In this document: one piece after another, positions 1 through 64,000 of the stretch
How the letters are laid out: each line of letters begins with the position of its first letter
How positions within the stretch are numbered: the first letter of the stretch is position 1
Source: Hydrogenovibrio kuenenii DSM 12350
GTDB taxonomy: Bacteria; Pseudomonadota; Gammaproteobacteria; Thiomicrospirales; Thiomicrospiraceae
Direction of reading: 5' to 3'
DNA length: 64,000 nt
Assembly: GCF_000526715.1 (NCBI RefSeq)
Contig: NZ_JAGP01000001.1
Span: forward strand, 1,612,001-1,676,000
Notes under the pieces: model-generated
What the model saw: the letters and a program-made list of their open reading frames with translations, nothing else
What the model was told of the DNA's origin: nothing
The model's database searches: none
Position numbers and translations under genes: made by a program

Positions 1-602
1 TCCATCAAGATGATTGGGGTAGCACCAGCACCGATACCACAGATGACAATGGTCATTGGGGGTCAACTGCTGGTGGCGCATCACAATACCGCAAAGTACA
101 AACTTTTGTTGGAAACGCCGGTTATGAGTTTCTACCTGGGCAAACCTTCGGTGTTTCACTACAAAGCGGTAAGCTACAAGACTTACTAGCAACCAATAAA
201 CCGCTGAGTGGCGATCACTATGCTGGCGTGGTGTACTATAAGGGTAAATTTGACAAGGCCTTTGTCAATGCGCAAATTCTAGACACTCACAGAAACCTAC
301 CAACAGGATTTGCCACAACAAATGGATTGGAAAGAAAAACCGCAACCAACCGTTATGCATTGGAGTTAGGTCAAAGCCATAACAAGTGGACTTATTATAT
401 TGATGCTAACTGGGCTAAAAGTAAAACCAGCGGTGTCAATCACGACATGGTCGCTGCGTATGCACCTGGTATTAAATACAAATACGGCCCAGGTTGGATC
501 TATGCCGAATACCTAACACAAAATGGTTATATCACTATGAACGGTGATGTACGTAAAGGCGATTTCTCCGCTGTTTACTTAACCATGGACTATTACTTCT
601 GA
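1..602 (+). CDS. Outer-membrane beta-barrel porin, 3' part only
   Basis: The frame is open from the left edge of the window (first full codon at 3), so the start, signal peptide and most of the barrel lie outside. About 200 residues are visible. They alternate polar and hydrophobic residues in short strands rich in Tyr, Gly, Asn and Lys, and the protein ends in MDYYF-stop. A C-terminal Phe at the end of an amphipathic strand is the usual signal for outer-membrane barrel insertion by the BAM complex. This suggests a general diffusion or substrate-specific porin, but the substrate cannot be told from this fragment. A gap of 131 bp with no obvious terminator separates it from the BCCT transporter. 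Confidence 0.7.
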   Translation, partial: HQDDWGSTSTDTTDDNGHWGSTAGGASQYRKVQTFVGNAGYEFLPGQTFGVSLQSGKLQDLLATNKPLSGDHYAGVVYYKGKFDKAFVNAQILDTHRNLPTGFATTNGLERKTATNRYALELGQSHNKWTYYIDANWAKSKTSGVNHDMVAAYAPGIKYKYGPGWIYAEYLTQNGYITMNGDVRKGDFSAVYLTMDYYF

Positions 603-733
603 TTTTCCCATAAGCTCTATCGTCGACACTGACACACGTTTTAAACCAGTACTTCAGTGTTCGACCACCTCAGGAAAGTTTTTACTATGACGTAACGAAG
701 ATATTTAAAATTTAAACAATTAAAGGTTCTACT

Positions 734-2713
734 ATGCAGAAACCCGATACGCCAGAAACGGCCAAACTCAACCCGCCGGTATTTTTTACCTCGGCCGGTC
801 TTATCATCGCTTTGTTGATTTTTGCAGTCATCAGTCCACAAACGGCAGACTCATCATTCAAAGCTCTTCAAAACGCTATCGTCGACAACTTCAGCTGGTT
901 TTATGTACTTGCGGTCGCCATCATGCTAATCACCGTACTCTTTCTCGGTCTATCCCGATATGGTGACATCAAGCTCGGTCCAGACCATGCCACTCCGGAT
1001 TATTCAAAACTTACCTGGTTTTCCATGTTGTTTTCCGCCGGGATGGGGATTGGGCTAATGTTTTTCGGCGTGGCCGAACCGGTCATGCATTATGTAAACC
1101 CACCTACAGGTGATCCTGAAACTATCGCTGCAGCAAAAGAAGCAATGAACATTACCTTCTTCCACTGGGGCTTACATGCCTGGGGGATTTATGCCATTGT
1201 CGCATTGATTCTGGCTTTCTTCAGTTATCGCCACGGCTTGCCATTAACTTTGCGCTCGGCACTCTACCCGATTATTGGTGAACGCATCTATGGCCCTATC
1301 GGTCACGCGGTCGATGTTTTCGCGGTAATTGGTACCGTATTTGGGGTCGCCACCTCTTTGGGTTATGGTGTATTACAGGTCAATTCAGGACTTAATTACA
1401 TGTTTGGCACCCCTGTCGGTGTCACCACACAGATCGTACTGATTATCTTTGTCAGTGCATTGGCTGTCATCTCTGTCACAACTGGGCTAGATAAAGGGAT
1501 TCGTCGCCTTTCAGAGCTCAATATGGGGCTAGCGATTATCCTATTATTACTTGTCTTGGCATTAGGACCAACCGTTTATCTACTGCAAGACTTCGTGCAA
1601 AATGTCGGGGCATACGCTTCTGGTCTTGTACAAAAAACCTTTAACCTCTATGCCTACAAAAAGACTGACTGGATAGGCGGTTGGACAATTTTCTACTGGG
1701 GTTGGTGGATTGCCTGGGCACCTTTTGTTGGGCTATTTATTGCACGTATTTCACGTGGTAGAACTATCCGTGACTTTACAATGGGGGTTTTATTAGTTCC
1801 TGCTGGGTTCACACTGATGTGGATGAGCTTCTTTGGTAACTCTGCCTTGCATATGATTATCAACGAACACATGACCAGCCTGACACAGGCCGTTTCTAAT
1901 GATGCTTCTACTGCGTTATTTGCCTTCTTGCAGCACTTCCCAATGAGTGGTTTGCTGTCAATTCTTGCCATGGTGATGGTGGTAATCTTCTTCGTTACCT
2001 CAGCAGACTCAGGTGCTATGGTGGTTGATATGCTTTGTTCAAACGGTAACAACAACACACCATTATGGCAACGTGTTTTCTGGGCAAGTGGTGTTGGTGT
2101 CGTTGCAGCCGTCCTATTGCTTGCTGGAGGCTTAAAGGCACTACAAACCATGACCATTGCCAGCGCTTTACCTTTTTCCATGATACTCCTCGTTGCAACC
2201 TATGGTTTAATCAAAGCACTCCGTGTCGATTTGGTTAAACGTGATAGCCTACAAATCAATGTTGCGCCTACCCCTCCTGCCATCAACAACACTGGCTGGA
2301 AAGACAGGCTGAACAATATTGTGGATTACCCAAGTGAAAATGTGGTTAACCGCTTTATCGAAAAAACGGCTAAACCCGCTTTTGACGAAGTGTGCGAGGA
2401 ATTGCAAAACCACAATTTGCAAACACATGTGGAAGAAATCGACAATGAGCGTATTCGATTGGTGGTCGAGCATGGTGAAGAGATTGATTTCATGTACGAA
2501 ATCCGTAATCGTTCTCATGTGAAACCGGAATTCATCAACCCTGAAGAATCAACCGATGAAGTTGGTGAAGAAATGCGCTACCACCGTGCTGAGGTGCATC
2601 TAACTGAAGGTGGTCAAGATTATGATGTTATGGGATGGTCTAAAGAGGCTCTAATCCATGATATTATCGACCACTACCACAAACACATGCACTTCCTGCA
2701 TGTATTAAGATAG
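734..2713 (+). CDS. BCCT family betaine/choline/carnitine transporter, BetT-like
   Basis: Secondary transporter of the BCCT family, which takes up quaternary-ammonium compounds such as choline or glycine betaine across the inner membrane. The 659-residue protein has about twelve hydrophobic segments. The family glycine-rich motif SAGMGIGLMFFGVAEP is near residue 100, and the Trp-rich signature (GWTIFYWGWWIAWAPF followed by ISRGRTIRDF) starts near residue 315. A soluble acidic tail of about 150 residues after residue 500 matches the long C-terminal domain of BetT, which senses osmotic state in characterised members. An AAAGG ribosome-binding site precedes the ATG. The thioesterase gene follows after 12 bp and is probably cotranscribed. 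A role in salt tolerance fits a marine bacterium; the exact substrate is inferred. Confidence 0.9.
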   Translation: MQKPDTPETAKLNPPVFFTSAGLIIALLIFAVISPQTADSSFKALQNAIVDNFSWFYVLAVAIMLITVLFLGLSRYGDIKLGPDHATPDYSKLTWFSMLFSAGMGIGLMFFGVAEPVMHYVNPPTGDPETIAAAKEAMNITFFHWGLHAWGIYAIVALILAFFSYRHGLPLTLRSALYPIIGERIYGPIGHAVDVFAVIGTVFGVATSLGYGVLQVNSGLNYMFGTPVGVTTQIVLIIFVSALAVISVTTGLDKGIRRLSELNMGLAIILLLLVLALGPTVYLLQDFVQNVGAYASGLVQKTFNLYAYKKTDWIGGWTIFYWGWWIAWAPFVGLFIARISRGRTIRDFTMGVLLVPAGFTLMWMSFFGNSALHMIINEHMTSLTQAVSNDASTALFAFLQHFPMSGLLSILAMVMVVIFFVTSADSGAMVVDMLCSNGNNNTPLWQRVFWASGVGVVAAVLLLAGGLKALQTMTIASALPFSMILLVATYGLIKALRVDLVKRDSLQINVAPTPPAINNTGWKDRLNNIVDYPSENVVNRFIEKTAKPAFDEVCEELQNHNLQTHVEEIDNERIRLVVEHGEEIDFMYEIRNRSHVKPEFINPEESTDEVGEEMRYHRAEVHLTEGGQDYDVMGWSKEALIHDIIDHYHKHMHFLHVLR

Positions 2714-2725
2714 GCGCTTTAAAAC

Positions 2726-3157
2726 ATGACTGAAAAGTTACCAAGCTGGTCGTTCCCAACGCCTTTTATCCTTGAACACAAGGTTAAGGCAGAAGAAATT
2801 GACTTCCTAGACCATGTAAACAATAAGGTTTACCTGGGGTGGATGGAACACATCGCTTGGCAGCACAGTCTATCCGTCGGGATCGACTATGCAAAACAAC
2901 AGGAAGAAAACAAAATCATGGTGGTACGCCAACATGAACTCAACTACCTACGCGCTTGCGTGTTAGGAGATGAGTTACTGATTGGTACTTGGCTTGGTGA
3001 GCGCATTGGCTGCTGCCAACGAAAACGTCACTATGAAATCTTCCGAAAATCGGATGGTAAAAAAGTCTTTGATGGCCATACCATCTGGATTTGCATGGAT
3101 ATGAAAACACAGCGAGCCTGTAAAATCCCAGACGCTTTTATCAAAGCCTATCAATAA
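2726..3157 (+). CDS. Hotdog-fold acyl-CoA thioesterase (4-HBT/YbgC-like)
   Basis: A 143-residue single-domain protein of usual family length. The segment DFLDHVNNKVYLGWMEHIAW near residues 25-44 is the hotdog thioesterase signature, with the catalytic Asp of YbgC/4-hydroxybenzoyl-CoA thioesterases at the start of the motif. It would hydrolyse an acyl-CoA or acyl-ACP thioester in the cytoplasm; the acyl group cannot be deduced. It lies 12 bp behind the BCCT gene and directly before a strong 21-bp-stem terminator, so the two genes form a short transcription unit. Confidence 0.8.
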   Translation: MTEKLPSWSFPTPFILEHKVKAEEIDFLDHVNNKVYLGWMEHIAWQHSLSVGIDYAKQQEENKIMVVRQHELNYLRACVLGDELLIGTWLGERIGCCQRKRHYEIFRKSDGKKVFDGHTIWICMDMKTQRACKIPDAFIKAYQ

Positions 3158-3158
3158 T

Positions 3159-3209
3159 AAAATCTGCCAGGCTGGGGTAAGCTTATCCTACCCCAGCCTG
3201 GCAGATTTT
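3159..3209. terminator. Bidirectional terminator made of an inverted pair of the dispersed repeat
   Basis: Left arm 3159-3179 and right arm 3189-3209 are perfect 21-bp reverse complements around a 9-nt loop, with A's at one end and T's at the other. It lies between the stop of the forward thioesterase gene and the stop of the reverse DUF2798 gene, so it can terminate both. Each arm is a full copy of the repeat AAATCTGCCAGGCTGGGGTA that recurs through the window. Confidence 0.9.
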
Positions 3210-3228
3210 CCATCAAACTCAATCAACC

Positions 3229-3474
3229 TTATTTGTGATGTGGATGTTCCACAGCACGAATCAACTTATTGACAATACGTCTAACCATTGGCGCCACAAA
3301 CAGCACAATCGGAAATGCGATCACAAAAGCTGTCCACCAAGCATGAAACCAAATCATGACAAAGTTTTCCGGCAAACCGACATTCATATAGCTGATAACG
3401 GCTGACATCAAAAACGACATAAAAAGCGCCATAAAGAATGCAAACAAAATATTTTGGTGTCTTGGATGAAACAT
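3229..3474 (-). CDS. DUF2798 family small membrane protein
   Basis: An 81-residue protein with two hydrophobic segments (about residues 9-30 and 42-63) and a basic C-terminal tail ending in HPHHK. The pattern HPRHQNILFAFFMALFMSFL, then a Trp-rich second helix (FHAWWTAFVIAFP), is typical of DUF2798 proteins, whose function is unknown. It lies 46 bp downstream of the aldo/keto reductase on the same strand and may be cotranscribed with it. Confidence 0.7.
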   Translation of the reverse strand: MFHPRHQNILFAFFMALFMSFLMSAVISYMNVGLPENFVMIWFHAWWTAFVIAFPIVLFVAPMVRRIVNKLIRAVEHPHHK

Positions 3475-3520
3475 AAAATTCCTTACTTAAAAATTAAACA
3501 ACCAATGATTCTGGCTTCGC

Positions 3521-4570
3521 TTAAGGCGAAGGAATGGTGTATTGTGCATGAATACGCTCAATTTGGAAGAGTACTTCTTCATCCAGATTTACATTAATCG
3601 AATCAATATTCTCTTTAAGCTGTTCCATCGTTGTTGCACCAATAATATTCGCCGAAACGAAAGGACGAGAGTTTACAAATGCCAATGCCAATTGCGTCGG
3701 TGTCAGTCCATTGCCTTTCGCCAACGCCGTATAAAGTTCCGTTGCTTTGACCGCATTGTTACTCAAATAACGGTCATAGCTGGGAAACAACGTCAGACGA
3801 GCATTTTCAGGTCTTTGATTATTTAAATACTTACCGGAAAGCGCACCGAATCCCAAAGGTGAATACGCCAATAAACCCACTCCTTCATGACGAGAAACTT
3901 CAGACAAACCAACTTCATAAGAACGGTTCAACAGACTGTATGGATTCTGAATCGTTACGATTTTTTGCAAGCCTTTTGCTTCTGCAATTTGCAGAAACTT
4001 CATTGCACCCCAAGCCGTTTCGTTGGATAAACCAATTTGACGTATTTTGCCTTGCCTGACAAACTCTGTCAGCACTTCCAAAGTCTCTTCAAAATCGGTT
4101 AAATCATTCGGCTCTTGTTGCCACTCATAACCCAATTTACCGAAGTAGTTGGTGGGTCTTTCTGGCCAATGCAACTGATACAAATCCAAATAATCCGTTT
4201 GTAAACGTTTTAAAGATGCTTCCAATGCTTGCGTGATTTGTTCACGATTGAAACGCCCTTTACCATCTCGGATATGAGATGCTGGCCCCATAGGCCCTGC
4301 AATTTTTGATGCTAGAACAACATCCGACCGACGACCATTTTTAGCAAACCAGTTGCCTATCATCGTTTCGGTTGCACCATAGGTTTCAGCACGCGGAGGT
4401 ACGGAATACAACTCTGCGGTATCCCAAAAGTTCACCCCCTGTTCCAAAGCATAATCCATTTGCTTAAAGGCTTCGTCTTGAGTGTTCTGTTCACCCCAAG
4501 TCATGGTCCCCAAACAAATGCGACTAACTTGAATATCTGAATTTCCTAGATTGTTATAAATCATATACAT
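3521..4570 (-). CDS. tas: NADP(H)-dependent aldo/keto reductase, Tas-like
   Basis: A 349-residue cytoplasmic oxidoreductase of the aldo/keto reductase superfamily with a TIM-barrel fold. The catalytic tetrad is visible: Asp and Tyr in NFWDTAELYS, Lys in VVLASKIAGP and His in YQLHWPERP. The insertion after the His motif and the overall sequence resemble E. coli Tas more than the short AKR classes. Tas-like enzymes reduce carbonyls with NADPH, but the physiological substrate is not established. It sits 26 bp downstream of the PsiE-like gene. The symbol reflects family similarity only. Confidence 0.8.
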   Translation of the reverse strand: MYMIYNNLGNSDIQVSRICLGTMTWGEQNTQDEAFKQMDYALEQGVNFWDTAELYSVPPRAETYGATETMIGNWFAKNGRRSDVVLASKIAGPMGPASHIRDGKGRFNREQITQALEASLKRLQTDYLDLYQLHWPERPTNYFGKLGYEWQQEPNDLTDFEETLEVLTEFVRQGKIRQIGLSNETAWGAMKFLQIAEAKGLQKIVTIQNPYSLLNRSYEVGLSEVSRHEGVGLLAYSPLGFGALSGKYLNNQRPENARLTLFPSYDRYLSNNAVKATELYTALAKGNGLTPTQLALAFVNSRPFVSANIIGATTMEQLKENIDSINVNLDEEVLFQIERIHAQYTIPSP

Positions 4571-4596
4571 TCCTTTTAAATACTGACTTTAAACCG

Positions 4597-5085
4597 TTAT
4601 AAGGGTTCATCAACAACATTTTTTAATTCTGTTTGCTTCCACTTTCTCAATTGGCTATGAATATAAATAATCAACCCGAAAAAGACTGCTGAAATACCCC
4701 CTAAAATTAATAGGGTTCCATTTTCGTCAGGTATTGTATCCAGCAAAATCAGCTTTCGAATCACAACCACAAAAGCAATTTCTAGAAACGTGAGTGCATA
4801 CTCAAAACTGCTTTTAATAAACATTGCCTTTACAATCGCCAGCACGATTAGGGTAAACAACGCATCCGTCAGCAGGATTTTCATTGAAGGGAAGTTTAGT
4901 GCGCCTTGATGCATCAAAAACTCGAATAACTTATTCGAAATACTGAACAAACATGCGGCCAAATAAACAACCATGAAGATAACCAAAATAACTCTCAACA
5001 GTTTCACAGAACTAATGAGCTTTTCTTCCAAAACCGAGTCAATGAAATACGCGATTTTTTTAGAAAGATTATCGGGAGCGGACAT
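4597..5085 (-). CDS. PsiE-like membrane protein
   Basis: A 162-residue protein with about four membrane segments (roughly residues 25-50, 60-82, 90-112 and 120-140) and short charged ends. The third segment, with the pattern IAFVVVIRKLILLD, and the layout match the phosphate-starvation-inducible PsiE family. Function is unknown, and in E. coli psiE is controlled by phosphate and cAMP-CRP. I see no Pho box in the 120 bp upstream, so the phosphate link is by family name only. It may head a transcript with the tas-like and DUF2798 genes. Confidence 0.6.
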   Translation of the reverse strand: MSAPDNLSKKIAYFIDSVLEEKLISSVKLLRVILVIFMVVYLAACLFSISNKLFEFLMHQGALNFPSMKILLTDALFTLIVLAIVKAMFIKSSFEYALTFLEIAFVVVIRKLILLDTIPDENGTLLILGGISAVFFGLIIYIHSQLRKWKQTELKNVVDEPL

Positions 5086-5140
5086 AAAACATCACACCTT
5101 TAGAATAAGTGAAAAAAATTAATAACACATGTAATCAAGC

Positions 5141-5162
5141 TACACCCAGCCTGGTAGATTTT
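5141..5162 (-). repeat. Dispersed repeat, single copy
   Basis: Reverse-orientation copy of the AAATCTRCCAGGCTGGGGTA repeat with one inserted base near one end. It lies about 50 bp downstream of the ovoB stop on the reverse strand, in the 124-bp gap before the PsiE-like gene. There is no paired copy, so it is a poor terminator by itself. Confidence 0.8.
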
Positions 5163-5209
5163 TGATATTTATTGGTAGGTTTGCCCTACTCTATATTTAG
5201 AAAATTTTG

Positions 5210-6406
5210 CTAGTCTTTAGGCAGTGATTTCAGCCCCATTTTGAAATGACTAAATGCCTGTTGCAATACTCTAGGAGGCACTGCAAGATTCATACGCATA
5301 AAGCAACTACCTGCATTGGGTCTGTTGCTTTTTACATCAAAAGACTCGCCATCATTCAAGCCAAGCTTGGCTTCATTGACAACCCAATCTTTTAAAGTTT
5401 CGTGCTTGGTACACATGGTAGAAAAATCCAACCAAACCAAATAAGAAGCTTCTGGTCGCATCACTTTTACTTGCGGAAAATGCGTTTGGAAAAAGGCTTC
5501 TGTTTTGTCGATATTCTGCTGCAAAAACTGGTTGAGTTCCTGCACATATCGCCTGCCTTTTTCACTATAGGCAATCTTAATCGCCACAGCGGCAAACAGA
5601 TTCAATTCTTTGATACTAACTGACTGCGCCACTTTTAAATAAGCTGCTTTCAGCTTAGCATTGGCAATAATAGCATAACCTATTTGCAAGCCGCCAAGAT
5701 TAAAGATTTTGCCCGGAGAACTGAGCGTGATAGTGAGTTGTTTAATCTCATCAGATAACGATGCTAATGGAATATGTCTGCCAACAAACACCATGTCGGA
5801 ATGAATTTCATCCGACACAATAACCACTTGATGTTCAATACAAATCTTCGCTAACTTTTCAAGTTCGTCTTGCTGCCAAACTCGGCCAGAAGGGTTGTGG
5901 GGATGACAAAACAAAATCAACTTTACTTTGTTTTCGACAATCTTTTTTTGTAGCGCTTCAAAGTCGATTTCATAACGCCCAGCCTCTAAAACCAGAGGCG
6001 CTGTCACCAGTTTTCGGTCATTGATTTCGGGTGCTGTCAAAAATGGTGGATAAACTGGCGGCATAACCAATACAGCTTCTTTTGGCTTTGTAAAAGCTTG
6101 CACCGCCATAAAGAAACCATTGGCAACATTATGGGTAAATAGGATATGCTCTGGCTTCACCTCATAGTCATGATAGGCTTGCCAGTCGATAATACATTTA
6201 TACACCGAATCCGACATATGGGTATAACCCAAGATAGGGTGCTCCAAACGTGTTTTAATGGCTTGCATGATAAAGTCAGGTGTGGGCAGATCCATATCTG
6301 CAACCCACATAGGTAAAACATCATCACGTCCAAACAAGGTTTTGCGCAATTCGTATTTCTCTGCGTCTGACCCTTCCCTAGGGAACACTCGGTTAAAATC
6401 TGCCAT
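5210..6406 (-). CDS. ovoB: PLP-dependent C-S lyase of the MalY/PatB family, probable ovothiol sulfoxide lyase OvoB
   Basis: A 398-residue fold-type I PLP enzyme. The PLP-binding lysine is in TLSSPGKIFNLGGLQIGYAI, the phosphate/ring-contact motif is FCHPHNPSGRVW, and the N-terminus RKTLFGRDDVLPMWVADMD is the MalY/PatB signature. By family it cleaves C-S bonds, releasing pyruvate and ammonia. It starts 31 bp downstream of ovoA on the same strand. In characterised pathways OvoB, a lyase of this family, cleaves the 5-histidylcysteine sulfoxide made by OvoA to give 5-thiohistidine. The symbol rests on that linkage; cystathionine beta-lyase (patB/malY) is the alternative. Confidence 0.8.
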   Translation of the reverse strand: MADFNRVFPREGSDAEKYELRKTLFGRDDVLPMWVADMDLPTPDFIMQAIKTRLEHPILGYTHMSDSVYKCIIDWQAYHDYEVKPEHILFTHNVANGFFMAVQAFTKPKEAVLVMPPVYPPFLTAPEINDRKLVTAPLVLEAGRYEIDFEALQKKIVENKVKLILFCHPHNPSGRVWQQDELEKLAKICIEHQVVIVSDEIHSDMVFVGRHIPLASLSDEIKQLTITLSSPGKIFNLGGLQIGYAIIANAKLKAAYLKVAQSVSIKELNLFAAVAIKIAYSEKGRRYVQELNQFLQQNIDKTEAFFQTHFPQVKVMRPEASYLVWLDFSTMCTKHETLKDWVVNEAKLGLNDGESFDVKSNRPNAGSCFMRMNLAVPPRVLQQAFSHFKMGLKSLPKD

Positions 6407-6437
6407 ACATTGCTCGCTTTAAAATCTTCCTGATAAT

Positions 6438-8576
6438 TTAACGTTTCTTCCACAAAGTCACTTGGGACAAGGTGTGTTGAAATTTTCGTTGCGTTTCACG
6501 AATTACAAATGGTACATCGAAAGGTTCACGAATCAATTCAAATTCTGCATCAAGCAAAGCTGTGATACCTTCCAGCGTGGTGACGTTTTCACCTGTCTGA
6601 TCATCCTTGTAACCACCCAACCAATTGGCTTTTTCAGTAAAGTCTTCTAGCCAAGTATAAGGCGATGCCAACATTAATAAACCGCCTTCATTTAAGCGGT
6701 GTGACAAATCCTTCAAAAACTTGGCTGGATCATACAAGCGGTCAATTAGGTTGACCGCTACTATCATGTCATAACCAGTAAAAATTGGTTTCAAGTTGCT
6801 GGCATCTTGCTGCAAAAACTCACAACGATGTGCAACATCTGCCAGACCATACTCCGCAAGTGTTCTTTCTTTAAAATCGACAATCTCACCTTCTATTGGC
6901 AAGGTATAGAGAACTGAACCAGAAGTTTTTAACTGATTCGCTACCTGAATAAACCTTGCTGAGAAATCAAGCCCCATGACTTTTTCAAAGCCGAGCGCTA
7001 ACTCGAAGCTTGAACGTCCTACCGAACACCCAACTTCCAATACGGATAAGTCATCTCGTCCGGCAAAGTCCTTATCCGCACGGATGGCTTCTATGGCAAT
7101 ACGCGCATAGTGCTGAGCAAAGTTTTCAACATCGAAATAACTTTCTCCATAATGAAACTCACAGTACTGTGCCACTGCGGCATCGGTTTCATAAGTTGAA
7201 AACTGTGTTTGAACTTCATTTTCTGACTCAATATAACGAAAACCTGCATGCTGGAAAAAATGACGACGAAACGCATAACGTGAATATCCGTTAATTTCAT
7301 TTCCGGTCGAAATCCAACATCCTCCACTAAAAATATTGTGCTGGTTATCAAAAGTCGGCGTGGTGAAATCATCGTATATAGGATGAACTTTAAACCCTTC
7401 AAATGGATAAATCGGGGTTTGTGTCCATTGCCAGACATTACCGATCACATCAAAAAAATCACCGGTTTCATTCCAAGTCACAGGGGTTGAAGAAGCAAAA
7501 CGTTCTAAATTAATATTTGCCTGTCCAGGATTTTTCTCATGATGTTTTAACGCTTGGGTATGGTCTCTTAAACGCAAATACTCATCTTCACTCGGCAAAC
7601 GAATTGGCTTACCTGTTTCGTGGCTTTTCCAACGACAAAATGCACTGGCTTCGAGGTGATTTACTTCTACTGGCCAATCCCAAGGCATCGGTATTTCATC
7701 TGTCATACAGCGCAACCACCAGTCACTTCCCTTTTTCACCCAAAAAGTTGGATGCTTATCTGGTGTAAATTGACGCCAGCGATTGCCTTCTTCATCCCAA
7801 TAGGCTGGGTTTTCATAACCACCCGCTTCAATAAACGCTAAATACTCTTTGTTCGTACACAAAAATGCCGCCGCTTTAAACGCTGCCACTTCTGCTTTGT
7901 GGTAACCATATTCGTTGTCCCAGCCATAAAACTCGGCTGGATCTTGGTGATCTATCACCACTTCACCTGCAGGCACGGAAAAAAGAACATTTTCTGGCGC
8001 ATCATCACTTTCAGTGCAAACAGGAAATAAGGGATGTGGCTTAACTTGATCTATTGGCAGTTGACGAATCAATACAGACGAGGTTTCCAAGTGAATACGT
8101 TCATGTTCGATTCCCATCATGACTGGCCACATTGGGCTTTGCCAATCAATCGGAATATGAAAATCCATCGTATCAATCAGCTGGTTAACCGATTCTCGAA
8201 CCTGGTCTCGATATTCGCGCACTTCTGCAACACTTGGCCAATCATAATGGGCATCATCCAAATCATCCCAAGACATTTCATCCACGCCAATCGCGCACAT
8301 GGATTCGATTTTGGCGTTAATGCGCTGAGGTAGAAGCTTTGCCAAAACCAATTTATTGGTAAAAAAAGTCGCTGTATGACCAAAATAAAAAATCAAAGGA
8401 TGACGCAAAGAGCACGGTCTTAAATAAAACGCATCGTCCGAAACCAACGTTTCAAACAGCGTCTCATACAAACTGTAGGTTTGATTAAAGTAAGCTTTGA
8501 TTTCAGCACGCTTAACTTCTACTTCACCAGTATTTAACACAATGTTATGTGACACGATACTTTCTAACCCTTGCAT
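6438..8576 (-). CDS. ovoA: OvoA: 5-histidylcysteine sulfoxide synthase fused to an N-methyltransferase
   Basis: Bifunctional ovothiol biosynthesis enzyme. The N-terminal DinB-like part carries the non-haem iron ligands in FYFGHTATFF and MGIEHERIHLETSSVLIRQL. A formylglycine-generating-enzyme-like domain follows (IGNVWQWTQTPIYPFEGF, IFSGGCWISTGNEING). The last 220 residues are a SAM methyltransferase with the glycine motif LEVGCSVGRSSFELA. OvoA couples cysteine and histidine with oxygen to form 5-histidylcysteine sulfoxide, and the C-terminal domain methylates the imidazole after OvoB acts. The frame opens at 8594, but the ATG at 8576 has a strong site (AGAGGGAAG), giving 712 residues. It forms an operon with ovoB and lies 42 bp or more after the DUF748 gene. 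Confidence 0.92.
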   Translation of the reverse strand: MQGLESIVSHNIVLNTGEVEVKRAEIKAYFNQTYSLYETLFETLVSDDAFYLRPCSLRHPLIFYFGHTATFFTNKLVLAKLLPQRINAKIESMCAIGVDEMSWDDLDDAHYDWPSVAEVREYRDQVRESVNQLIDTMDFHIPIDWQSPMWPVMMGIEHERIHLETSSVLIRQLPIDQVKPHPLFPVCTESDDAPENVLFSVPAGEVVIDHQDPAEFYGWDNEYGYHKAEVAAFKAAAFLCTNKEYLAFIEAGGYENPAYWDEEGNRWRQFTPDKHPTFWVKKGSDWWLRCMTDEIPMPWDWPVEVNHLEASAFCRWKSHETGKPIRLPSEDEYLRLRDHTQALKHHEKNPGQANINLERFASSTPVTWNETGDFFDVIGNVWQWTQTPIYPFEGFKVHPIYDDFTTPTFDNQHNIFSGGCWISTGNEINGYSRYAFRRHFFQHAGFRYIESENEVQTQFSTYETDAAVAQYCEFHYGESYFDVENFAQHYARIAIEAIRADKDFAGRDDLSVLEVGCSVGRSSFELALGFEKVMGLDFSARFIQVANQLKTSGSVLYTLPIEGEIVDFKERTLAEYGLADVAHRCEFLQQDASNLKPIFTGYDMIVAVNLIDRLYDPAKFLKDLSHRLNEGGLLMLASPYTWLEDFTEKANWLGGYKDDQTGENVTTLEGITALLDAEFELIREPFDVPFVIRETQRKFQHTLSQVTLWKKR

Positions 8577-8636
8577 TACTTCCCTCTTTCTCAATCTACA
8601 TATTTTAAGTAGTCGACACTAAATATATTATCTCAG

Positions 8637-11531
8637 CTACATGGACAAAGACACGCCTGTCACAGTTTCTTGTTGCAGCTCAGGGTGGCAGGTTGTTAAG
8701 CGAATCGGCGCTATCCCACCTTTTTCAACCAACCAATCTTTGACCAATCTTTGTCTGGCTTTTGCCAAATCATATAACCGTTGTTTCAATACAGCTTGTT
8801 GTTCTTCATCTAACGGTGCTGTCTGTTTATCTTCGACTTTTTCTTCAGCCGATTGAATGGCTTTAGTTAGGCTATCTATATCCTGTTGAGTGTAATAACC
8901 ACACACCTTTAAGCTAATCTGTGGTTTTTGTTTTAACAATTTACCCATTTTATCTAGGTACTCTGGCATTCCCGGTGACAATTCATTTTTACCTGAGACA
9001 AAAGCAACCGATTGGAATTGAATTTGATTAATCTTGTCATAGGCATAACTTGTTACCATCGCAATCGCACCATAGGGTTGCAGTGCCAATGTAAGCGCTA
9101 ATTTGGTTCCACCCGTCAATGCATTTTTCAAAGCAGCATTCACAGCACTTGATGCATCAAATCCAGGGTCGGCTAAGTTACCTTCAACAGGTAAGTTGAG
9201 GTCTATGTTGTCATGACTGTCTCTCAGCATATCCAAACCAAATTTCAATGCTGAAGCACTCATCAAACCTGATGCTGTGCTGCTCGTTTCTGTAACAACA
9301 TTTTGTTTTGGTTTTTCTCTGTCATTCGCTTCCATCTCAAAGCCAATCAATACCACGTGGTTTTTAGAGGTAAGCATGTCATCTTTCACTTTGACATCTG
9401 ACGTTAAGTTTAACGAACCACTTTGAATTCGATAGCCCATATCTCGTCTAATAAGCGGTGAAAAAGAATACAAATCCATATCATCGATTTGTGTCTTAGC
9501 TTCTATATTCACCTTAGGAGTGAGTGGTTTCACCTTGCCTTCAACAGACAGTTTAGTGTACTTATCGACGGTGGCCTTCAACTTAAACGGCGTAGAATAT
9601 TTTGGCCGTGCTTCATTAACCTTACCAAACGAAAGCTCTTTGATCAGAATGTTTTTATGCATGCTCGGCTGAGTGGCATGAGTTAATAATTCAATCGTAT
9701 TTTTACCTGTCAGCTGCAACCCTTCAAAATTCCACTTCAAGTCGTTTTTTGTTGCTGAATGCTTTGGCGCTTTTTTACTAGGCTTAGGTTTTGCCCCACT
9801 TGCTTGCGGTTTTGGTAGTGATGCTTTCAAATATTGAACCTGATGTATCTTATGATCTTCATCAAAGTCTAAACTGACATTCATATTATTCAGCGTAACT
9901 TTTCCAACTGACAATTGATTTGCATTTGGTGAGTTAAAACGGCTCAACGACAAAGCATTTATAAACACCAGAGGATGTTTCTCTCGCTTAGTTTTTGCCT
10001 GATTTAATTGCGCTAAGGTGATTTTGTTTAATTGCAGGTTTTTCAAAGAAACTGCTTGTGGGGAATGGAATCTGAGCTGAGTAGCAAGCGTTTTAAAACT
10101 TGCCATTGTCAATTTCTGTTTTGTGTTGGAAAGTATCCAATCAGCCAAATTCAACTGCCCGTTGGTATCAATAACCACAGAGCCTTTACGACTAGCTGCT
10201 TTAGATACTTGTGTGTTACCTTTCCATTGCAACTGCTCACCAGATAAAACCAGTGCTTGTTGCATCAACTTCAAACCACTTAGCTGCAATTGACCGTTTA
10301 CATCAAGCTTGGCAGCCTGTTCATTTGTTGATTGATTCTTCGGTGGCATTAACTGGCTTGCTAACTTGCCCTTCCAAGAAACATTCTTAAGGTTTAATTG
10401 TTGGTCTTTTTGTTTCAGATTGGCATTATGGACAGTCAAAGCATCTTCAGAATCAAAAGTAAGACCTTTGTTTTTCAAGGCCATCTGATGCTGACTGTTC
10501 AGCGTCACTTCCCCTACTTCTAACTGAAGACCTGCGTTATCTAACGCTGCTTGTTCAACGGTTAAATTCACATTATTTTTTAAAACAACATTACTGGAAT
10601 GTATCGTAATATCCGACTGCCCATTTAAGGCAGCATTTTGAACTGAAGCTTGAAGTTTTGCAGTTTGTACAGCACCACCCTCCACAGACAAGTTGCTACT
10701 TAACTGTGCCTGAATATCGCCAAAATGATTAGATGCCGTCACATCCACCGTACCTTCCACTTTCGCTGCAAGCTGCTTTACTTCAGGCGGCAAAAGTTTT
10801 TGATAAGCTTGTAACAACAAATTATCAACGGTAATTTTCCCAATGATTTTTTGCGTATCGGAAAAGGCATTTATCTTTAAATGTCCCTTAAAACCTCCAT
10901 AAACATTCTTTTCACCCACGGCTACTTTAAACGTGATATCTGCTGGATTGTCTGGCGCCCAGTTTTGTAATCGGTTCAATGCCACTTCGTTAAAACGAAT
11001 ATTCTTATCTATATTAGGCGCAATAACATTCACAACCGAATTTCGTAGCACCAAGCTGTTTAACCCCAGCTTCCAGGTTAAGGGGGCAGATTCTGGAGAA
11101 TCAGGCTTCTCTGTTTGATTGAGAGGAATGGATATTCCCGCGACATCAATAAATTCGTTTGGTTTGTAATGGATAAAAAGGTGGGTATTAAGCAAAATGA
11201 CTTTATCAATCACCAAGTGCTTTGCAAATAACGAAGGCCAGTCAAAATCTATAAAAAATTCACCCAGCGTCAGTGGCGCTTTGCCCGCCTTTTTTAAAGT
11301 CATGTTTTCAACTTTAAAACGGCCAGTAAACAAATTGAACGAAACATCCTGAATTTGTACAGATTCTAAGCCTTGCTTCAGTAAGGCTTGCTTCATACCC
11401 AACTTAATACCGTAGGGCAAAGCCGTTAAAAATATCCCAAATAACAATAGAGATATAAGCAGTATTTTCATTTTTAACGAAAAAGATTGCCAATAAGAAT
11501 ACAAGGATACTAAACGCGATTTTAATGCCAC
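8637..11531 (-). CDS. Giant AsmA/DUF748-type envelope protein
   Basis: A 964-residue protein with one N-terminal membrane anchor (about residues 18-40, KMKILLISLLLFGIFLTALP) and a very long periplasmic part of repeating short beta-strands, a layout typical of AsmA/TamB-like bridge proteins that handle lipid transport between membranes. A Lys/Pro-rich stretch with KPKPSKKAPK lies near residue 590. Near the end, FVSGKNELSPGMPEYLDKMGKLL resembles the OmpA-like C-terminus seen in many DUF748 proteins. The lipid-transport role is inferred from the superfamily. The gene lies between alpha-carbonic anhydrase (behind a terminator) and ovoA on the same strand. Confidence 0.7.
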   Translation of the reverse strand: MALKSRLVSLYSYWQSFSLKMKILLISLLLFGIFLTALPYGIKLGMKQALLKQGLESVQIQDVSFNLFTGRFKVENMTLKKAGKAPLTLGEFFIDFDWPSLFAKHLVIDKVILLNTHLFIHYKPNEFIDVAGISIPLNQTEKPDSPESAPLTWKLGLNSLVLRNSVVNVIAPNIDKNIRFNEVALNRLQNWAPDNPADITFKVAVGEKNVYGGFKGHLKINAFSDTQKIIGKITVDNLLLQAYQKLLPPEVKQLAAKVEGTVDVTASNHFGDIQAQLSSNLSVEGGAVQTAKLQASVQNAALNGQSDITIHSSNVVLKNNVNLTVEQAALDNAGLQLEVGEVTLNSQHQMALKNKGLTFDSEDALTVHNANLKQKDQQLNLKNVSWKGKLASQLMPPKNQSTNEQAAKLDVNGQLQLSGLKLMQQALVLSGEQLQWKGNTQVSKAASRKGSVVIDTNGQLNLADWILSNTKQKLTMASFKTLATQLRFHSPQAVSLKNLQLNKITLAQLNQAKTKREKHPLVFINALSLSRFNSPNANQLSVGKVTLNNMNVSLDFDEDHKIHQVQYLKASLPKPQASGAKPKPSKKAPKHSATKNDLKWNFEGLQLTGKNTIELLTHATQPSMHKNILIKELSFGKVNEARPKYSTPFKLKATVDKYTKLSVEGKVKPLTPKVNIEAKTQIDDMDLYSFSPLIRRDMGYRIQSGSLNLTSDVKVKDDMLTSKNHVVLIGFEMEANDREKPKQNVVTETSSTASGLMSASALKFGLDMLRDSHDNIDLNLPVEGNLADPGFDASSAVNAALKNALTGGTKLALTLALQPYGAIAMVTSYAYDKINQIQFQSVAFVSGKNELSPGMPEYLDKMGKLLKQKPQISLKVCGYYTQQDIDSLTKAIQSAEEKVEDKQTAPLDEEQQAVLKQRLYDLAKARQRLVKDWLVEKGGIAPIRLTTCHPELQQETVTGVSLSM

Positions 11532-11688
11532 TGCTACACCTGTCTGTATAAGAGACTCATATTTACAAATTTAACTATCGGGAACTGACTAGAATAAGTC
11601 AAGTGCGCTTAGATGACAATAACATCATCGTTTGATGAACATCGACTAAAAATCGATTTATAAGAAATAAATCTTAGAAAACAAAAAA

Positions 11689-11714
11689 GCGCCTTCATGT
11701 GAAGACGCTTTTTT
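11689..11714 (-). terminator. Rho-independent terminator after alpha-carbonic anhydrase
   Basis: GCGCCTTC/GAAGACGC hairpin with a 4-nt loop and one internal mismatch, flanked by six A's and six T's so it works on either strand. It lies about 25 bp downstream of the carbonic anhydrase stop. Confidence 0.85.
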
Positions 11715-11737
11715 AACTCATTACTGTTTTAGTAAAA

Positions 11738-12718
11738 CTAGTAGAACTGATAATAACGGTTATCTTGGCCGTTTTGCTTAGGATCATTCCAAGACTTGAG
11801 TAATGAACGTGCATTAAGGTTTTGTACAGGACGTGCATTTGAGCCCATAAGTTCATTCATTTTTTCAAGCTGTTCAGCAGAAGCTTCAACTGGTTGCTGG
11901 AATACCATCCAATAAACACCTTCACTACAAGGTGGCGTTGTTAAAGAACCGCTATATTTAAAGAATTTTTTACTCTCTGGAAAAAAGACATTTGGGTTAA
12001 ATGTCACACCACTAAAAATTTCTTGTTTACCTTTTTTCTTAGGTAAATGATCCAAGATGGTCTGCAATGCATCGTTCTCTTTACCTTCTCGGAACAAAAT
12101 ACCAATGACAATATAATGCCCTCTACCATCTCTGTGAACCAAATGTAATTCCATCGGATAATTAAAGCCATTTAACTGATGCTCTGATGGCGTATGAAAA
12201 TGGTATTGCATCAACTCATAACGATGATTATTGATTTTGATATAACTACCAAGCGGCACATTGACTTGTAATGTATGACCGTTATTAATCACTTTGAGGA
12301 CTGTATCACGGTAATGCACATCAAACCCTGGTAAAGAAGTTGTACCGACAGCAGCATCCGTCATTAGATTAACAGGAGATTGATTTTTACCTGTTTTACA
12401 CAATGCATAATCAGGCGATAAATCCCCCCAGTAATCCGGCCCTTCTTTCCCCATATAAGACCAATGAGGATTATGGACAACTTTCTTTTCCGGTTCTTTT
12501 GGTTTTTTAGCCTTTGCAACCGATGTTGAAGTCGTAGTCTGAGACTCCATAGTTGGAGCGCTTGGCGAGCTACTGTTGCCTGCATGGCCTTTTACCTCTG
12601 ACCCCAAATCAAGGAGAGGAGCATTCGAATGCTGAATGCCAGCAGACCATCCTTCTGGCGTTACAAAGAAAATACCAGCTGAAATAAATGCTATAAACAA
12701 CGTTTTTAACGTTTTCAT
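11738..12718 (-). CDS. Alpha-type carbonic anhydrase, exported
   Basis: Interconverts CO2 and bicarbonate. Residues 1-26 form a signal peptide, so the enzyme acts in the periplasm. A low-complexity Ser/Thr/Pro/Lys linker reaches about residue 80, making the protein (326 residues) longer than the usual 240-260. The zinc site is clear: two His in MQYHFHTPSEH and the third in MELHLVHRDG. The substrate-binding motif SLTTPPCSEGVYWMVF is also present. In autotrophic sulfur oxidisers such an enzyme supplies inorganic carbon to the carbon-concentrating system; that role is inferred. A TTGACA hexamer lies on the reverse strand at 12781-12786, without a convincing -10 box. Confidence 0.93.
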   Translation of the reverse strand: MKTLKTLFIAFISAGIFFVTPEGWSAGIQHSNAPLLDLGSEVKGHAGNSSSPSAPTMESQTTTSTSVAKAKKPKEPEKKVVHNPHWSYMGKEGPDYWGDLSPDYALCKTGKNQSPVNLMTDAAVGTTSLPGFDVHYRDTVLKVINNGHTLQVNVPLGSYIKINNHRYELMQYHFHTPSEHQLNGFNYPMELHLVHRDGRGHYIVIGILFREGKENDALQTILDHLPKKKGKQEIFSGVTFNPNVFFPESKKFFKYSGSLTTPPCSEGVYWMVFQQPVEASAEQLEKMNELMGSNARPVQNLNARSLLKSWNDPKQNGQDNRYYQFY

Positions 12719-12936
12719 AAAAGTTTTCCCGAGGTTTCTAACTACTCTCCAATCTTCTTTAGTCTAACTGGATGAGTGACTGTCAAAAATCAGACTTTTT
12801 TCTGACTTTAATAGTGTTTTTACTGCTCTACCGTCATTATTACGGCCAAACAAGAAACAATAAGCAAATAACCAACCAACTTTTAGGTTAACTATCTCTT
12901 CACACCGTACATCACCGTCCAAATGCCCGCTCAAAT

Positions 12937-13866
12937 CTATTTTAAAGCTGCATTAAAGACTTCCTGATAGACATCAAGCTCAGACTTTTGAATAGCGAAA
13001 ACACCCTCTCCACCATTTTCAAATTCAAACCAATAAAAAGGCACTTCGGGATAGACCTGTTCCAAATAATATTGAGATACACCAACTTCTACAATGAGCG
13101 TGCCATCATCATTTAAATACTCAGATGCTTGAGCCAATATCTTACGCACCAAGTCCAAACCGTCATCACCAGCAGCCAAGCCTAAAGCAGGCTCTTGCTT
13201 AAATTCTTCCGGCAATGCTTCCATTTCGATCTTATCGACATAAGGTGGATTAGAAACGATTAAATCGTATTTCTCTCCCGCTAGACTATCGAATAAATCT
13301 GACTGTATCGTTTTCACCGTGTCCTGCAAATCATAAACTGCAATATTTTGATCTGCTATTTCCAACGCAGCAGTCGAAATATCGACTAAATCAACCGAAG
13401 CATTAGGACAAGCCTGCAAGCTGGCGATACCAATACAACCTGACCCCGTACACATGTCTAAAATACGCTCAACGGCTTCCGGCTCGACCCAAGGGCGATA
13501 TTCTTTTTGAATTAACTCTGCGATAGGCGAACGTGGCACTAAAGTCGATTCATTAACAATAAATCTCAATCCAGCAAACCAAGCCTCACCAGTCAGATAA
13601 GCAGAAGGCTTACGCGTTTCGATTCTTTGTCGAAACAACTCAGTAACCACCTGTTTTTCGGCATGAGTCAAACGAGACTCCAAATAAAGACTTGGTAATT
13701 CCCAAGGCAATTTCAGCGCATAAAACACCAAGAACTTAGCATCATCAAAAGCGTTGTCCGTACCATGACCGTAAAACAGCTCTGCTTTTTGAAATAGCGT
13801 CCCTCCCCAGCGAATAAAATCTTTTACGTTTTCTAATCCATCATACTGATAACTAAAATTGCTCAT
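12937..13866 (-). CDS. prmB: Ribosomal protein L3 glutamine N5-methyltransferase
   Basis: A 309-residue SAM-dependent methyltransferase that modifies a glutamine of ribosomal protein L3. The N-terminal helical domain precedes a Rossmann fold with ILDMCTGSGCIGIASL (SAM site) and the catalytic DLIVSNPPYVD, the NPPY motif of N5-glutamine methyltransferases. The spacing and the N-terminus FIRWGGTLFQKAELFYGHGT match PrmB rather than PrmC or HemK. It lies 29 bp downstream of mog on the same strand. The 218 bp after its stop hold only the promoter region of the carbonic anhydrase. Confidence 0.9.
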   Translation of the reverse strand: MSNFSYQYDGLENVKDFIRWGGTLFQKAELFYGHGTDNAFDDAKFLVFYALKLPWELPSLYLESRLTHAEKQVVTELFRQRIETRKPSAYLTGEAWFAGLRFIVNESTLVPRSPIAELIQKEYRPWVEPEAVERILDMCTGSGCIGIASLQACPNASVDLVDISTAALEIADQNIAVYDLQDTVKTIQSDLFDSLAGEKYDLIVSNPPYVDKIEMEALPEEFKQEPALGLAAGDDGLDLVRKILAQASEYLNDDGTLIVEVGVSQYYLEQVYPEVPFYWFEFENGGEGVFAIQKSELDVYQEVFNAALK

Positions 13867-13895
13867 AATGCTGCCTTTGGTTTAAGAGTCAAAAT

Positions 13896-14441
13896 TTAAG
13901 ATTTTCGTACTGCATGTTTTGGACGAAAAGCTTTAATAAAATCCTCATTTGTTTCTAAATAAGGCCCCTCAATCAAGTCAACGCAATAAGGCACTGCCGG
14001 AAATACAGCTTCCAAACACTCACTAATAGCTGAAGGTTTACCTGGTAGGTTAATCATTAAACAACTGCCACGCGTGCCCGCAATCTGGCGAGACAAAATT
14101 GCCGTTGGTACATATTGCAAAGACACTGCACGCATCTGTTCGGCAAAGCCATCCAGAATCTTGTCACAAACGGCTTCCGTTGCTTCTGGCGTAACATCTC
14201 GTTTCGCAGGGCCTGTCCCGCCCGTTGTCACCACCAAACAACAATCTTCATCATCAGCCAATTCTTTCAAGGTAGCTTCAATAACGGGTTGTTCGTCTTC
14301 AATCAAACGAACTACCGGCTCCCATTCAGAGCTGAGGGCTTGAGTCATCCATTCACGCATTGCTGGCCCACCAAAATCTTCATATTCTCCTCGGCTAGCT
14401 CTATCTGAAACGGTGACAAATCCTATTTTAATTTTTTGCAT
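13896..14441 (-). CDS. mog: Molybdopterin adenylyltransferase
   Basis: A 181-residue enzyme that adenylylates molybdopterin before molybdenum insertion in the cytoplasm. The MoaB/Mog fold signatures IGFVTVSDRASRGEYEDFGGP and TTGGTGPAKRDVTPEAT are present. The length and the C-terminal segment EGPYLETNEDFIKAFRP fit Mog. It is divergent from lon, with 90 bp between the starts. The gene implies that the cell makes molybdenum enzymes. Confidence 0.9.
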   Translation of the reverse strand: MQKIKIGFVTVSDRASRGEYEDFGGPAMREWMTQALSSEWEPVVRLIEDEQPVIEATLKELADDEDCCLVVTTGGTGPAKRDVTPEATEAVCDKILDGFAEQMRAVSLQYVPTAILSRQIAGTRGSCLMINLPGKPSAISECLEAVFPAVPYCVDLIEGPYLETNEDFIKAFRPKHAVRKS

Positions 14442-14457
14442 TTTTTCACTCTCAAAT

Positions 14458-14484
14458 CTTGAATTTCACTAAAACAATCCCCAT
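14458..14484 (+). promoter_or_regulatory. Sigma-32-type heat-shock promoter of lon
   Basis: CTTGAAT at 14458-14464 and CCCCAT at 14479-14484 are separated by 14 bp. This is close to the RpoH consensus (CTTGAAA, 11-16 bp, CCCCATNT) and ends about 48 bp before the lon start codon. Confidence 0.75.
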
Positions 14485-14531
14485 ATGATAACTCAAAGTA
14501 GTCCAAAAAATTACCCAACCAAGAGCGATAA

Positions 14532-17249
14532 ATGAGCGACAAAACAGAATCAGACGACATCACACAAACACTTGAGAACGAGAACTCAAAGACAAAACAA
14601 GCCGAACATACAACGGAGAATGGCGTTCAACCTGAAAATAATGATGATATTGAATTTGTTGAATTTGAAGATCATATCGATGAATATGCGGATCAATCAA
14701 GCCAACACCCTGAAGATAATGCCACAGAAGATGCGAATGAAGAGTTTATTCTCGAGCACGGTGAACTCATCACTGACGAAGACATTGATCTGTCAGAAGT
14801 AGAAGATGCTGTCAAAAAAGCCACTAAAGGTTTTTCTAACCTAATCAAAGTGAACACCAGCAAACCAAATCATCTTTTTCTATTGCCTGTTAAAGAACGT
14901 CCTTTTTTCCCGGGTCAAACCTTGCCTTTGTTGTTAAACAAAGATTTATGGAAAAAGACCATTGAACGGGTTATCGATGATAAACAACGCTATATCGGTA
15001 TTATTTTTGTCGATAACGACGAGCACAACAAAGCCAAACCTGAAGAGTTTGCTAAAACCGGTACACTGATTCGCATTCACGATCCCAAAGTGAAGGAAGA
15101 CTATATTCAGTTGGTCGCCGAGGGTGTTTGTCGTTTTCAAATCAGTGAATGGATTTCTACTGAAGAACCTTATCACGCCAGCGTGTTCTACCCAAAAGAC
15201 ATCAAAGAAGGCTCTGAAACCGAATTAAAAGCTTATGGCTTGGCTATTATGAATGCCTTCAAAGAGCTATTGCCACTCAACCCGCTTTATAGCGAAGAGT
15301 TAAAATACTTCCTTAACCGTTATAGCGTTTCTGACTCCGCTCAGCTTGCAGATTTTGCGGCAAGCATGACCTCCGCAAGTAACGACAAATTACAAGGCAT
15401 ATTAGATACGCTGAACTTGGTTGAACGTTTAGAAAAAGTACAAACCCTGTTCAAGCACGAAATTGAAGTCACCAAATTACAGTTCAATATCCGTGAGCGA
15501 GTGGAAGAAAACATTACTGAACAACAACGTGATTTCTTCTTGCGCCAACAGTTGAAAGAGATTCAAAAAGAACTTGGTATGGTCAAAGACGACCGTGATG
15601 CCGATGCCGACCTGTTCCTCGACCGTATCGAAAAACTCTCTTTAACCGAAGAGGCCGAACAGAAAGCCGATGAAGAGCTCAACAAAATCACCACGCTTGA
15701 CCCTCAATCAGCGGAATACGGTGTGTCTCGTAACTGGTTGGATTGGTTAACCCAACTGCCTTGGGGTCAACACTCCAAAGACATTCTCGACCTGAAACGT
15801 GCTCAGAAAATTCTCGATAAAGGGCACGATGGGCTAGATGATGTTAAAGACCGTATTCTAGAGTTTTTAGCTGTCGGTGCGCTCAAAGGCGAAGTCTCCG
15901 GTTCCATTATCTGCCTAGTCGGTCCTCCTGGGGTTGGGAAAACCTCGATTGGTCGTTCCATTGCCGACACCCTAGGACGTAAATTCTATCGTTTCTCGGT
16001 CGGTGGCATGCGTGACGAAGCCGAAATCAAAGGCCATAGACGTACTTACATTGGTGCGATGCCGGGTAAATTCATCCAGGCATTAAAAGACTGTGGTACT
16101 TCCAACCCAGTAATTATGCTAGATGAAATCGACAAGATTGGCTCTTCCTACCAAGGTGACCCTGCGTCTGCTTTGCTAGAAGTGCTTGACCCAGAACAAA
16201 ACCACGAGTTCATGGATCACTACATGGATGTACGCTTTGATTTATCCAAAGCCGTATTCATTTGTACCGCCAATACACTCGACACCATTCCAGGGCCTTT
16301 GCTAGATCGTATGGAGGTGATTCGTCTTTCCGGTTATATCACTGAAGAGAAAATGCAAATCGCCAAACATCATCTATGGCCTGCCTTGCTTGAAGAAGCC
16401 GGTATGAATAAAAAACAGGTGCAAATCACTTTGCCTGCCATTCGACACGTCATTGACGGCTATGCGCGTGAAGCTGGTGTGCGTAACCTGAAAAAACAAC
16501 TGGCAAAAATCGTCCGTAAGCTTGCCATTCGTTTCGTACGAGAAGACATTAATCAAAAAAACATTCACGTACAAGACTTAGAAGAAATGCTAGGTCAACC
16601 GCGCTTTACGCCTGAAAAAACCAATCTGCAAACCGGAACCGTAACAGGCCTTGCCTGGACATCCATGGGGGGTGCAACCCTGACCATCGAAGCCAGCCGT
16701 GTGCATACGCATAACCGAGGGTTCAAACTTTCAGGGCAACTTGGTGAAGTCATGCAAGAATCCGCTGGCATCGCCTACAGCTATATCTCTTCTAATCTAG
16801 AGAAATACAAGGCTGATCCTGAGTTTTTCGACAAAGCTTTTGTTCACTTACACGTACCGGATGGTGCCACACCAAAAGATGGCCCAAGTGCCGGTGTCAC
16901 CATGGCAACTGCACTACTATCTTTGGCTCGTAATGAACCGATTAAAACACCGTTGGCCATGACTGGTGAATTGAGTCTTACAGGCTTGGTATTGCCGGTT
17001 GGTGGTATTCGCGAGAAAGTCATCGCCGCAAAACGTATTGGTATTAAAACCCTTATTTTGCCGGATGAAAACCGCAAAGACTTTAACGAACTGCCGGATT
17101 ATCTAAAAGAAGGTATGGAGATTCATTTTGCTAAACACTTCGATGAAGTCGCAAAACTGACATTTAATGTACGAACCAAATCAAAAGCATTAAAAGACTA
17201 TCTTGATCGTCAGGTCACAAACATCGGCGACGCTAACCTCAATCAATAA
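14532..17249 (+). CDS. lon: Lon ATP-dependent protease with long acidic N-terminal extension
   Basis: Cytoplasmic AAA+ serine protease that degrades damaged proteins. A LON substrate-recognition domain starts near residue 112 (HLFLLPVKERPFFPGQTLPL). The Walker A motif GPPGVGKT is at 464-471 and Walker B VIMLDEIDKIG follows. The catalytic dyad is Ser786 in DGPSAG and Lys829 in REKVIAAK, the same 43-residue separation as in E. coli Lon. At 905 residues it is about 120 longer than E. coli Lon because of an Asp/Glu-rich N-terminal segment. It resembles the second Lon class of some pseudomonads, inferred from the N-domain sequence. A sigma-32 promoter lies upstream and an inverted-repeat terminator follows. 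Confidence 0.93.
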   Translation: MSDKTESDDITQTLENENSKTKQAEHTTENGVQPENNDDIEFVEFEDHIDEYADQSSQHPEDNATEDANEEFILEHGELITDEDIDLSEVEDAVKKATKGFSNLIKVNTSKPNHLFLLPVKERPFFPGQTLPLLLNKDLWKKTIERVIDDKQRYIGIIFVDNDEHNKAKPEEFAKTGTLIRIHDPKVKEDYIQLVAEGVCRFQISEWISTEEPYHASVFYPKDIKEGSETELKAYGLAIMNAFKELLPLNPLYSEELKYFLNRYSVSDSAQLADFAASMTSASNDKLQGILDTLNLVERLEKVQTLFKHEIEVTKLQFNIRERVEENITEQQRDFFLRQQLKEIQKELGMVKDDRDADADLFLDRIEKLSLTEEAEQKADEELNKITTLDPQSAEYGVSRNWLDWLTQLPWGQHSKDILDLKRAQKILDKGHDGLDDVKDRILEFLAVGALKGEVSGSIICLVGPPGVGKTSIGRSIADTLGRKFYRFSVGGMRDEAEIKGHRRTYIGAMPGKFIQALKDCGTSNPVIMLDEIDKIGSSYQGDPASALLEVLDPEQNHEFMDHYMDVRFDLSKAVFICTANTLDTIPGPLLDRMEVIRLSGYITEEKMQIAKHHLWPALLEEAGMNKKQVQITLPAIRHVIDGYAREAGVRNLKKQLAKIVRKLAIRFVREDINQKNIHVQDLEEMLGQPRFTPEKTNLQTGTVTGLAWTSMGGATLTIEASRVHTHNRGFKLSGQLGEVMQESAGIAYSYISSNLEKYKADPEFFDKAFVHLHVPDGATPKDGPSAGVTMATALLSLARNEPIKTPLAMTGELSLTGLVLPVGGIREKVIAAKRIGIKTLILPDENRKDFNELPDYLKEGMEIHFAKHFDEVAKLTFNVRTKSKALKDYLDRQVTNIGDANLNQ

Positions 17250-17300
17250 AATCTACCAGGCTGGGTATTCAATGCGCCTACCCCAGCCTGGCAGATTTTT
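17248..17300 (+). terminator. Terminator after lon built from inverted dispersed repeats
   Basis: Forward copy 17248-17267 and reverse copy 17279-17300 of the AAATCTRCCAGGCTGGGGTA repeat form a near-perfect stem of about 20 bp (one mismatch, one bulge) ending in TTTTT. The stem begins inside the lon stop codon. Confidence 0.85.
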
Positions 17301-17390
17301 CTCCTTCATCCCCGCAATTCGCTTTATAACGTATATTTCATTCTCATTCTTTGCTATGCTAATGACACTCAATCCTATGTAAGGATGTCT

Positions 17391-19490
17391 ATGAAGTCCA
17401 ACAGTCTATTCATTGCTTCTCGTGAGCGTCACGCTGGAAGTCTAGCGATTTCTTTCGGCTTAATGACTTTGCTCCATCAGCAGTTTGAAAAAGTGGCTTT
17501 TTTCTGCCCTGTAGTCGAAACGTCGAAAGACCCGGATTGCTTGTTTATGCAATCTGTTTTTGATCTCCCCCAATCCATACATGAAATGACAGGTTTCACA
17601 CTCGATAAAGTCATTTCTCTGCTCAGTGAAGGCCGCAAACACGAACTTTACGAACAACTCATTGCTCAATATCAAGAGTTATTACAGCAATACGACTTTG
17701 TGTTGGTACAGGGTATGGAATTGAGTCGTTCTGCATCGACTATCGACTTTGATTTAAACCTGAACCTTGCCAAACATTTTGATGCGGCTTTTGTTCCGGT
17801 TTTAAATGCAAAAGACAAAACCCAAGATGACGTTAATAAAGACATCGAGATGGAGCTTCATTCTGCAAATGATGAAGGAATAAAGCCATTTGCCGTTTTT
17901 GCAAACCAGGCTCAGTTTCCGATTGATGACAGTACACAAATTCACACCGTTAAAGACTCTCTCATTTTTTACCTGCCTTATTTACCAGACTTGAATACCC
18001 CAACGGTTAAAGAAACCTATGAAGCTCTGAGTGGCCGTTTACTATTAAATGATCAAGTACCATTAACTCGGCTGGTTAAACGCCCGGTGGTGGCGGCCAT
18101 GACGACAGAAAATTATCTAGGCCGCGTTCAGGAAGGTGATTTAATTATCGTACCGGGGGATCGCACCGATATTTTGACCGCGTCAGTGATGAGTCTTTAC
18201 TCACGCCATCTACCGAATATTTCCGGCATTATGCTCACGGGTGGTTTGGTGCCGTCTCCCATTATTATGGCTTTACTTTCAGGTTACCAAGGATTAGAAA
18301 TTCCTTTAATTTCGGTGATGACTGACACCTACCCTACTGCAATGAAAGCACACGAAGTACGCGCACAACTCTTCTCGGATAATGAACAAAAAAATCATCT
18401 GGTGCTGAGCTTGTTTGACCAATATGTTCATAAAGAATGTTTGTTAGAAAAATTGGTTCAACCAAAAGCAGAAGTCACCACGCCGATGATGTTTGAATAT
18501 CGCCTATTTGAAAAGGCCAAACAATCTCTCCAAACCATCGTGTTACCTGAAGCCAATGATGAGCGTATTTTAAAAGCCTGCGAAATCTTGCTACAGCGCA
18601 AGGTGGTTCGCCCGATTTTACTAGGTAAACCAGAAGAAATCGCTTATCGTTGTAATCTACTCGGCATTAAACTCGATGGTGTCGAGATTATCGACCATGA
18701 AGAAAGTGAGTGGAAAGCTGAGTTTATTCAAAGCTTTTATGAATTGCGTAAACACAAAGGGATGACCCTTGATTTGGCAAGGGACTCCATTAGCCATGTC
18801 AGTTACTTTGCAACCATGATGGTGCATCTGGGCTATGCGGATGGCATGGTTTCAGGGGCAACCCACACTACAGCCGATACAGTACGCCCGGCGCTACAAG
18901 TCATCAAAACCAGCCCCGGAACCAAGCTGGTCTCAAGCGTATTTTTTATGTGTTTTGATACACGTGTACTGATTTATGGTGATTGTGCAGTGAACCAGCA
19001 TCCAGATGCGGAACAATTGTCGGAAATCGCCATCAGCTCTGCGGATACGGCTATGCACTTTGGCATTCAACCTAAAGTAGCGATGCTTTCCTATTCCACT
19101 GGTGATTCAGGGCATGGCGATGAAGTCGATAAAGTGCGCCAAGCTGCGCAAATGGCTAAACAGCGCCGACCTGATTTAACGATTGAAGGCCCGCTTCAAT
19201 ATGATGCGGCGATTGATGCCGAAGTGGCGCGCCAGAAAATGCCAAACAGCGATGTCGCGGGACAAGCAACAGTATTTATTTTCCCTGACCTGAACACAGG
19301 TAACAACACATACAAAGCGGTACAACGTGCCTCTGGTGCCATTGCCATTGGCCCGGTATTACAAGGTTTGAACAAACCCGTTAACGACCTTAGTCGTGGT
19401 TGCACGGTTGACGATGTAGTCAATACCGTTGCTATCACCGCTATACAGGCTCAACAAATGCAAGCACAACAACAGGAGTCCGCTTCATGA
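17391..19490 (+). CDS. pta: Phosphate acetyltransferase, long form
   Basis: Transfers acetyl between CoA and phosphate, linking acetyl-CoA to acetyl-phosphate. The protein (about 699 residues) has the long-form layout: an N-terminal P-loop/BioD-like domain, a DRTGG domain (near PVVAAMTTENYLGRVQEGDL), then the C-terminal PTA_PTB catalytic domain with ADGMVSGATHTTADTVRPAL and VAMLSYSTGDSG. The frame opens at 17385, but the AAGG at 17381-17384 is ideally spaced only for the ATG at 17391. The stop overlaps the ackA start (ATGA), so the pair is translationally coupled. In an autotroph the pair may serve acetate overflow or phosphoketolase-derived acetyl-phosphate; that is inference. Confidence 0.93.
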   Translation: MKSNSLFIASRERHAGSLAISFGLMTLLHQQFEKVAFFCPVVETSKDPDCLFMQSVFDLPQSIHEMTGFTLDKVISLLSEGRKHELYEQLIAQYQELLQQYDFVLVQGMELSRSASTIDFDLNLNLAKHFDAAFVPVLNAKDKTQDDVNKDIEMELHSANDEGIKPFAVFANQAQFPIDDSTQIHTVKDSLIFYLPYLPDLNTPTVKETYEALSGRLLLNDQVPLTRLVKRPVVAAMTTENYLGRVQEGDLIIVPGDRTDILTASVMSLYSRHLPNISGIMLTGGLVPSPIIMALLSGYQGLEIPLISVMTDTYPTAMKAHEVRAQLFSDNEQKNHLVLSLFDQYVHKECLLEKLVQPKAEVTTPMMFEYRLFEKAKQSLQTIVLPEANDERILKACEILLQRKVVRPILLGKPEEIAYRCNLLGIKLDGVEIIDHEESEWKAEFIQSFYELRKHKGMTLDLARDSISHVSYFATMMVHLGYADGMVSGATHTTADTVRPALQVIKTSPGTKLVSSVFFMCFDTRVLIYGDCAVNQHPDAEQLSEIAISSADTAMHFGIQPKVAMLSYSTGDSGHGDEVDKVRQAAQMAKQRRPDLTIEGPLQYDAAIDAEVARQKMPNSDVAGQATVFIFPDLNTGNNTYKAVQRASGAIAIGPVLQGLNKPVNDLSRGCTVDDVVNTVAITAIQAQQMQAQQQESAS

Positions 19491-20650
19491 AAATTTTGGT
19501 GCTTAATGCTGGCAGTTCATCGCTTAAATACAGCCTTTATATCGGTGCAGATTCACATTTAGCACTACATGGAAATATAGACAACCTCACCGAAGACCCG
19601 CAAGAGGAACCGGACAAGAAAACGCACGAAGATGCACTCTTAGAAGTTGAAGCTAAGCTCAAGGCGGCAGGGTTAGCCTCACATCTGGGTGACTGCGATG
19701 CGATTGGACATAGAGTCGTGCAAGGAGGCGAAGCATTTCACGAAGCAACCATTATTGATGATGAAGTCATCGGTACACTGGAAGACCTTTCGCAACTAGC
19801 ACCTTTGCACAACCCAATCAACCTGATTCCAATCTACCACATTACCGAACGCTACCCCAATATGACGCAGGTAGCGGTTTTTGACACTTCATACCATCTC
19901 ACTATGCCGGATTATGCATTTCGCTATGCGATTCCAAACGACTTATATCATGAACACCATATTCGCCGTTATGGCTTTCATGGCACGTCTCATCTTCATA
20001 TCGCCAAAAAGCTGGCCGATACTCTGGAAATGGATTTAGAAGAAGTATGCCTGATCTCAATGCACCTAGGTAATGGCGCAAGTGCCTGCGCAATTGAATA
20101 CGGTGAAAGCATTGACACCAGCATGGGCTTTACGCCACTGGAAGGTCTTATTATGGGAACACGTTCGGGCAATTGCGACCCGGCGATTCCTCTCTATTTG
20201 ATTCGTGAGCTAGGCTACTCGGCTGACGAAGCTGATTTTTTGCTTAATCACGAAAGCGGTCTAAAAGGTTTATGCGGCATTAGTGATATGAAAAACTTGG
20301 TCGAAGCTGTCGAGCAAGTAGACCATGAAGCAGAAGTCGCTCTAGATATGTATACCTACCGAGTCAATCAAGTGGTTGGTAGCTATTTGGCTGTTATGGA
20401 TGAAGTCGATGCCTTGGTATTCACCGGCGGTGTTGGCGAACACTCAGCATTGGTTCGCGAGCGTATATTAGAAGGCTTCTCTACTCGCTTTGGCATAGAA
20501 ATCGACTATGCCGAAAACAATGATGCTGACGGATTGACATGCATCACGACGGAAAATAGTGAAATTGCTGCTTGGGTTATTCCAACAGATGAAGAACTGG
20601 AAATAGCGCAGCAAGTTTTACATAAACTTATACCTGACATCATTGATTAG
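19487..20650 (+). CDS. ackA: Acetate kinase
   Basis: Converts acetyl-phosphate and ADP to acetate and ATP, or the reverse, in the cytoplasm. The N-terminal phosphate-binding segment LVLNAGSSSLKYSLY, the central HRVVQGG and VAVFDTSYHLTMP motifs, the catalytic-site segment RYGFHGTSHLH and the C-terminal FTGGVGEHSALVRERIL are all present. Length (387) is normal. It overlaps pta by 4 bp. It converges with the hypothetical reverse gene ending at 20690; no clear terminator is seen in the 39-bp gap. Confidence 0.95.
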   Translation: MKILVLNAGSSSLKYSLYIGADSHLALHGNIDNLTEDPQEEPDKKTHEDALLEVEAKLKAAGLASHLGDCDAIGHRVVQGGEAFHEATIIDDEVIGTLEDLSQLAPLHNPINLIPIYHITERYPNMTQVAVFDTSYHLTMPDYAFRYAIPNDLYHEHHIRRYGFHGTSHLHIAKKLADTLEMDLEEVCLISMHLGNGASACAIEYGESIDTSMGFTPLEGLIMGTRSGNCDPAIPLYLIRELGYSADEADFLLNHESGLKGLCGISDMKNLVEAVEQVDHEAEVALDMYTYRVNQVVGSYLAVMDEVDALVFTGGVGEHSALVRERILEGFSTRFGIEIDYAENNDADGLTCITTENSEIAAWVIPTDEELEIAQQVLHKLIPDIID

Positions 20651-20689
20651 CTTGCACAGTTGATTTGCCTTCACACAGAATCATCTTGC

Positions 20690-21106
20690 TCAATGGTTCT
20701 GATAACCTATTGTTTTGACTAACTGATTGATATGAAACTGGTAAACATTATCCAGACTTTTTCGTTCATCAAAAACTTCATGATGATTATCCACAACAAT
20801 AAAAAATGATAAAACCAATTGCCCTGTACTGAGACTTGGTAGAAGTTGGGTTAAGTTTTGTACATCTGCTTGCGTTAAAAAAACTTCGGCTTGAATGTCT
20901 TTTGTTTCCGTATTCATCTGACCGCTTCCCAGCACGTCTGACCGACTATTTTTTATTCTAATTGATAAGCGAAAATGCTCTATTTCAGTAAAACGCTCTT
21001 CTGGCGAAACGACTCGACCTTCAAATTCAAGTATCCTTTCTACTCCCAAACTATCATAGGTTTCAAAAAACTGCCCTGCGTCTACCACCAATTCTAAACG
21101 TAGCAT
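20690..21106 (-). CDS. Hypothetical protein
   Basis: A 138-residue soluble protein I do not recognise. It has no signal peptide or membrane segment and is mildly acidic, with alternating strands and a C-terminal helix. It begins MLRLELVVDAGQFFETYDSL, and the middle (FRLSIRIKNSRSDVLGSG) suggests a beta-sheet core. It lies 148 bp downstream of amrA on the same strand, too far to assume cotranscription. No function is proposed. Confidence 0.55.
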   Translation of the reverse strand: MLRLELVVDAGQFFETYDSLGVERILEFEGRVVSPEERFTEIEHFRLSIRIKNSRSDVLGSGQMNTETKDIQAEVFLTQADVQNLTQLLPSLSTGQLVLSFFIVVDNHHEVFDERKSLDNVYQFHINQLVKTIGYQNH

Positions 21107-21254
21107 CCTTACCTCTCTTTATAATTCCTAATGGCTACAAAATAAAAGCATCTCGATAAAGTTAAAGTCTCGACAAGTATATTAACGAAAAGCACCTTTT
21201 CTTGTCTGCCCTCTTTTTTTTACTTTTTTGAGCACGATTTTTAACCGCATAGCT

Positions 21255-21824
21255 TTATTCTATATCACTCCAAAATGCTTCATAAGCCTCTACATAATAT
21301 CGTTCACATTGCATGGTACCACTCCAATGCGACATACCTGCTTTTAACATCAAGCTGTCTACAAATGCTTCTTTGTCAGGCAACTGCTTCCAAACAGAAG
21401 GCAAATAAGTCGCTCTATGACGCTCATCCGATAGAACCAATCCATCTTCAAAAGGCACTAACTGCTCTAATAATGCTTGTTTACTCTCACATCCCATCAT
21501 CGGTTCTGGCGTGGTTAGAATAGAAATTTCAATATCCAACTCCTCTGATTCGTCTTCAGTCAAAGGGGGAAATCTTGGGTCTTGGAAAGCTGCTTTAAAA
21601 GCATTATTTGCAATGTCTTGAATTAAAGGTTCATGCGCCTGTAAGCTACCTATACATCCCCTTAACTGTTTATTGAGCGTCAAAGTCACAAAACAAGCTC
21701 CCGGCTGATTTAATGCTTCATCATCGCTCGTCACCTCTAACGGAGGTTCGCCGCTAAGTCCATATAAAATGGTTTGTTTGACCAGAGAAAAAACTTCGTT
21801 TTTTTGATCAGCATTCAACTTCAT
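21255..21824 (-). CDS. amrA: AmmeMemoRadiSam system protein A (AMMECR1 domain)
   Basis: A 189-residue AMMECR1-family protein. The hallmarks are the LRGCIGSL motif (KQLRGCIGSLQAHEPL near residues 55-70), the downstream DPRFPPLTEDESEELDIEISIL segment, and VWKQLPDKEAFVDSL near the end. The biochemical role of the family is not established. It lies 21 bp downstream of amrB on the same strand and opposite the radical SAM gene amrS, reproducing the three-gene bacterial system. Confidence 0.88.
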   Translation of the reverse strand: MKLNADQKNEVFSLVKQTILYGLSGEPPLEVTSDDEALNQPGACFVTLTLNKQLRGCIGSLQAHEPLIQDIANNAFKAAFQDPRFPPLTEDESEELDIEISILTTPEPMMGCESKQALLEQLVPFEDGLVLSDERHRATYLPSVWKQLPDKEAFVDSLMLKAGMSHWSGTMQCERYYVEAYEAFWSDIE

Positions 21825-21845
21825 AGTGCACCTCCGTCACTAAAT

Positions 21846-22655
21846 CTATTGCAACTCATAAACAGCCCACGTGCCATAACCAACAACTCGATCTTTTGAA
21901 CCAGCCGTATCACCTGAGTTAATCAATCCAAGCTGCTCAATCATCATAGGATGCTCATACATGATCCCCAGCAGCCCCTGAATTCCTTTATATCCACAAG
22001 CCATTTCACCATTTAGTACTTGCCAATTACCATGACGAATCGCTTCCGCTGTTTCACCATCAATGCGCTGTGCATCTCCATAGGTGTGAAAGTGACTCAA
22101 ATCACTACTAATCACAAAATAAACACCCTCTTCACGCCATAGACGTTGCATCACAGCCATCACATCATGCGCAGACACTTGCCCATTTAATAGGGGCAAT
22201 ACCTTTGCATCAGGCAACACATTTTTAATAAAAGGAAAGTGAACTTCTAAGCTGTGCTCAGGTGCATTGGCGATATCTGAAATACCAACTTGAGGACAGT
22301 CAGATAGAATCACATCTCTCAACTCGGTATCAACTTGTAAATTCCCCAAGGGAGTTTCTACCTCATCAACACTGATGGTTGTAATGCCCTCGAAAGGTAC
22401 TCTATGAGCTGGCCCCATAACGACTATTGTTTTTATTTGAGAGGCAGCATCTCGCCACAGTTGATAACCCTTTGCTGCGGCTTCTCCAGAATATATGTAG
22501 CCAGCATGAGGCACAATTAAAGCTCTAGGGATAGGTTTTTCAAGGACGGAAGTTTCAGAGCGTTCAGGCATCCAATGGGAAAAAGCTGACAAAATTACTT
22601 GAGGGTCATCAGGATAAAATGCCCCTGCTACCGCCGCTGGTCTGACATTACTCAT
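21846..22655 (-). CDS. amrB: AmmeMemoRadiSam system protein B (MEMO1 family)
   Basis: A 269-residue MEMO-family protein with a fold related to class III extradiol dioxygenases. Candidate metal-binding residues sit in RALIVPHAGYIYSGEAA, NAPEHSLEVHFPFI and SSDLSHFHTYGDAQRID. AAVAGAFYPDDPQVI at the N-terminus is the family signature. The reaction is not firmly known; human MEMO1 has been linked to iron and copper. It is the first gene of a reverse unit with amrA and is divergent from amrS, with 114 bp between the starts. Confidence 0.88.
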   Translation of the reverse strand: MSNVRPAAVAGAFYPDDPQVILSAFSHWMPERSETSVLEKPIPRALIVPHAGYIYSGEAAAKGYQLWRDAASQIKTIVVMGPAHRVPFEGITTISVDEVETPLGNLQVDTELRDVILSDCPQVGISDIANAPEHSLEVHFPFIKNVLPDAKVLPLLNGQVSAHDVMAVMQRLWREEGVYFVISSDLSHFHTYGDAQRIDGETAEAIRHGNWQVLNGEMACGYKGIQGLLGIMYEHPMMIEQLGLINSGDTAGSKDRVVGYGTWAVYELQ

Positions 22656-22769
22656 ATCATCGCCCTCTTGCCATTTAGACTTTTATCTAGAAAATTCAAC
22701 GCTTTATAACTTGAATCTTTCTTCTTTATCCCTATATAAATACATATAGATAAAGTTTCAAGGTCAAAA

Positions 22770-23867
22770 ATGAAAAACGTAAATTTAAATGATGCCTCAG
22801 TCATTCCTGTTGATTTTTGGCATCAACTCGACAATGGTTTAATCCAGTGTGATTTATGTCCACGAGAATGTCAACTCAATGAAGGGCAACGAGGATTTTG
22901 CTTTGTGCGAGGTCGTGCGGATGACAAAATGTGGCTGACGTCTTATGGGCGCTCCAGCGGATTTTGCATCGACCCTATTGAGAAAAAACCCCTAAACCAT
23001 TTTTTACCTGGATCTGCCGTGTTGTCCTTTGGAACAGCAGGTTGTAATTTGGCCTGTAAGTTCTGCCAAAACTGGGATATGTCAAAAGCCAGAGACATGG
23101 ATAGGCTACTAGACCAAGCAGCACCAGAAGCTTTGGCACAAGCCGCCAAACAAAACGGCTGCGCGTCTGTTGCTTATACCTATAACGATCCGGTTATTTT
23201 CTATGAATATGCGGTTGATACCGCTCAGGCTTGCCATGAGCAAGGCATTAAGAATGTGGCAGTGACGGCTGGCTATATCAGTCCAAAACCACGTGAAACT
23301 TTTTTCCAACACATGGATGCCGCCAATATTGATTTGAAAGCCTTTAATGAACGTTTTTATAAGAAACTGACGGGTTCATCACTCGCGCCCGTATTGGAAA
23401 CCATCGATTATGCAGTGAACGAAGCTAACACCTGGGTGGAATTGACGACCTTGTTGATTCCTGGTGAAAACGATTCTGAAAAAGAAATCACGGAAATGTC
23501 AGAGTGGGTTTTAGAACACTGCGGCCCGGATGTGCCCTTGCACTTCACCAAATACCATCCAGACTATCGCATGATGAACAATCCGGCAACCCCACAACAA
23601 ACGCTGGAAACAGCGCGAGACATCGCAATGAAAACTGGGTTGAACTATGTCTATACAGGTAATGTAATTCATCCTGAAGGACAAGCAACTTATTGCCCTC
23701 ATTGCGGCAAGAAAGTGATCGGTCGTGCTTATTACGAAATCACCGACTGGCATTTAAATGAAGGATGCTGTGAAGGTTGCGGCACGCCAGTTGCCGGCAT
23801 TTTTGAGGCCGACCATGGTACTTGGGGAAACAATCGTCAACCTGTTAGATTAAACGGCGCGATTTAA
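22770..23867 (+). CDS. amrS: AmmeMemoRadiSam system radical SAM enzyme
   Basis: A 365-residue radical SAM protein. The cluster motif CxxxCxxC appears as GCNLACKFCQNWDMS near residue 92. An extra N-terminal Cys group (CDLCPRECQLNEGQRGFC) and a C-terminal zinc-ribbon/rubredoxin-like pair of CxxC motifs (CPHCGKK and CCEGCGTP) are also present, as in AmrS and PflA-like homologues. It would cleave SAM reductively, but the substrate is unknown. It is divergent from amrB/amrA, consistent with one shared control region. Confidence 0.9.
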   Translation: MKNVNLNDASVIPVDFWHQLDNGLIQCDLCPRECQLNEGQRGFCFVRGRADDKMWLTSYGRSSGFCIDPIEKKPLNHFLPGSAVLSFGTAGCNLACKFCQNWDMSKARDMDRLLDQAAPEALAQAAKQNGCASVAYTYNDPVIFYEYAVDTAQACHEQGIKNVAVTAGYISPKPRETFFQHMDAANIDLKAFNERFYKKLTGSSLAPVLETIDYAVNEANTWVELTTLLIPGENDSEKEITEMSEWVLEHCGPDVPLHFTKYHPDYRMMNNPATPQQTLETARDIAMKTGLNYVYTGNVIHPEGQATYCPHCGKKVIGRAYYEITDWHLNEGCCEGCGTPVAGIFEADHGTWGNNRQPVRLNGAI

Positions 23868-23879
23868 GAATATAGCTCG

Positions 23880-23900
23880 CCCCCCAGCCTGGCAGATTTT
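23880..23900 (-). repeat. Dispersed repeat, single copy
   Basis: Reverse-orientation copy (CCCCCAGCCTGGCAGATTTT) 12 bp downstream of the amrS stop. It has no inverted partner. Confidence 0.85.
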
Positions 23901-23946
23901 CATCACTCATGCTTGCCTAGCAACAGACAGCTAGGCAGTTCACCGC

Positions 23947-24468
23947 TCAACTAAGGCTGTGCTTTGTCAGACGATACTGTAAATAAAGCAAAACAAAGGC
24001 AAGTATCGGTAAAAAGATATCTGTCCAAAACACCACGCCCGCATTACCGGGGGCGAAGTTGTGGTTTACAACCATTTGATACACATGCCCACCGGCCGCA
24101 CCCCAAGTAAAAAACGCTGGCCCTGTAATCGCTGCGGCTCTAAATGCCAACCCTTGCTTAAAAGCCAACACGCCGACAATACCAAACCCTAGGCTGGCAA
24201 ACCCAACTTCATATTGGAAAGGACTATTGGCCCAACCAATAAAATGCGCGGCCATCTCCGCAAAAAATACATGTATCACAAAATTATAGAGATAGGCGAT
24301 CCCGACAGCGAAAAGCATAAAATAGGCAAACAACTTCTCTATGATAATCACCTGTGTCAAAGGTTGAACGCGCGCGATTCTAGCTAAAGAAATTCCCGCA
24401 CCAATCAAGCCCAATATCAATGCCGTTAAAGAAAAATTACTTAAAGCCAACCCAATAAATTCATCCAT
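23947..24468 (-). CDS. DUF6790-like multi-pass membrane protein
   Basis: A 173-residue protein with about five hydrophobic helices and short loops. Conserved-looking His, Trp and Asn residues lie in FVIHVFFAEMAAHFIGW and GAAGGHVYQMVVNHNF. I place it tentatively in the DUF6790 group from this pattern; no function is known. It is 27 bp downstream of an exported hypothetical protein and probably in one unit with it. Confidence 0.6.
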   Translation of the reverse strand: MDEFIGLALSNFSLTALILGLIGAGISLARIARVQPLTQVIIIEKLFAYFMLFAVGIAYLYNFVIHVFFAEMAAHFIGWANSPFQYEVGFASLGFGIVGVLAFKQGLAFRAAAITGPAFFTWGAAGGHVYQMVVNHNFAPGNAGVVFWTDIFLPILAFVLLYLQYRLTKHSLS

Positions 24469-24495
24469 ATTTCACCTAGCTTAGTTTTTGTATGT

Positions 24496-25065
24496 TTACA
24501 AATAGTTACCAGCCTCTCCGGGCTTTCTGAGTGATTTGTTTTTTGTTTCTGAATCTGGTTTGGGCTTAATTGCAGGCGGCTTCACATTTTGTTTCGCATA
24601 GCTGCGCATCATTTTTATCGCTTGCTTTGAGCCAAGTAAACTGAAGTGAACGACTTTAAACTTTCCATTTCGTAAGGCAATGGCAAAGCCTATGTCTTGA
24701 TTGTGAGTCACTAGATTATCTATCGAATGGAAAGGTTTGATAATCAACGCATTGGAATCATGAAGGTGACGACCACACACCAAATCAAACTTGCGTGATC
24801 CCGCATTAGTATTGATCAAAGCAGGAAAAGTGTCCGACTTTTTACAGGTAATACCTAAATCAACAATATAAGCGCATAGACCCGTTTTGTAATAACAAAA
24901 CTGCCCAAAAATACGTTTCTGTTCATTATTAGTCGCAGCAAAAGCATAGTCTTGCTCTACCGACCAAACCCAATCTTGCGAAATCTGTTCTGCGCTTGCT
25001 GAATTTGGTAGCAGCCAAAGCATAGAGAATAGTGTCAAAAGTGAGTAGCCAAATGTTCTTTGCAT
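24496..25065 (-). CDS. Exported hypothetical protein
   Basis: A 189-residue protein with a clear signal peptide (MQRTFGYSLLTLFSMLWLLPNSASA, cleavage near residue 25). The mature part has four cysteines, which could form two disulfides, and a Lys/Pro-rich charged C-terminal tail. Its layout recalls small periplasmic IalB-like proteins, but I cannot confirm a family. It lies between the DsrE-like gene (102 bp upstream) and the DUF6790-like gene on the same strand. Confidence 0.55.
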   Translation of the reverse strand: MQRTFGYSLLTLFSMLWLLPNSASAEQISQDWVWSVEQDYAFAATNNEQKRIFGQFCYYKTGLCAYIVDLGITCKKSDTFPALINTNAGSRKFDLVCGRHLHDSNALIIKPFHSIDNLVTHNQDIGFAIALRNGKFKVVHFSLLGSKQAIKMMRSYAKQNVKPPAIKPKPDSETKNKSLRKPGEAGNYL

Positions 25066-25167
25066 AAACGTATCTCTTATTTTATGGCAACTATGATATG
25101 CGAAAAAACACCTCTCGTCATCTTGGCTTTTCTATGAGCTACCTATCAGCCAAATCTATCTCATCAA

Positions 25168-25680
25168 TCACTCAGAAAATTTAACATAGGCATAACCTTG
25201 CATCTGTAAGTCGATAATGCGCGTGTAAGCATCATAAACAATCTTCACTTCCGGCAAGATATCTTCTGGTTTCCAATGATGTGCCTTCATGGTGACATGG
25301 CAAATTTCGACACTTACGCCATGGTCTACTAACTCACGAACCACCTTATCATTAGGGTTCACATCAAACGGATTCCCAACATAATCCTGGTATTTCGGGT
25401 CTTTCAGCAACCAATAGCCTGCCGCACCATGCACCACAACACTTATATGCAATTGCTTCATTGGAATACCCTGCCCTTTATAGGCTTCCAACAAACCACG
25501 AACATAATACAAAGCCTGACCAATACCCGCTTCCATATTGCTTTGATTGACATCGTAAACCACTTTGATGTCGTGTTTGTGTTGAACCGAGAGGATTGTC
25601 GGGGCAGCGGCGGAAGCACTGGTGATAAAGCTGAATGTGAACAGACAAGCAATGAACCATTTATAGAATATTCTAAACAT
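25168..25680 (-). CDS. Exported DsrE/DsrF-like protein
   Basis: A 170-residue protein with a signal peptide (to about residue 24, ITSASA) and a DsrE-like alpha/beta domain. The segment VVYDVNQSNMEAGIGQALYYVRGLLEAY, HISVVVHGAAGYWLLKD and HGVSVEICHVTMKAH follow the usual DsrE order, with one Cys where sulfur-carrier members have theirs. Cytoplasmic DsrE/TusD proteins carry sulfane sulfur; exported versions are common in sulfur oxidisers, but their role is not settled. A good Shine-Dalgarno sequence (GGAGGACATC) precedes the ATG. Confidence 0.75.
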   Translation of the reverse strand: MFRIFYKWFIACLFTFSFITSASAAAPTILSVQHKHDIKVVYDVNQSNMEAGIGQALYYVRGLLEAYKGQGIPMKQLHISVVVHGAAGYWLLKDPKYQDYVGNPFDVNPNDKVVRELVDHGVSVEICHVTMKAHHWKPEDILPEVKIVYDAYTRIIDLQMQGYAYVKFSE

Positions 25681-25790
25681 GATGTCCTCCTGAAATTAAT
25701 CATGAATATCACCCTAGAAATTTCATCATACGCTCATTTTGGATAAATCACATTCTTACCAAATGTTGATATGCATATTCCACGCATAAA

Positions 25791-25815
25791 AAAAGCGCCT
25801 ATCAAAGGCGCTTTT
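25791..25815 (-). terminator. Rho-independent terminator after dapB
   Basis: Perfect AAAAGCGCCT/AGGCGCTTTT stem with a 5-nt loop, flanked by A and T runs, 23 bp downstream of the dapB stop. Confidence 0.92.
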
Positions 25816-25837
25816 TCTTATCTAGATTAACAATATC

Positions 25838-26662
<825 letters not shown>

Positions 26663-26667
26663 TTATC

Positions 26668-27828
26668 CTAGTTCCAAGGGCCGTCTTTATCTTTTTTATC
26701 GGAATCATCATCGCTCGTAAAGAAAGATTTTACCGAGTCAAAGAAGCTATGTTCTTTAGGACTGTGTTGCTTATGATGTTTACCTTTCAAGCTAGCATCA
26801 AGTTGCGTCAGCAAATCTTTTTGTTCTTGCGTCAACTTCACTGGCGTTTCGATGTGAATTTGCACAATCATATCACCCGTTTGAGATGAACGAACTGATT
26901 TAACCCCTTTACCAGACAACTTAAATCTTTGCCCTGACTGAGTTCCCGCAGGAATCTTCAAACTGGCTTTACCATTCAAGGTAGGTACATCAATCGCCCC
27001 ACCCAAAGCGGCAGTTGCGAACGACAAAGGTAGCTCGCAGAATAAAGTGTTGCCATCACGCTGGAAAATCTTGTGATCTTTCACGCGAATGCGTACATAC
27101 AAATCACCATGCGGTGCACCACGCTCACCCGCTTCACCTTCGCCTTGTATACGAATGCGGTCGCCATTATCCACCCCAGAAGGGATTTTAACGTTAAGTG
27201 TTTTGTGACTATGTTTGTAGCCTTCGCCACGGCAAGACTTACAAGGAGACTTAATAATTTTGCCTGAACCATGACAAGTTGGACAAGAACGAGACACTGC
27301 AAAGAAACCTTGTTGTACACGCACTTGACCACTACCGTGACAGGTCGGGCAAGTATCCACTTCAGTTCCTGGTTCTGCTCCCGTACCATCACAAACTTCA
27401 CAAAAATCTTTGGTTGGAATACGAATATCAACAGTCGTGCCAGCAACCGCTTCTTCTAAAGAAATTTCCAACTCATATTGCAAATCATTACCTGGCTGTG
27501 GCCCTGATTGACGGAACCCGCCACCGAAGATATCGCCAAAGATATCACCGAAATCAGCGAAACCGCCACCACCGAAGCCGCCAAATCCACCACCAGCACT
27601 ACCATCAACACCAGCATGACCAAATTGATCATAAGCTTGACGTTTTTGCGGATCGGAAAGAATTTCATAAGCTTCAGAGGCTTCTTTAAACTTATCTTCT
27701 GCTTCTTTATTATCGGGATTGCGATCAGGGTGATAACGCATCGCTAACTTACGATACGCTTTTTTGATTTCTCCATCAGAAGAGGTTTTTGTCACTTCTA
27801 GGATTTCGTAGTAATCTCTTTTGCTCAT
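26668..27828 (-). CDS. dnaJ: Chaperone protein DnaJ
   Basis: Hsp40 co-chaperone that stimulates the DnaK ATPase. An N-terminal J domain with the HPD motif (MRYHPDRN) is followed by a Gly/Phe-rich linker and four zinc-finger motifs ([32 protein letters not shown]). Two C-terminal substrate-binding domains and an acidic Asp/Lys tail complete it. Length is 386. It is separated from dnaK by 298 bp that contain a long hairpin, a terminator-like stem and a degenerate repeat pair, so it may need partial readthrough from dnaK or its own promoter. Confidence 0.97.
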
Positions 27829-27862
27829 AATTCAGTTGTTAAATTCTTTTTAGTTTTCATTC

Positions 27863-27912
27863 AAAAACTGCCAGGCTGGGGTAGGAAACCTCTGGCTGAT
27901 CCTGGCATTTTT
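27863..27912 (-). repeat. Degenerate inverted pair of the dispersed repeat
   Basis: The forward copy at 27863-27883 is near-consensus. Its partner at 27898-27912 keeps only the outer part (CCTGGCATTTTT). The pair lies 35-84 bp upstream of the dnaJ start, within the dnaK-dnaJ gap. Confidence 0.7.
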
Positions 27913-27942
27913 CAAATAAAAACTGGGGTTAAAATAATAAAA

Positions 27943-27965
27943 CGGGCAATTGTTAAAATCGCCCG
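27943..27965 (-). terminator. Terminator-like hairpin in the dnaK-dnaJ gap
   Basis: On the reverse strand CGGGCGATT pairs with AATTGCCCG (one G-T wobble) around TTAAC, followed by TTTTATT. It lies 160 bp beyond dnaK and 115 bp before dnaJ, so it would attenuate rather than end the operon if dnaJ depends on readthrough. Confidence 0.75.
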
Positions 27966-28021
27966 AATTATACAGAAGTTTCTGCTTTCAAGTTTGAATC
28001 CTTAGACCCTAACCTGAAAGA

Positions 28022-28118
28022 GGTCTCGATGAGTGCGCGAGTTCAAGGCGGAGAAATGTGAGCTTACGACTAGTAAGTGACCATTTCCCAACGCAGAAAT
28101 CGCGTGCTCAACGAGGCC
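28022..28118 (-). repeat. Long imperfect inverted repeat after dnaK
   Basis: The arms 28022-28067 and 28073-28118 (46 nt each) are imperfect reverse complements around a 5-nt loop. The inner CTTAC/GTAAG and the outer CTCG/CGAG and CGCGA/TCGCG blocks are the best matched. It begins 9 bp beyond the dnaK stop. The RNA would fold as one long hairpin; MITE-like origin or mRNA protection are possible. Confidence 0.75.
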
Positions 28119-28126
28119 GAACAGAA

Positions 28127-30049
28127 TTACTTCTTATCGTCGTTTACTTCTTCAAACTCCGCATCAACGATATCGTCATCTGCTGCTGAAGAACCTTGCT
28201 GGCTTGCACCTGCATCCGCACCTTCAGGAGCTTGCTGAGCGTAAGCTTTTTCAGCTAGCTTCTGACTTGCAGTTGCCAAAGCTTGTGACTTCTCGTCAAT
28301 CGCTTCTTTGCTGTCGCCTTTGATCGCTTCTTCCAAATCTGCAACCGCTTTTTCAATTGCTTCTTTTTCTGCTGCTTCAACTGCTTCACCTTGCTCTTCA
28401 AGCAATTTCTTCGTACCGTGAATCATTGCATCCGCTTGGTTACGTGACTCAACAAGTTCTTTCAGCTTAGCGTCTTCTGCCGCATGTGCTTCAGCATCTT
28501 TCACCATTGCTTCGACTTCTTCTTCAGATAGACCAGAAGATGCCTGTATCGTGATGTGTTGCTCTTTGTTAGTTGCTTTATCTTTCGCAGAAACGTTCAA
28601 GATACCGTTAGCATCGATATCGAAAGTTACTTCAATTTGAGGTGTACCACGTTGTGCTGGTGGGATTTCATCCAAGTTGAACTGACCTAGAGATTTGTTC
28701 CCAGATGCCATTTCACGCTCACCTTGCAATACATGGATAGTTACCGCTGCTTGGTTATCTTCTGCTGTTGAGAAAGTTTGCGACTTACGTGTTGGGATAG
28801 TCGTATTTTTCTCGATCAACTTAGTCATAACACCACCCATTGTCTCAATACCTAGAGATAGAGGCGTTACGTCAAGTAATAGTACGTCGTTTACGTCACC
28901 AGAAAGTACACCACCTTGAATCGCAGCACCCATTGCTACCGCTTCATCAGGGTTAACGTCTTTACGTGGCTCTTTACCGAAGAATTCTTTAACCTTCGCT
29001 TGAACCATTGGTACACGAGTTGAACCACCAACCAAGATAACATCGTCGATTTCAGAAGCAGACAGACCAGCATCTTGCAATGCGATCTTACATGGCTCGA
29101 TAGAACGAGCAACTAGCTTCTCAATCAAAGACTCAAACTTAGCACGAGTGATTTTCATGTTCAAATGCTTAGGACCAGTCGCATCCGCAGTCACGTAAGG
29201 CAAGTTGATGTCAGTTTGCTCACGAGAAGACAATTCAATCTTCGCTTTTTCTGCCGCTTCACGAACACGTTGTAGTGCTAGCTTGTCTAGTTTCAAATCA
29301 ACGTTTTGGTCTTTTTTGAATTCTTCAGCGATGTAATCAACGATTACGTTATCGAAGTCTTCACCACCTAAGAAAGTGTCACCGTTAGTAGACAATACTT
29401 CTACTTGCTTCTCACCGTCTAGGTCAGCAACTTCGATGATAGAGATATCGAAAGTACCACCACCTAAGTCATAAACTGCGATTTTGCTGTCGCTTTTAAC
29501 TTTGTCCATACCATAAGCCAAAGCCGCAGCAGTTGGCTCGTTGATGATACGCTTAACTTCAAGACCGGCAATCTTACCCGCATCTTTCGTTGCTTGACGT
29601 TGCGCATCGTTAAAGTAAGCAGGAACAGTTACAACCGCTTCCTTGATTTCATAGCCTAGGTAATCTTCTGCTGTTTTCTTCATTTTCATCAAAGTACGTG
29701 CAGATACTTCTTGAGGAGACAGTTTTTTACCATCTACTTCTACCCAAGCATCACCATTGTCAGCTGCAACGATTTTGTAAGGCACCATGTCTTTATCTTT
29801 AGCCACAACTGCATCATCAGCACGACGACCAATCAAACGCTTGATAGCGAACAAAGTGTTTTCTGGGTTAGTGACCGCTTGACGCTTTGCAGAATCCCCT
29901 ACCAATACTTCACCGTCTTGCGTATAAGCAACGATAGATGGTGTTGTACGTGCGCCTTCAGCGTTAGGAATAACTTTGATGTCTTTCCCTTCCATGACTG
30001 CCACACAAGAGTTAGTGGTTCCTAAGTCAATCCCGATAATTTTAGCCAT
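28127..30049 (-). CDS. dnaK: Chaperone protein DnaK
   Basis: Hsp70 chaperone that uses ATP to bind and release unfolded protein. The nucleotide-binding domain begins [19 protein letters not shown] and includes [13 protein letters not shown] and [15 protein letters not shown]; the substrate-binding domain follows ([14 protein letters not shown]). The C-terminus ends in an acidic tail with the conserved [12 protein letters not shown]. Length (640) is normal. A promoter lies about 90 bp upstream, between dnaK and grpE. Confidence 0.98.
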
Positions 30050-30139
30050 AATGTTTCTCCAAATTTGAGTTCCGAATCCAATTCAGAACACATAATGTTT
30101 AATTCTAAGTTTTAAAGCTTTTTGTAAGTTAACCTGTAT

Positions 30140-30165
30140 ATAAGGTGGGGTTTTTCGTTTTCAAG
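30140..30165 (-). promoter_or_regulatory. Promoter of dnaK, weak sigma-32 match overlapping a sigma-70-like one
   Basis: On the reverse strand CTTGAAA (30159-30165) is followed after 13 bp by CCTTAT, a partial match to the RpoH -10 box. The overlapping TTGAAA and TATATA (30137-30142) with 16 bp between them also read as a sigma-70 promoter. The -35 element and spacing match those of the hrcA and grpE promoters. Confidence 0.55.
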
Positions 30166-30229
30166 GTAACAATGCAAAAAATGTTTATTTTCTTTGCATA
30201 TTTCTTAAAAACTTTTCAATCCTAAAACC

Positions 30230-30790
30230 TTATTGCGCAACGATTACACGTGCCGGGCGTACCAAACGCTCGTTCAATACATACCCTTTCTGGATAACAT
30301 CCATCACCGTGTTTGACTCATGCTCTGGTGAAGGCACCATCGTCATGGCTTCATGATGTTGCGGGTTGAATTTTTCACCTTTTGGATCCAAACGCTCAAC
30401 ACTGAAAGAACCTAAAACATCCAACGTTTGCTTAAGGGTCATTTCAAGTCCTTCGCGAATCGTGTCCAATGTTGCCTCTTCTTTGTTCGAAGCTTCTAGT
30501 CCCATTTCCATAGAATCCAATACTGGAATCAAAGCATTGACGAATTTTTCCAATGCAAACTTGTGCGCGTTTTCCACGTCGATACGAGTACGGCGCTTTA
30601 GGTTTTCCATATCGGCCAAGGTTCTTATCGCCAAGTCTTTTTGCGCTTCAACTTCTTTTTGTGCTTCTTGAAGCATGGCATTCAAATCATTTGAAACCGC
30701 CTGCTCGGCATCTTGTGTTTCTTCAGACATTTCTGAATCAACTGTTGGAATTTGTTCTTCTGCTGCTTGAGCCTGTTCTTTCTTAGACAT
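30230..30790 (-). CDS. grpE: Nucleotide exchange factor GrpE
   Basis: Releases ADP from DnaK. Typical 186-residue layout: an acidic disordered N-terminus, a long coiled coil with LADMENLKRRTRIDVENAHKFA, then the C-terminal beta domain with EKFNPQHHEAM and VLNERLVRPARVIVAQ. It lies between hrcA and dnaK on the same strand with its own sigma-32 promoter. Confidence 0.96.
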   Translation of the reverse strand: MSKKEQAQAAEEQIPTVDSEMSEETQDAEQAVSNDLNAMLQEAQKEVEAQKDLAIRTLADMENLKRRTRIDVENAHKFALEKFVNALIPVLDSMEMGLEASNKEEATLDTIREGLEMTLKQTLDVLGSFSVERLDPKGEKFNPQHHEAMTMVPSPEHESNTVMDVIQKGYVLNERLVRPARVIVAQ

Positions 30791-30833
30791 GCATATCTCC
30801 GCAATACAATAATTCGTTTAAATCTGCAGATTT

Positions 30834-30859
30834 ATGGGGGCGGTTTTTTAGCTTTCAAG
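30834..30859 (-). promoter_or_regulatory. Sigma-32 promoter of grpE
   Basis: On the reverse strand CTTGAAA (30853-30859) and CCCCATAAA (CCCCAT at 30834-30839) are 13 bp apart, a near-perfect RpoH promoter 44 bp before the grpE start. Confidence 0.85.
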
Positions 30860-30890
30860 CCCTAAAATGATTTTTTTTGAAAAAAGATGA

Positions 30891-30912
30891 AAAATCTACC
30901 AGGCTGGGGGTA
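30891..30912 (+). repeat. Dispersed repeat, single copy
   Basis: Forward copy with one extra G, 14 bp downstream of the reverse-strand hrcA stop and upstream of the grpE promoter. Unpaired. Confidence 0.85.
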
Positions 30913-30925
30913 GATACAAATGAGA

Positions 30926-31960
30926 TTAACGATTGCCCTTTAAAAGCGAGCTGAGAATTTTTGCCGTCATATCAACACGTGGTACGACATGATCGTAATG
31001 CATGCGTGAAGGCCCTACTACGCCAAGCACGCCGACCACTTCACCGTCCACGTCATAAGGCGTAGTGATAATACTGCAGTTTTGATAGATTTCATGACCG
31101 CACTCATTGCCAATAAAAACCTGCACGCCTTTGGCTTGCATGGATTTATCCAATAAATTTAACATATCAGAGTGCTGTTCAAATGACTGGAACAGCGCTT
31201 TGAGTTTGTCGGTATCGGCCAACTCTTGATAATTAAGCAGATTGGTTTTACCGGAAATAAAGTAAGGCGCATTCGTTTGTGTTTTGGTATCAATCACCTG
31301 ATCGGCTGCATCCATAATAATGCGCATCAGTTGGTTCATATCCAAACGAATTTCATCCATTTGGTTCACCAACTTTTCTTTCACTTCTCGTAACGAGTGC
31401 CCAACAAAATGTTTGTTGAGGTAGTTAGCCACTTCTAGCAGCTCAGATTCACTGGCAGGTTCTTCCAACTCGATAATACGATTCTGCACGTCATTATCAT
31501 TGAGCACCAAAACCACTAATAAACGCTTTTCGCCCAAACGAACAAAATCAATATGACGCAACACTTCTTGCTCTTTGTTTGGCAACATCACCAAACTCGC
31601 CATACCCGTTAGGCTCGATAAAATATTAGACGCTGAACCAATGAGTTCATCTTGGGTTTGTGCTCGGTGAAACCCTTGTTGAATATTGTCTTGATCCACT
31701 TGATTTAAAGGCTCTACAGTCAAAATCGTATCGACAAAAACACGAAAACCCAAATCGGTAGGAATACGGCCGGCAGAAGTATGCGGCGAATGTATCAACC
31801 CCATGCGCTCCAAGTCGGCCATCACATTTCGAACGGTCGCTGAACTCACCCCCACTTCTGGTAATTTTGCCAAAGCAGTTGAACCGACAGGTTTACCGTC
31901 ATTCAAATACATCGACATCAATTTTTTAAACAAAAGCTCGGATCGTTCGTTAAAGTTCAT
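30926..31960 (-). CDS. hrcA: Heat-inducible transcription repressor HrcA
   Basis: A 344-residue repressor that normally binds CIRCE operators. It has an N-terminal winged helix with VGVSSATVRNVMADLERMGLI and HTSAGRIPTDLGFRVFVD, a GAF-like middle and the C-terminal dimerisation part (GVLGVVGPSRMHYDHVVPRVD). No CIRCE (TTAGCACTC-N9-GAGTGCTAA) is visible upstream of hrcA, grpE or dnaK, so its targets are probably elsewhere, for instance groESL. It is divergent from nadK. Confidence 0.95.
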   Translation of the reverse strand: MNFNERSELLFKKLMSMYLNDGKPVGSTALAKLPEVGVSSATVRNVMADLERMGLIHSPHTSAGRIPTDLGFRVFVDTILTVEPLNQVDQDNIQQGFHRAQTQDELIGSASNILSSLTGMASLVMLPNKEQEVLRHIDFVRLGEKRLLVVLVLNDNDVQNRIIELEEPASESELLEVANYLNKHFVGHSLREVKEKLVNQMDEIRLDMNQLMRIIMDAADQVIDTKTQTNAPYFISGKTNLLNYQELADTDKLKALFQSFEQHSDMLNLLDKSMQAKGVQVFIGNECGHEIYQNCSIITTPYDVDGEVVGVLGVVGPSRMHYDHVVPRVDMTAKILSSLLKGNR

Positions 31961-31998
31961 AGGGTTACAAATGTTTTTTTGCGTTAATTAGCTATATT

Positions 31999-32024
31999 AT
32001 GGAAGCGATTTTTTCATTTTCAAG
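31999..32024 (-). promoter_or_regulatory. Sigma-32-type promoter of hrcA
   Basis: On the reverse strand CTTGAAA (32018-32024) and TTCCATAATA (TTCCAT at 31999-32004) are 13 bp apart. The -35 box is perfect and the -10 keeps CCAT. Confidence 0.65.
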
Positions 32025-32129
32025 ATAAAATCATGCAAATCATAACTGAAAAACAAACAACTAAATCCAACAAAATGAATTTTTCTGGTTGGGTTTATAT
32101 GCGAAACACAAAGACTCGGACTAACATTT

Positions 32130-33005
32130 ATGTTTAGTAAAATCGGCATTTTCGGCAAATACAGCGGCATTCAATCTTGGGAATTGATCGATAAGTTGAT
32201 CCAATATTTTCAAGACAAAGATAAACGTATTATTCTCGATGCATACAGCTGCAAGGACTTTCCTGTAGAACGCTATGGCATCGAAAAGCTAGAACGTGAT
32301 GAATTATTAAAAGAAATCGACTTTGCCATCGTCGTCGGTGGTGACGGTACATTTCTTGATGTCGCTCGCACCATCGTTGATTATGAAGTGCCTATTCTAG
32401 GTATTAACTTAGGCCGCCTAGGTTTCTTGACCGATGTTTCACCAAACTTGATGATTGATACGCTAGACGAAGTGCTTGAAGATAACTACCAATGCGAAGA
32501 GCGTAATCTGCTTCATGTCAAAATTCGTTTAAAAAATAAACTGGTTTTTGAACAAATCGCCTTTAATGATGTAGTGCTTCATAAAAACGATTCGCCTCGC
32601 ATGGTCGAATTCGAAACCTTTGTTGATGACCGTTTTTTAAGTAGCCAGCGTTCAGACGGCTTGATTATTGCCACCCCAACAGGTTCAACCGCTTACGCCT
32701 TATCTGCCGGCGGCCCAATTATCGATCCGGATTTGGATGTCATGACATTGGTCTCCATTAACCCTCACACCATGAGTCACCGCCCCCTTGTGGTTGCGGG
32801 CAAAAGCTGTGTTCGCATCAAGCCACACGACAACTGTAGCGGTACGGCCTCTATCATTTGTGATGGGCAAATTTCTTTCCAAATCGGCGCTAAACACGAA
32901 ATACTGGTGACACGCCATCCTAAGTTCATTAAGATGGTGCATCCAAAAGATCATGATCACTATGAACTGCTACGTGCTAAATTGAACTGGGGACAGAAAT
33001 TGTAA
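32130..33005 (+). CDS. nadK: NAD kinase
   Basis: Phosphorylates NAD to NADP in the cytoplasm. The family motifs are VGGDGTFLDVAR near residue 70, LGINLGRLGFLTDV, NDVVLHKND and SDGLIIATPTGSTAYALSAGGPI. Length (291) is normal. It is divergent from hrcA and followed 56 bp later by recN, a common gammaproteobacterial neighbourhood. Confidence 0.96.
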   Translation: MFSKIGIFGKYSGIQSWELIDKLIQYFQDKDKRIILDAYSCKDFPVERYGIEKLERDELLKEIDFAIVVGGDGTFLDVARTIVDYEVPILGINLGRLGFLTDVSPNLMIDTLDEVLEDNYQCEERNLLHVKIRLKNKLVFEQIAFNDVVLHKNDSPRMVEFETFVDDRFLSSQRSDGLIIATPTGSTAYALSAGGPIIDPDLDVMTLVSINPHTMSHRPLVVAGKSCVRIKPHDNCSGTASIICDGQISFQIGAKHEILVTRHPKFIKMVHPKDHDHYELLRAKLNWGQKL

Positions 33006-33061
33006 TCACGCAGTTTCCTAAGAATTTTATTGAACACTTAACCTTGTTGACTTAACGATTT

Positions 33062-34738
33062 ATGCTGCAAACACTGACCATCCAAAACCTCGCCTTAATT
33101 GAAAAACTATCGCTCGATTTTCACTCAGGGTTTACCACTCTCACGGGTGAAACGGGTGCGGGTAAATCCATCTTGCTTGATGCCCTTGGGTTAGCGTTAG
33201 GTGAGCGAGCAGATAGTGGATTGGTGCGCCATGGCACAGCAAGAGCCGATATTACCGCCGACTTTGACATCAACGGTCTCGCCCAAGTGCAAACTTGGCT
33301 AACAGAAAATGAATTTGATGACCAAGAAGATGACGCTTATAGCTGTTTACTTAGACGCACCATCACTTCCGAAGGTCGATCAAAGGCTTATATCAATGGT
33401 CTACCAGCTTCTATTTCCCAGTTAAAAGCACTGAGTGACCTGTTGATTGATATTCACGGTCAGCACGAGCATCAATCGCTTTTACACAGCAACAAACAAC
33501 TTGAATTACTGGATGCCTATGCCAATCATCCAGCGCAACTACAAAGCGTACGCGAAGCCTATCAGCAATGGCAAAGCCTTAAAAAACGTCATCAAGAACT
33601 GCTCGAACAACAAACCGACCGCCAAAGTCAGCTAGACCTATTGAGCTTTCAACTACAAGAGTTCGACAAGGTCATGCCCGTTGCCGATGAATATGACGGC
33701 TTGGCAGAAGAACAAAACAGCTTGGCGCACGCCAATGAAATCAAACAAGCGGTATTCAATGCCTATGATTTAATTGAAGGTGATGGTGGCGTCAGCGAAA
33801 AACTTAACAGCGCCATTCATGCATTAGAATCTGTCACCGAATACAGTCCTGCTTTAGCGTCCGTTGCCGAACAACTCAACTCGCTGTTGATAGACGCACA
33901 AGAAGCCGCCAACGATATTCAAGCACAAGACCATCATATTGATCTTGACCCTGTGCGCTTACAAGCCGTAGATGATCGTCTGTCTGAACTCTTTGGCTTG
34001 GCAAAACGCTATACCCTTGAGCCGCAAGACTTAGTTGAAAAACACCAACAAATTCGCGAGTCGCTTGCCGAACTGCAAGACTCCGATGCGTCTTTAGAAC
34101 AACTCAAACAAGAAATTGATCTGGCCGAAACCGCTTATCAAAAAGCAGCAACCGCGCTAACCAAATCTCGCCAAACATCCGGCAAAAAACTCAGCGATAC
34201 GGTTACCGATGCAATGAAAACGCTGGGTATGGAAAACGGTCAATTCAAAATCGACATTTCGCCTGCGGACAAACCGAGTGCCACAGGGTCAGATGCCGTC
34301 AGTTTCCAAGTCACCGCCAACAAAGGTCAACCTTTGCAGCCATTGGCAAAAGTCGCTTCCGGTGGGGAACTCTCACGCATCAGCTTAGCGATTCAGGTGG
34401 CGAGCGCGGAGGTTGCCAGCCTACCGACCTTGATTTTCGACGAAGTGGATGTCGGTATCGGTGGCGGTATTGCCGAAGTCGTCGGGCAGAAGATGCAACA
34501 ATTAGGGCAGCACCGACAAATCTTTTCAATTACCCATTTGGCGCAGGTCGCGGCTTATGGACAACACCATCTAAATATTGCCAAAGCCACCGTCGGCGAA
34601 CAAACCCTAACGCAAGTAACGACACTTAATGAAGCCGAGCGCGTTGAAGAACTCGCTAGAATGCTAGGCGGCATGACCATTACCGAAAATACGCGTAATC
34701 ATGCTAAGGAAATGTTGGCGACTGCTCAGAAAGGGTGA
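33062..34738 (+). CDS. recN: DNA repair protein RecN
   Basis: SMC-like ATPase for double-strand break repair. Walker A is TGETGAGKSILLDALG near residue 30. A coiled-coil middle of about 250 residues (Gln/Glu-rich) follows, and the C-terminal half has the ABC signature KVASGGELSRISLAIQV and Walker B TLIFDEVDVGIGG. Length (558) is normal. No LexA-type box was identified upstream. A dispersed repeat copy begins at the stop codon. Confidence 0.96.
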   Translation: MLQTLTIQNLALIEKLSLDFHSGFTTLTGETGAGKSILLDALGLALGERADSGLVRHGTARADITADFDINGLAQVQTWLTENEFDDQEDDAYSCLLRRTITSEGRSKAYINGLPASISQLKALSDLLIDIHGQHEHQSLLHSNKQLELLDAYANHPAQLQSVREAYQQWQSLKKRHQELLEQQTDRQSQLDLLSFQLQEFDKVMPVADEYDGLAEEQNSLAHANEIKQAVFNAYDLIEGDGGVSEKLNSAIHALESVTEYSPALASVAEQLNSLLIDAQEAANDIQAQDHHIDLDPVRLQAVDDRLSELFGLAKRYTLEPQDLVEKHQQIRESLAELQDSDASLEQLKQEIDLAETAYQKAATALTKSRQTSGKKLSDTVTDAMKTLGMENGQFKIDISPADKPSATGSDAVSFQVTANKGQPLQPLAKVASGGELSRISLAIQVASAEVASLPTLIFDEVDVGIGGGIAEVVGQKMQQLGQHRQIFSITHLAQVAAYGQHHLNIAKATVGEQTLTQVTTLNEAERVEELARMLGGMTITENTRNHAKEMLATAQKG

Positions 34739-34757
34739 AATCTACTAGGCTGGGTTA
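34738..34757 (+). repeat. Dispersed repeat, degenerate copy
   Basis: AAATCTACTAGGCTGGGTTA, with two changes from consensus, directly at the recN stop. With 35894-35914 it brackets one reverse-strand gene in direct orientation. Confidence 0.75.
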
Positions 34758-34779
34758 TTTAATTTAACTCTGCCCCTAA

Positions 34780-35805
34780 TTATTTCTCCTTTAGTTTAGC
34801 CTTTGCATCAACGGCTAAATCAATTTCATTTTGATGCAGTCTTTCAATAACTTTTTCTTTTCTTATTGTCCTAAATTTTCCACCCACATCAATATATTTG
34901 AGTTCTTCACTCTCTTCAAGCTGTAGCTCTCGCCCTGCAAAATCACATAAATTCTGAAAAAATCCTTTGGCATACCTATATGCAGCAACAGCTTCATCGG
35001 TTGTTTTCCCAACGGTTAAAAGCTCCATTTCTTCTGTTTCACCATCTAACATCACTGGAACTAATGTACTTTTTTGTGCAAGTTCAACATTAATTTCTGG
35101 CAGCCCAAGCTTGCTACCTAGTCGATAAATAGTGCTACAAAAATTAGCAATATAGAAGTTATAGGTCATCTTTGGGTTCACATCGCGAATAACCGCATCA
35201 AGCTGCCATCTTGCAGACCTTAATTCATCTTCAATATCCTTAAATAAATCTTCATTTATAAGAGGAGTTCCATCCTCAGGTCTACCTATAAAATATCCTT
35301 TATGAACTCCTGGATGAACTTTAAATTTACCATTCAAACATTCCAGATACTCAACTTCACCTATTTGGCTAAAATAGCTAAATAGTTCTTTTCTATGGGA
35401 ATGAAAAAGATCAATATTGTTTTTCTGCTGTGTAATGCTAATCTGTCTTGCAGTTTGCTTCGTTGCATGCAGACGAGAGACTAGAACTGATAATGGTAGA
35501 GAAAGAGATAAAGCCCCCAAAGGCAACGCACTGATTGAAACAAAAGTCTTTAAGCCTTCACCTGTGAGTGATATAGAATGCCCGCTCCATGAAATTGAGC
35601 CCAGTGCGAAAAAGTATAGTAACGGTGATAGGATTGAAATCCATAAAAGCCCTTGTTCACCTAATCCTTTTTCTTCATGCAAAGTTAGTGTGGTCTTTAA
35701 TCGTTCGAGAACCCAATTTCCTGTACCTAAAACACATGCGACAAACAATATTGCAATGAAAATCGGTAAGAATATAAGAGCCAAAAGATAGGCTATATCA
35801 GTCAA
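34780..35805 (-). CDS. Hypothetical membrane-anchored protein
   Basis: A 341-residue protein I do not recognise. It has three hydrophobic segments at about residues 5-30, 50-70 and 85-110, with a soluble C-terminal domain of about 220 residues that is rich in charged residues and probably cytoplasmic. The soluble part contains HPGVHKGYFIGRPEDGTPLIN and a C-terminal Lys/Glu-rich helix. Base composition is AT-richer than recN. It sits alone between two direct copies of the dispersed repeat, which could mark a gained gene. Confidence 0.6.
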   Translation of the reverse strand: MTDIAYLLALIFLPIFIAILFVACVLGTGNWVLERLKTTLTLHEEKGLGEQGLLWISILSPLLYFFALGSISWSGHSISLTGEGLKTFVSISALPLGALSLSLPLSVLVSRLHATKQTARQISITQQKNNIDLFHSHRKELFSYFSQIGEVEYLECLNGKFKVHPGVHKGYFIGRPEDGTPLINEDLFKDIEDELRSARWQLDAVIRDVNPKMTYNFYIANFCSTIYRLGSKLGLPEINVELAQKSTLVPVMLDGETEEMELLTVGKTTDEAVAAYRYAKGFFQNLCDFAGRELQLEESEELKYIDVGGKFRTIRKEKVIERLHQNEIDLAVDAKAKLKEK

Positions 35806-35893
35806 GAAAATTCTCCATAAGTGAAAATAAAATTTGTCTTACCGATTCTAGGGAAAGAATAGTAATTAATCAATTTGTATTCTACAGGCTTAT

Positions 35894-35914
35894 AAAATCT
35901 ACCAGTCTGGGTGA
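35894..35914 (+). repeat. Dispersed repeat, degenerate copy
   Basis: AAAATCT-ACCAGTCTGGGTGA, with changes in the core palindrome, 4 bp beyond the cytochrome gene stop on the reverse strand. Confidence 0.75.
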
Positions 35915-35917
35915 TGT

Positions 35918-37654
35918 CTATCGGATAGGCTTAACGGTCACAGACTTTTTCACGCCAGTGGTTTTACCTGCTTCCACAAAGTCATAAACCACATTATTCA
36001 AAGGCTCAATATGTGCATCTCGCCCTTTTGCAAAACTCTGCTCATCGACAATCACTTTATAGGCTTTATTGAGTTGCATGGCGCGTTGTTGGCTGGGCCA
36101 AAGCAAATAGGTAATATCTTTTTCTAAATGTTTTTTAGCTTGCGGTTTAAGCTGACCGTTCTTGTCGAAAAACTTGGCTTCTACTTCGTTATTGTCTCGG
36201 AACTCATTACCGGAATGGTTTTGTAGCAGATAATTGGCAAACTCGCCTATCTGCTTACCATTCACTTCAACCAACCTATCTTCAACACCTTTCAAACTGT
36301 GTTGCGAGGCATGAAACCAACCTTGTTGGAAGTGAGTTTCACCCAGCTTTCTTGGAAATGCAAAACTGCTATCAGTGGTCGCGCCAATACCTGAATGGCA
36401 GCCGATACAAGACAAGGTTTCTTGATAAGTTTGCGGACGCAATGCGCCCTGCTTGTCTTCAATAAACCCTTGGTATACCCAACCTTGTCCGTTGTATAAC
36501 CCGGTTTCTTCATTGCCTTGCACACGACGCAAACGCTCAGGAAAATCATCCGCCTCTTTCACTTCTGACATGGCGGCATTGCGCAGTTGAAAGTAAGTAT
36601 TCCACGCGACTTTACGGGCATAGCGCACTTCTTTCATTCTGGGAGATAAGACGACATTGCCTTTTGTATCGAATGAAATATAACGCACGGTATGCAAAAA
36701 CTCAGTGCCTTCAGGATACAAACCTGCCGCCAAATGCACTCTACCCGACTGCTGTAATGCTTTGGCTTGCCCGACATAAGACATATTTTGACCTTTGAGC
36801 GGTGCCCAGCGATAAACCACTTTGTCGGCAATATCTAGCTTGCCATTACGGTTTAAATCAACACCATATAAGGTTTCATCTACGGGAGAAATCGGAACAT
36901 CTCGACGTTGAATCAATGCCTCGACAATCGCCAGATTCAGCTTGTAAATAGCTAAACTGAATTGTCCTTTTTCATTAGTCTGAAAAGGTTTGGATAAACG
37001 TATCAAAGTATCATCGGTACTGCCATTGGTTGGCCAAAACGCCCCCATAAAAGGTCGATAACCAAAAGCGCGCCACCCGGTTAACTGACCGTTTGGCGCA
37101 TGATCAAACCCTTGGTTATCGAAACGAAAATAGGCATCGGGTACATAACCATTCCAATGACCATCTTGATTGATATCCCAAGCCTTGGGAATATTGGATG
37201 CCAGCTTGGTTGATAACAGTAACTTGCCTTGCGACTGATAGTTGCTTTGCGCTATATAACGTTCAATCTGCTGGTCAGAAATCTTGGCAATATCAGGACG
37301 AAAATCTTTAAACAGATTCGACCATGGGTTTCGCAACATGGACGAGGGAAAACTATAGGCTAATTGTAAAACTGCATCATCTTTGAAATTGGGTGCTAGA
37401 CTTTTGGTATGACAAGCAAAACAAGGATTGTGTACGCGAACGCTTTGCCCGGTTTTAACTTTAACTTCTTCGGTTTTGGTATAGCACTGCGGCGGGATAT
37501 AGCGCCCTAAAACTTGTACTGGGACTTGAACCCGTGGTTCGGAGGCCGAAGCTACACCTACCATCAGAATCCCGAAACACATGAATGGAAAAGCAAAAAA
37601 GCCAGCCTTCATACGAAGACTGGCTTTTAAGCTAAATAGTGAAATAAATTGCAT
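35918..37654 (-). CDS. Exported dihaem cytochrome c-like protein
   Basis: A 578-residue periplasmic protein with a signal peptide (to about residue 38, GVASAS) and two haem c motifs: CFACH at residues 78-82 and CIGCH near residue 414. EF-hand-like Asp/Asn loops (WDINQDGHWNG and GVDLNRNGKLDIADKV) suggest calcium sites. I do not recognise a named family. It starts 17 bp after the PhoX-like gene and so is probably cotranscribed with it. An electron-transfer or peroxidase-like role is possible but not shown. Confidence 0.75.
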   Translation of the reverse strand: MQFISLFSLKASLRMKAGFFAFPFMCFGILMVGVASASEPRVQVPVQVLGRYIPPQCYTKTEEVKVKTGQSVRVHNPCFACHTKSLAPNFKDDAVLQLAYSFPSSMLRNPWSNLFKDFRPDIAKISDQQIERYIAQSNYQSQGKLLLSTKLASNIPKAWDINQDGHWNGYVPDAYFRFDNQGFDHAPNGQLTGWRAFGYRPFMGAFWPTNGSTDDTLIRLSKPFQTNEKGQFSLAIYKLNLAIVEALIQRRDVPISPVDETLYGVDLNRNGKLDIADKVVYRWAPLKGQNMSYVGQAKALQQSGRVHLAAGLYPEGTEFLHTVRYISFDTKGNVVLSPRMKEVRYARKVAWNTYFQLRNAAMSEVKEADDFPERLRRVQGNEETGLYNGQGWVYQGFIEDKQGALRPQTYQETLSCIGCHSGIGATTDSSFAFPRKLGETHFQQGWFHASQHSLKGVEDRLVEVNGKQIGEFANYLLQNHSGNEFRDNNEVEAKFFDKNGQLKPQAKKHLEKDITYLLWPSQQRAMQLNKAYKVIVDEQSFAKGRDAHIEPLNNVVYDFVEAGKTTGVKKSVTVKPIR

Positions 37655-37671
37655 TATCTAGGTTGGTAACA

Positions 37672-39525
37672 CTACTTAGATTTCACGCCAAACTTAAATG
37701 GCCCGATATAACCTGCTTCAGTTTTGCTATCGACACCAGCTGGACGTACATAACCTTTTTTCACTTCACCAAATGGGTGCTGAGTAGTCATCGTCAAATA
37801 ACCAAAACCATTGATGTCTTTGTACCAGTAAGGCGATGTGGTTTCCGCGCCGAAAGGCACGGTGAAGATGCGTTGCATCTCATCCGACTTGGTGTGATAA
37901 GCCCAAACCATATCGTTAGGATGTTTGCTTGTGTCTTCACCCACAACCAACAAATGCGCGCCCGGTAGGTAAGTCAGGTTATCTGGGTTGGCAACACCGT
38001 TGATGTCACACTTGTTACCTTCGTACTCAGTGCCTTTATAGCTCTTAGGCGTGCCTTCCAACAAACCAACCATGTTTTTCACCACATAGTCAGAACCGAT
38101 TTTTTCGTCTTTAGCGACATCTAACTGATAAACACCACCACAGAAGTTATAGTCCAAACGAATATCGTTCGGTCCACCAATATCGTATTTGTCTTTCGAC
38201 TTACCTTTTTTGGCGTAGTTTTCCATGCCTTCACGTACTTTGGACATAGCGACATACAATTTGTTGTCGTCTGGGTTGAAAGTGATACCTTCTTCCTTAT
38301 TGAACTCGACTGTCGCACCTTTATAAGCAGCGAAACGACGCGTTTCCAAGCGGCTGGCAATAGCTTCGTCAGCAGCATCGACTTTGCCGTCTTTGTTGAC
38401 GTCCATCAGCTTCAAACACTCGTGTCCAGCGGATGCATTGATAGATTGGAATCCGGTCGGGCAAGAATCACCTTGCGGATTTGCTGTCTCGAAGATGTCA
38501 TCAAAATGAGGCTTGGTGGCAACGAAATCTTTCACGGTTTTGTTATCCGCATGCCCTAATGAAATCCATTCGATTTGTGCAGCACCTAGCCCTTTTGACC
38601 AGGTTTGATGCCACTTGGCGGCATAAAGTGTTCCCGCGCTTAAATCCTGTGCCTTGTCGGCAACGAACATGAAGAAACCAACGTTCGCACCGTCATCAGA
38701 CAAATAAACCGTACGGTTGTCTGGCATGACATACGCCAACTCATGCGCGAAACGCCCCATGCTGTAATGTTTGGTGTACTGAGGTTGCCCCTTGTCATTA
38801 ATAGAGACTTCAGGCGTCCAACCGTAGAAATATGGATTGTTTTTCAGAATGTCACCATGCCAGTAGAACTCACCGACTGACTGATAATAACGGTTACTTT
38901 GATAAGGCTTTGGCGCTTTTGGATTGGCATCCGGCTCATATTCTTCCGATCCCAAATGTGACTGCCAAGGTGTGGTGACGCCGGCACAATGTACCCAACC
39001 ACCAAAATCTTCTTTTTGGCTAATGAATTGCAAGGTGTCCGGTTTCAAATGCAAGTCGCCATCTGGCGTCTGCACAAGTTGGTTGACATACATTGCACCC
39101 GGCCCACATTCGAATTGAGACACCATATAAAGCTTGTCATTCTTTTGTAGGATAGACACGTGATCCAAACCAGAACCTTCGCCAGTATCCGTGCCGTTAC
39201 ACAAGTAAGCTGAACCATCAGCTTCGCGAATAACCTTGTCCTGATAATCCTTCACCACACCGAAAGTTTCACCATTGTCTTTCTGTCCAGTTTGCATCAA
39301 ACGGTAGTAGTCGATGTTTTGTACCTGACCATTAACCGTGACTTGTTTAACTGAACGAATTTCATCCTTTTCTTGCTGAGTAACGGCTGGTGCAATCGGC
39401 TGGAACGCTACTGATAATTTGGCAGGTTTTGTTGTACTTGGCTTGGTTGGCTGCTGACTACAAGCGCCTAAGCTTCCTAAAACAACAACAGATAAAATAG
39501 AACGATAAAGCAATGAGGTTTTCAC
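37672..39525 (-). CDS. PhoX family (DUF839) alkaline phosphatase-like lipoprotein
   Basis: A 617-residue lipoprotein: signal sequence with lipobox LGAC near residue 22, then a beta-propeller of the PhoX/DUF839 type. Family-like segments include GEGSGLDHVSILQ, FGGWVHCAGVTTPW, YSMGRFAHELAYVMPDNRTVYLSDDG and NPDNLTYLPGAHLLVVGED. A loop LMDVNKDGKVDAADEA fits an EF-hand/dockerin calcium site. PhoX enzymes are iron-calcium phosphomonoesterases active outside the inner membrane. A candidate Pho box precedes it, and the cytochrome gene follows. Confidence 0.8.
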   Translation of the reverse strand: MKTSLLYRSILSVVVLGSLGACSQQPTKPSTTKPAKLSVAFQPIAPAVTQQEKDEIRSVKQVTVNGQVQNIDYYRLMQTGQKDNGETFGVVKDYQDKVIREADGSAYLCNGTDTGEGSGLDHVSILQKNDKLYMVSQFECGPGAMYVNQLVQTPDGDLHLKPDTLQFISQKEDFGGWVHCAGVTTPWQSHLGSEEYEPDANPKAPKPYQSNRYYQSVGEFYWHGDILKNNPYFYGWTPEVSINDKGQPQYTKHYSMGRFAHELAYVMPDNRTVYLSDDGANVGFFMFVADKAQDLSAGTLYAAKWHQTWSKGLGAAQIEWISLGHADNKTVKDFVATKPHFDDIFETANPQGDSCPTGFQSINASAGHECLKLMDVNKDGKVDAADEAIASRLETRRFAAYKGATVEFNKEEGITFNPDDNKLYVAMSKVREGMENYAKKGKSKDKYDIGGPNDIRLDYNFCGGVYQLDVAKDEKIGSDYVVKNMVGLLEGTPKSYKGTEYEGNKCDINGVANPDNLTYLPGAHLLVVGEDTSKHPNDMVWAYHTKSDEMQRIFTVPFGAETTSPYWYKDINGFGYLTMTTQHPFGEVKKGYVRPAGVDSKTEAGYIGPFKFGVKSK

Positions 39526-39580
39526 GGTACATCCTTAGCATGGTCAAAATAAATATGTCCGTGAAGTGTAAAGATGAAGT

Positions 39581-39598
39581 GTGAAAACTAAATGACAG
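39581..39598 (-). promoter_or_regulatory. Candidate Pho box upstream of the PhoX-like gene
   Basis: On the reverse strand CTGTCAT-TTAG-TTTTCAC, about 56 bp before the start codon. The first half-site is perfect and the second matches 5 of 7 positions at the correct 11-bp period. It suggests PhoB control under phosphate limitation. Confidence 0.55.
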
Positions 39599-39661
39599 GA
39601 AAATAAAACTTCTGCGACAAGACACAAAAATCAATCAAGTTTGACCGCTATTGGCTAACAA

Positions 39662-39943
39662 TTAGGCTCTTTCGGTGAGGCACTCATAACCGCCCATTTC
39701 AAACTCACGGCAGATCAATGGGCGGTTTTCATAAATACGACAGAGCATCGTAGATCGATCTAGAGCAGCACACCATCCATCATCTAGACGAGCCATGGTC
39801 ATTCCACCCCAATCATCGACCGCAACATACTCTTCAGGCACGCCTGTATCGGTAATAAGCATGACCTCTAAGCGGCAACAATTTGCCTTGCAAGTCGAGC
39901 AGGTTACCTCTTCGTCAGGCAGACTGATGACATCAATTTTCAT
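39662..39943 (-). CDS. YkgJ family cysteine-cluster protein
   Basis: A 93-residue UPF0153/YkgJ-type protein with eight or so cysteines in the family pattern: CSTCKANCC near residue 16, then CAALD, MLCRIYENRPLICREF and YECL. These proteins are thought to bind zinc or an iron-sulfur cluster; the role is unknown. It is a single reverse-strand gene between the SDR gene and the PhoX-like gene. Confidence 0.82.
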   Translation of the reverse strand: MKIDVISLPDEEVTCSTCKANCCRLEVMLITDTGVPEEYVAVDDWGGMTMARLDDGWCAALDRSTMLCRIYENRPLICREFEMGGYECLTERA

Positions 39944-40027
39944 TTTTATTGCGACCCCATTTTAGAGTTCATTGTATTGATCCATCATTCGAATGATGCC
40001 ATTCTTTGAGGCTGAGTCACATACGCC

Positions 40028-40048
40028 TACCCCAGCCTGGTAGATTTT
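40028..40048 (-). repeat. Dispersed repeat, single copy
   Basis: Reverse-orientation consensus copy (core CCCCAGCCTGGTAGATTTTA), 2 bp from the stop of the SDR gene. Confidence 0.88.
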
Positions 40049-40050
40049 AC

Positions 40051-40845
40051 TTAATTATCGCGATGCAATACGGTAGGACTTCGCTGTGCAGTCGGCATCA
40101 TCAAAACCTGTTGAATATTGACATGCGCTGGTGCATTCAACACATAGACAATCAGGTCTGCAATGTCTTCCGCACTTAGAGGTTGAAAGCCTTCATAAAC
40201 CGCGTCTGCTTGTGAGTCATTGCCATCAAAACGAACTTTGGAAAACTCGGTTTCAGCGGCACCTGGGGCAATATTAGAAACACGAATCTCGGTGCCAACC
40301 AAGTCTAAGTTCATCGCTTCGCTGAGCGTATGCACCGCAGATTTTGACGCGCAATAAACATTACCACCTGGATAGGTAATACCGCCCGCCATACTACCGA
40401 TATTGATAATATGCCCTGAGTTTTGCTCACGCATTTTTGGGATGACGGCACGGCTAACGTAAAGCAGACCTTTGATATTGGTGTCGATCATCTGTTCCCA
40501 TTGCTCGATACGTCCTTCATCGATGTTGCCCAGCCCTAGCGCCAAACCAGCATTGTTAATCAATATATCGACTTGGTGTTTAGCATAAACGTCTGCAAAA
40601 ACTTGGTTGACCTTGTCGAGCTCCCTTACGTCTAAAACATAGGTATCGACGTCTACTGAATATTGACTCAATGCCGCTTTAAGGTCTGCCAACCTTTCTT
40701 CACGACGTGCCATCAAAATCAAATTCACCCCCTGCTCTGCCAAAGCATAGGCACAGGCTTGACCAATACCGGAAGTAGCACCGGTAACAACCGCGGTTTT
40801 GTTTTTGATTCGATTAGTGTTAGCCATACTTTTATCTTTTCCCAT
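40051..40845 (-). CDS. Short-chain dehydrogenase/reductase
   Basis: A classical SDR, 264 residues. The cofactor motif is TGATSGIGQACAYAL, with ILINNAGLALG and the active-site Ser and Tyr-x-x-x-Lys in INIGSMAGGITYPGGNVYCASKSA. An Arg after the first strand (LMARREER) suggests NADPH. It resembles the YdfG/serine-3-dehydrogenase group, but the substrate is not evident. The start could instead be the internal ATG at 40827; neither has a clear ribosome site. Confidence 0.85.
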   Translation of the reverse strand: MGKDKSMANTNRIKNKTAVVTGATSGIGQACAYALAEQGVNLILMARREERLADLKAALSQYSVDVDTYVLDVRELDKVNQVFADVYAKHQVDILINNAGLALGLGNIDEGRIEQWEQMIDTNIKGLLYVSRAVIPKMREQNSGHIINIGSMAGGITYPGGNVYCASKSAVHTLSEAMNLDLVGTEIRVSNIAPGAAETEFSKVRFDGNDSQADAVYEGFQPLSAEDIADLIVYVLNAPAHVNIQQVLMMPTAQRSPTVLHRDN

Positions 40846-40978
40846 TTTCTTTTCTATAAGAACTTAAAACGAATACCATAAGTTTAAACCAAATAGTTTT
40901 TCACAATCTTGTTCATCTCGCCTTATAAATTTGAGTAATATAGAAAAATAACCTTTTTTAAATTACCGTTATTTTTAC

Positions 40979-43345
40979 ATGAATAGATTGAGTTTACCTA
41001 CCCTTTACCGCGTGCTTGTAGTGGTTATTACCCTGCTGATATCCAATATAGCGATGGCTCAAACCGTTTCTATAGGGGTTCTCAATCAACATCATGATAA
41101 TAAAGAGGATGCTTTCTGGTCGCAAACTGCTCAATATCTCTCTAAAAAGATTCCCGGTTATAACTTTAATATCAAGCTAATGGGATTGGAGTGTTTAGGT
41201 CAAGCGATTGAAAAGCAACAACTGGCTTTTGTTATAACCAACCCCGCACATATCGTTGCACTACAAAAAACAGCTGATGCTCGCCCAATTGCCACTTTGC
41301 AAACCCGCTATCAAAATCAGGTGTCTAGCTATTTAGGCGGCGTACTGATTGTTCATTCGGATAGAGCCAAGCTTAAACGACTGTCTGACCTTAGAAATCA
41401 GAGTGTGATGGCAGTATCTCCTACTGAGTTTGACGGTTATCAAATCATTGAACGAGAGTTGTTACAAGCTGATTTATCTCCTGAAAAAGATTTTTTCGAA
41501 ATGTTGTTTACCAATGGTTCGCAAAAAAACATTGTTAAAGCGATTCTAAATGACGAAGCGGACATTGGCATTATCCGCTCTGGTGTTTTGGAAAACATGA
41601 TTGCCCACAATGAACTGAAACCGGGGCAAATCAAAATTATTCACCCACAAATAACCAGTAATTATTCACCTTTACACAGTAGCAGCATACTGTACCCCAA
41701 CTGGTCTTTAGCAAAATTAAATCATACCGATATCGCTTTGGCGCGCCAAGTAGCTATCACACTGAAAAACATGCCTAAGCATGAAACCAACTTATCATTT
41801 GATGCTCATTATGGCTGGACACAACCGGCAGACTTAACAACCGTTAATGGCTTACTACAGGCATTGAAGCTCCCGCCTTACCAACCTTCGAAAGAAGTGA
41901 GTCTTAAACAAATTCTGCAAGAACATGGGTCTGTTGCATTATTGGTAATCACATTTATATTGGTGCTCACGATATTTACTATTCGCTTGAGTCACGTAAA
42001 CCGTAAATTAGAAACTTCTCAATCAGAGCTCGCAAAAAACAGAGATAATCTTGAGCAACAAGTCATCGAAAGAACCAAGGAACTTTCCTCGGTTAACAAC
42101 ACTTTGGAAGAAGATATTCTTGCTCGTGAAGCCATAGAAGAAACCTTACGCCGAAGCCGCTCAGCACTGCAAGGCTTCTACGAAATATCGGTTAACCCAG
42201 AGTTGACTCAGCATGAAAAACTGACCGATCTCATTAAACTCGCGCGTAATCATTTTGGAATGGAAGCGGCTTTTCTATACAAAATCCCGCCGACAGAAGC
42301 AGAACCGGAGCAACAGCAACTTAATCTATGCGTTGCAGACGGCGCCACGTTTATGGAAAAAGATATTCTGGCGAATATCCCAACACATTTTGATAAAAAT
42401 GAATCCGGGGAAATTAAGTGCGTTAAAAACGAACAGGACAACAAATGTTACATCAGCCTGTATGTCATGGTGGAAAACACACCGCATTGTTTGCTGGCTT
42501 TTGTTGGCAATAGCAAGTTGAACCCCAATATTGCTCAAGTTGACCAAGACCTATTGCGCCTGTTATCTCAATGGATTGGGTCCAGTATAGAAAGGCAGTC
42601 TATTGAAGATGAGCGTGAAAAATATCGCACCCAATTAGGGAAAGTCACCCGCTTATTTACCGTGGGTGAAATCGCGTCGGGGCTGGCACATGAAATCAAT
42701 CAGCCCTTAACGGCCTCTATCAACTACATTAGCGGTTCACTGCGAAGACTGGAAGATACGTCAGACTCACACATCAAAACCGGTCTGGAACGCTCTCTGG
42801 AGAGCTTAAACCAAGCAACCCAGATCATCCGCCGTATGAGAGACTTTGTGCAAATGGGGATCCACCGTGAAGACACCTTTGATTTGGTGCCTTTAATCAA
42901 ACGGGTTTTAGATCTTCTGGAAACCGAGTCTGGACAGCAACCTATCTCTCTAAAATCCAAAGGAACGGATTCTCCGGTTTTTGTCATAGGCGACCCAGTG
43001 CAAATTGAACAAGTAATCCTTAATTTAGTGCGTAATGCCATTGAGGCAACACTACTTCAGCCATCAGAACCGAAAGAAGTCGTGGTCTCCTTAAAAACAA
43101 TTGGCGACCAAGTTGAAATTTCCGTTTCCGACAATGGACCTGGAATTGATGACAATGAGTTGGAACACATTTTTGATGCATTCCACTCAACCAAAGCAGA
43201 TGGTATGGGGCTTGGGCTAGCGATTTGCCGAAGCATTATCGAAACACACAATAGCCGTTTGGATGCGCGCAACACAGACAAGGGTGCCGAGTTCTTCTTT
43301 AAACTCCCCCATGTTTCAACGCCACCAATATCCGTAACAAAATAA
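40979..43345 (+). CDS. TtrS/ThsS-like sensor histidine kinase with PhnD-type periplasmic sensor and GAF domain
   Basis: A 788-residue membrane kinase. A signal-like N-terminus precedes a PhnD-type periplasmic substrate-binding domain (about residues 28-300, VSIGVLNQHHDN onward), one membrane helix near 318-335, a coiled coil, a GAF-like region near 395-535, then HisKA with His571 (GLAHEINQPLTASINY) and HATPase boxes (LNLVRNAIEAT, DNGPGIDD, GMGLGLAICRSI). Tetrathionate and thiosulfate sensors (TtrS, ThsS) have the PhnD-TM-kinase plan; the GAF insertion is extra. It is 8 bp upstream of its regulator and two genes before soxB, so a sulfur oxyanion is the likely signal. Confidence 0.82.
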   Translation: MNRLSLPTLYRVLVVVITLLISNIAMAQTVSIGVLNQHHDNKEDAFWSQTAQYLSKKIPGYNFNIKLMGLECLGQAIEKQQLAFVITNPAHIVALQKTADARPIATLQTRYQNQVSSYLGGVLIVHSDRAKLKRLSDLRNQSVMAVSPTEFDGYQIIERELLQADLSPEKDFFEMLFTNGSQKNIVKAILNDEADIGIIRSGVLENMIAHNELKPGQIKIIHPQITSNYSPLHSSSILYPNWSLAKLNHTDIALARQVAITLKNMPKHETNLSFDAHYGWTQPADLTTVNGLLQALKLPPYQPSKEVSLKQILQEHGSVALLVITFILVLTIFTIRLSHVNRKLETSQSELAKNRDNLEQQVIERTKELSSVNNTLEEDILAREAIEETLRRSRSALQGFYEISVNPELTQHEKLTDLIKLARNHFGMEAAFLYKIPPTEAEPEQQQLNLCVADGATFMEKDILANIPTHFDKNESGEIKCVKNEQDNKCYISLYVMVENTPHCLLAFVGNSKLNPNIAQVDQDLLRLLSQWIGSSIERQSIEDEREKYRTQLGKVTRLFTVGEIASGLAHEINQPLTASINYISGSLRRLEDTSDSHIKTGLERSLESLNQATQIIRRMRDFVQMGIHREDTFDLVPLIKRVLDLLETESGQQPISLKSKGTDSPVFVIGDPVQIEQVILNLVRNAIEATLLQPSEPKEVVVSLKTIGDQVEISVSDNGPGIDDNELEHIFDAFHSTKADGMGLGLAICRSIIETHNSRLDARNTDKGAEFFFKLPHVSTPPISVTK

Positions 43346-43353
43346 AGGAAGAC

Positions 43354-43980
43354 ATGATGAGCCAAACGCCTTGCGTTTATATCGTGGATGACGATCAACA
43401 AGTACGAGAATCCTTGGAATGGTTACTGGAAACCATTAACCTGCCAACAAAACTATATTCAAATGGTCAGGATTTTTTGGATGATTTTACGACGGGGCTT
43501 CCGGGCTGTGTGATTCTGGACGTGCGTATGCCAAAGATGAACGGCATGGAATTGCATCTGGCGATAAAACAGATAGACCCTAATTTTCCGGTCATTATCG
43601 TGACAGGACATGCCGATGTGCCTATGGCGCTTCGCGCGATGAAAGAAGGCGCTTTTGATTTTATTGAGAAACCATACAACGACCAGCACATGCTGGAACG
43701 CATTCAAGCGGCGATTGATGAATACAGTAGTTTGCAAGAAAATCATCAGCGCTCGCAAGCTTTGCAAAAACGTTTTGACTCTCTGTCGAAACGTGAACAA
43801 CAAGTACTTCAAGGCATTCTTCAGGGTAAACCGAATAAATTGATTGCCGACGAGCTCTTTATCAGCATCAAAACCGTTGAAGTTCACCGCTCGAACCTGA
43901 TGTCGAAGCTGGAAGTGAAGACGGTCACAGACTTAGTTCGCCTAGCGATTGAAGCCAAAAAAGACGGTGTAACCCCTTAA
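43354..43980 (+). CDS. TtrR/FixJ-like response regulator
   Basis: A 208-residue regulator: a receiver domain with phospho-acceptor Asp56 in CVILDVRMPKMNG and a C-terminal LuxR-type helix-turn-helix (SKREQQVLQGILQGKPNKLIADELFISIKTVEVHRSNLMSK) typical of FixJ/TtrR proteins. It follows the kinase by 8 bp with a GGAAGAC ribosome site. A perfect CCCCTTAA-TAT-TTAAGGGG dyad spans its stop codon. It probably binds the dyads before soxB and in the second unit at 46.2 kb. Confidence 0.88.
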   Translation: MMSQTPCVYIVDDDQQVRESLEWLLETINLPTKLYSNGQDFLDDFTTGLPGCVILDVRMPKMNGMELHLAIKQIDPNFPVIIVTGHADVPMALRAMKEGAFDFIEKPYNDQHMLERIQAAIDEYSSLQENHQRSQALQKRFDSLSKREQQVLQGILQGKPNKLIADELFISIKTVEVHRSNLMSKLEVKTVTDLVRLAIEAKKDGVTP

Positions 43981-43993
43981 TATTTAAGGGGCT

Positions 43994-44058
43994 TAGGGTT
44001 CTCCCTAGTTTATTTCGGGATATTCCCAATTTCCTTTTTCTCTCTCACTTTCTAAACT
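43994..44058 (+). promoter_or_regulatory. soxB promoter with two dyad operators
   Basis: TAGGG-N4-CCCTA (43994-44007), 9 bp, then GGGA-N3-TCCC (44017-44027), then a -10-like TAAACT (44053-44058). The second dyad would be centred near -43, overlapping a missing -35 box, which is the position of a class II activator. The same elements recur at identical spacing at 46216-46280. Confidence 0.65.
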
Positions 44059-44132
44059 ACTCATCAAATAAACGGCACGGGCAAAAAACAAAACAACAGC
44101 CTGATGTTAAGAATGAACAGAGGAGTTTAAAA

Positions 44133-46040
44133 ATGAGCCTAAATCGACGTGAATTTCTTCACATGATGTCTATGGCAGCAGCGGCAGGTATGTTACCTAC
44201 CTCAAGTTTCGCCATGTCTAAAAAGATGGATTCTTCATCGGAATTGAATGCGTCTATGTACCAAGTCCCGATGAAAGGTAATGTTCGTATCCTTCACTTA
44301 ACGGACACGCATGCACAGCTGAATCCAATTCACTTCAGAGAACCTAACGTAAACTTAGGTGTAGGCCCTGCTTATAACAAACTGCCACACATTGTCGGTC
44401 ACAAGTTGTTAAAAGAGCTGAACATTGAACCTAACACGCCTTTAGCACATGCCTTTACTTTCCTAAACTTTCAGGATGCCGCTGAGCAGTACGGTAAAGT
44501 TGGTGGGTTTGCACACATCAAAACATTACTGGATAAATTACGCGATCAAGCCGGTGGTCAGCAAAACACCATCACAATGGATGGTGGTGACTTATGGCAC
44601 GGATCGGCAACGGCACTTTGGACACGTGGACAAGACATGGTAGACGCTTCAAATCTACTTGGCGTGGACATTATGACCGGACATTGGGAATTTACTTACC
44701 ACGAAGATGAAGTGCTCAGCAACATCAAGCGTTTTAAGGGGGAGTTTCTTGCGCAAAACATGCGTATCAAAGAAGATTCTTTGTTTGGTGATGCCTATCG
44801 TAATATGACGGAAAAACACGGCGGTATCGGTCTTTATGATGAAGATAACAGCTTGCCGTTCAAGCCTTACTCTATTAAAGAAATTAACGGCGAACGCGTT
44901 GCCATTATCGGTCAAGCCTTCCCTAGAACCGCTAACGCCAACCCAAGAGCGAACTTCCCTGACTGGTCATTCGGCTTGCGTGAAGCGTCTTTACAAAAGA
45001 ATGTTGATCATATTCGCCAAAATGAAAAAGTTGCCGCCGTTGTCATGATCTCGCATAACGGTATGGACGTTGACATTAAAATGGCGTCTCGCGTAAACGG
45101 TATTGATGCCATATTTGGCGGTCATACGCATGATGGTATTCCAAAAACCATTAATATCAAAACACCTGAAGGTGGCGTGTGTTATGTGACCAATGCAGGA
45201 TCAAATGGTAAGTTCGTCGGTTGTATGGATTTAGACATCCAAAACGGCAAGCTTAAAGGCGTGAACTATACCTTATTGCCTGTTTTCTCAAATCTACTCG
45301 CTGCGGATACAACGACCGATTCGTTTATCAAACAACTAAGACAAACCAAATACACTGATTCAATCATTGAATCCCGCAACCCTAAATATGCTCACAATGC
45401 AGATCGTTTAGGCAAAACTTACGACCAGATATTGCAAGAAGAGTTAGCGGTTGCGCATGATCCTTTATACCGCCGTGGTAACTTCATTGGTACCTGGGAT
45501 CAAATCATCGTCAATGCGCTGCGTGAAGAGCATGACACGCAAATTGCATTATCGGCTGGTGTGAGATGGGGTTCTTCAGTACTCAGTGGAGAGAACATCA
45601 CTATGGAACGTGTGATGGATGTCACATCCATGACTTATGGTGAAACCTATAAATCTGAAATGACAGGTGCACAAATCAAAGATACGCTTGAAGGTGTTTG
45701 CGAAAACATTTTCCAAAAAGACCCGTATCTGCAGTCTGGTGGCGACATGGTTCGCGTGGGTGGCTTGGACTATACCTGTGAACCGAATGCCACATTGGGT
45801 AAACGCATCAGCAACATACAGTTGGATGATGGTACGGCTATTCAAGCCAATAAAACCTACACTGTTTCAGGTTGGGGGCAAGTCGAAACCATGGGCGCGG
45901 GTCGTCCGGTTTGGGACGTGGTTGCCGACTACGTGAGACAACAGAAATCTGGTGTCAAATTAAGCAAGGTGAACCACCCTGCTTTAAAAGGCGTTAAGAC
46001 CAATCCGGGAATCGAAAGCTACCAAGGGAAATCAATTTAA
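44133..46040 (+). CDS. soxB: Thiosulfohydrolase SoxB
   Basis: Periplasmic enzyme of the Sox thiosulfate-oxidation complex that releases sulfate from the cysteine-bound intermediate on SoxYZ. Residues 1-28 are a Tat signal with NRREFLHMMSMAAAAGM. The dimanganese-site motifs are LHLTDTHAQ, TMDGGDLWHGSATALW, MTGHWEFTYH, ISHNGMD and FGGHTHDGIP. Length (635) is slightly above the usual 560-600. The other sox genes are not in the window, so soxB is separate, as reported for Thiomicrospira-type genomes. A GAGGAG ribosome site precedes the ATG. The regulator gene lies 152 bp upstream and a terminator 80 bp after the stop. Confidence 0.95.
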   Translation: MSLNRREFLHMMSMAAAAGMLPTSSFAMSKKMDSSSELNASMYQVPMKGNVRILHLTDTHAQLNPIHFREPNVNLGVGPAYNKLPHIVGHKLLKELNIEPNTPLAHAFTFLNFQDAAEQYGKVGGFAHIKTLLDKLRDQAGGQQNTITMDGGDLWHGSATALWTRGQDMVDASNLLGVDIMTGHWEFTYHEDEVLSNIKRFKGEFLAQNMRIKEDSLFGDAYRNMTEKHGGIGLYDEDNSLPFKPYSIKEINGERVAIIGQAFPRTANANPRANFPDWSFGLREASLQKNVDHIRQNEKVAAVVMISHNGMDVDIKMASRVNGIDAIFGGHTHDGIPKTINIKTPEGGVCYVTNAGSNGKFVGCMDLDIQNGKLKGVNYTLLPVFSNLLAADTTTDSFIKQLRQTKYTDSIIESRNPKYAHNADRLGKTYDQILQEELAVAHDPLYRRGNFIGTWDQIIVNALREEHDTQIALSAGVRWGSSVLSGENITMERVMDVTSMTYGETYKSEMTGAQIKDTLEGVCENIFQKDPYLQSGGDMVRVGGLDYTCEPNATLGKRISNIQLDDGTAIQANKTYTVSGWGQVETMGAGRPVWDVVADYVRQQKSGVKLSKVNHPALKGVKTNPGIESYQGKSI

Positions 46041-46082
46041 CCTTAGCTAAGAGTCGCACTACACAAATTTCTACCTTATTTA

Positions 46083-46151
46083 ATGTCTTCTGCAATAAGT
46101 TGTCTGTCGAAGAAGGTTTGCCTTACCCAAGAAACTGGGTGAGGCTTTTTT
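46083..46151 (+). terminator. soxB 3' element and terminator, first copy
   Basis: TGTCTTCTGCAA and then AGTTGTCTGTCGAAGAAGG, with TCTTC/GAAGA able to pair, run into a terminator stem GCCTTACCCA/TGGGTGAGGC (46120-46145) followed by six T's. The unit is repeated almost unchanged at 46579-46648. Confidence 0.85.
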
Positions 46152-46215
46152 ATTTGTGGTTTTACTTTATTTTCGGCTTTAAAAACAAACTTATGCCCTG
46201 TTTTTCGGCACTACT

Positions 46216-46280
46216 TAGGGTTAACCCTAATTTATTTGGGGATTCTCCCAATTTTCTTTTTCACGTCAGGCTCTTAAACT
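46216..46280 (+). promoter_or_regulatory. Second copy of the soxB-type promoter
   Basis: TAGGG-TTAA-CCCTA (46216-46229, inside the perfect 16-bp palindrome TTAGGGTTAACCCTAA), 9 bp, GGGA-TTC-TCCC (46239-46249), then TAAACT at 46275-46280. The distances from dyad to dyad (22 bp start to start) and from dyad to hexamer (36 bp) are identical to those at soxB. Confidence 0.65.
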
Positions 46281-46424
46281 GATACTCAAGTCGGGAAATA
46301 ACTATAAAAAAATAATATACGCACCTTCCCGAAGAACTAAGGAGCATGAAGGAACCTGCAATAACCTCTGATACAAATGGTTTCTTCATAATATATATAC
46401 ATTACAAAATTTGATCTCTTAAAC

Positions 46425-46506
46425 GAAGAATGAACATGTTTAAAAGATTTATAGAATCCGGAAATCTAGGCTACCGGGGGGATTGGTTATATTTAACTTA
46501 GCTTAG
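46425..46506 (+). pseudogene. Internally deleted remnant of a second soxB
   Basis: AAGAATGAACA...GTTTAAAA here matches the bases just before the soxB start, and AATCCGG...CTACC...GGG...TTTAA..CTTAGC (46455-46506) matches the last codons and stop region of soxB (46002-46050). About 1.85 kb between these matches is missing. A 23-codon frame (46430-46501) runs through the join, and its GYRG corresponds to SYQG near the SoxB end. Homology was judged by eye. Confidence 0.5.
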
Positions 46507-46578
46507 GTTTCCGACCTTATTTAGTCGATACTGAACAGCCATTTGATTGATAAATGTGCTCTTTCTTATCCACTATAG

Positions 46579-46648
46579 ATGTCTTCTGCAATGAGTTGTC
46601 TGTCGAAGAAGGTTTACTTCACCCAATAAATTGGGTGAAGCTTTTTTT
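46579..46648 (+). terminator. soxB 3' element and terminator, second copy
   Basis: Near-identical to 46083-46151. The stem is CTTCACCCAA/TTGGGTGAAG (46617-46640) with seven T's. Relative to the first copy, one C-G pair has become T-A, a compensatory change that preserves the stem. Confidence 0.85.
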
Positions 46649-46663
46649 GCTCCAAATCCTATT

Positions 46664-47266
46664 TTACTCAACACCTCTGTTTTCAACACACGTTTCATAT
46701 TGTGCGATTAAAGCATCCATAACTTTTAATAACGCCTGATACTTATCGGTTCTCTCTAATTGCTCTAGTAACAACATAGTGGCTTCAAGCGTAGACAAGC
46801 TTTGTGCATTCTTTTGCTTGCGTATTTTGTAGTTAGAAGGCAAATCAGGATTAATCACAATACGTGGCAGTTTTGCCAATGCGGGATTAAGAAACAGCAT
46901 CTTTTTGGTTTTCTTCCAAGTACCATCCAAAATCAAAACACGGCAATCTGGTAATGAAAACTCATTAGGAAAGCTCTCTGCTTGATAAGTGGTCACATCC
47001 TCTTCTTGCGTTGCTGGGTATAACAAGAAAGTGCGTTTATTCGAGCGAAGAATATCATCTAAGGTGGCTTTTGGAAATTGCTCTCCCACCTCAAAGCGAG
47101 TATTTTTCAAGCTAGCATGTGTGAGCCAAGCTGTACCCTTAATATGCTTGGTTTCCAATGGGTGTTGTAAAAAAAACACCTCTACTTGATTATCAAGCTC
47201 AGGCAATACAGAGCATAAACATAAACTTTCCAATCGATGGCATTTTGTACAATAGACTCTGGCCAT
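46664..47266 (-). CDS. tapT: tRNA-uridine aminocarboxypropyltransferase (DTW domain)
   Basis: A 200-residue DTW-domain enzyme that adds the 3-amino-3-carboxypropyl group from SAM to uridine in tRNA (acp3U47 in E. coli TapT). The N-terminal zinc motif is YCTKCHRLESLCLC, followed by FFLQHPLETKHIKGTA and the signature DGTWKKTKKML, where DGTW stands in for the DTW box. The frame opens at 47323, but homologues begin near MARVYCTKC, so I chose 47266; this also reduces overlap with the divergent GNAT gene. Confidence 0.85.
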   Translation of the reverse strand: MARVYCTKCHRLESLCLCSVLPELDNQVEVFFLQHPLETKHIKGTAWLTHASLKNTRFEVGEQFPKATLDDILRSNKRTFLLYPATQEEDVTTYQAESFPNEFSLPDCRVLILDGTWKKTKKMLFLNPALAKLPRIVINPDLPSNYKIRKQKNAQSLSTLEATMLLLEQLERTDKYQALLKVMDALIAQYETCVENRGVE

Positions 47267-47304
47267 AATGTTAAGCACCTTTAAGTTGATTGGAAAAACC
47301 TGAT

Positions 47305-47757
47305 ATGACAAGTCCGATGGCACCGATACACTGCCAACAAGCTAAAGACAGCACTTTTTTACTCGGCAACCGGTTTCTAAAACAGCATGGGCAAGCGACA
47401 GCAGGTAGAGCGGATTTGCTTTTCACCATCCACTTCGAGCAAACCTTAATCGGCGCAACTTGGTTGCGCCCACTTGATAACTATTTATGGCTGCGCAGTC
47501 TTTTTATTATTCCAGAATACCGTCACCAAGGCTTTGCATCAGCATTGCTGAAACATATACAACAATCACTTGGACAAACTCAAAAATCGTCAGGCATTGT
47601 CTGCTTGGTAAAACCTGATCTATCAGATTTTTATCAACACAATAGTTACCTTATAGCTGAACTTGCCTCTTTACCCAAAGCAGTTCAAACCACCTTTGAG
47701 CCCTATTTAAGACAACACCCAGCCTGGCAGATTTTTATATACGAAACCAGTTTATAA
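47305..47757 (+). CDS. GNAT family N-acetyltransferase with a repeat copy in its 3' end
   Basis: A 150-residue single GNAT domain. The acetyl-CoA loop is RSLFIIPEYRHQGFASALLKHI (Arg/Gln-x-x-Gly-x-Ala pattern) around residue 70. The substrate is unknown. The frame could also start at the TTG at 47290. The last 20 codons include HPAWQIF, encoded by a copy of the dispersed repeat (47715-47736), so part of the protein end is repeat-derived. It overlaps the convergent phosphatase gene by 6 bp. Confidence 0.78.
   Translation: MTSPMAPIHCQQAKDSTFLLGNRFLKQHGQATAGRADLLFTIHFEQTLIGATWLRPLDNYLWLRSLFIIPEYRHQGFASALLKHIQQSLGQTQKSSGIVCLVKPDLSDFYQHNSYLIAELASLPKAVQTTFEPYLRQHPAWQIFIYETSL
47715..47736 (-). repeat. 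Dispersed repeat inside a coding region
   Basis: Reverse-orientation copy (core CACCCAGCCTGGCAGATTTT) read in frame as His-Pro-Ala-Trp-Gln-Ile-Phe near the end of the GNAT gene. It is the only coding copy in the window. Confidence 0.85.
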
Positions 47758-48240
47758 GTGGTTTGCTCGAATATCATCAAGCAGGCCTTTTGATGCGGCG
47801 GTTACCAAATCAAAGACATGATCAAAGCCAGCGGGCCCGCCATAGTATGGGTCAGGCACTTCTGTCTCATCGTACTCCGGTGCAAAATCAAGGAACATAC
47901 GAATTTTTTCACGATGCTCAGGCAAGGCCAGTTCCATTAAATCCATATAGTTTGAACGATCCATTGCCAAGATATAATCGAACTGAATAATATCCCCTAG
48001 ATCAACCTTCCTAGCGCGTAAATCCGCCATAGGAATCCCACGCGATTCAGCCACTTGCGTAGAGCGAGCATCTGGCTGTTTCCCCACATGATAAGCCGCT
48101 GTTCCAGCAGAATCGATCAAAACAAGATCTGACAACGCAGCTTCATCAACCATACGTCTGAACACCGCATGCGCTGTTGGCGAACGGCAAATATTGCCTA
48201 AGCAAACAAAAAGAACCCTTACCTTTTCTTTATTTTTCAT
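47752..48240 (-). CDS. Low-molecular-weight protein tyrosine phosphatase
   Basis: A 162-residue LMW-PTP. The catalytic loop VCLGNICRSP (Cys-x5-Arg) lies near residue 10 and the general-acid loop is EVPDPYYGGPAGFD. It dephosphorylates phosphotyrosine or arginine-type substrates; the target is not evident. The frame can start at GTG 48258, but ATG 48240 has a GGA 9 bp upstream and fits homologues. The codons before the catalytic loop coincide with a direct repeat whose other copy is 3.3 kb away at 51477-51497, so the present N-terminus and promoter were probably supplied by the inserted island. Confidence 0.88.
   Translation of the reverse strand: MKNKEKVRVLFVCLGNICRSPTAHAVFRRMVDEAALSDLVLIDSAGTAAYHVGKQPDARSTQVAESRGIPMADLRARKVDLGDIIQFDYILAMDRSNYMDLMELALPEHREKIRMFLDFAPEYDETEVPDPYYGGPAGFDHVFDLVTAASKGLLDDIRANHL
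48192..48212 (+). repeat. Left direct repeat (attL-like)
   Basis: TATTGCCTAAGCAAACAAAA plus one A, within the LMW-PTP gene. On the reverse strand it encodes the residues around LFVCLGN. Beyond the exact 21 bp, AAC and TACCTT are also shared with the right copy. Confidence 0.8.
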
Positions 48241-48530
48241 ATACTTACATCCAATCACAAACTAGATTTATGTGAAAAAACTGAGTTTTTTATTAAAAAA
48301 CTCAATAACTTAAAAAATGTTTTGGGGAAAACTAATCTCAACTACCTTAAAAAGTAAACTCTAAAAATATACTCTGATAGTGATTCAATAATCCGCCTCT
48401 AAATTTAGAGCATATTAAATTCAATAAACTTTATTGTGATATATGGTAGAGTTTTTAGTATTTTTTACCACTATTTGACAGATTATGTCTTTATTTCAGA
48501 ATTTCAAATATTATTGAATGGGGATTATTC
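48241..48530. other. AT-rich intergenic region at the left of the island
   Basis: This stretch lies between the phosphatase start and the GNAT-ASCH gene. It contains a perfect TGAGTTTTTT/AAAAAACTCA dyad at 48282-48304 and a TTGACA hexamer at 48475-48480 that could belong to the promoter of the downstream gene. No -10 box is convincing. No other gene is seen. Confidence 0.5.
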
Positions 48531-49607
48531 ATGGCTAACTTTGAATACAAACAACTATCGGAAATTAATTTAGAACAAGAGTTTTTTGATTCATTAAAAG
48601 AAGCTTATCCTGAATTTCCGATATGGTATCAAAGAAAGGCCTCAGAAGGCGAATGTGCATATGTTTTATTTAATAAACATCAGCAATTAGATGCTTTCTT
48701 ATATTTAAAATGTGAAGGACTAGATGAAAATTACTCTGATATAGACCCCCCATTTGAACGGGGAATCAGAGTTAAAGTTGGGACTTTAAAAGCTATTTCT
48801 AGGGGAACCCGACTTGGAGAAAGGATAATTAAAAAAATCATTGATTATGCTTCTGAATCTGAAATCTCTGAAGTATATGTAACCGTTTTTGATGAACATG
48901 ATCACTTAATCGAATTACTGAAAAAATTTGGCTTCATGCATTGGGGGAAAAAGACGAGCACAAGAGAAAATGTTTTAGTCAAAAGACTCGACTTTCACTT
49001 TGATGACCAAAACGGCAACTTTGATATTTATAAAAGTTATCCCCTCGTTAATACATCAAATGTAAATTATTGGGTTTTGGGAATTTATCCGGAATTCCAT
49101 ACTAGAATGTTTCCTGATTCCATCTTAACCAATGAGTCATATGAGCTAATTCAGGATGTATCTGAAACCAATACCATTTCTAAAATTTATCTCACAAAAC
49201 TAGAATGTATATCTCAGATGAAAAGAGGTGACATAATTTTAATTTATAGAACTGGAGATGGCCTATCTGCTGCGAGATATAGAGCGGTAGTTACATCCAT
49301 TTGCATTGTTGACGAGATAAAAAGTATTTTCGATTTTCAACACGAACTCGACTTTATGAACTACTGTGAAAAAGGAAGCGTATTTACAACAGAAGAATTA
49401 TCCTATTTTTACCGTTCTAAAAAATACCCAAAGATAATAAAGTTAACCTATAACATTGCCTTACGTCATCGCGTGACAAATGGTGACCTGATTGACCATG
49501 TTCACTTGCATCCTCGCTATTGGGGATGCTTCCCTCTTACTAAAGATCAATTTGGACACATTTTTAAAATGGGCCAAGCGAACAGCAACTTATTAGTTCA
49601 TGTTTGA
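48531..49607 (+). CDS. GNAT acetyltransferase fused to an ASCH/PUA-like domain
   Basis: A 358-residue two-domain protein. Residues 1-165 look like a GNAT domain: VKVGTLKAISRGTRLGERIIKKIIDYA has the acetyl-CoA loop, followed by YVTVFDEHDHLIELLKKFGF. Residues 180-358 look like an ASCH/PUA fold, with VLGIYPEFHTRMFPDS resembling the start of the nearby ASCH protein (LLSIKPEFAEKILSG) and GDIILIYRT as the central strand. ASCH domains bind RNA or nucleic-acid-derived ligands, so acetylation of a translation component or nucleotide is a guess. It is followed 12 bp later by the membrane-anchored gene. Confidence 0.65.
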   Translation: MANFEYKQLSEINLEQEFFDSLKEAYPEFPIWYQRKASEGECAYVLFNKHQQLDAFLYLKCEGLDENYSDIDPPFERGIRVKVGTLKAISRGTRLGERIIKKIIDYASESEISEVYVTVFDEHDHLIELLKKFGFMHWGKKTSTRENVLVKRLDFHFDDQNGNFDIYKSYPLVNTSNVNYWVLGIYPEFHTRMFPDSILTNESYELIQDVSETNTISKIYLTKLECISQMKRGDIILIYRTGDGLSAARYRAVVTSICIVDEIKSIFDFQHELDFMNYCEKGSVFTTEELSYFYRSKKYPKIIKLTYNIALRHRVTNGDLIDHVHLHPRYWGCFPLTKDQFGHIFKMGQANSNLLVHV

Positions 49608-49619
49608 GGGATAAAAATA

Positions 49620-50717
49620 ATGAATACATCAAGCAAAAACTCACTAGCTGTATGGATTGACGGGACACAAGAATATTACACTTACTCTCTGGATGTAAAC
49701 CTAAAAATCACAGGGCCTACAACGGAACGCTTTATAGAAATTGGATTAACAGTTCATGAAGTAGAAGGTGCAAAAAAAATAAACTTATTTTGCCCATTTC
49801 AAATTGATAGTTCATGCATAGAAAATTTAGGAGAAACGTTAACTAAGAAACCTGACACTCTTGGAGCTATGTTCAACTCCACAGTGTCTGTCAGCTCAGA
49901 TCCTACGAATGCATCATCAGAAGTCACATTGAACGGTACAAAAAAACTACATATATGTACATTAGGTTCAGATATTTTTGATGTCACACCTTGTGAAAAC
50001 GATAGTTCATTAATATCTATTAATTTCGATAACTGTATTTCCAAAAAAACTAATAACGGCAGTTATTACTTTCGTTTTAGATTAAATAAACTCCAAGGTC
50101 TACATGAAGAAGAGTCCGGCACTCCCTATTGGTTTGCAGGAAAAAAAGAAGAATATTCTTACTTAGATTTTAGAGTCAATATGCCTAGAAGCCTACCAAA
50201 CAGTATTGCCGTTAAAGCTTTCAAAGATAAGCTATTACGGATTCATGTTTTTCTGCTGGTTGATACAAGTCAAAAAATCGTATTTGGTACAAAATCACCT
50301 AAGGACACTAGGTTATTAGAAAAAGATGACTGGAAAGGGTATTTCCCTAAAAAAAATAAGGCTTTTTCTTTTCTTCATACCGAGGAAGATAAGGCTAAAA
50401 TCGTCGCCTACCATTGGAAGAAAGAGTACTCATATGAAAACGATGCTAATAATGACTATGATTTATTTGTAAAACTAATAACAGAAAAAAGTAATAAAAA
50501 AATAATTCTGACTGCAGCTATTTTCACTCTAATATTTGGTTCTGCTTCCGGTGTCCTCGGGAATTATGCATTTAAAGCATTAGAGGACACCACTTATCCT
50601 GATGCATTATCTAAGCCTAACCAGGTTAAAAAAGCAGAGAATCCTGCATATGACAAAAAGACTCAAATAAAGCTATCTACTCAGCCAAATAGCAAAAAGA
50701 CTGTGGTGGGACCTTAA
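49620..50717 (+). CDS. Unknown protein with a C-terminal membrane anchor
   Basis: A 365-residue protein I do not recognise. About 300 soluble, strand-rich residues are followed by one hydrophobic helix near 304-326 (IILTAAIFTLIFGSASGVLG) and a short polar tail of about 45 residues. There is no signal peptide, so the large domain is probably cytoplasmic. The gene follows the GNAT-ASCH gene by 12 bp in the same operon. Its last 41 bp overlap the convergent ASCH gene. Function is unknown. Confidence 0.6.
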   Translation: MNTSSKNSLAVWIDGTQEYYTYSLDVNLKITGPTTERFIEIGLTVHEVEGAKKINLFCPFQIDSSCIENLGETLTKKPDTLGAMFNSTVSVSSDPTNASSEVTLNGTKKLHICTLGSDIFDVTPCENDSSLISINFDNCISKKTNNGSYYFRFRLNKLQGLHEEESGTPYWFAGKKEEYSYLDFRVNMPRSLPNSIAVKAFKDKLLRIHVFLLVDTSQKIVFGTKSPKDTRLLEKDDWKGYFPKKNKAFSFLHTEEDKAKIVAYHWKKEYSYENDANNDYDLFVKLITEKSNKKIILTAAIFTLIFGSASGVLGNYAFKALEDTTYPDALSKPNQVKKAENPAYDKKTQIKLSTQPNSKKTVVGP

Positions 50718-51051
50718 TTCCAAGCTTTTTTAAGTCAAAAGGTTTTTCATATTCTTGTGGTGAAGATATTTTCAATGCAAAGGCTGTTTCTCTGCCCAAA
50801 AAATATTGATCAAAATAATCTTTCTCAATCCCTGAATATTTAAATGTTTTGCACCACAAATCCTCCGGTGGCATTGATAGTATAGCTTGGACATCAAATT
50901 CACCAACGACCTTCTGGACTGGACTCGAAGCATAAATCACTACAGAACGTACATTCTGATTTTTAAACACTACTTTTCTAAATTCAAAGCGCTTCTGCCC
51001 TGATAAAATCTTTTCCGCGAACTCAGGTTTGATTGACAGTAATACTCTCAC
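50677..51051 (-). CDS. Stand-alone ASCH domain protein
   Basis: A 124-residue ASCH protein: VLLSIKPEFAEKILSGQKRFEFRK at the start, then VVIYASSPVQKVVGEFDVQAIL, the usual order of the family. ASCH domains are related to PUA domains and are thought to bind RNA; the EcYqfB type hydrolyses N4-acetylcytidine, so deacetylation is conceivable. It faces the two forward genes of the island and overlaps the second by 41 bp. Confidence 0.75.
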   Translation of the reverse strand: MRVLLSIKPEFAEKILSGQKRFEFRKVVFKNQNVRSVVIYASSPVQKVVGEFDVQAILSMPPEDLWCKTFKYSGIEKDYFDQYFLGRETAFALKISSPQEYEKPFDLKKLGIKVPPQSFCYLAE

Positions 51052-51476
51052 TCACAATGCCCTTTTATTTCTAATCGTTATGCCAAATTTAAAAATGTAT
51101 TTTGCACTATATAAACATCAATTTGGATATTTTTTCTGTGGTAAGGCACCTGTTTTTTAACAAAACTTATAGCTACTAAAGACAAGTTTGTTAGTAACTT
51201 TGATAATTTTAAGATAGGTAATACTTCTGATATCTGCGCTAAAATTCTTCGCAAAAACGTCGGATATTTGACCAATTAATGCAAGATTAATTTGTTAAAA
51301 CATGGCACTCATAAAAGCTAACAAAATTGTTAGCTCTCTAGCATTTTGGGAGATAATTACCCATCCAGAGGCAAAACTTGCCTACAACTGAAAGTCATAC
51401 TTCCAGTTTGTTTTAGGGATAATTTGAAAAATGATATTAATCTCTTTAAAATCAATGTATTACAATAAACCCCTCT
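51052..51476. other. AT-rich non-coding end of the island with three tandem dyads
   Basis: No credible gene is present. Three dyads lie within 93 bp: AGCTAACAA/TTGTTAGCT (51316-51335), AGGCAA/TTGCCT (51369-51383) and AACTGAAAGT/ACTTCCAGTT (51386-51408, one mismatch). The group could be a structured recombination site, an operator cluster or a folded RNA. Confidence 0.5.
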
Positions 51477-51519
51477 TATTGCCTAAGCAAACAAAAATAA
51501 CAGATACCTTATGACTCAT
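51460..51519 (-). pseudogene. Stub of the original LMW-PTP gene start
   Basis: A reverse-strand frame MSHKVSVIFVCLGNKRGLL-stop. HKVSVIFVCLGN matches EKVRVLFVCLGN of the intact phosphatase, but the frame leaves homology right after the repeat, before the catalytic Arg. This is what remains if the island entered the gene at the catalytic-loop codons. Confidence 0.65.
51477..51497 (+). repeat. Right direct repeat (attR-like)
   Basis: Exact 21-bp copy of 48192-48212, within the phosphatase stub, 135 bp before the pseudouridine synthase start. Confidence 0.8.
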
Positions 51520-51631
51520 AACTCTCTCAAATTTATTATTAAAATCGCTAAAATAGCCACATTCTAACCAAAACTCAAAACTCAAAACTCAAACCTCAAT
51601 AAAGATAAGCAAATTTATTCGTATCAACTTC

Positions 51632-52336
51632 ATGAACAAATCAGCCAGTAAAAACACCAAAACCGGTGGCAGAACCTCTGCCAAACCACCTATTTTACTG
51701 ATTCCCTTTGCGGAAGATTGGCTGGTGTATGAAGATGCTGATGTAATTGTCGTTAACAAACCATCCGGGCTATTATCTGTACCAGGACGAGATGCCGATC
51801 CTTTAGCAAGCTTAATAGGGCAGGTTCAAACCCGCACGCCAGAAGCATTGATTGTTCATCGGTTGGACATGGATACCTCTGGCCTAATGGTGCTAGCCAA
51901 AAATGCGGAGGCGCATCGAAACCTAAGCCGTCAATTTGAAATGCGTGAAACGGCCAAACAATATCAAGCCATCTGCTTTGGGTGCCCTTCTCAATCTGGT
52001 GGTCAAGTCTGCCAACCAATGCGGTGTGATTGGGAAAACCGCCCGCTACAAATGATAGATTTTAAATATGGTAAGTTCGCACAAACCCTGTGGCAGCAGG
52101 AACAACAACTTGAAAACAGTTTCAAAGTACTGCTCACCCCTATTACAGGCCGTTCTCACCAACTTCGCCTTCATATGAAACAACTCGGGCATCCTATGCT
52201 AGGCGACAACTTATATGCCGACCAACCTAATCAACAAGCATTTAAACGACTGCATTTACACGCGTTTCAATTAGGCTTTAAACACCCAACAACTCAAAAA
52301 CACATGGCTTTCAATCAAATAGCAGATTTCTGGTAG
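51632..52336 (+). CDS. RluA family pseudouridine synthase
   Basis: A 234-residue RNA modification enzyme. VVNKPSGLLSVPGRD and the catalytic Asp segment VHRLDMDTSGLMVLAK are followed by PITGRSHQLRLHMKQLGHPMLGD, all diagnostic of the RluA family. The short length without an S4 domain fits RluA itself (23S rRNA U746 and tRNA U32), but specificity is not certain. Four copies of an AAACTCA-type 7-8-bp repeat lie just upstream (about 51570-51598). Before island insertion this gene was probably divergent from the phosphatase gene. Confidence 0.87.
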   Translation: MNKSASKNTKTGGRTSAKPPILLIPFAEDWLVYEDADVIVVNKPSGLLSVPGRDADPLASLIGQVQTRTPEALIVHRLDMDTSGLMVLAKNAEAHRNLSRQFEMRETAKQYQAICFGCPSQSGGQVCQPMRCDWENRPLQMIDFKYGKFAQTLWQQEQQLENSFKVLLTPITGRSHQLRLHMKQLGHPMLGDNLYADQPNQQAFKRLHLHAFQLGFKHPTTQKHMAFNQIADFW

Positions 52337-52505
52337 CTTTGCGAGCCAACATCAAATGGCATAAAAACTGCTATGGAAGTTGGCAATTGAATTCATTGGA
52401 AGCTGAAAAGCCCGCCTAACAACTTTGAAAGTTAGCATTTTGGGCGTAAAGTAACCCTTTAAAGACGCTCACATTGCAAGTGTTTAGCTCAGGAAGGACA
52501 GAGTT

Positions 52506-53897
52506 ATGTCAGAAGTAGATTTGGAAAAAGATGACCAAGCCACAAAAGAAATGCTTGAAATGATGGGAGAAATCCCTGAAGAAAACATTTATAAGGACGG
52601 GACGGGCGTGTCTCGACAGGCGGAAGAAATGATGGACAAACTACGTGATACCGACACTTTGAAAGAAGGCAATGATGCTTCAGCAGATGATCTTCTCGAT
52701 GTACTAAGTGAACTCGATACTGAAAATGAAGATGTTGTTGAAGTACCAGAACCATCAGAGATCGAAGTGCCAGAACCTATTACAAATGAAGTAGCTTCGG
52801 ATAGCTCGGACGAGGAGCTTGAAAGTACCACAGATGATGTCGAATCCGCTGCTGACGCAGAAATGATGGCCATGCTTGACGACGTAGAGAATCAAACCGA
52901 TGAGGCAGAGTTAGTCGCAGAAATGCCGGAGGCTGAAACAACAACTGAAGATGCAGCCGAGCCAGTTACGGAAGAGCCTGTTGCAGAAGAGCCTGCTATC
53001 GAAGAACCAGTTTTAGAAGACACTGTTGAAGACACTGTTGAAGACGCTATGCCTAGTGAAGACATGCCTGAAGATTCAACCGATGATTTATTGGATGAAG
53101 TGGCAAGCCTAACAGAAGATGAAACGGCTCCATCTGTTGAAACCAGTGCAGAAGATATCGCGGAGCTTGAAGACATCATGGGCGATATTCCAGAAGCTGT
53201 TGAAACCGAAATGGCAACAGCATTAGAAGACGATGATTTGACAAAAGAATTAGAACCAGAAGCAGAAGGTGCACAGGTCAATGACATCCTAGATCAAGTA
53301 GAAGCTGAAACGTCTACTGAAGATGAAGAACCTTCCGCTGAAGACGATTCAGCAGAAACCGTAGCTGTTGATGATGAAGCGACTGTTGAAGAAAATGAAG
53401 AACCAATGATCGCAGACGAACCTGCCGAGCTAGATGATCTGGAAGATGAGATTGAGCCTAGTGCTGTAACCGAAGAACCCGTTGTCATGGAAGAAGCGGT
53501 AACTGAAGATGAGGCATCGCCAATATCCACCAATCAAGCAAATGAGTCTGTTGAGATCATGGAGCAAGCTGTCACTTTGGATGAAGAAATTCAAGAACTG
53601 GCCGACAAAGTTTCTAAAACAGCGAAAGAAGCCACGTTAATGGCGATTGAAGTGAGCAAAAAAGCACATGATGCAGCTGACCGCACACAACAAGCGATAG
53701 AAGAAACTTTTAAAGCGACCGAAAGAGCATTTGAAGCGGCTAAAAAAGCTAACTATCAAATTGAATCGGCACAATTAAACTATGAAGCTTCAGGCCAGGA
53801 TATTAGTGCTATTTTGAATGAGTTGCGTTCCAAAAATGATAATTTGCTTCAGCACAATGAACAGCTCAAACAAAAAATAAACGACCTGACAAAATAA
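52506..53897 (+). CDS. Very acidic disordered protein with repeated DDLLD motifs and a C-terminal coiled coil
   Basis: A 463-residue protein I do not recognise. Residues 1-345 are dominated by Glu, Asp, Ala and Val with EEP repeats, and should be disordered. Short motifs recur: DDLLDVLSEL and DDLLDEVASL, EMMGEIPE and DIMGDIPE. A 12-bp tandem repeat (53016-53039) codes for EDTVEDTV. The last 115 residues are an Ala-rich helix with heptads (KKAHDAADRTQQAIEETF). It is not exported. The next gene, 28 bp away, shares the DDLLD motif and an anchor, suggesting a common partner. A good AGGAAGGA ribosome site precedes it. Confidence 0.7.
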   Translation: MSEVDLEKDDQATKEMLEMMGEIPEENIYKDGTGVSRQAEEMMDKLRDTDTLKEGNDASADDLLDVLSELDTENEDVVEVPEPSEIEVPEPITNEVASDSSDEELESTTDDVESAADAEMMAMLDDVENQTDEAELVAEMPEAETTTEDAAEPVTEEPVAEEPAIEEPVLEDTVEDTVEDAMPSEDMPEDSTDDLLDEVASLTEDETAPSVETSAEDIAELEDIMGDIPEAVETEMATALEDDDLTKELEPEAEGAQVNDILDQVEAETSTEDEEPSAEDDSAETVAVDDEATVEENEEPMIADEPAELDDLEDEIEPSAVTEEPVVMEEAVTEDEASPISTNQANESVEIMEQAVTLDEEIQELADKVSKTAKEATLMAIEVSKKAHDAADRTQQAIEETFKATERAFEAAKKANYQIESAQLNYEASGQDISAILNELRSKNDNLLQHNEQLKQKINDLTK

Positions 53898-53925
53898 TAA
53901 ATGCAATTGTAAAAAGGCATACGCC

Positions 53926-55125
53926 ATGAGTGAAACTGATATGACCGCTGACAACAACTCAATCACGGACGATCTTCTAGATGAACTGGATAAGCTGGAA
54001 ACCAGCACAAACACCATGGAATCGGAAGTAGAACGCGTGACTGAAAATCAGGAAACGCTTGCTAAAACAGATAGCCCAAACGCTATTGAAGCGGCAACCA
54101 TTTCTTTAGAGTCGGCAAAAACTGCCCAACAGGCAGCTGAGCAATGTCAGTCAGCCACCGAAACAGCCGTTCAACTTTCTCAGGAACAAAAACGACAAGC
54201 CATGGAGCTTGCGGACTCTAATGTTGCTTGGCGTCAGTCTGTTAGAAACGTTAATAAAGAACTAGAATCAAATAAAAGTGCTACCACCATTGTACTGGTG
54301 ATCGCTATTGTCGTCAGTGTTCTCTCAACGAGTATTATGGGCTTTTTGTTTTACAGCGTTCAGAAGAAAAACGAATCCCTCAAGGGTGAAGTGACCGATA
54401 TCATTTCTACCCAGACAGAACTGCTCAATAAGAAAATGACATTAAAAACTGATCAAATGGCATCACTGGTTGAATCCATTGTTGCGAGCAATCAGCATAG
54501 AGCAACCAAAATGCAAGAGGCACCGGCTCCAGTTACGCCTAAACCTCAAGCTACTCCTCAACCAGTACCAAAAGCACTACCTGAAGCTCAAGCACCAGCT
54601 GCTCCAGCAACAACCGTAACAGCTGAAATGGATGCTGAGCTGAAGAAACAAATTGCACACTTGTCGCAAATTCAGCAGCAACAAATGAGTAAATTGGATG
54701 ACATGATTGCTGAGTTGACTAAACAGCAAAAAACTGAAGATAAAAAGTTATCTAAAGCGACAGATACCACTGCAATCAAAACCGCACCGATTGAAGTTAC
54801 CTCTATGGGCTTAACTGAATCACAGGTTAAAAAATTAAACGCTATTCTTTGGCGGGTGAGCAACTTAGGAAAACAAATGAAGTCAGTAAAAGCATCACTG
54901 GCTCAACTTAAAAAATCGCCTACTGCTAAAAAAGCTACAGCAAAAGATAAAACTGCGGCTCAAGAAAATTTATCATCTATCCAGTCATCTTTAAAGTCTC
55001 TTTCTGAGCAGCTACAAGAGGTTAAAACACAGCAAAACGACTTGAAGATACAACTTGAAGCAATAAAAGAAAGTAATAAAAAAACTGAGGTACCAGCTGG
55101 CAGCTACGAATTTAAAGCTCGGTAA
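53926..55125 (+). CDS. Membrane-anchored coiled-coil protein sharing the DDLLD motif
   Basis: A 399-residue protein, not recognised. It has a short N-terminal motif region (TDDLLDELDKLETS at about residues 14-27), a coiled coil to residue 115, one membrane helix near 122-145 (IVLVIAIVVSVLSTSIMGFL), a Pro/Ala linker near 200-225, and further coiled coil with a Lys-rich tail. The N-terminus should be cytoplasmic. It follows the acidic protein by 28 bp and ends before a strong terminator. A scaffold or polarity role is a guess. Confidence 0.7.
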   Translation: MSETDMTADNNSITDDLLDELDKLETSTNTMESEVERVTENQETLAKTDSPNAIEAATISLESAKTAQQAAEQCQSATETAVQLSQEQKRQAMELADSNVAWRQSVRNVNKELESNKSATTIVLVIAIVVSVLSTSIMGFLFYSVQKKNESLKGEVTDIISTQTELLNKKMTLKTDQMASLVESIVASNQHRATKMQEAPAPVTPKPQATPQPVPKALPEAQAPAAPATTVTAEMDAELKKQIAHLSQIQQQQMSKLDDMIAELTKQQKTEDKKLSKATDTTAIKTAPIEVTSMGLTESQVKKLNAILWRVSNLGKQMKSVKASLAQLKKSPTAKKATAKDKTAAQENLSSIQSSLKSLSEQLQEVKTQQNDLKIQLEAIKESNKKTEVPAGSYEFKAR

Positions 55126-55143
55126 CAACAATAAGCCTACATA

Positions 55144-55173
55144 AAAAAGGCTAGGTATTGACCTAGCCTTTTT
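55144..55173. terminator. Bidirectional terminator
   Basis: AAAAAGGCTAGGT/ACCTAGCCTTTTT, a 13-bp perfect stem with a 4-nt loop, between the convergent coiled-coil and thioredoxin-like genes. Confidence 0.93.
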
Positions 55174-55197
55174 CTATTTAAATGATTGTTCGAGCAC

Positions 55198-55219
55198 TAC
55201 CCCAGCCTGGCAGATTTTT
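55198..55219 (-). repeat. Dispersed repeat, single copy
   Basis: Reverse-orientation consensus copy (core ACCCCAGCCTGGCAGATTTT), 10 bp beyond the reverse-strand thioredoxin-like gene stop and beside a separate hairpin terminator, so it is not needed for termination here. Confidence 0.88.
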
Positions 55220-55229
55220 CTTTTCTTAA

Positions 55230-55565
55230 TCAATCGCCTGCAAACATTAAATCGTAAGGGCGCTGACAATCATCTAACAATTTACTCAAGCTAAAGCTTC
55301 TAATCTCTTCGACAAACTTTTGGCCACCAAAATAGACTTGAACAACCGGTAAGGTGAAAATACTTTGTTGAGAGCAAATACCTGTTGTTAGATGACAATC
55401 AATATAGACCATTTCAATCTTCGGGAAACGTTCTGAGAACATCTCGATTAATTTTGGTTTGATTGCATGGCATACATTGCACTCCTGCCCCCCAAAAAGC
55501 ACCAACAAGGCATCTTTTTCTGCTTTTAGGGTATCTAGTACTTCTAATTCTTTTATTGTCTGCAT
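55230..55565 (-). CDS. Thioredoxin family protein
   Basis: A 111-residue cytoplasmic thioredoxin-fold protein with active site CNVC in LVLFGGQECNVCHAIKPKL and the cis-Pro in FTLPVVQVYFGG. There is no signal peptide. The CxxC differs from the CGPC of classical thioredoxin, so it may reduce or bind a specific partner. It is monocistronic and divergent from the lipoprotein gene. Confidence 0.82.
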   Translation of the reverse strand: MQTIKELEVLDTLKAEKDALLVLFGGQECNVCHAIKPKLIEMFSERFPKIEMVYIDCHLTTGICSQQSIFTLPVVQVYFGGQKFVEEIRSFSLSKLLDDCQRPYDLMFAGD

Positions 55566-55707
55566 GTGGCTTCTTCTATCTTCTTTGTAAAGAAACGCTA
55601 ATTATACTCTGTTCATAATAAAAACCTGTCGTAACCGAACCATGATATTCGTTGGTTCAATGCGTATAATGATTCTAAACAGACACAAATCATAAGGAAG
55701 GCTTGAA

Positions 55708-56169
55708 GTGTCAAACTCAAATACATTCTTCGCAAAACTCGTTTTACTTCTAGTTGCCTTACTATTAAACGGATGTACTCTCTCTCATAAACCGACATTG
55801 GAGCAAATCAACCAAGACTCTACACAATTCTTTAATAATGAATTTCAAGGCATTTTCTTGGCATCTCAAGTCACAAAAGAAAATGGTTACAATGAAAACG
55901 ACAACCATTATGTAGCAGAAATGTCTATTGTTGCGACAGCTCAAATCACCTTGGAGAACTATCTCTTAACTCTAAAAGATAATGACAGCTATACACCAAT
56001 GGAAAAAGCTCACCTTGCATTACAGATTGGATTATTAAAGCTCACGTTACCAGAGTTTCAAGCAGGTGATCAGTTGACGTTTAAAAGACGCTTTCTATTT
56101 ATTAAAACCGATAATGGATGGCAATTACGTAAGCAGTTAAAAAACGCTGAGCAACATCCGGTTTTATAA
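55708..56169 (+). CDS. Lipoprotein of unknown function
   Basis: A 153-residue protein starting at a GTG with an AAGGAAG ribosome site 8 bp away. A hydrophobic signal with lipobox LLNGC puts the lipid-modified Cys near residue 23. The mature part is a small alpha/beta domain without a recognised family. It is divergent from the thioredoxin-like gene and convergent with the fructokinase gene. Confidence 0.65.
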   Translation: MSNSNTFFAKLVLLLVALLLNGCTLSHKPTLEQINQDSTQFFNNEFQGIFLASQVTKENGYNENDNHYVAEMSIVATAQITLENYLLTLKDNDSYTPMEKAHLALQIGLLKLTLPEFQAGDQLTFKRRFLFIKTDNGWQLRKQLKNAEQHPVL

Positions 56170-56187
56170 AAAGCCGAACAAGTTACT

Positions 56188-57096
56188 TTAAGGCTTAGTT
56201 AACCAAGCTGCACCTCTGACGCCACTTGAGTCACCCCATTGGGCTTTTTGTAACTGTGTTACAACTTGGTCGCTGAATACCCATTCTTCCCAGATTTGTG
56301 GTACACGCTGGTAAAGGTAATCAATATTAGACATGCCTCCACCCAACACAATCACATCCGGGTCAAAAATATTGATTACCGAAGCCAATCCTTTTGCCAA
56401 CCAAACACAATAGTGCTCTAAAGCCTGAGCGGCATCTGTTGAAAGTTCATCTTGATTAAACTGTGCGCTGGCGACAATTTCTTGAGCGGTTAACAATTTA
56501 CCAGATGTTTGCTCAAAATGTTTGGCAAAACCTGGGCCGGATAAAAATGTCTCAATACAACCTGACTTGCCACAATAGCATGGCATACGAGTTTCATCAT
56601 CTCCCAACCAAGGTAAGGGGTTATGCCCCCACTCACCGGCAATCAGGTTGGCACCATCTAATACTTGGTTTTTGATAACCAAACCGCCACCACAACCCGT
56701 GCCTATTATGACGCCAAAAACTGTTTGAGCACCTTTCCCAGCACCATCAATCGCTTCAGACAATGCAAAGCAGTTTGCATCATTAGATAGACGTACAGGG
56801 CAATTCAAACGATCCATCAGGTCATTTTTTAAGTCTTTATCGATCAAACAAACCGAGTTTGCATTTTTAATGCGACCAGTCTTTTGAGAGATAGCACCAG
56901 GAATACCGATACCCAGTGCAGAGAGTTTACCTACAGCCTGTTCGGCTTGTGTAAACAATGAAACGATAGTATCCAATGTTTTTTGATAATGACCTTGTGG
57001 CGTAGCCACACGTTGGCGAAACAGTATTTCATTGTTATCTGATAACACAATGATTTCAATTTTAGTTCCGCCTAAATCAACGCCACAAAACATCAT
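56188..57096 (-). CDS. mak: ROK family fructokinase
   Basis: A 302-residue sugar kinase close to E. coli Mak (manno(fructo)kinase). The ATP motif is CGVDLGGTKIEIIVL, the ROK zinc motif CYCGKSGCIETFLSG follows EWGHNPLPW, and the C-terminus DSSGVRGAAWL matches Mak. It phosphorylates fructose, possibly mannose. It is the third gene of a reverse operon with the methyltransferase and DUF455 genes. In an autotroph it could serve stored or scavenged sugar. Confidence 0.88.
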   Translation of the reverse strand: MMFCGVDLGGTKIEIIVLSDNNEILFRQRVATPQGHYQKTLDTIVSLFTQAEQAVGKLSALGIGIPGAISQKTGRIKNANSVCLIDKDLKNDLMDRLNCPVRLSNDANCFALSEAIDGAGKGAQTVFGVIIGTGCGGGLVIKNQVLDGANLIAGEWGHNPLPWLGDDETRMPCYCGKSGCIETFLSGPGFAKHFEQTSGKLLTAQEIVASAQFNQDELSTDAAQALEHYCVWLAKGLASVINIFDPDVIVLGGGMSNIDYLYQRVPQIWEEWVFSDQVVTQLQKAQWGDSSGVRGAAWLTKP

Positions 57097-57111
57097 ACTT
57101 AGCCTTAATCG

Positions 57112-57744
57112 TTACTTGCGTAAGAACACGGTGAAATCATTAGGCAGATAATCCATTTTGACTTCAACATGAGAACAAAAAGTCTGACAAAACCTTTTTA
57201 CTTTTTGTGGATCAAAGCTCATTAGGTCTGCGCATTGAAAAGTCCATTCATGAGTTTGGTTCAATAAATTGAATGCTACACCTTGCTTTGAGAGCTCATA
57301 CATTTTTCGGATAACACCAAAAGCATATTCTCCCGAATCATCAATGACTTCATTAAGCGCACCTGACATAAACACCCAATCAAAAGACTCATTTTCTAGT
57401 TCAAAATCATATATTTCACCATTTAAAAACTTGAGATCAGGGTAGATATTTTGTGATGCAAAAATCATATCTGGAGAGACATCTAAGCCAACATAATTCA
57501 CAGCCAACCCATGATGAGTAAAGTATTTATAAAGATCAGCAAAACCACAGCCGACATCTAATACTTTAGGCTGCCCTGCTAGCTTTGGTTGCGCCTCCAT
57601 CCAATCCAAAAATTGAGCGAAGCGCAACTCTTGAACGTATTTGTCTTTCCAAAACAAAGCAGCAGGTTTATAACCATAACGCTCTATAGAGGCTTTATGA
57701 CGTGTAACAATTCTTAGCCGGTGTTTTTCTGTAAGCTTTGGCAT
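57112..57744 (-). CDS. Class I SAM-dependent methyltransferase
   Basis: A 210-residue methyltransferase with the SAM motif VLDVGCGFADLYKYF near residue 60 and WVFMSGALNEV as motif IV. The substrate is unknown. Its ATG follows the DUF455 stop directly, and the fructokinase follows after 15 bp, so the three are coupled. Confidence 0.75.
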   Translation of the reverse strand: MPKLTEKHRLRIVTRHKASIERYGYKPAALFWKDKYVQELRFAQFLDWMEAQPKLAGQPKVLDVGCGFADLYKYFTHHGLAVNYVGLDVSPDMIFASQNIYPDLKFLNGEIYDFELENESFDWVFMSGALNEVIDDSGEYAFGVIRKMYELSKQGVAFNLLNQTHEWTFQCADLMSFDPQKVKRFCQTFCSHVEVKMDYLPNDFTVFLRK

Positions 57745-58557
57745 TTACTGTCCGGATTCAATTGACTTCAACCAGTGAATTTCTTCTTCAGAAAAACCAG
57801 CTTCTTGTCTTGCTTCAAAATTAAACGGGCCTCTTAAATCACCATGAAAATAGCTTTCGATGATATTCACAAATTCTTTAAATGGATTTAAGCCAGCTTC
57901 TTTGCACAAGTAACGGAACCATCTTGTTCCCACCTCTACATGCCCTATTTCATCATTCAGAAGGATCTTTAAAATTTCTACCCCACGCTTATCGCCAATG
58001 GCACGTAACTTCTTTATCATAGGAGGCGTGACATCAAGACCTCTTGCTTCAAGTGTTCTAGGGACTAGTGCCATTCTAACAATAGGATCATGATCCGTTT
58101 CAAAAGTTGTTACCCATAAACCGTTATGAGCTTTGAAGTCACCATATTCATACCCCAAATGATAAAGATGTTCACGAATCATCTGAAAATGATAAGACTC
58201 TTCTGTCGCGACTCTTAACCAGTCTTGGTAGTAAGCTTTTGGTAAAGTCTGAAAACGATACAAAGCATCTAAAGCTAAATTAATCGCATTGAACTCGATA
58301 TGAGCAATTGAGTGAATAAGCGCAGCATGCCCCTCTGGCGTTCCCAATCTTCTTTTGGGTAAACTTTTAGGTGGCACAAGTTCCGGCAATGCAGGTCTAC
58401 CTGCATCAGACACACGATAAATCATCTGTGTCGGATTGAAGTTGTATATTCCTTTTTCCCAGCCCTGTTGTAACTGATCGACCAATGAAATTTTTCGGTC
58501 AAGATCCTTCTCAATCAAACAAGCATAAGCGGATTCAAAAAAGTTATGTTCTGTCAT
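57745..58557 (-). CDS. DUF455 family ferritin-like protein
   Basis: A 270-residue DUF455 protein with a ferritin-like four-helix core. Likely metal ligands are in IAHIEFNAINLALDALYRF, EESYHFQMIREHLY and NDEIGHVEVGTRWF. These match an iron-carboxylate fold (Glu and Glu-x-x-His repeats). The reaction is unknown. It heads the reverse operon with the methyltransferase and mak. Confidence 0.82.
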   Translation of the reverse strand: MTEHNFFESAYACLIEKDLDRKISLVDQLQQGWEKGIYNFNPTQMIYRVSDAGRPALPELVPPKSLPKRRLGTPEGHAALIHSIAHIEFNAINLALDALYRFQTLPKAYYQDWLRVATEESYHFQMIREHLYHLGYEYGDFKAHNGLWVTTFETDHDPIVRMALVPRTLEARGLDVTPPMIKKLRAIGDKRGVEILKILLNDEIGHVEVGTRWFRYLCKEAGLNPFKEFVNIIESYFHGDLRGPFNFEARQEAGFSEEEIHWLKSIESGQ

Positions 58558-58580
58558 TTTTACACGATACCCATAAACAA

Positions 58581-58608
58581 AAAAAGCCGGTAAAAACCGG
58601 CTTTTTTT
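58581..58608 (-). terminator. Rho-independent terminator after the exported protein
   Basis: AAAAAGCCGGT/ACCGGCTTTTT stem with an AAAA loop and T/A runs, 20 bp downstream of the exported protein stop and 24 bp upstream of the DUF455 start. Confidence 0.93.
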
Positions 58609-58627
58609 AACTGCTACCTAAAGCGTA

Positions 58628-59014
58628 TTAGTGCTTACGGTAGTAAACACCCATTAGGTATTCAACACCACGGTATTGTTTTGCATCAATAGCTGCAAAC
58701 AACTTAGCCCATTGAAGCTTCTCAGCACCAGTCATGTAGTATGAAGGGTTGTGAGTTTCTACTGCAACTTTGCTACCAGCTCTTTTTTGAATATCTGGCG
58801 CTTGCTCAAGCTTATCTAGTGCTGCAAAACATTGTGCAACTGTAGTTTTTTGCTTGTAAGCTTTAGCAGCCTTAGCACCTTGTTCCTTACCAAGTTTAAT
58901 AACCATGTTACCATCAGCAACACATTGGTCATAAGTTGATTCAGCAGCTTGAACGTTCATTGAAAGTGCTGCTACAGCAGAAATAAAGAGTGCTTTTAGT
59001 GTTAAGTGTTTCAT
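58628..59014 (-). CDS. Small exported protein of unknown function
   Basis: A 128-residue protein with a signal peptide (cleavage after VQA, residue 23). The mature part is about 105 residues, basic, with two cysteines (YDQCVADG and VAQCFAAL) that could form a disulfide, and ends MGVYYRKH. No family is recognised. It is monocistronic, with its own terminator. Confidence 0.65.
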   Translation of the reverse strand: MKHLTLKALFISAVAALSMNVQAAESTYDQCVADGNMVIKLGKEQGAKAAKAYKQKTTVAQCFAALDKLEQAPDIQKRAGSKVAVETHNPSYYMTGAEKLQWAKLFAAIDAKQYRGVEYLMGVYYRKH

Positions 59015-59148
59015 TTAACTACTCCAGAATATTAGGGTACGATTATATTTAACGAAGCTATTGTGAATGTTTTAACAGTAAATTGCAACTGTAAATCCTG
59101 AAATCCAGACTAAAAAAAATTAGCACGGTATAAGGCAATTTTATGTCG

Positions 59149-59592
59149 CTAAACCTTTACGGAACCCTTGAGAAAAAGCTGCTTTGAATAGGCATAAGCC
59201 CAAAGTGCAAAACAGACTAATGTCAATAAAAAAACCAACTGAGAAATGCCATGCCATTGTGCAAACGATAGCTGCATGACGTGACCTGTCATATCATGGA
59301 TTTTTAACCATTCCATCTTGGGTGAAATGAACCACTGATTCACGGCAACCATAATGGCAGTAATCACTAACCACATTTCTCTTTTCATTCTGCATGCTTG
59401 GGTCAGCATCAATCCAAATAAGATAAACAGTATGATAGCCAGATCAAAAAAATAAAGTCCATTCAACAAAACAGACATCACTTGACCTGCTTGTACCTTA
59501 TCTAACAAACTAAACAATACAGGTGCAACGACATAACCTATTGTGATATTTACCGTTAACCAAACTGCAGAAAGAAAGATGAGCTTTAGCAT
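59149..59592 (-). CDS. DUF4149 membrane protein
   Basis: A 147-residue protein with four hydrophobic helices. The pattern GYVVAPVLFSLLDKVQAGQVMSVL near the start and the order of helices match DUF4149, a family found beside greA in many gammaproteobacteria. Function is unknown. Its ATG overlaps the greA stop (TAATG). Confidence 0.75.
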   Translation of the reverse strand: MLKLIFLSAVWLTVNITIGYVVAPVLFSLLDKVQAGQVMSVLLNGLYFFDLAIILFILFGLMLTQACRMKREMWLVITAIMVAVNQWFISPKMEWLKIHDMTGHVMQLSFAQWHGISQLVFLLTLVCFALWAYAYSKQLFLKGSVKV

Positions 59593-60068
59593 TAGATATA
59601 CTGAATCTCAACGATTTCGTAGTCGATATTACCACTCGGTGCTGCAACTACAACTTCTTCGCCTTCTTCTTTACCAATAAGCGCACGCGCAATTGGAGAA
59701 TTGACAGAGATTTTTCCTTGATTAATATCAGCTTCTTCATGACCAACAATCTTATAGGTCATTTCTTCATCAGTATCGATATTCAATACCGTTACTGTAG
59801 CACCAAAAACAACTTTTCCATTTGGTTTTAGCTTGCTGACATCGATAATTTGAACTGTTCCCAAAATATGCTCGATTTTAGCAATGCGAGCTTCAATCAA
59901 ACCTTGTTGTTCACGAGCTGCATGGTATTCAGCATTTTCTTTCAAATCTCCATGCTCACGCGCTACGGCAATAGCTGTAGAAATAGCGGGACGATCTTCT
60001 TTTTTAAGCTTGTTTAGCTCAACTTGCAGTGCATCTGCACCTTCTTTTGTCATTGGATGTCTTTGCAT
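59592..60068 (-). CDS. greA: Transcription elongation factor GreA
   Basis: Stimulates cleavage of the transcript in backtracked RNA polymerase. An N-terminal coiled coil with the acidic tip ([24 protein letters not shown], Asp and Glu at the catalytic tip) is followed by a C-terminal FKBP-like domain ([19 protein letters not shown]-type segment). Length (158) is normal. It follows carB past a terminator, so it has its own promoter or partial readthrough. Confidence 0.96.
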
Positions 60069-60084
60069 ACCTATACCTCAAAAC

Positions 60085-60111
60085 AAAAACGCCAAGTCCA
60101 AAGACTTGGCG
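60085..60111 (-). terminator. Rho-independent terminator after carAB
   Basis: On the reverse strand CGCCAAGTC/GACTTGGCG with a TTTG loop, followed by TTTTTG, between the carB stop and the greA start. Confidence 0.9.
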
Positions 60112-60133
60112 CTACAAAAGTTACTTAATCAAA

Positions 60134-63100
60134 TTATCGAATATTTTGTAAACGCGTTACTTTCTGGTTATCCAAATATTCCATAGATGCAACCATCGCC
60201 AAAGCACCTGCCATTGTAGTTGTATAGCAGATTTTGTGCATTAACGCTTCACGACGAATGCTTGAAGAGTCTTTAATACTAACAGATCCATCAGAAGTGT
60301 TAACAATCAAATCAACATCTTCATTTACAATCGAGTCAACAATATTCGGGCGGCCTTCTGTTACTTTATTAACCGCTTCACATTCAATGCCAGCTTCTTG
60401 CAATGTTTTCGCTGTACCTCGAGTAGCCAAAAGCGTAAAGCCTTTTTCTACCAACTGACGAGCCAAATCAATCACCTTAACTCTATCAGCTTGACGTACA
60501 CTTAAAAATGCTTTCCCAGAAGTTGGTAGCACCGTACCACCAGCCAATTGTGCTTTCTGATAAGCTTCGGCAAAAGTATCACCTACGCCCATTACTTCCC
60601 CAGTTGATTTCATTTCAGGCCCAAGAATAGGGTCTACACCTAGGAATTTAATGAATGGGAAAACCGCTTCTTTAACAGAGAAATGCTCTGGACGAATTTC
60701 TTTCGTAAACTCTTGCTCAGATAGTTTTTGTCCTACCATACAGCGTGCTGCAATTTTTGCCAGAGGCTTACCAATTGCTTTCGATACAAATGGTACTGTA
60801 CGAGAAGCGCGAGGATTAACTTCTAAAACGTAGATATCTTCACCCTTAACGGCAAACTGCGTATTCATTAAACCGACAACATTCAAAGCTTTTGCCATCT
60901 TAGCAACTTGAACACGAATTTCATCTTGAATGTGCATTGGAATACTATAAGGAGGCAATGAACATGCTGAGTCACCTGAGTGAATCCCTGCTTGTTCAAT
61001 ATGCTCCATGACACCACCGATAACAACTTGCTCACCATCACAAATCGCATCGACGTCAAGCTCGACAGCATCATCCAAGAATCGATCTAGCAGTACTGGT
61101 GAATCATTCGATACCTTTACAGCCTCAGTCATATAACGAGTCAAGTCTGTATCGTTATAAACGATTTCCATTGCTCGCCCACCTAAAACATAAGAAGGAC
61201 GCACTACCAATGGGTAACCGATTTCATTTGCCAAAGCCAAGGCTTGATCTTCGCTTCTAGCTGTTCTATTTGGTGGCTGCTTCAACTCTAAACTATGTAA
61301 TAACTGTTGAAAACGCTCACGATCTTCTGCAAGGTCGATTGACTCAGGTGACGTACCAATAATCGGCACACCAGCCTCTTCCAAGTCCTCTGCAAGTTTC
61401 AATGGCGTTTGACCACCATATTGAACGATAACCCCTTTTGGCTTCTCTACTTCAACAATTTCTAACACATCTTCAAGCGTTAGCGGCTCAAAGTACAGTC
61501 TGTCAGAGGTGTCATAATCTGTTGAAACCGTTTCAGGGTTACAGTTAACCATAATCGTTTCATAACCATCTTCGCGCATAGCCATAGCCGCGTGAACACA
61601 GCAATAATCAAACTCTATTCCCTGACCGATACGGTTCGGACCACCACCCAACACCATGATCTTGTCTTTGTCTGTTGGGCATGCCTCACACTCTTCTTCA
61701 TAGGTCGAGTACATATATGCCGTACTTGTTTCAAACTCTGCTGCACAAGTATCTACACGTTTAAATACTGGGCGGACATTCAATGTATGTCTAAACTTAC
61801 GAATAAATGCAGCATCCGTATTCAACAGTTTTGCCAAACGGTTGTCAGAGAAGCCTTTACGTTTCAAATTACGCAAATAATTTTCGTCTAACGCATCCAA
61901 ACCACGTTGTTTTAAATCATCTTCTATTAAAACAAGCTCTTGAATTTGCGATAGGAACCAAGGATCAATTTTTGAAATATCAAAAACGGTTTCTAAATCC
62001 CAACCCGCTCTAAATGCATCAGCAACATACCATAATCTTTCTGGACCAGGTGTTCTTAACTCCTGACGTAAAATATCCTTGATATTCTTTTCTTCAAGCT
62101 GCGCTAGAGGCATGATTTCATCAAAACCATCCTTGCCCGTTTCCAGTCCACGTAAAGCTTTTTGAATTGACTCCTGGAAAGAGCGGCCAATTGCCATGAC
62201 TTCACCAACTGACTTCATTTGTGTCGTCAATCGTGCTTGTGCTTGAGGGAACTTTTCAAAGGTAAAACGAGGGACTTTTGTCACAACATAGTCAATGGTC
62301 GGTTCGAATGAAGCTGGTGTTGCACCATCTGTAATATCATTTTTTAATTCATCAAGCGTATAGCCAACCGCTAATTTTGCGGCAACTTTTGCGATAGGGA
62401 AACCTGTTGCTTTAGACGCAAGAGCAGAAGAACGAGAAACACGAGGGTTCATCTCGATAATAATCATACGCCCCGTATCAGGGTTAATTGAGAATTGTAC
62501 GTTTGACCCACCCGTTTCAACACCAATCTCTCGCAATACTGCTAAAGAAGCATTACGCATAATTTGATATTCTTTGTCCGTCAATGTTTGTGCTGGCGCA
62601 ACAGTAATAGAGTCACCAGTATGAACACCCATTGGGTCTAGGTTTTCGATAGAACAAACTATAATGGCATTGTCGTTCTTGTCTCGAACCACTTCCATTT
62701 CATATTCTTTCCAACCAAGGATTGACTCTTCAATCAATAGCTCATTCGTTGGTGACAAATCCAAACCGAACTTACAAATTTCTTCAAATTCCTGCTTGTT
62801 GTAGGCAATACCACCACCAGAACCACCCAAAGTAAATGATGGACGGATAACAGTTGGAAAACCAACTTTTTCTTGTACAACCCAAGCTTCTTCCATATTA
62901 TGTGCAACAGCAGAAACTGGCATATCAAGACCAATTTTTTCCATTGCTTGGCGGAAACGTTCACGGTTTTCAGCTTTATCTATCGCATCTGCATTCGCAC
63001 CGATAAGCTCTACACCAAACTCTTCCAAAACACCTTTGTCATGCAGTTCTAACGCACAGTTCAGTGCAGTTTGACCACCCATCGTCGGTAAAATAGCATC

Positions 63101-63349
63101 CGGACGTTCTTTTTCAATAATATTACGAACGGTTTTCCACTCAATCGGCTCAATATAAGTAGCGTCAGCCATTTCAGGGTCTGTCATAATCGTCGCTGGA
63201 TTAGAATTCACCAGAATGACACGATAACCTTCTTCTCTTAAAGCCTTACATGCTTGTACACCGGAATAGTCGAACTCACAGGCTTGTCCGATAATAATAG
63301 GGCCTGCACCAATGATTAAAATACTTTTTATATCTGTTCTTTTTGGCAT
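60134..63349 (-). CDS. carB: Carbamoyl-phosphate synthase, large subunit
   Basis: Makes carbamoyl phosphate from bicarbonate, ammonia and two ATP for arginine and pyrimidine synthesis. The 1071 residues include two ATP-grasp halves: [21 protein letters not shown] at the start and [19 protein letters not shown] near residue 560, with [13 protein letters not shown] and [12 protein letters not shown] as the paired ATP loops. The C-terminal MGS-like allosteric domain ([24 protein letters not shown]) is present. It follows carA by 13 bp. Confidence 0.97.
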
Positions 63350-63362
63350 CGAATCTTCCCTA

Positions 63363-64000
63363 TTACTTCTTCGATTTAAATTGCTTCATATTTTCAATAA
63401 ACTGATCAAACAGCGGCGCAACATCATGCGGACCTGGGCTTGCTTCAGGATGACCTTGGAAACTAAACGCGGACTTATCTGTTCTTTGGATACCTTGTAA
63501 AGAACCATCAAACAACGAATAGTGCGTCGCTTCTATGTTGTCAGGCAATGTATCTGAATCTACCGCAAAACCGTGGTTTTGTGAGGTAATCATCACTTTT
63601 TTCGTTTTAATATCCTGAACAGGATGATTCGCACCATGATGACCAAATTTCATTTTTACCGTTTTTGCACCAGATGCTAATGCCAATAACTGATGCCCTA
63701 AGCAAATACCGAAAACTGGAATATCCGTTTCAAGCACTTTCTGAATTGCTTCAATTGCATAATCACACGGTTCTGGATCCCCTGGTCCATTTGATAAGAA
63801 CACGCCATCAGGATTCATTGCTAAAACATCTTCTGCTGGTGTTTTTGCCGGTACTACAATCAGTTCGCAGCCTCTTTCAACCAACATACGTAAAATATTG
63901 CGTTTAACACCATAATCAAAAGCGACAACCTTATACATCGGCTTTTCATTTGGAATTGGATGACCCTCACCCAACTTCCAAGTACCTTCTGTCCACTGAT
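63363..64000 (-). CDS. carA: Carbamoyl-phosphate synthase, small subunit, N-terminus outside the window
   Basis: The frame is open to the right edge, so about 212 C-terminal residues are seen. They hold the class I glutaminase domain: [31 protein letters not shown], the nucleophile Cys in [16 protein letters not shown], then [11 protein letters not shown] and the catalytic His-x-Glu near [12 protein letters not shown]. It supplies ammonia from glutamine to CarB, with which it forms an operon. Confidence 0.96.

What the first reader, a model, noticed from the sequence alone, without database searches (positions are those of the whole stretch)
48192..51519. Integrase-less island inserted at the catalytic-loop codons of an LMW tyrosine phosphatase gene
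An exact 21-bp direct repeat (48192-48212 and 51477-51497), plus neighbouring AAC and TACCTT matches, brackets 3.3 kb of AT-rich DNA. The left copy lies in the intact phosphatase gene; the right copy lies in a 19-codon stub MSHKVSVIFVCLGNKRGLL with its own ATG. The two N-termini (EKVRVLFVCLGN and HKVSVIFVCLGN) differ in codons outside the repeat, as expected if the element brought its own replacement gene start. Insertion into conserved protein-coding sequence with restoration of the gene is a known behaviour of tyrosine-integrase islands, but no integrase is present here.
Basis: partly seen in the sequence, partly recalled or inferred. Interest (0 to 1): 0.75.

Follow-up and report, generated by a model that had tools for sequence, protein, structure and literature searches.

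The report
Integrase-less defence islands in phosphatase gene
A 3.3-kb piece of foreign DNA carrying likely anti-phage genes has inserted precisely into the active-site codons of a bacterial phosphatase gene and given that gene a new start, and its ends resemble the recognition sites of a phage integrase that the island itself lacks.

Summary
The window is Hydrogenovibrio. In 53 of 61 genomes of its order the phosphatase (LMW-PTP) gene lies beside a divergent RluA gene; the window and Hydrogenovibrio JE_KL2 have an island between them, and six genomes could not be judged. G010, close to JE_KL2, has the empty site, and its gene start equals JE_KL2's stub over 100 bp. JE_KL2's island has other cargo (C5 methyltransferase, GHKL ATPase) but the same replacement start (MKNKEK[V/I]RV); its crossover falls inside 8 bp, TGTCTTGG (Cys-Leu-Gly codons). 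The window cargo matches candidate defence system PDC-M11. No integrase was found in either island. Integrases at this site exist elsewhere: a P4-like lineage (six elements) and a lambda-like lineage (three, one a 39-kb Hydrogenovibrio prophage). Beside the core, the window shares a 12-nt run and JE_KL2 a 16-nt run with that prophage at equal distances (1 and 0 of 2000 control pairs). Best reading: attP-bounded defence cassettes mobilised in trans by a lambda-type phage integrase; decayed prophages remain possible. My searches found no report of LMW-PTP as an integration site. New variant of a known kind.

The parts
47752..48258 (-). LMW protein tyrosine phosphatase gene (likely ATG 48240); its first codons MKNKEKVRVLF are island-borne
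   Evidence: PF01451 1.7e-40; mosaic test against JE_KL2 and G010
48192..48212 (-). PTP-side copy of the core repeat, within codons for LFVCLGN
   Evidence: direct repeat
48321..48329 (-). putative arm-type motif TTCCCCAAA, 125 bp from the PTP-side core; the only exact YTCCCCAAA in the 64-kb window
   Evidence: JE_KL2 has it at -126; motif chosen after seeing the sequences
48531..49607 (+). cargo: 358-aa GNAT/EVE-like protein, PDC-M11A
   Evidence: PADLOC 2.3e-123; phrog_6345 4.3e-127; Pfam matches below cut-off
49620..50717 (+). cargo: 365-aa protein of unknown family
   Evidence: ORF; no PADLOC or PHROG match, Pfam only a sub-threshold SPP1_Dit E=0.15; 1 of 369 class genomes at E<=1e-10, its own
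50677..51051 (-). cargo: 124-aa ASCH-domain protein, PDC-M11B
   Evidence: PADLOC 6.7e-49; PF04266 2.7e-05
51370..51382 (-). GGCAAGTTTTGCC inverted repeat, +107 from the stub-side core (JE_KL2: +106; prophage: +263)
51445..51456 (-). ATTGATTTTAAA, +33 from the core as in JE_KL2 and the Hydrogenovibrio prophage
51477..51497 (-). RluA-side copy of the core repeat
   Evidence: direct repeat
51460..51519 (-). 19-codon stub MSHKVSVIFVCLGNKRGLL, the original start of the PTP gene
   Evidence: same start as the empty-site gene of G010
51632..52336 (+). RluA-family pseudouridine synthase, ancestral divergent neighbour of PTP
   Evidence: PF00849; beside PTP in 53 of 61 genomes

Best explanation
The 3.3-kb island is a site-specifically integrated mobile element bounded by hybrid attachment sites, with a lambda-type tyrosine recombinase as the likely actor. 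attB is the stretch of the LMW-PTP gene that encodes the catalytic loop (V-C-L-G-N). Integration cuts the gene after about 14 codons; the island end supplies a new start codon, new first codons and presumably a new promoter, so a full-length PTP frame is kept and the old start is left as a stub. The island keeps attP-like end sequences but no integrase gene. It was most likely integrated in trans by an integrase of the kind encoded by a lambda-like Hydrogenovibrio prophage that uses the same site. It is thus a helper-dependent cassette whose payload is a probable anti-phage system. Shown by sequence: precise insertion, empty site, swapped start, a second island with other cargo, integrases at this site elsewhere, end sequences shared with the prophage. 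Inferred: that these ends are arm-type sites, action in trans, present mobility, anti-phage function.
For: PTP and RluA are divergent, 4-378 bp between tblastn match ends, in 53 of 61 genomes; G000 and G001 (= JE_KL2) have an island. Mosaic test: JE_KL2 stub against empty G010 100 of 100 bp; 45 nt before the PTP core JE_KL2-window 84%, JE_KL2-G010 42%. JE_KL2 crossover within TGTCTTGG. The islands' cargo genes differ and only their ends and flanks align by blastn at E<0.01. A Hydrogenovibrio prophage contig has RluA, stub and a lambda-like integrase in a row. Longest same-offset run on the stub side, outside the core: JE_KL2-prophage 16 nt, window-prophage 12 nt; in 2000 control pairs of AT-rich DNA none exceeded 13 and 1 reached 12; window-JE_KL2 PTP side 10 nt (8 of 2000 control pairs reach it). 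YTCCCCAAA: prophage +58 and +80, JE_KL2 +80 and -126, window -125; background 9 in 517 kb. Nine other elements have an integrase within about 200 bp of PTP core codons.
Against: The prophage-type integrase was not found (E<=1e-15) in any of 62 genomes of the order, both island hosts included, so no resident helper is seen; the tool notes that this set holds no positive control. The window lacks an exact YTCCCCAAA on the stub side (only ATCCCTAAAAC, nearer the core than in JE_KL2). Motifs were chosen after seeing the sequences; with one mismatch allowed (TTCCCCAAAA) each island also has one match away from its ends and the window has 5 in all. Window and JE_KL2 agree on the stub side only over 9 nt (18 of 2000 control pairs). 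The far end of the prophage is not in its contig. Excision was not observed. In the passages I saw, neither PMC9745183 (abstract) nor PMC2669165 shows an integrase moving an integrase-less island in trans.
Confidence: 0.6

Rival explanations
1. Decayed prophages: each island is what is left after a prophage at this site lost its integrase and all phage genes by deletion, keeping a defence cargo and both att ends.
For: A prophage with shared end sequences sits at this site in the genus. Defence genes as prophage cargo are common (recalled). PDC-M11A and M11B have PHROG relatives.
Against: Two islands with different cargo would both have lost everything but the ends. They share a replacement start over 17 of 17 nt. 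No phage structural family matched in either island; the only match to a replication family is JE_KL2's methyltransferase to a primase family at 4.7e-05. The GGCAA[A/G][C/T]TTTGCC repeat is at +106/+107 in the islands; the prophage has it too, but at +263, so it tells little.
Confidence: 0.27
2. Spread by ordinary homologous recombination: the island was inserted once, then the PTP-RluA stretch with changing cargo was exchanged between species by transformation or similar.
For: The flanking genes are conserved across the order; many defence hotspots are thought to exchange cargo this way (recalled).
Against: JE_KL2's stub flank is identical to G010 over 100 bp and 82% to the window, and the switch happens inside the core, not in the flanks. 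The core codons differ between the islands (TGCTTAGG, TGTCTTGG).
Confidence: 0.08
3. Partial tandem duplication of the PTP gene start followed by decay, with no mobile element.
For: Two copies of the gene start are present.
Against: The two starts differ outside the core; the stub has the ancestral start and the intact gene a foreign one. AT-rich DNA with its own genes lies between. The same event with other DNA in JE_KL2, and an empty site in G010.
Confidence: 0.01

Closest known systems
dusA-associated islands and prophages (PMC4482086; passages and section 18 read)
   Same: Integration at the 5' end of a conserved protein-coding gene; the element replaces the 5' end with its own sequence and may restore the enzyme.
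   Different: There a dusA-associated integrase adjoins the gene; here the target is the catalytic loop of LMW-PTP and the window island has no integrase.
CIMEs, cis-mobilizable elements (search listing only; their features are recalled)
   Same: att-bounded, no recombination or transfer genes, needs a partner.
   Different: CIMEs are linked to ICEs and move by accretion in tandem; here the shared ends are those of a lambda-like prophage, and no tandem was seen.
Phage satellites such as PICIs (PMC10111431, search listing with start of abstract; features recalled)
   Same: Small, thought to depend on phages, cargo that may interfere with phages.
   Different: PICIs carry their own integrase and regulators; none was found in the islands.
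Lambda-like prophage of Hydrogenovibrio crunogenus XCL-2 (38.7-kbp exclusive region in PMC6501319, passages read; its identity with IMG/VR contig 637000325 is recalled)
   Same: Same site, same stub start, shared end sequences.
   Different: 39 kb with integrase and phage genes; the islands have neither.
PDC-M11 candidate defence system (PADLOC)
   Same: Both named proteins M11A and M11B are present.
   Different: In two plasmids the M11A relative overlaps an ASCH-domain gene on the same strand (not scored as M11B there); here a third gene lies between and M11B is on the other strand.

Membership tests
Site-specific integrative element (tyrosine recombinase type) | Core repeat at both ends, inside a conserved gene, with an empty site in relatives | tested here: met
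Site-specific integrative element (tyrosine recombinase type) | Own integrase gene | tested here: not met
Site-specific integrative element (tyrosine recombinase type) | Arm-type sites around the core | tested here: inconclusive
   shared runs and motifs at equal offsets; in the window exact only on the PTP side; binding not tested
dusA-type 5'-replacing islands | Replacement start keeps the target gene open | tested here: met
   (open frame; function not assayed)
dusA-type 5'-replacing islands | Target gene is dusA or dusB | tested here: not met
   target is LMW-PTP
CIME | Flanked by attL and attR, no recombination or transfer genes | tested here: met
CIME | Mobilised by accretion with an ICE at the same site | not testable with these tools
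   no tandem seen; needs experiment
PICI-type satellite | Own integrase, regulators and interference genes | tested here: not met
   no integrase and no such families among ORFs scanned:
Prophage remnant | Recognisable phage structural or replication genes left | tested here: not met
   unknown-function, acetyltransferase and methyltransferase families; one weak primase-family match (4.7e-05) of JE_KL2's methyltransferase
PDC-M11 defence system | M11A and M11B present | tested here: met
PDC-M11 defence system | Anti-phage activity | not testable with these tools
   bench assay needed

The most novel reading that the evidence does not exclude
A lineage of integrase-less, attP-bounded cassettes uses temperate phages' own lambda-type integrase to spread anti-phage systems among Hydrogenovibrio. 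By filling attB in the phosphatase gene they may also deny the helper phage its lysogeny site, and they take over the start and promoter of a phosphatase gene each time they move. The catalytic-loop codons of LMW-PTP would be a general attB used independently by two integrase lineages.
Probability: 0.33. Interest if true: 0.8.

Novelty: new variant of a known kind. Interest (0 to 1): 0.62.

Why it matters
It adds an integration target, the active-site codons of LMW-PTP, hit by two integrase lineages in several gammaproteobacterial families and in viral contigs. It gives a clean case of probable defence cargo at an attachment site without its own integrase, with a named candidate helper and predicted sites, so mobilisation in trans is directly testable. 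It also shows a gene start being swapped by a mobile element while the reading frame is kept.

Tried and rejected
Integrases of the genus (29 proteins) as queries on the PTP loci then held: the hits in L158, L160, L181 and L182 lie kilobases from PTP with RluA still beside it. The four recombinase matches of the window's genome: two are Xer-like by their conservation in the genus (not tested further); the other two lie about 145-154 kb from the island and match neither PTP lineage at E<=1e-6. Resolvases: none in G000, one in G001, not at the island. The loose stub pattern matched 35 places in 33 of 369 class genomes, no more than its reversed control (about 39 genomes by my count); on inspection of all 35, two were true stubs, G000 and G289, and one (G130) was a PTP-like protein. 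The strict pattern over 287 phylum genomes found only G000. The P4-like integrase alignment over 398 phylum genomes found none at E<=1e-45, with no known positive in that set; a first viral scan with one integrase found none. Viral contigs L232, L235 and L236 match in one identical sequence, antisense to a phage gene in the copy read; dropped as chance. L234's integrase is 4.4 kb from its core; only possible. L249's integrase is cut by the contig end. Close relatives of PDC-M11A in viral contigs: none. Promoter and terminator scan: no excess over shuffles. Mageeney 2020 and Scott 2006 are not held. Paper searches for LMW-PTP as an integration site listed nothing of that kind; in the last, 15 of 291 papers were shown. 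On re-checking the GGCAA...TTGCC repeat, which I had thought absent from the prophage, is there at +263; I lowered the best explanation from 0.62 to 0.60 and the novel case from 0.35 to 0.33, and raised decay from 0.25 to 0.27.
Full report
What is there. The window carries an exact 21-bp direct repeat, 48192-48212 and 51477-51497, extended to 34 nt at 88%. The left copy is in an intact LMW-PTP gene, the right copy in a 19-codon stub. Between them lie 3.3 kb at 32.8% GC against 41.6% for the window. The cargo is a 358-aa GNAT/EVE-like protein, a 365-aa protein of no known family and a 124-aa ASCH protein. PADLOC names the first and third PDC-M11A (2.3e-123) and PDC-M11B (6.7e-49), a candidate defence pair. 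No recombinase match lies in the island in a six-frame search, and no phage structural family among the ORFs scanned. Repeat length alone is not decisive: 1 of 100 random 200-bp pieces of the window has a match of 22.

Empty site and second island. The closest named PTP match is Hydrogenovibrio sp. JE_KL2 (L045), whose contig has the same length, 267,557 bases, as contig C9 of G001; I take them as the same genome. PTP is found in 61 of 62 genomes of the order, one match each. In 53 of the 61, RluA is divergent, with 4-378 bp between the ends of the tblastn matches (G070's RluA match is weak, 37%); in G000 (window) and G001 an island lies between; in six (G011, G014, G017, G020, G024, G028) RluA is not on the stretch examined, four of which have under 1.5 kb upstream. 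All nine empty genomes of the genus start M-x-x-x-V-S-V-[I/L]-F (eight of nine MSH), both occupied ones MKNKEK[V/I]RVLF. JE_KL2 has its own stub, MSHKVSVIFVCLGNRGR, then 3.8 kb with a C5 methyltransferase (PF00145, 1.5e-67), a GHKL ATPase (PF13589, 4.4e-16) and a 132-aa protein without a match.

Mosaic test. G010 is close to JE_KL2 (88% over 15.6 kb; the window is 75-76% from both) and has the empty site. Upstream of the core on the stub side JE_KL2 and G010 are identical over 100 bp. In the 45 nt before the core of the intact gene JE_KL2 matches the window (84%) and not G010 (42%). After the core JE_KL2 is again closer to G010 (87.6%) than to the window (80.9%). JE_KL2's stub follows G010 up to TGTCTTGG and its intact gene follows G010 from there on, so the crossover lies in those 8 bp, if the core has not mutated since. 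G010 being empty and its relative occupied, there was either a separate insertion in JE_KL2 or a precise excision in G010; both point to site-specific recombination.

Integrases at this site. A loose stub pattern over 369 class genomes, mostly chance, led to G289: stub, 9.5 kb with a tyrosine integrase (PF00589, PF13356, PF22022), a capsid protein and a tape-measure protein, then PTP. That integrase has three matches at E<=1e-40 in 369 class genomes (G289, G277, G419; three families), and all three lie beside PTP. The contigs of G277 and G419 end before a stub could be seen. The alignment of the three found three viral contigs, all with the PTP core: L230 and L237 (whole contig of L231) have PTP at one end and a stub at the other; L229 has one joined core and no PTP core, as expected of a free or excised form. 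A stricter pattern over viral contigs gave ten: L229, L230 and L237 again, three dropped as chance, L234 with an integrase 4.4 kb off, and L233, L239 and L238 with a lambda-like integrase next to the core. That makes nine elements with an integrase within about 200 bp of the core. The two lineages are only distantly related (best match between them 27% over 99 residues).

The Hydrogenovibrio prophage. L238 is the start of a 38,979-bp viral contig with RluA, stub MSHKVSVIFVCLGNKHVITQLIDFK and integrase P0002 in a row. P0002 is 36.6% identical to lambda-type integrases. That its IMG number is H. crunogenus XCL-2 is recalled; PMC6501319 (passages read) reports a prophage as the largest XCL-2-exclusive region, 38.7 kbp, absent from SP-41. 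The motif YTCCCCAAA lies at +58 and +80 in the prophage, +80 and -126 in the JE_KL2 island, -125 in the window island, and nowhere in the 3.5-kb G010 locus. It occurs once in the 64-kb window and 9 times in 517 kb of 39 related loci. With one mismatch (TTCCCCAAAA) each island has one further match away from its ends and the window 5 in all. ATT[G/T]ATTTTAAA is at +33 in all three. A test without chosen motifs: the longest same-offset run on the stub side is 16 nt for JE_KL2-prophage, 12 nt for window-prophage and 9 nt for window-JE_KL2; on the PTP side window-JE_KL2 share 10 nt. Of 2000 control pairs of AT-rich 200-nt pieces 1 reached 12 (it had 13, the maximum) and 18 reached 9; of 2000 pairs of 250-nt pieces 8 reached 10, one of them two overlapping pieces. 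The window's stub-side copy of the YTCCCCAAA motif is degenerate, and the prophage's PTP side is not in its contig. I read the shared sequences as arm-type sites of a lambda-type integrase.

Mechanism. Shown: precise insertion, swap of the gene start, same site with two cargos, integrases of two lineages at this site elsewhere. Inferred: an infecting or co-resident phage supplied the integrase. P0002 relatives were not found (E<=1e-15) in any of 62 order genomes, including both island hosts, so no resident helper is known. Decay of two prophages to their ends and cargo is kept at 0.27; the shared replacement start (17 of 17 nt) argues for a common lineage of short elements, while the GGCAA[A/G][C/T]TTTGCC repeat does not, being in the prophage as well at +263.

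Cargo. PDC-M11A relatives occur in 33 of 72,556 plasmid records; in the two opened, the gene overlaps an ASCH-domain gene. No close relative was found in viral contigs. The 365-aa protein was found in 1 of 369 class genomes, its own. Anti-phage function is a prediction.

Known and new. Replacement of a gene's 5' end by an island is known for dusA (PMC4482086). Att-bounded elements without integrase are known as CIMEs (listing; details recalled). New as far as searches show: LMW-PTP as target, and probable defence cassettes there sharing ends with a lambda-type prophage. The library holds only open-licence papers and the lists were capped, so this is a limited statement.

Noticed in passing
window 46083-46151 and 46579-46647: A 69-nt direct repeat, 90% identical, 496 bp apart, ending in a run of T.
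   Followed up: no
L185 about 7240-12070 (JE_KL2, G001 C11): Three long co-directional ORFs in a row (418, 513, 695 aa), the first two matching tyrosine recombinases; resembles known recombinase trios (recalled).
   Followed up: no
L217 9974-19055, L230, L237: Small 8.6-10.2 kb elements at the PTP site with a P4-like integrase; G289's has capsid and tape-measure genes, so they may be phage satellites that make their own capsid.
   Followed up: partly
L184 14709-16068 and 5706-6816 (window's own genome): Two further tyrosine-recombinase matches (ORFs of 453 and 370 aa) about 145-154 kb from the island, the first near an ORF with an HNH-like motif read by eye; no match to the PTP lineages.
   Followed up: partly
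PTP core of related loci (window 48186-48198): The bases after the crossover in attB, GGCAATATTTGCC, form an inverted repeat with a 3-bp spacer and are identical in 42 of 61 PTP genes of the order.
   Followed up: partly
L252 7772-8872 (Vibrio tubiashii plasmid pFP31): A tyrosine-type recombinase gene lies about 2.7 kb from the PDC-M11A relative there.
   Followed up: no
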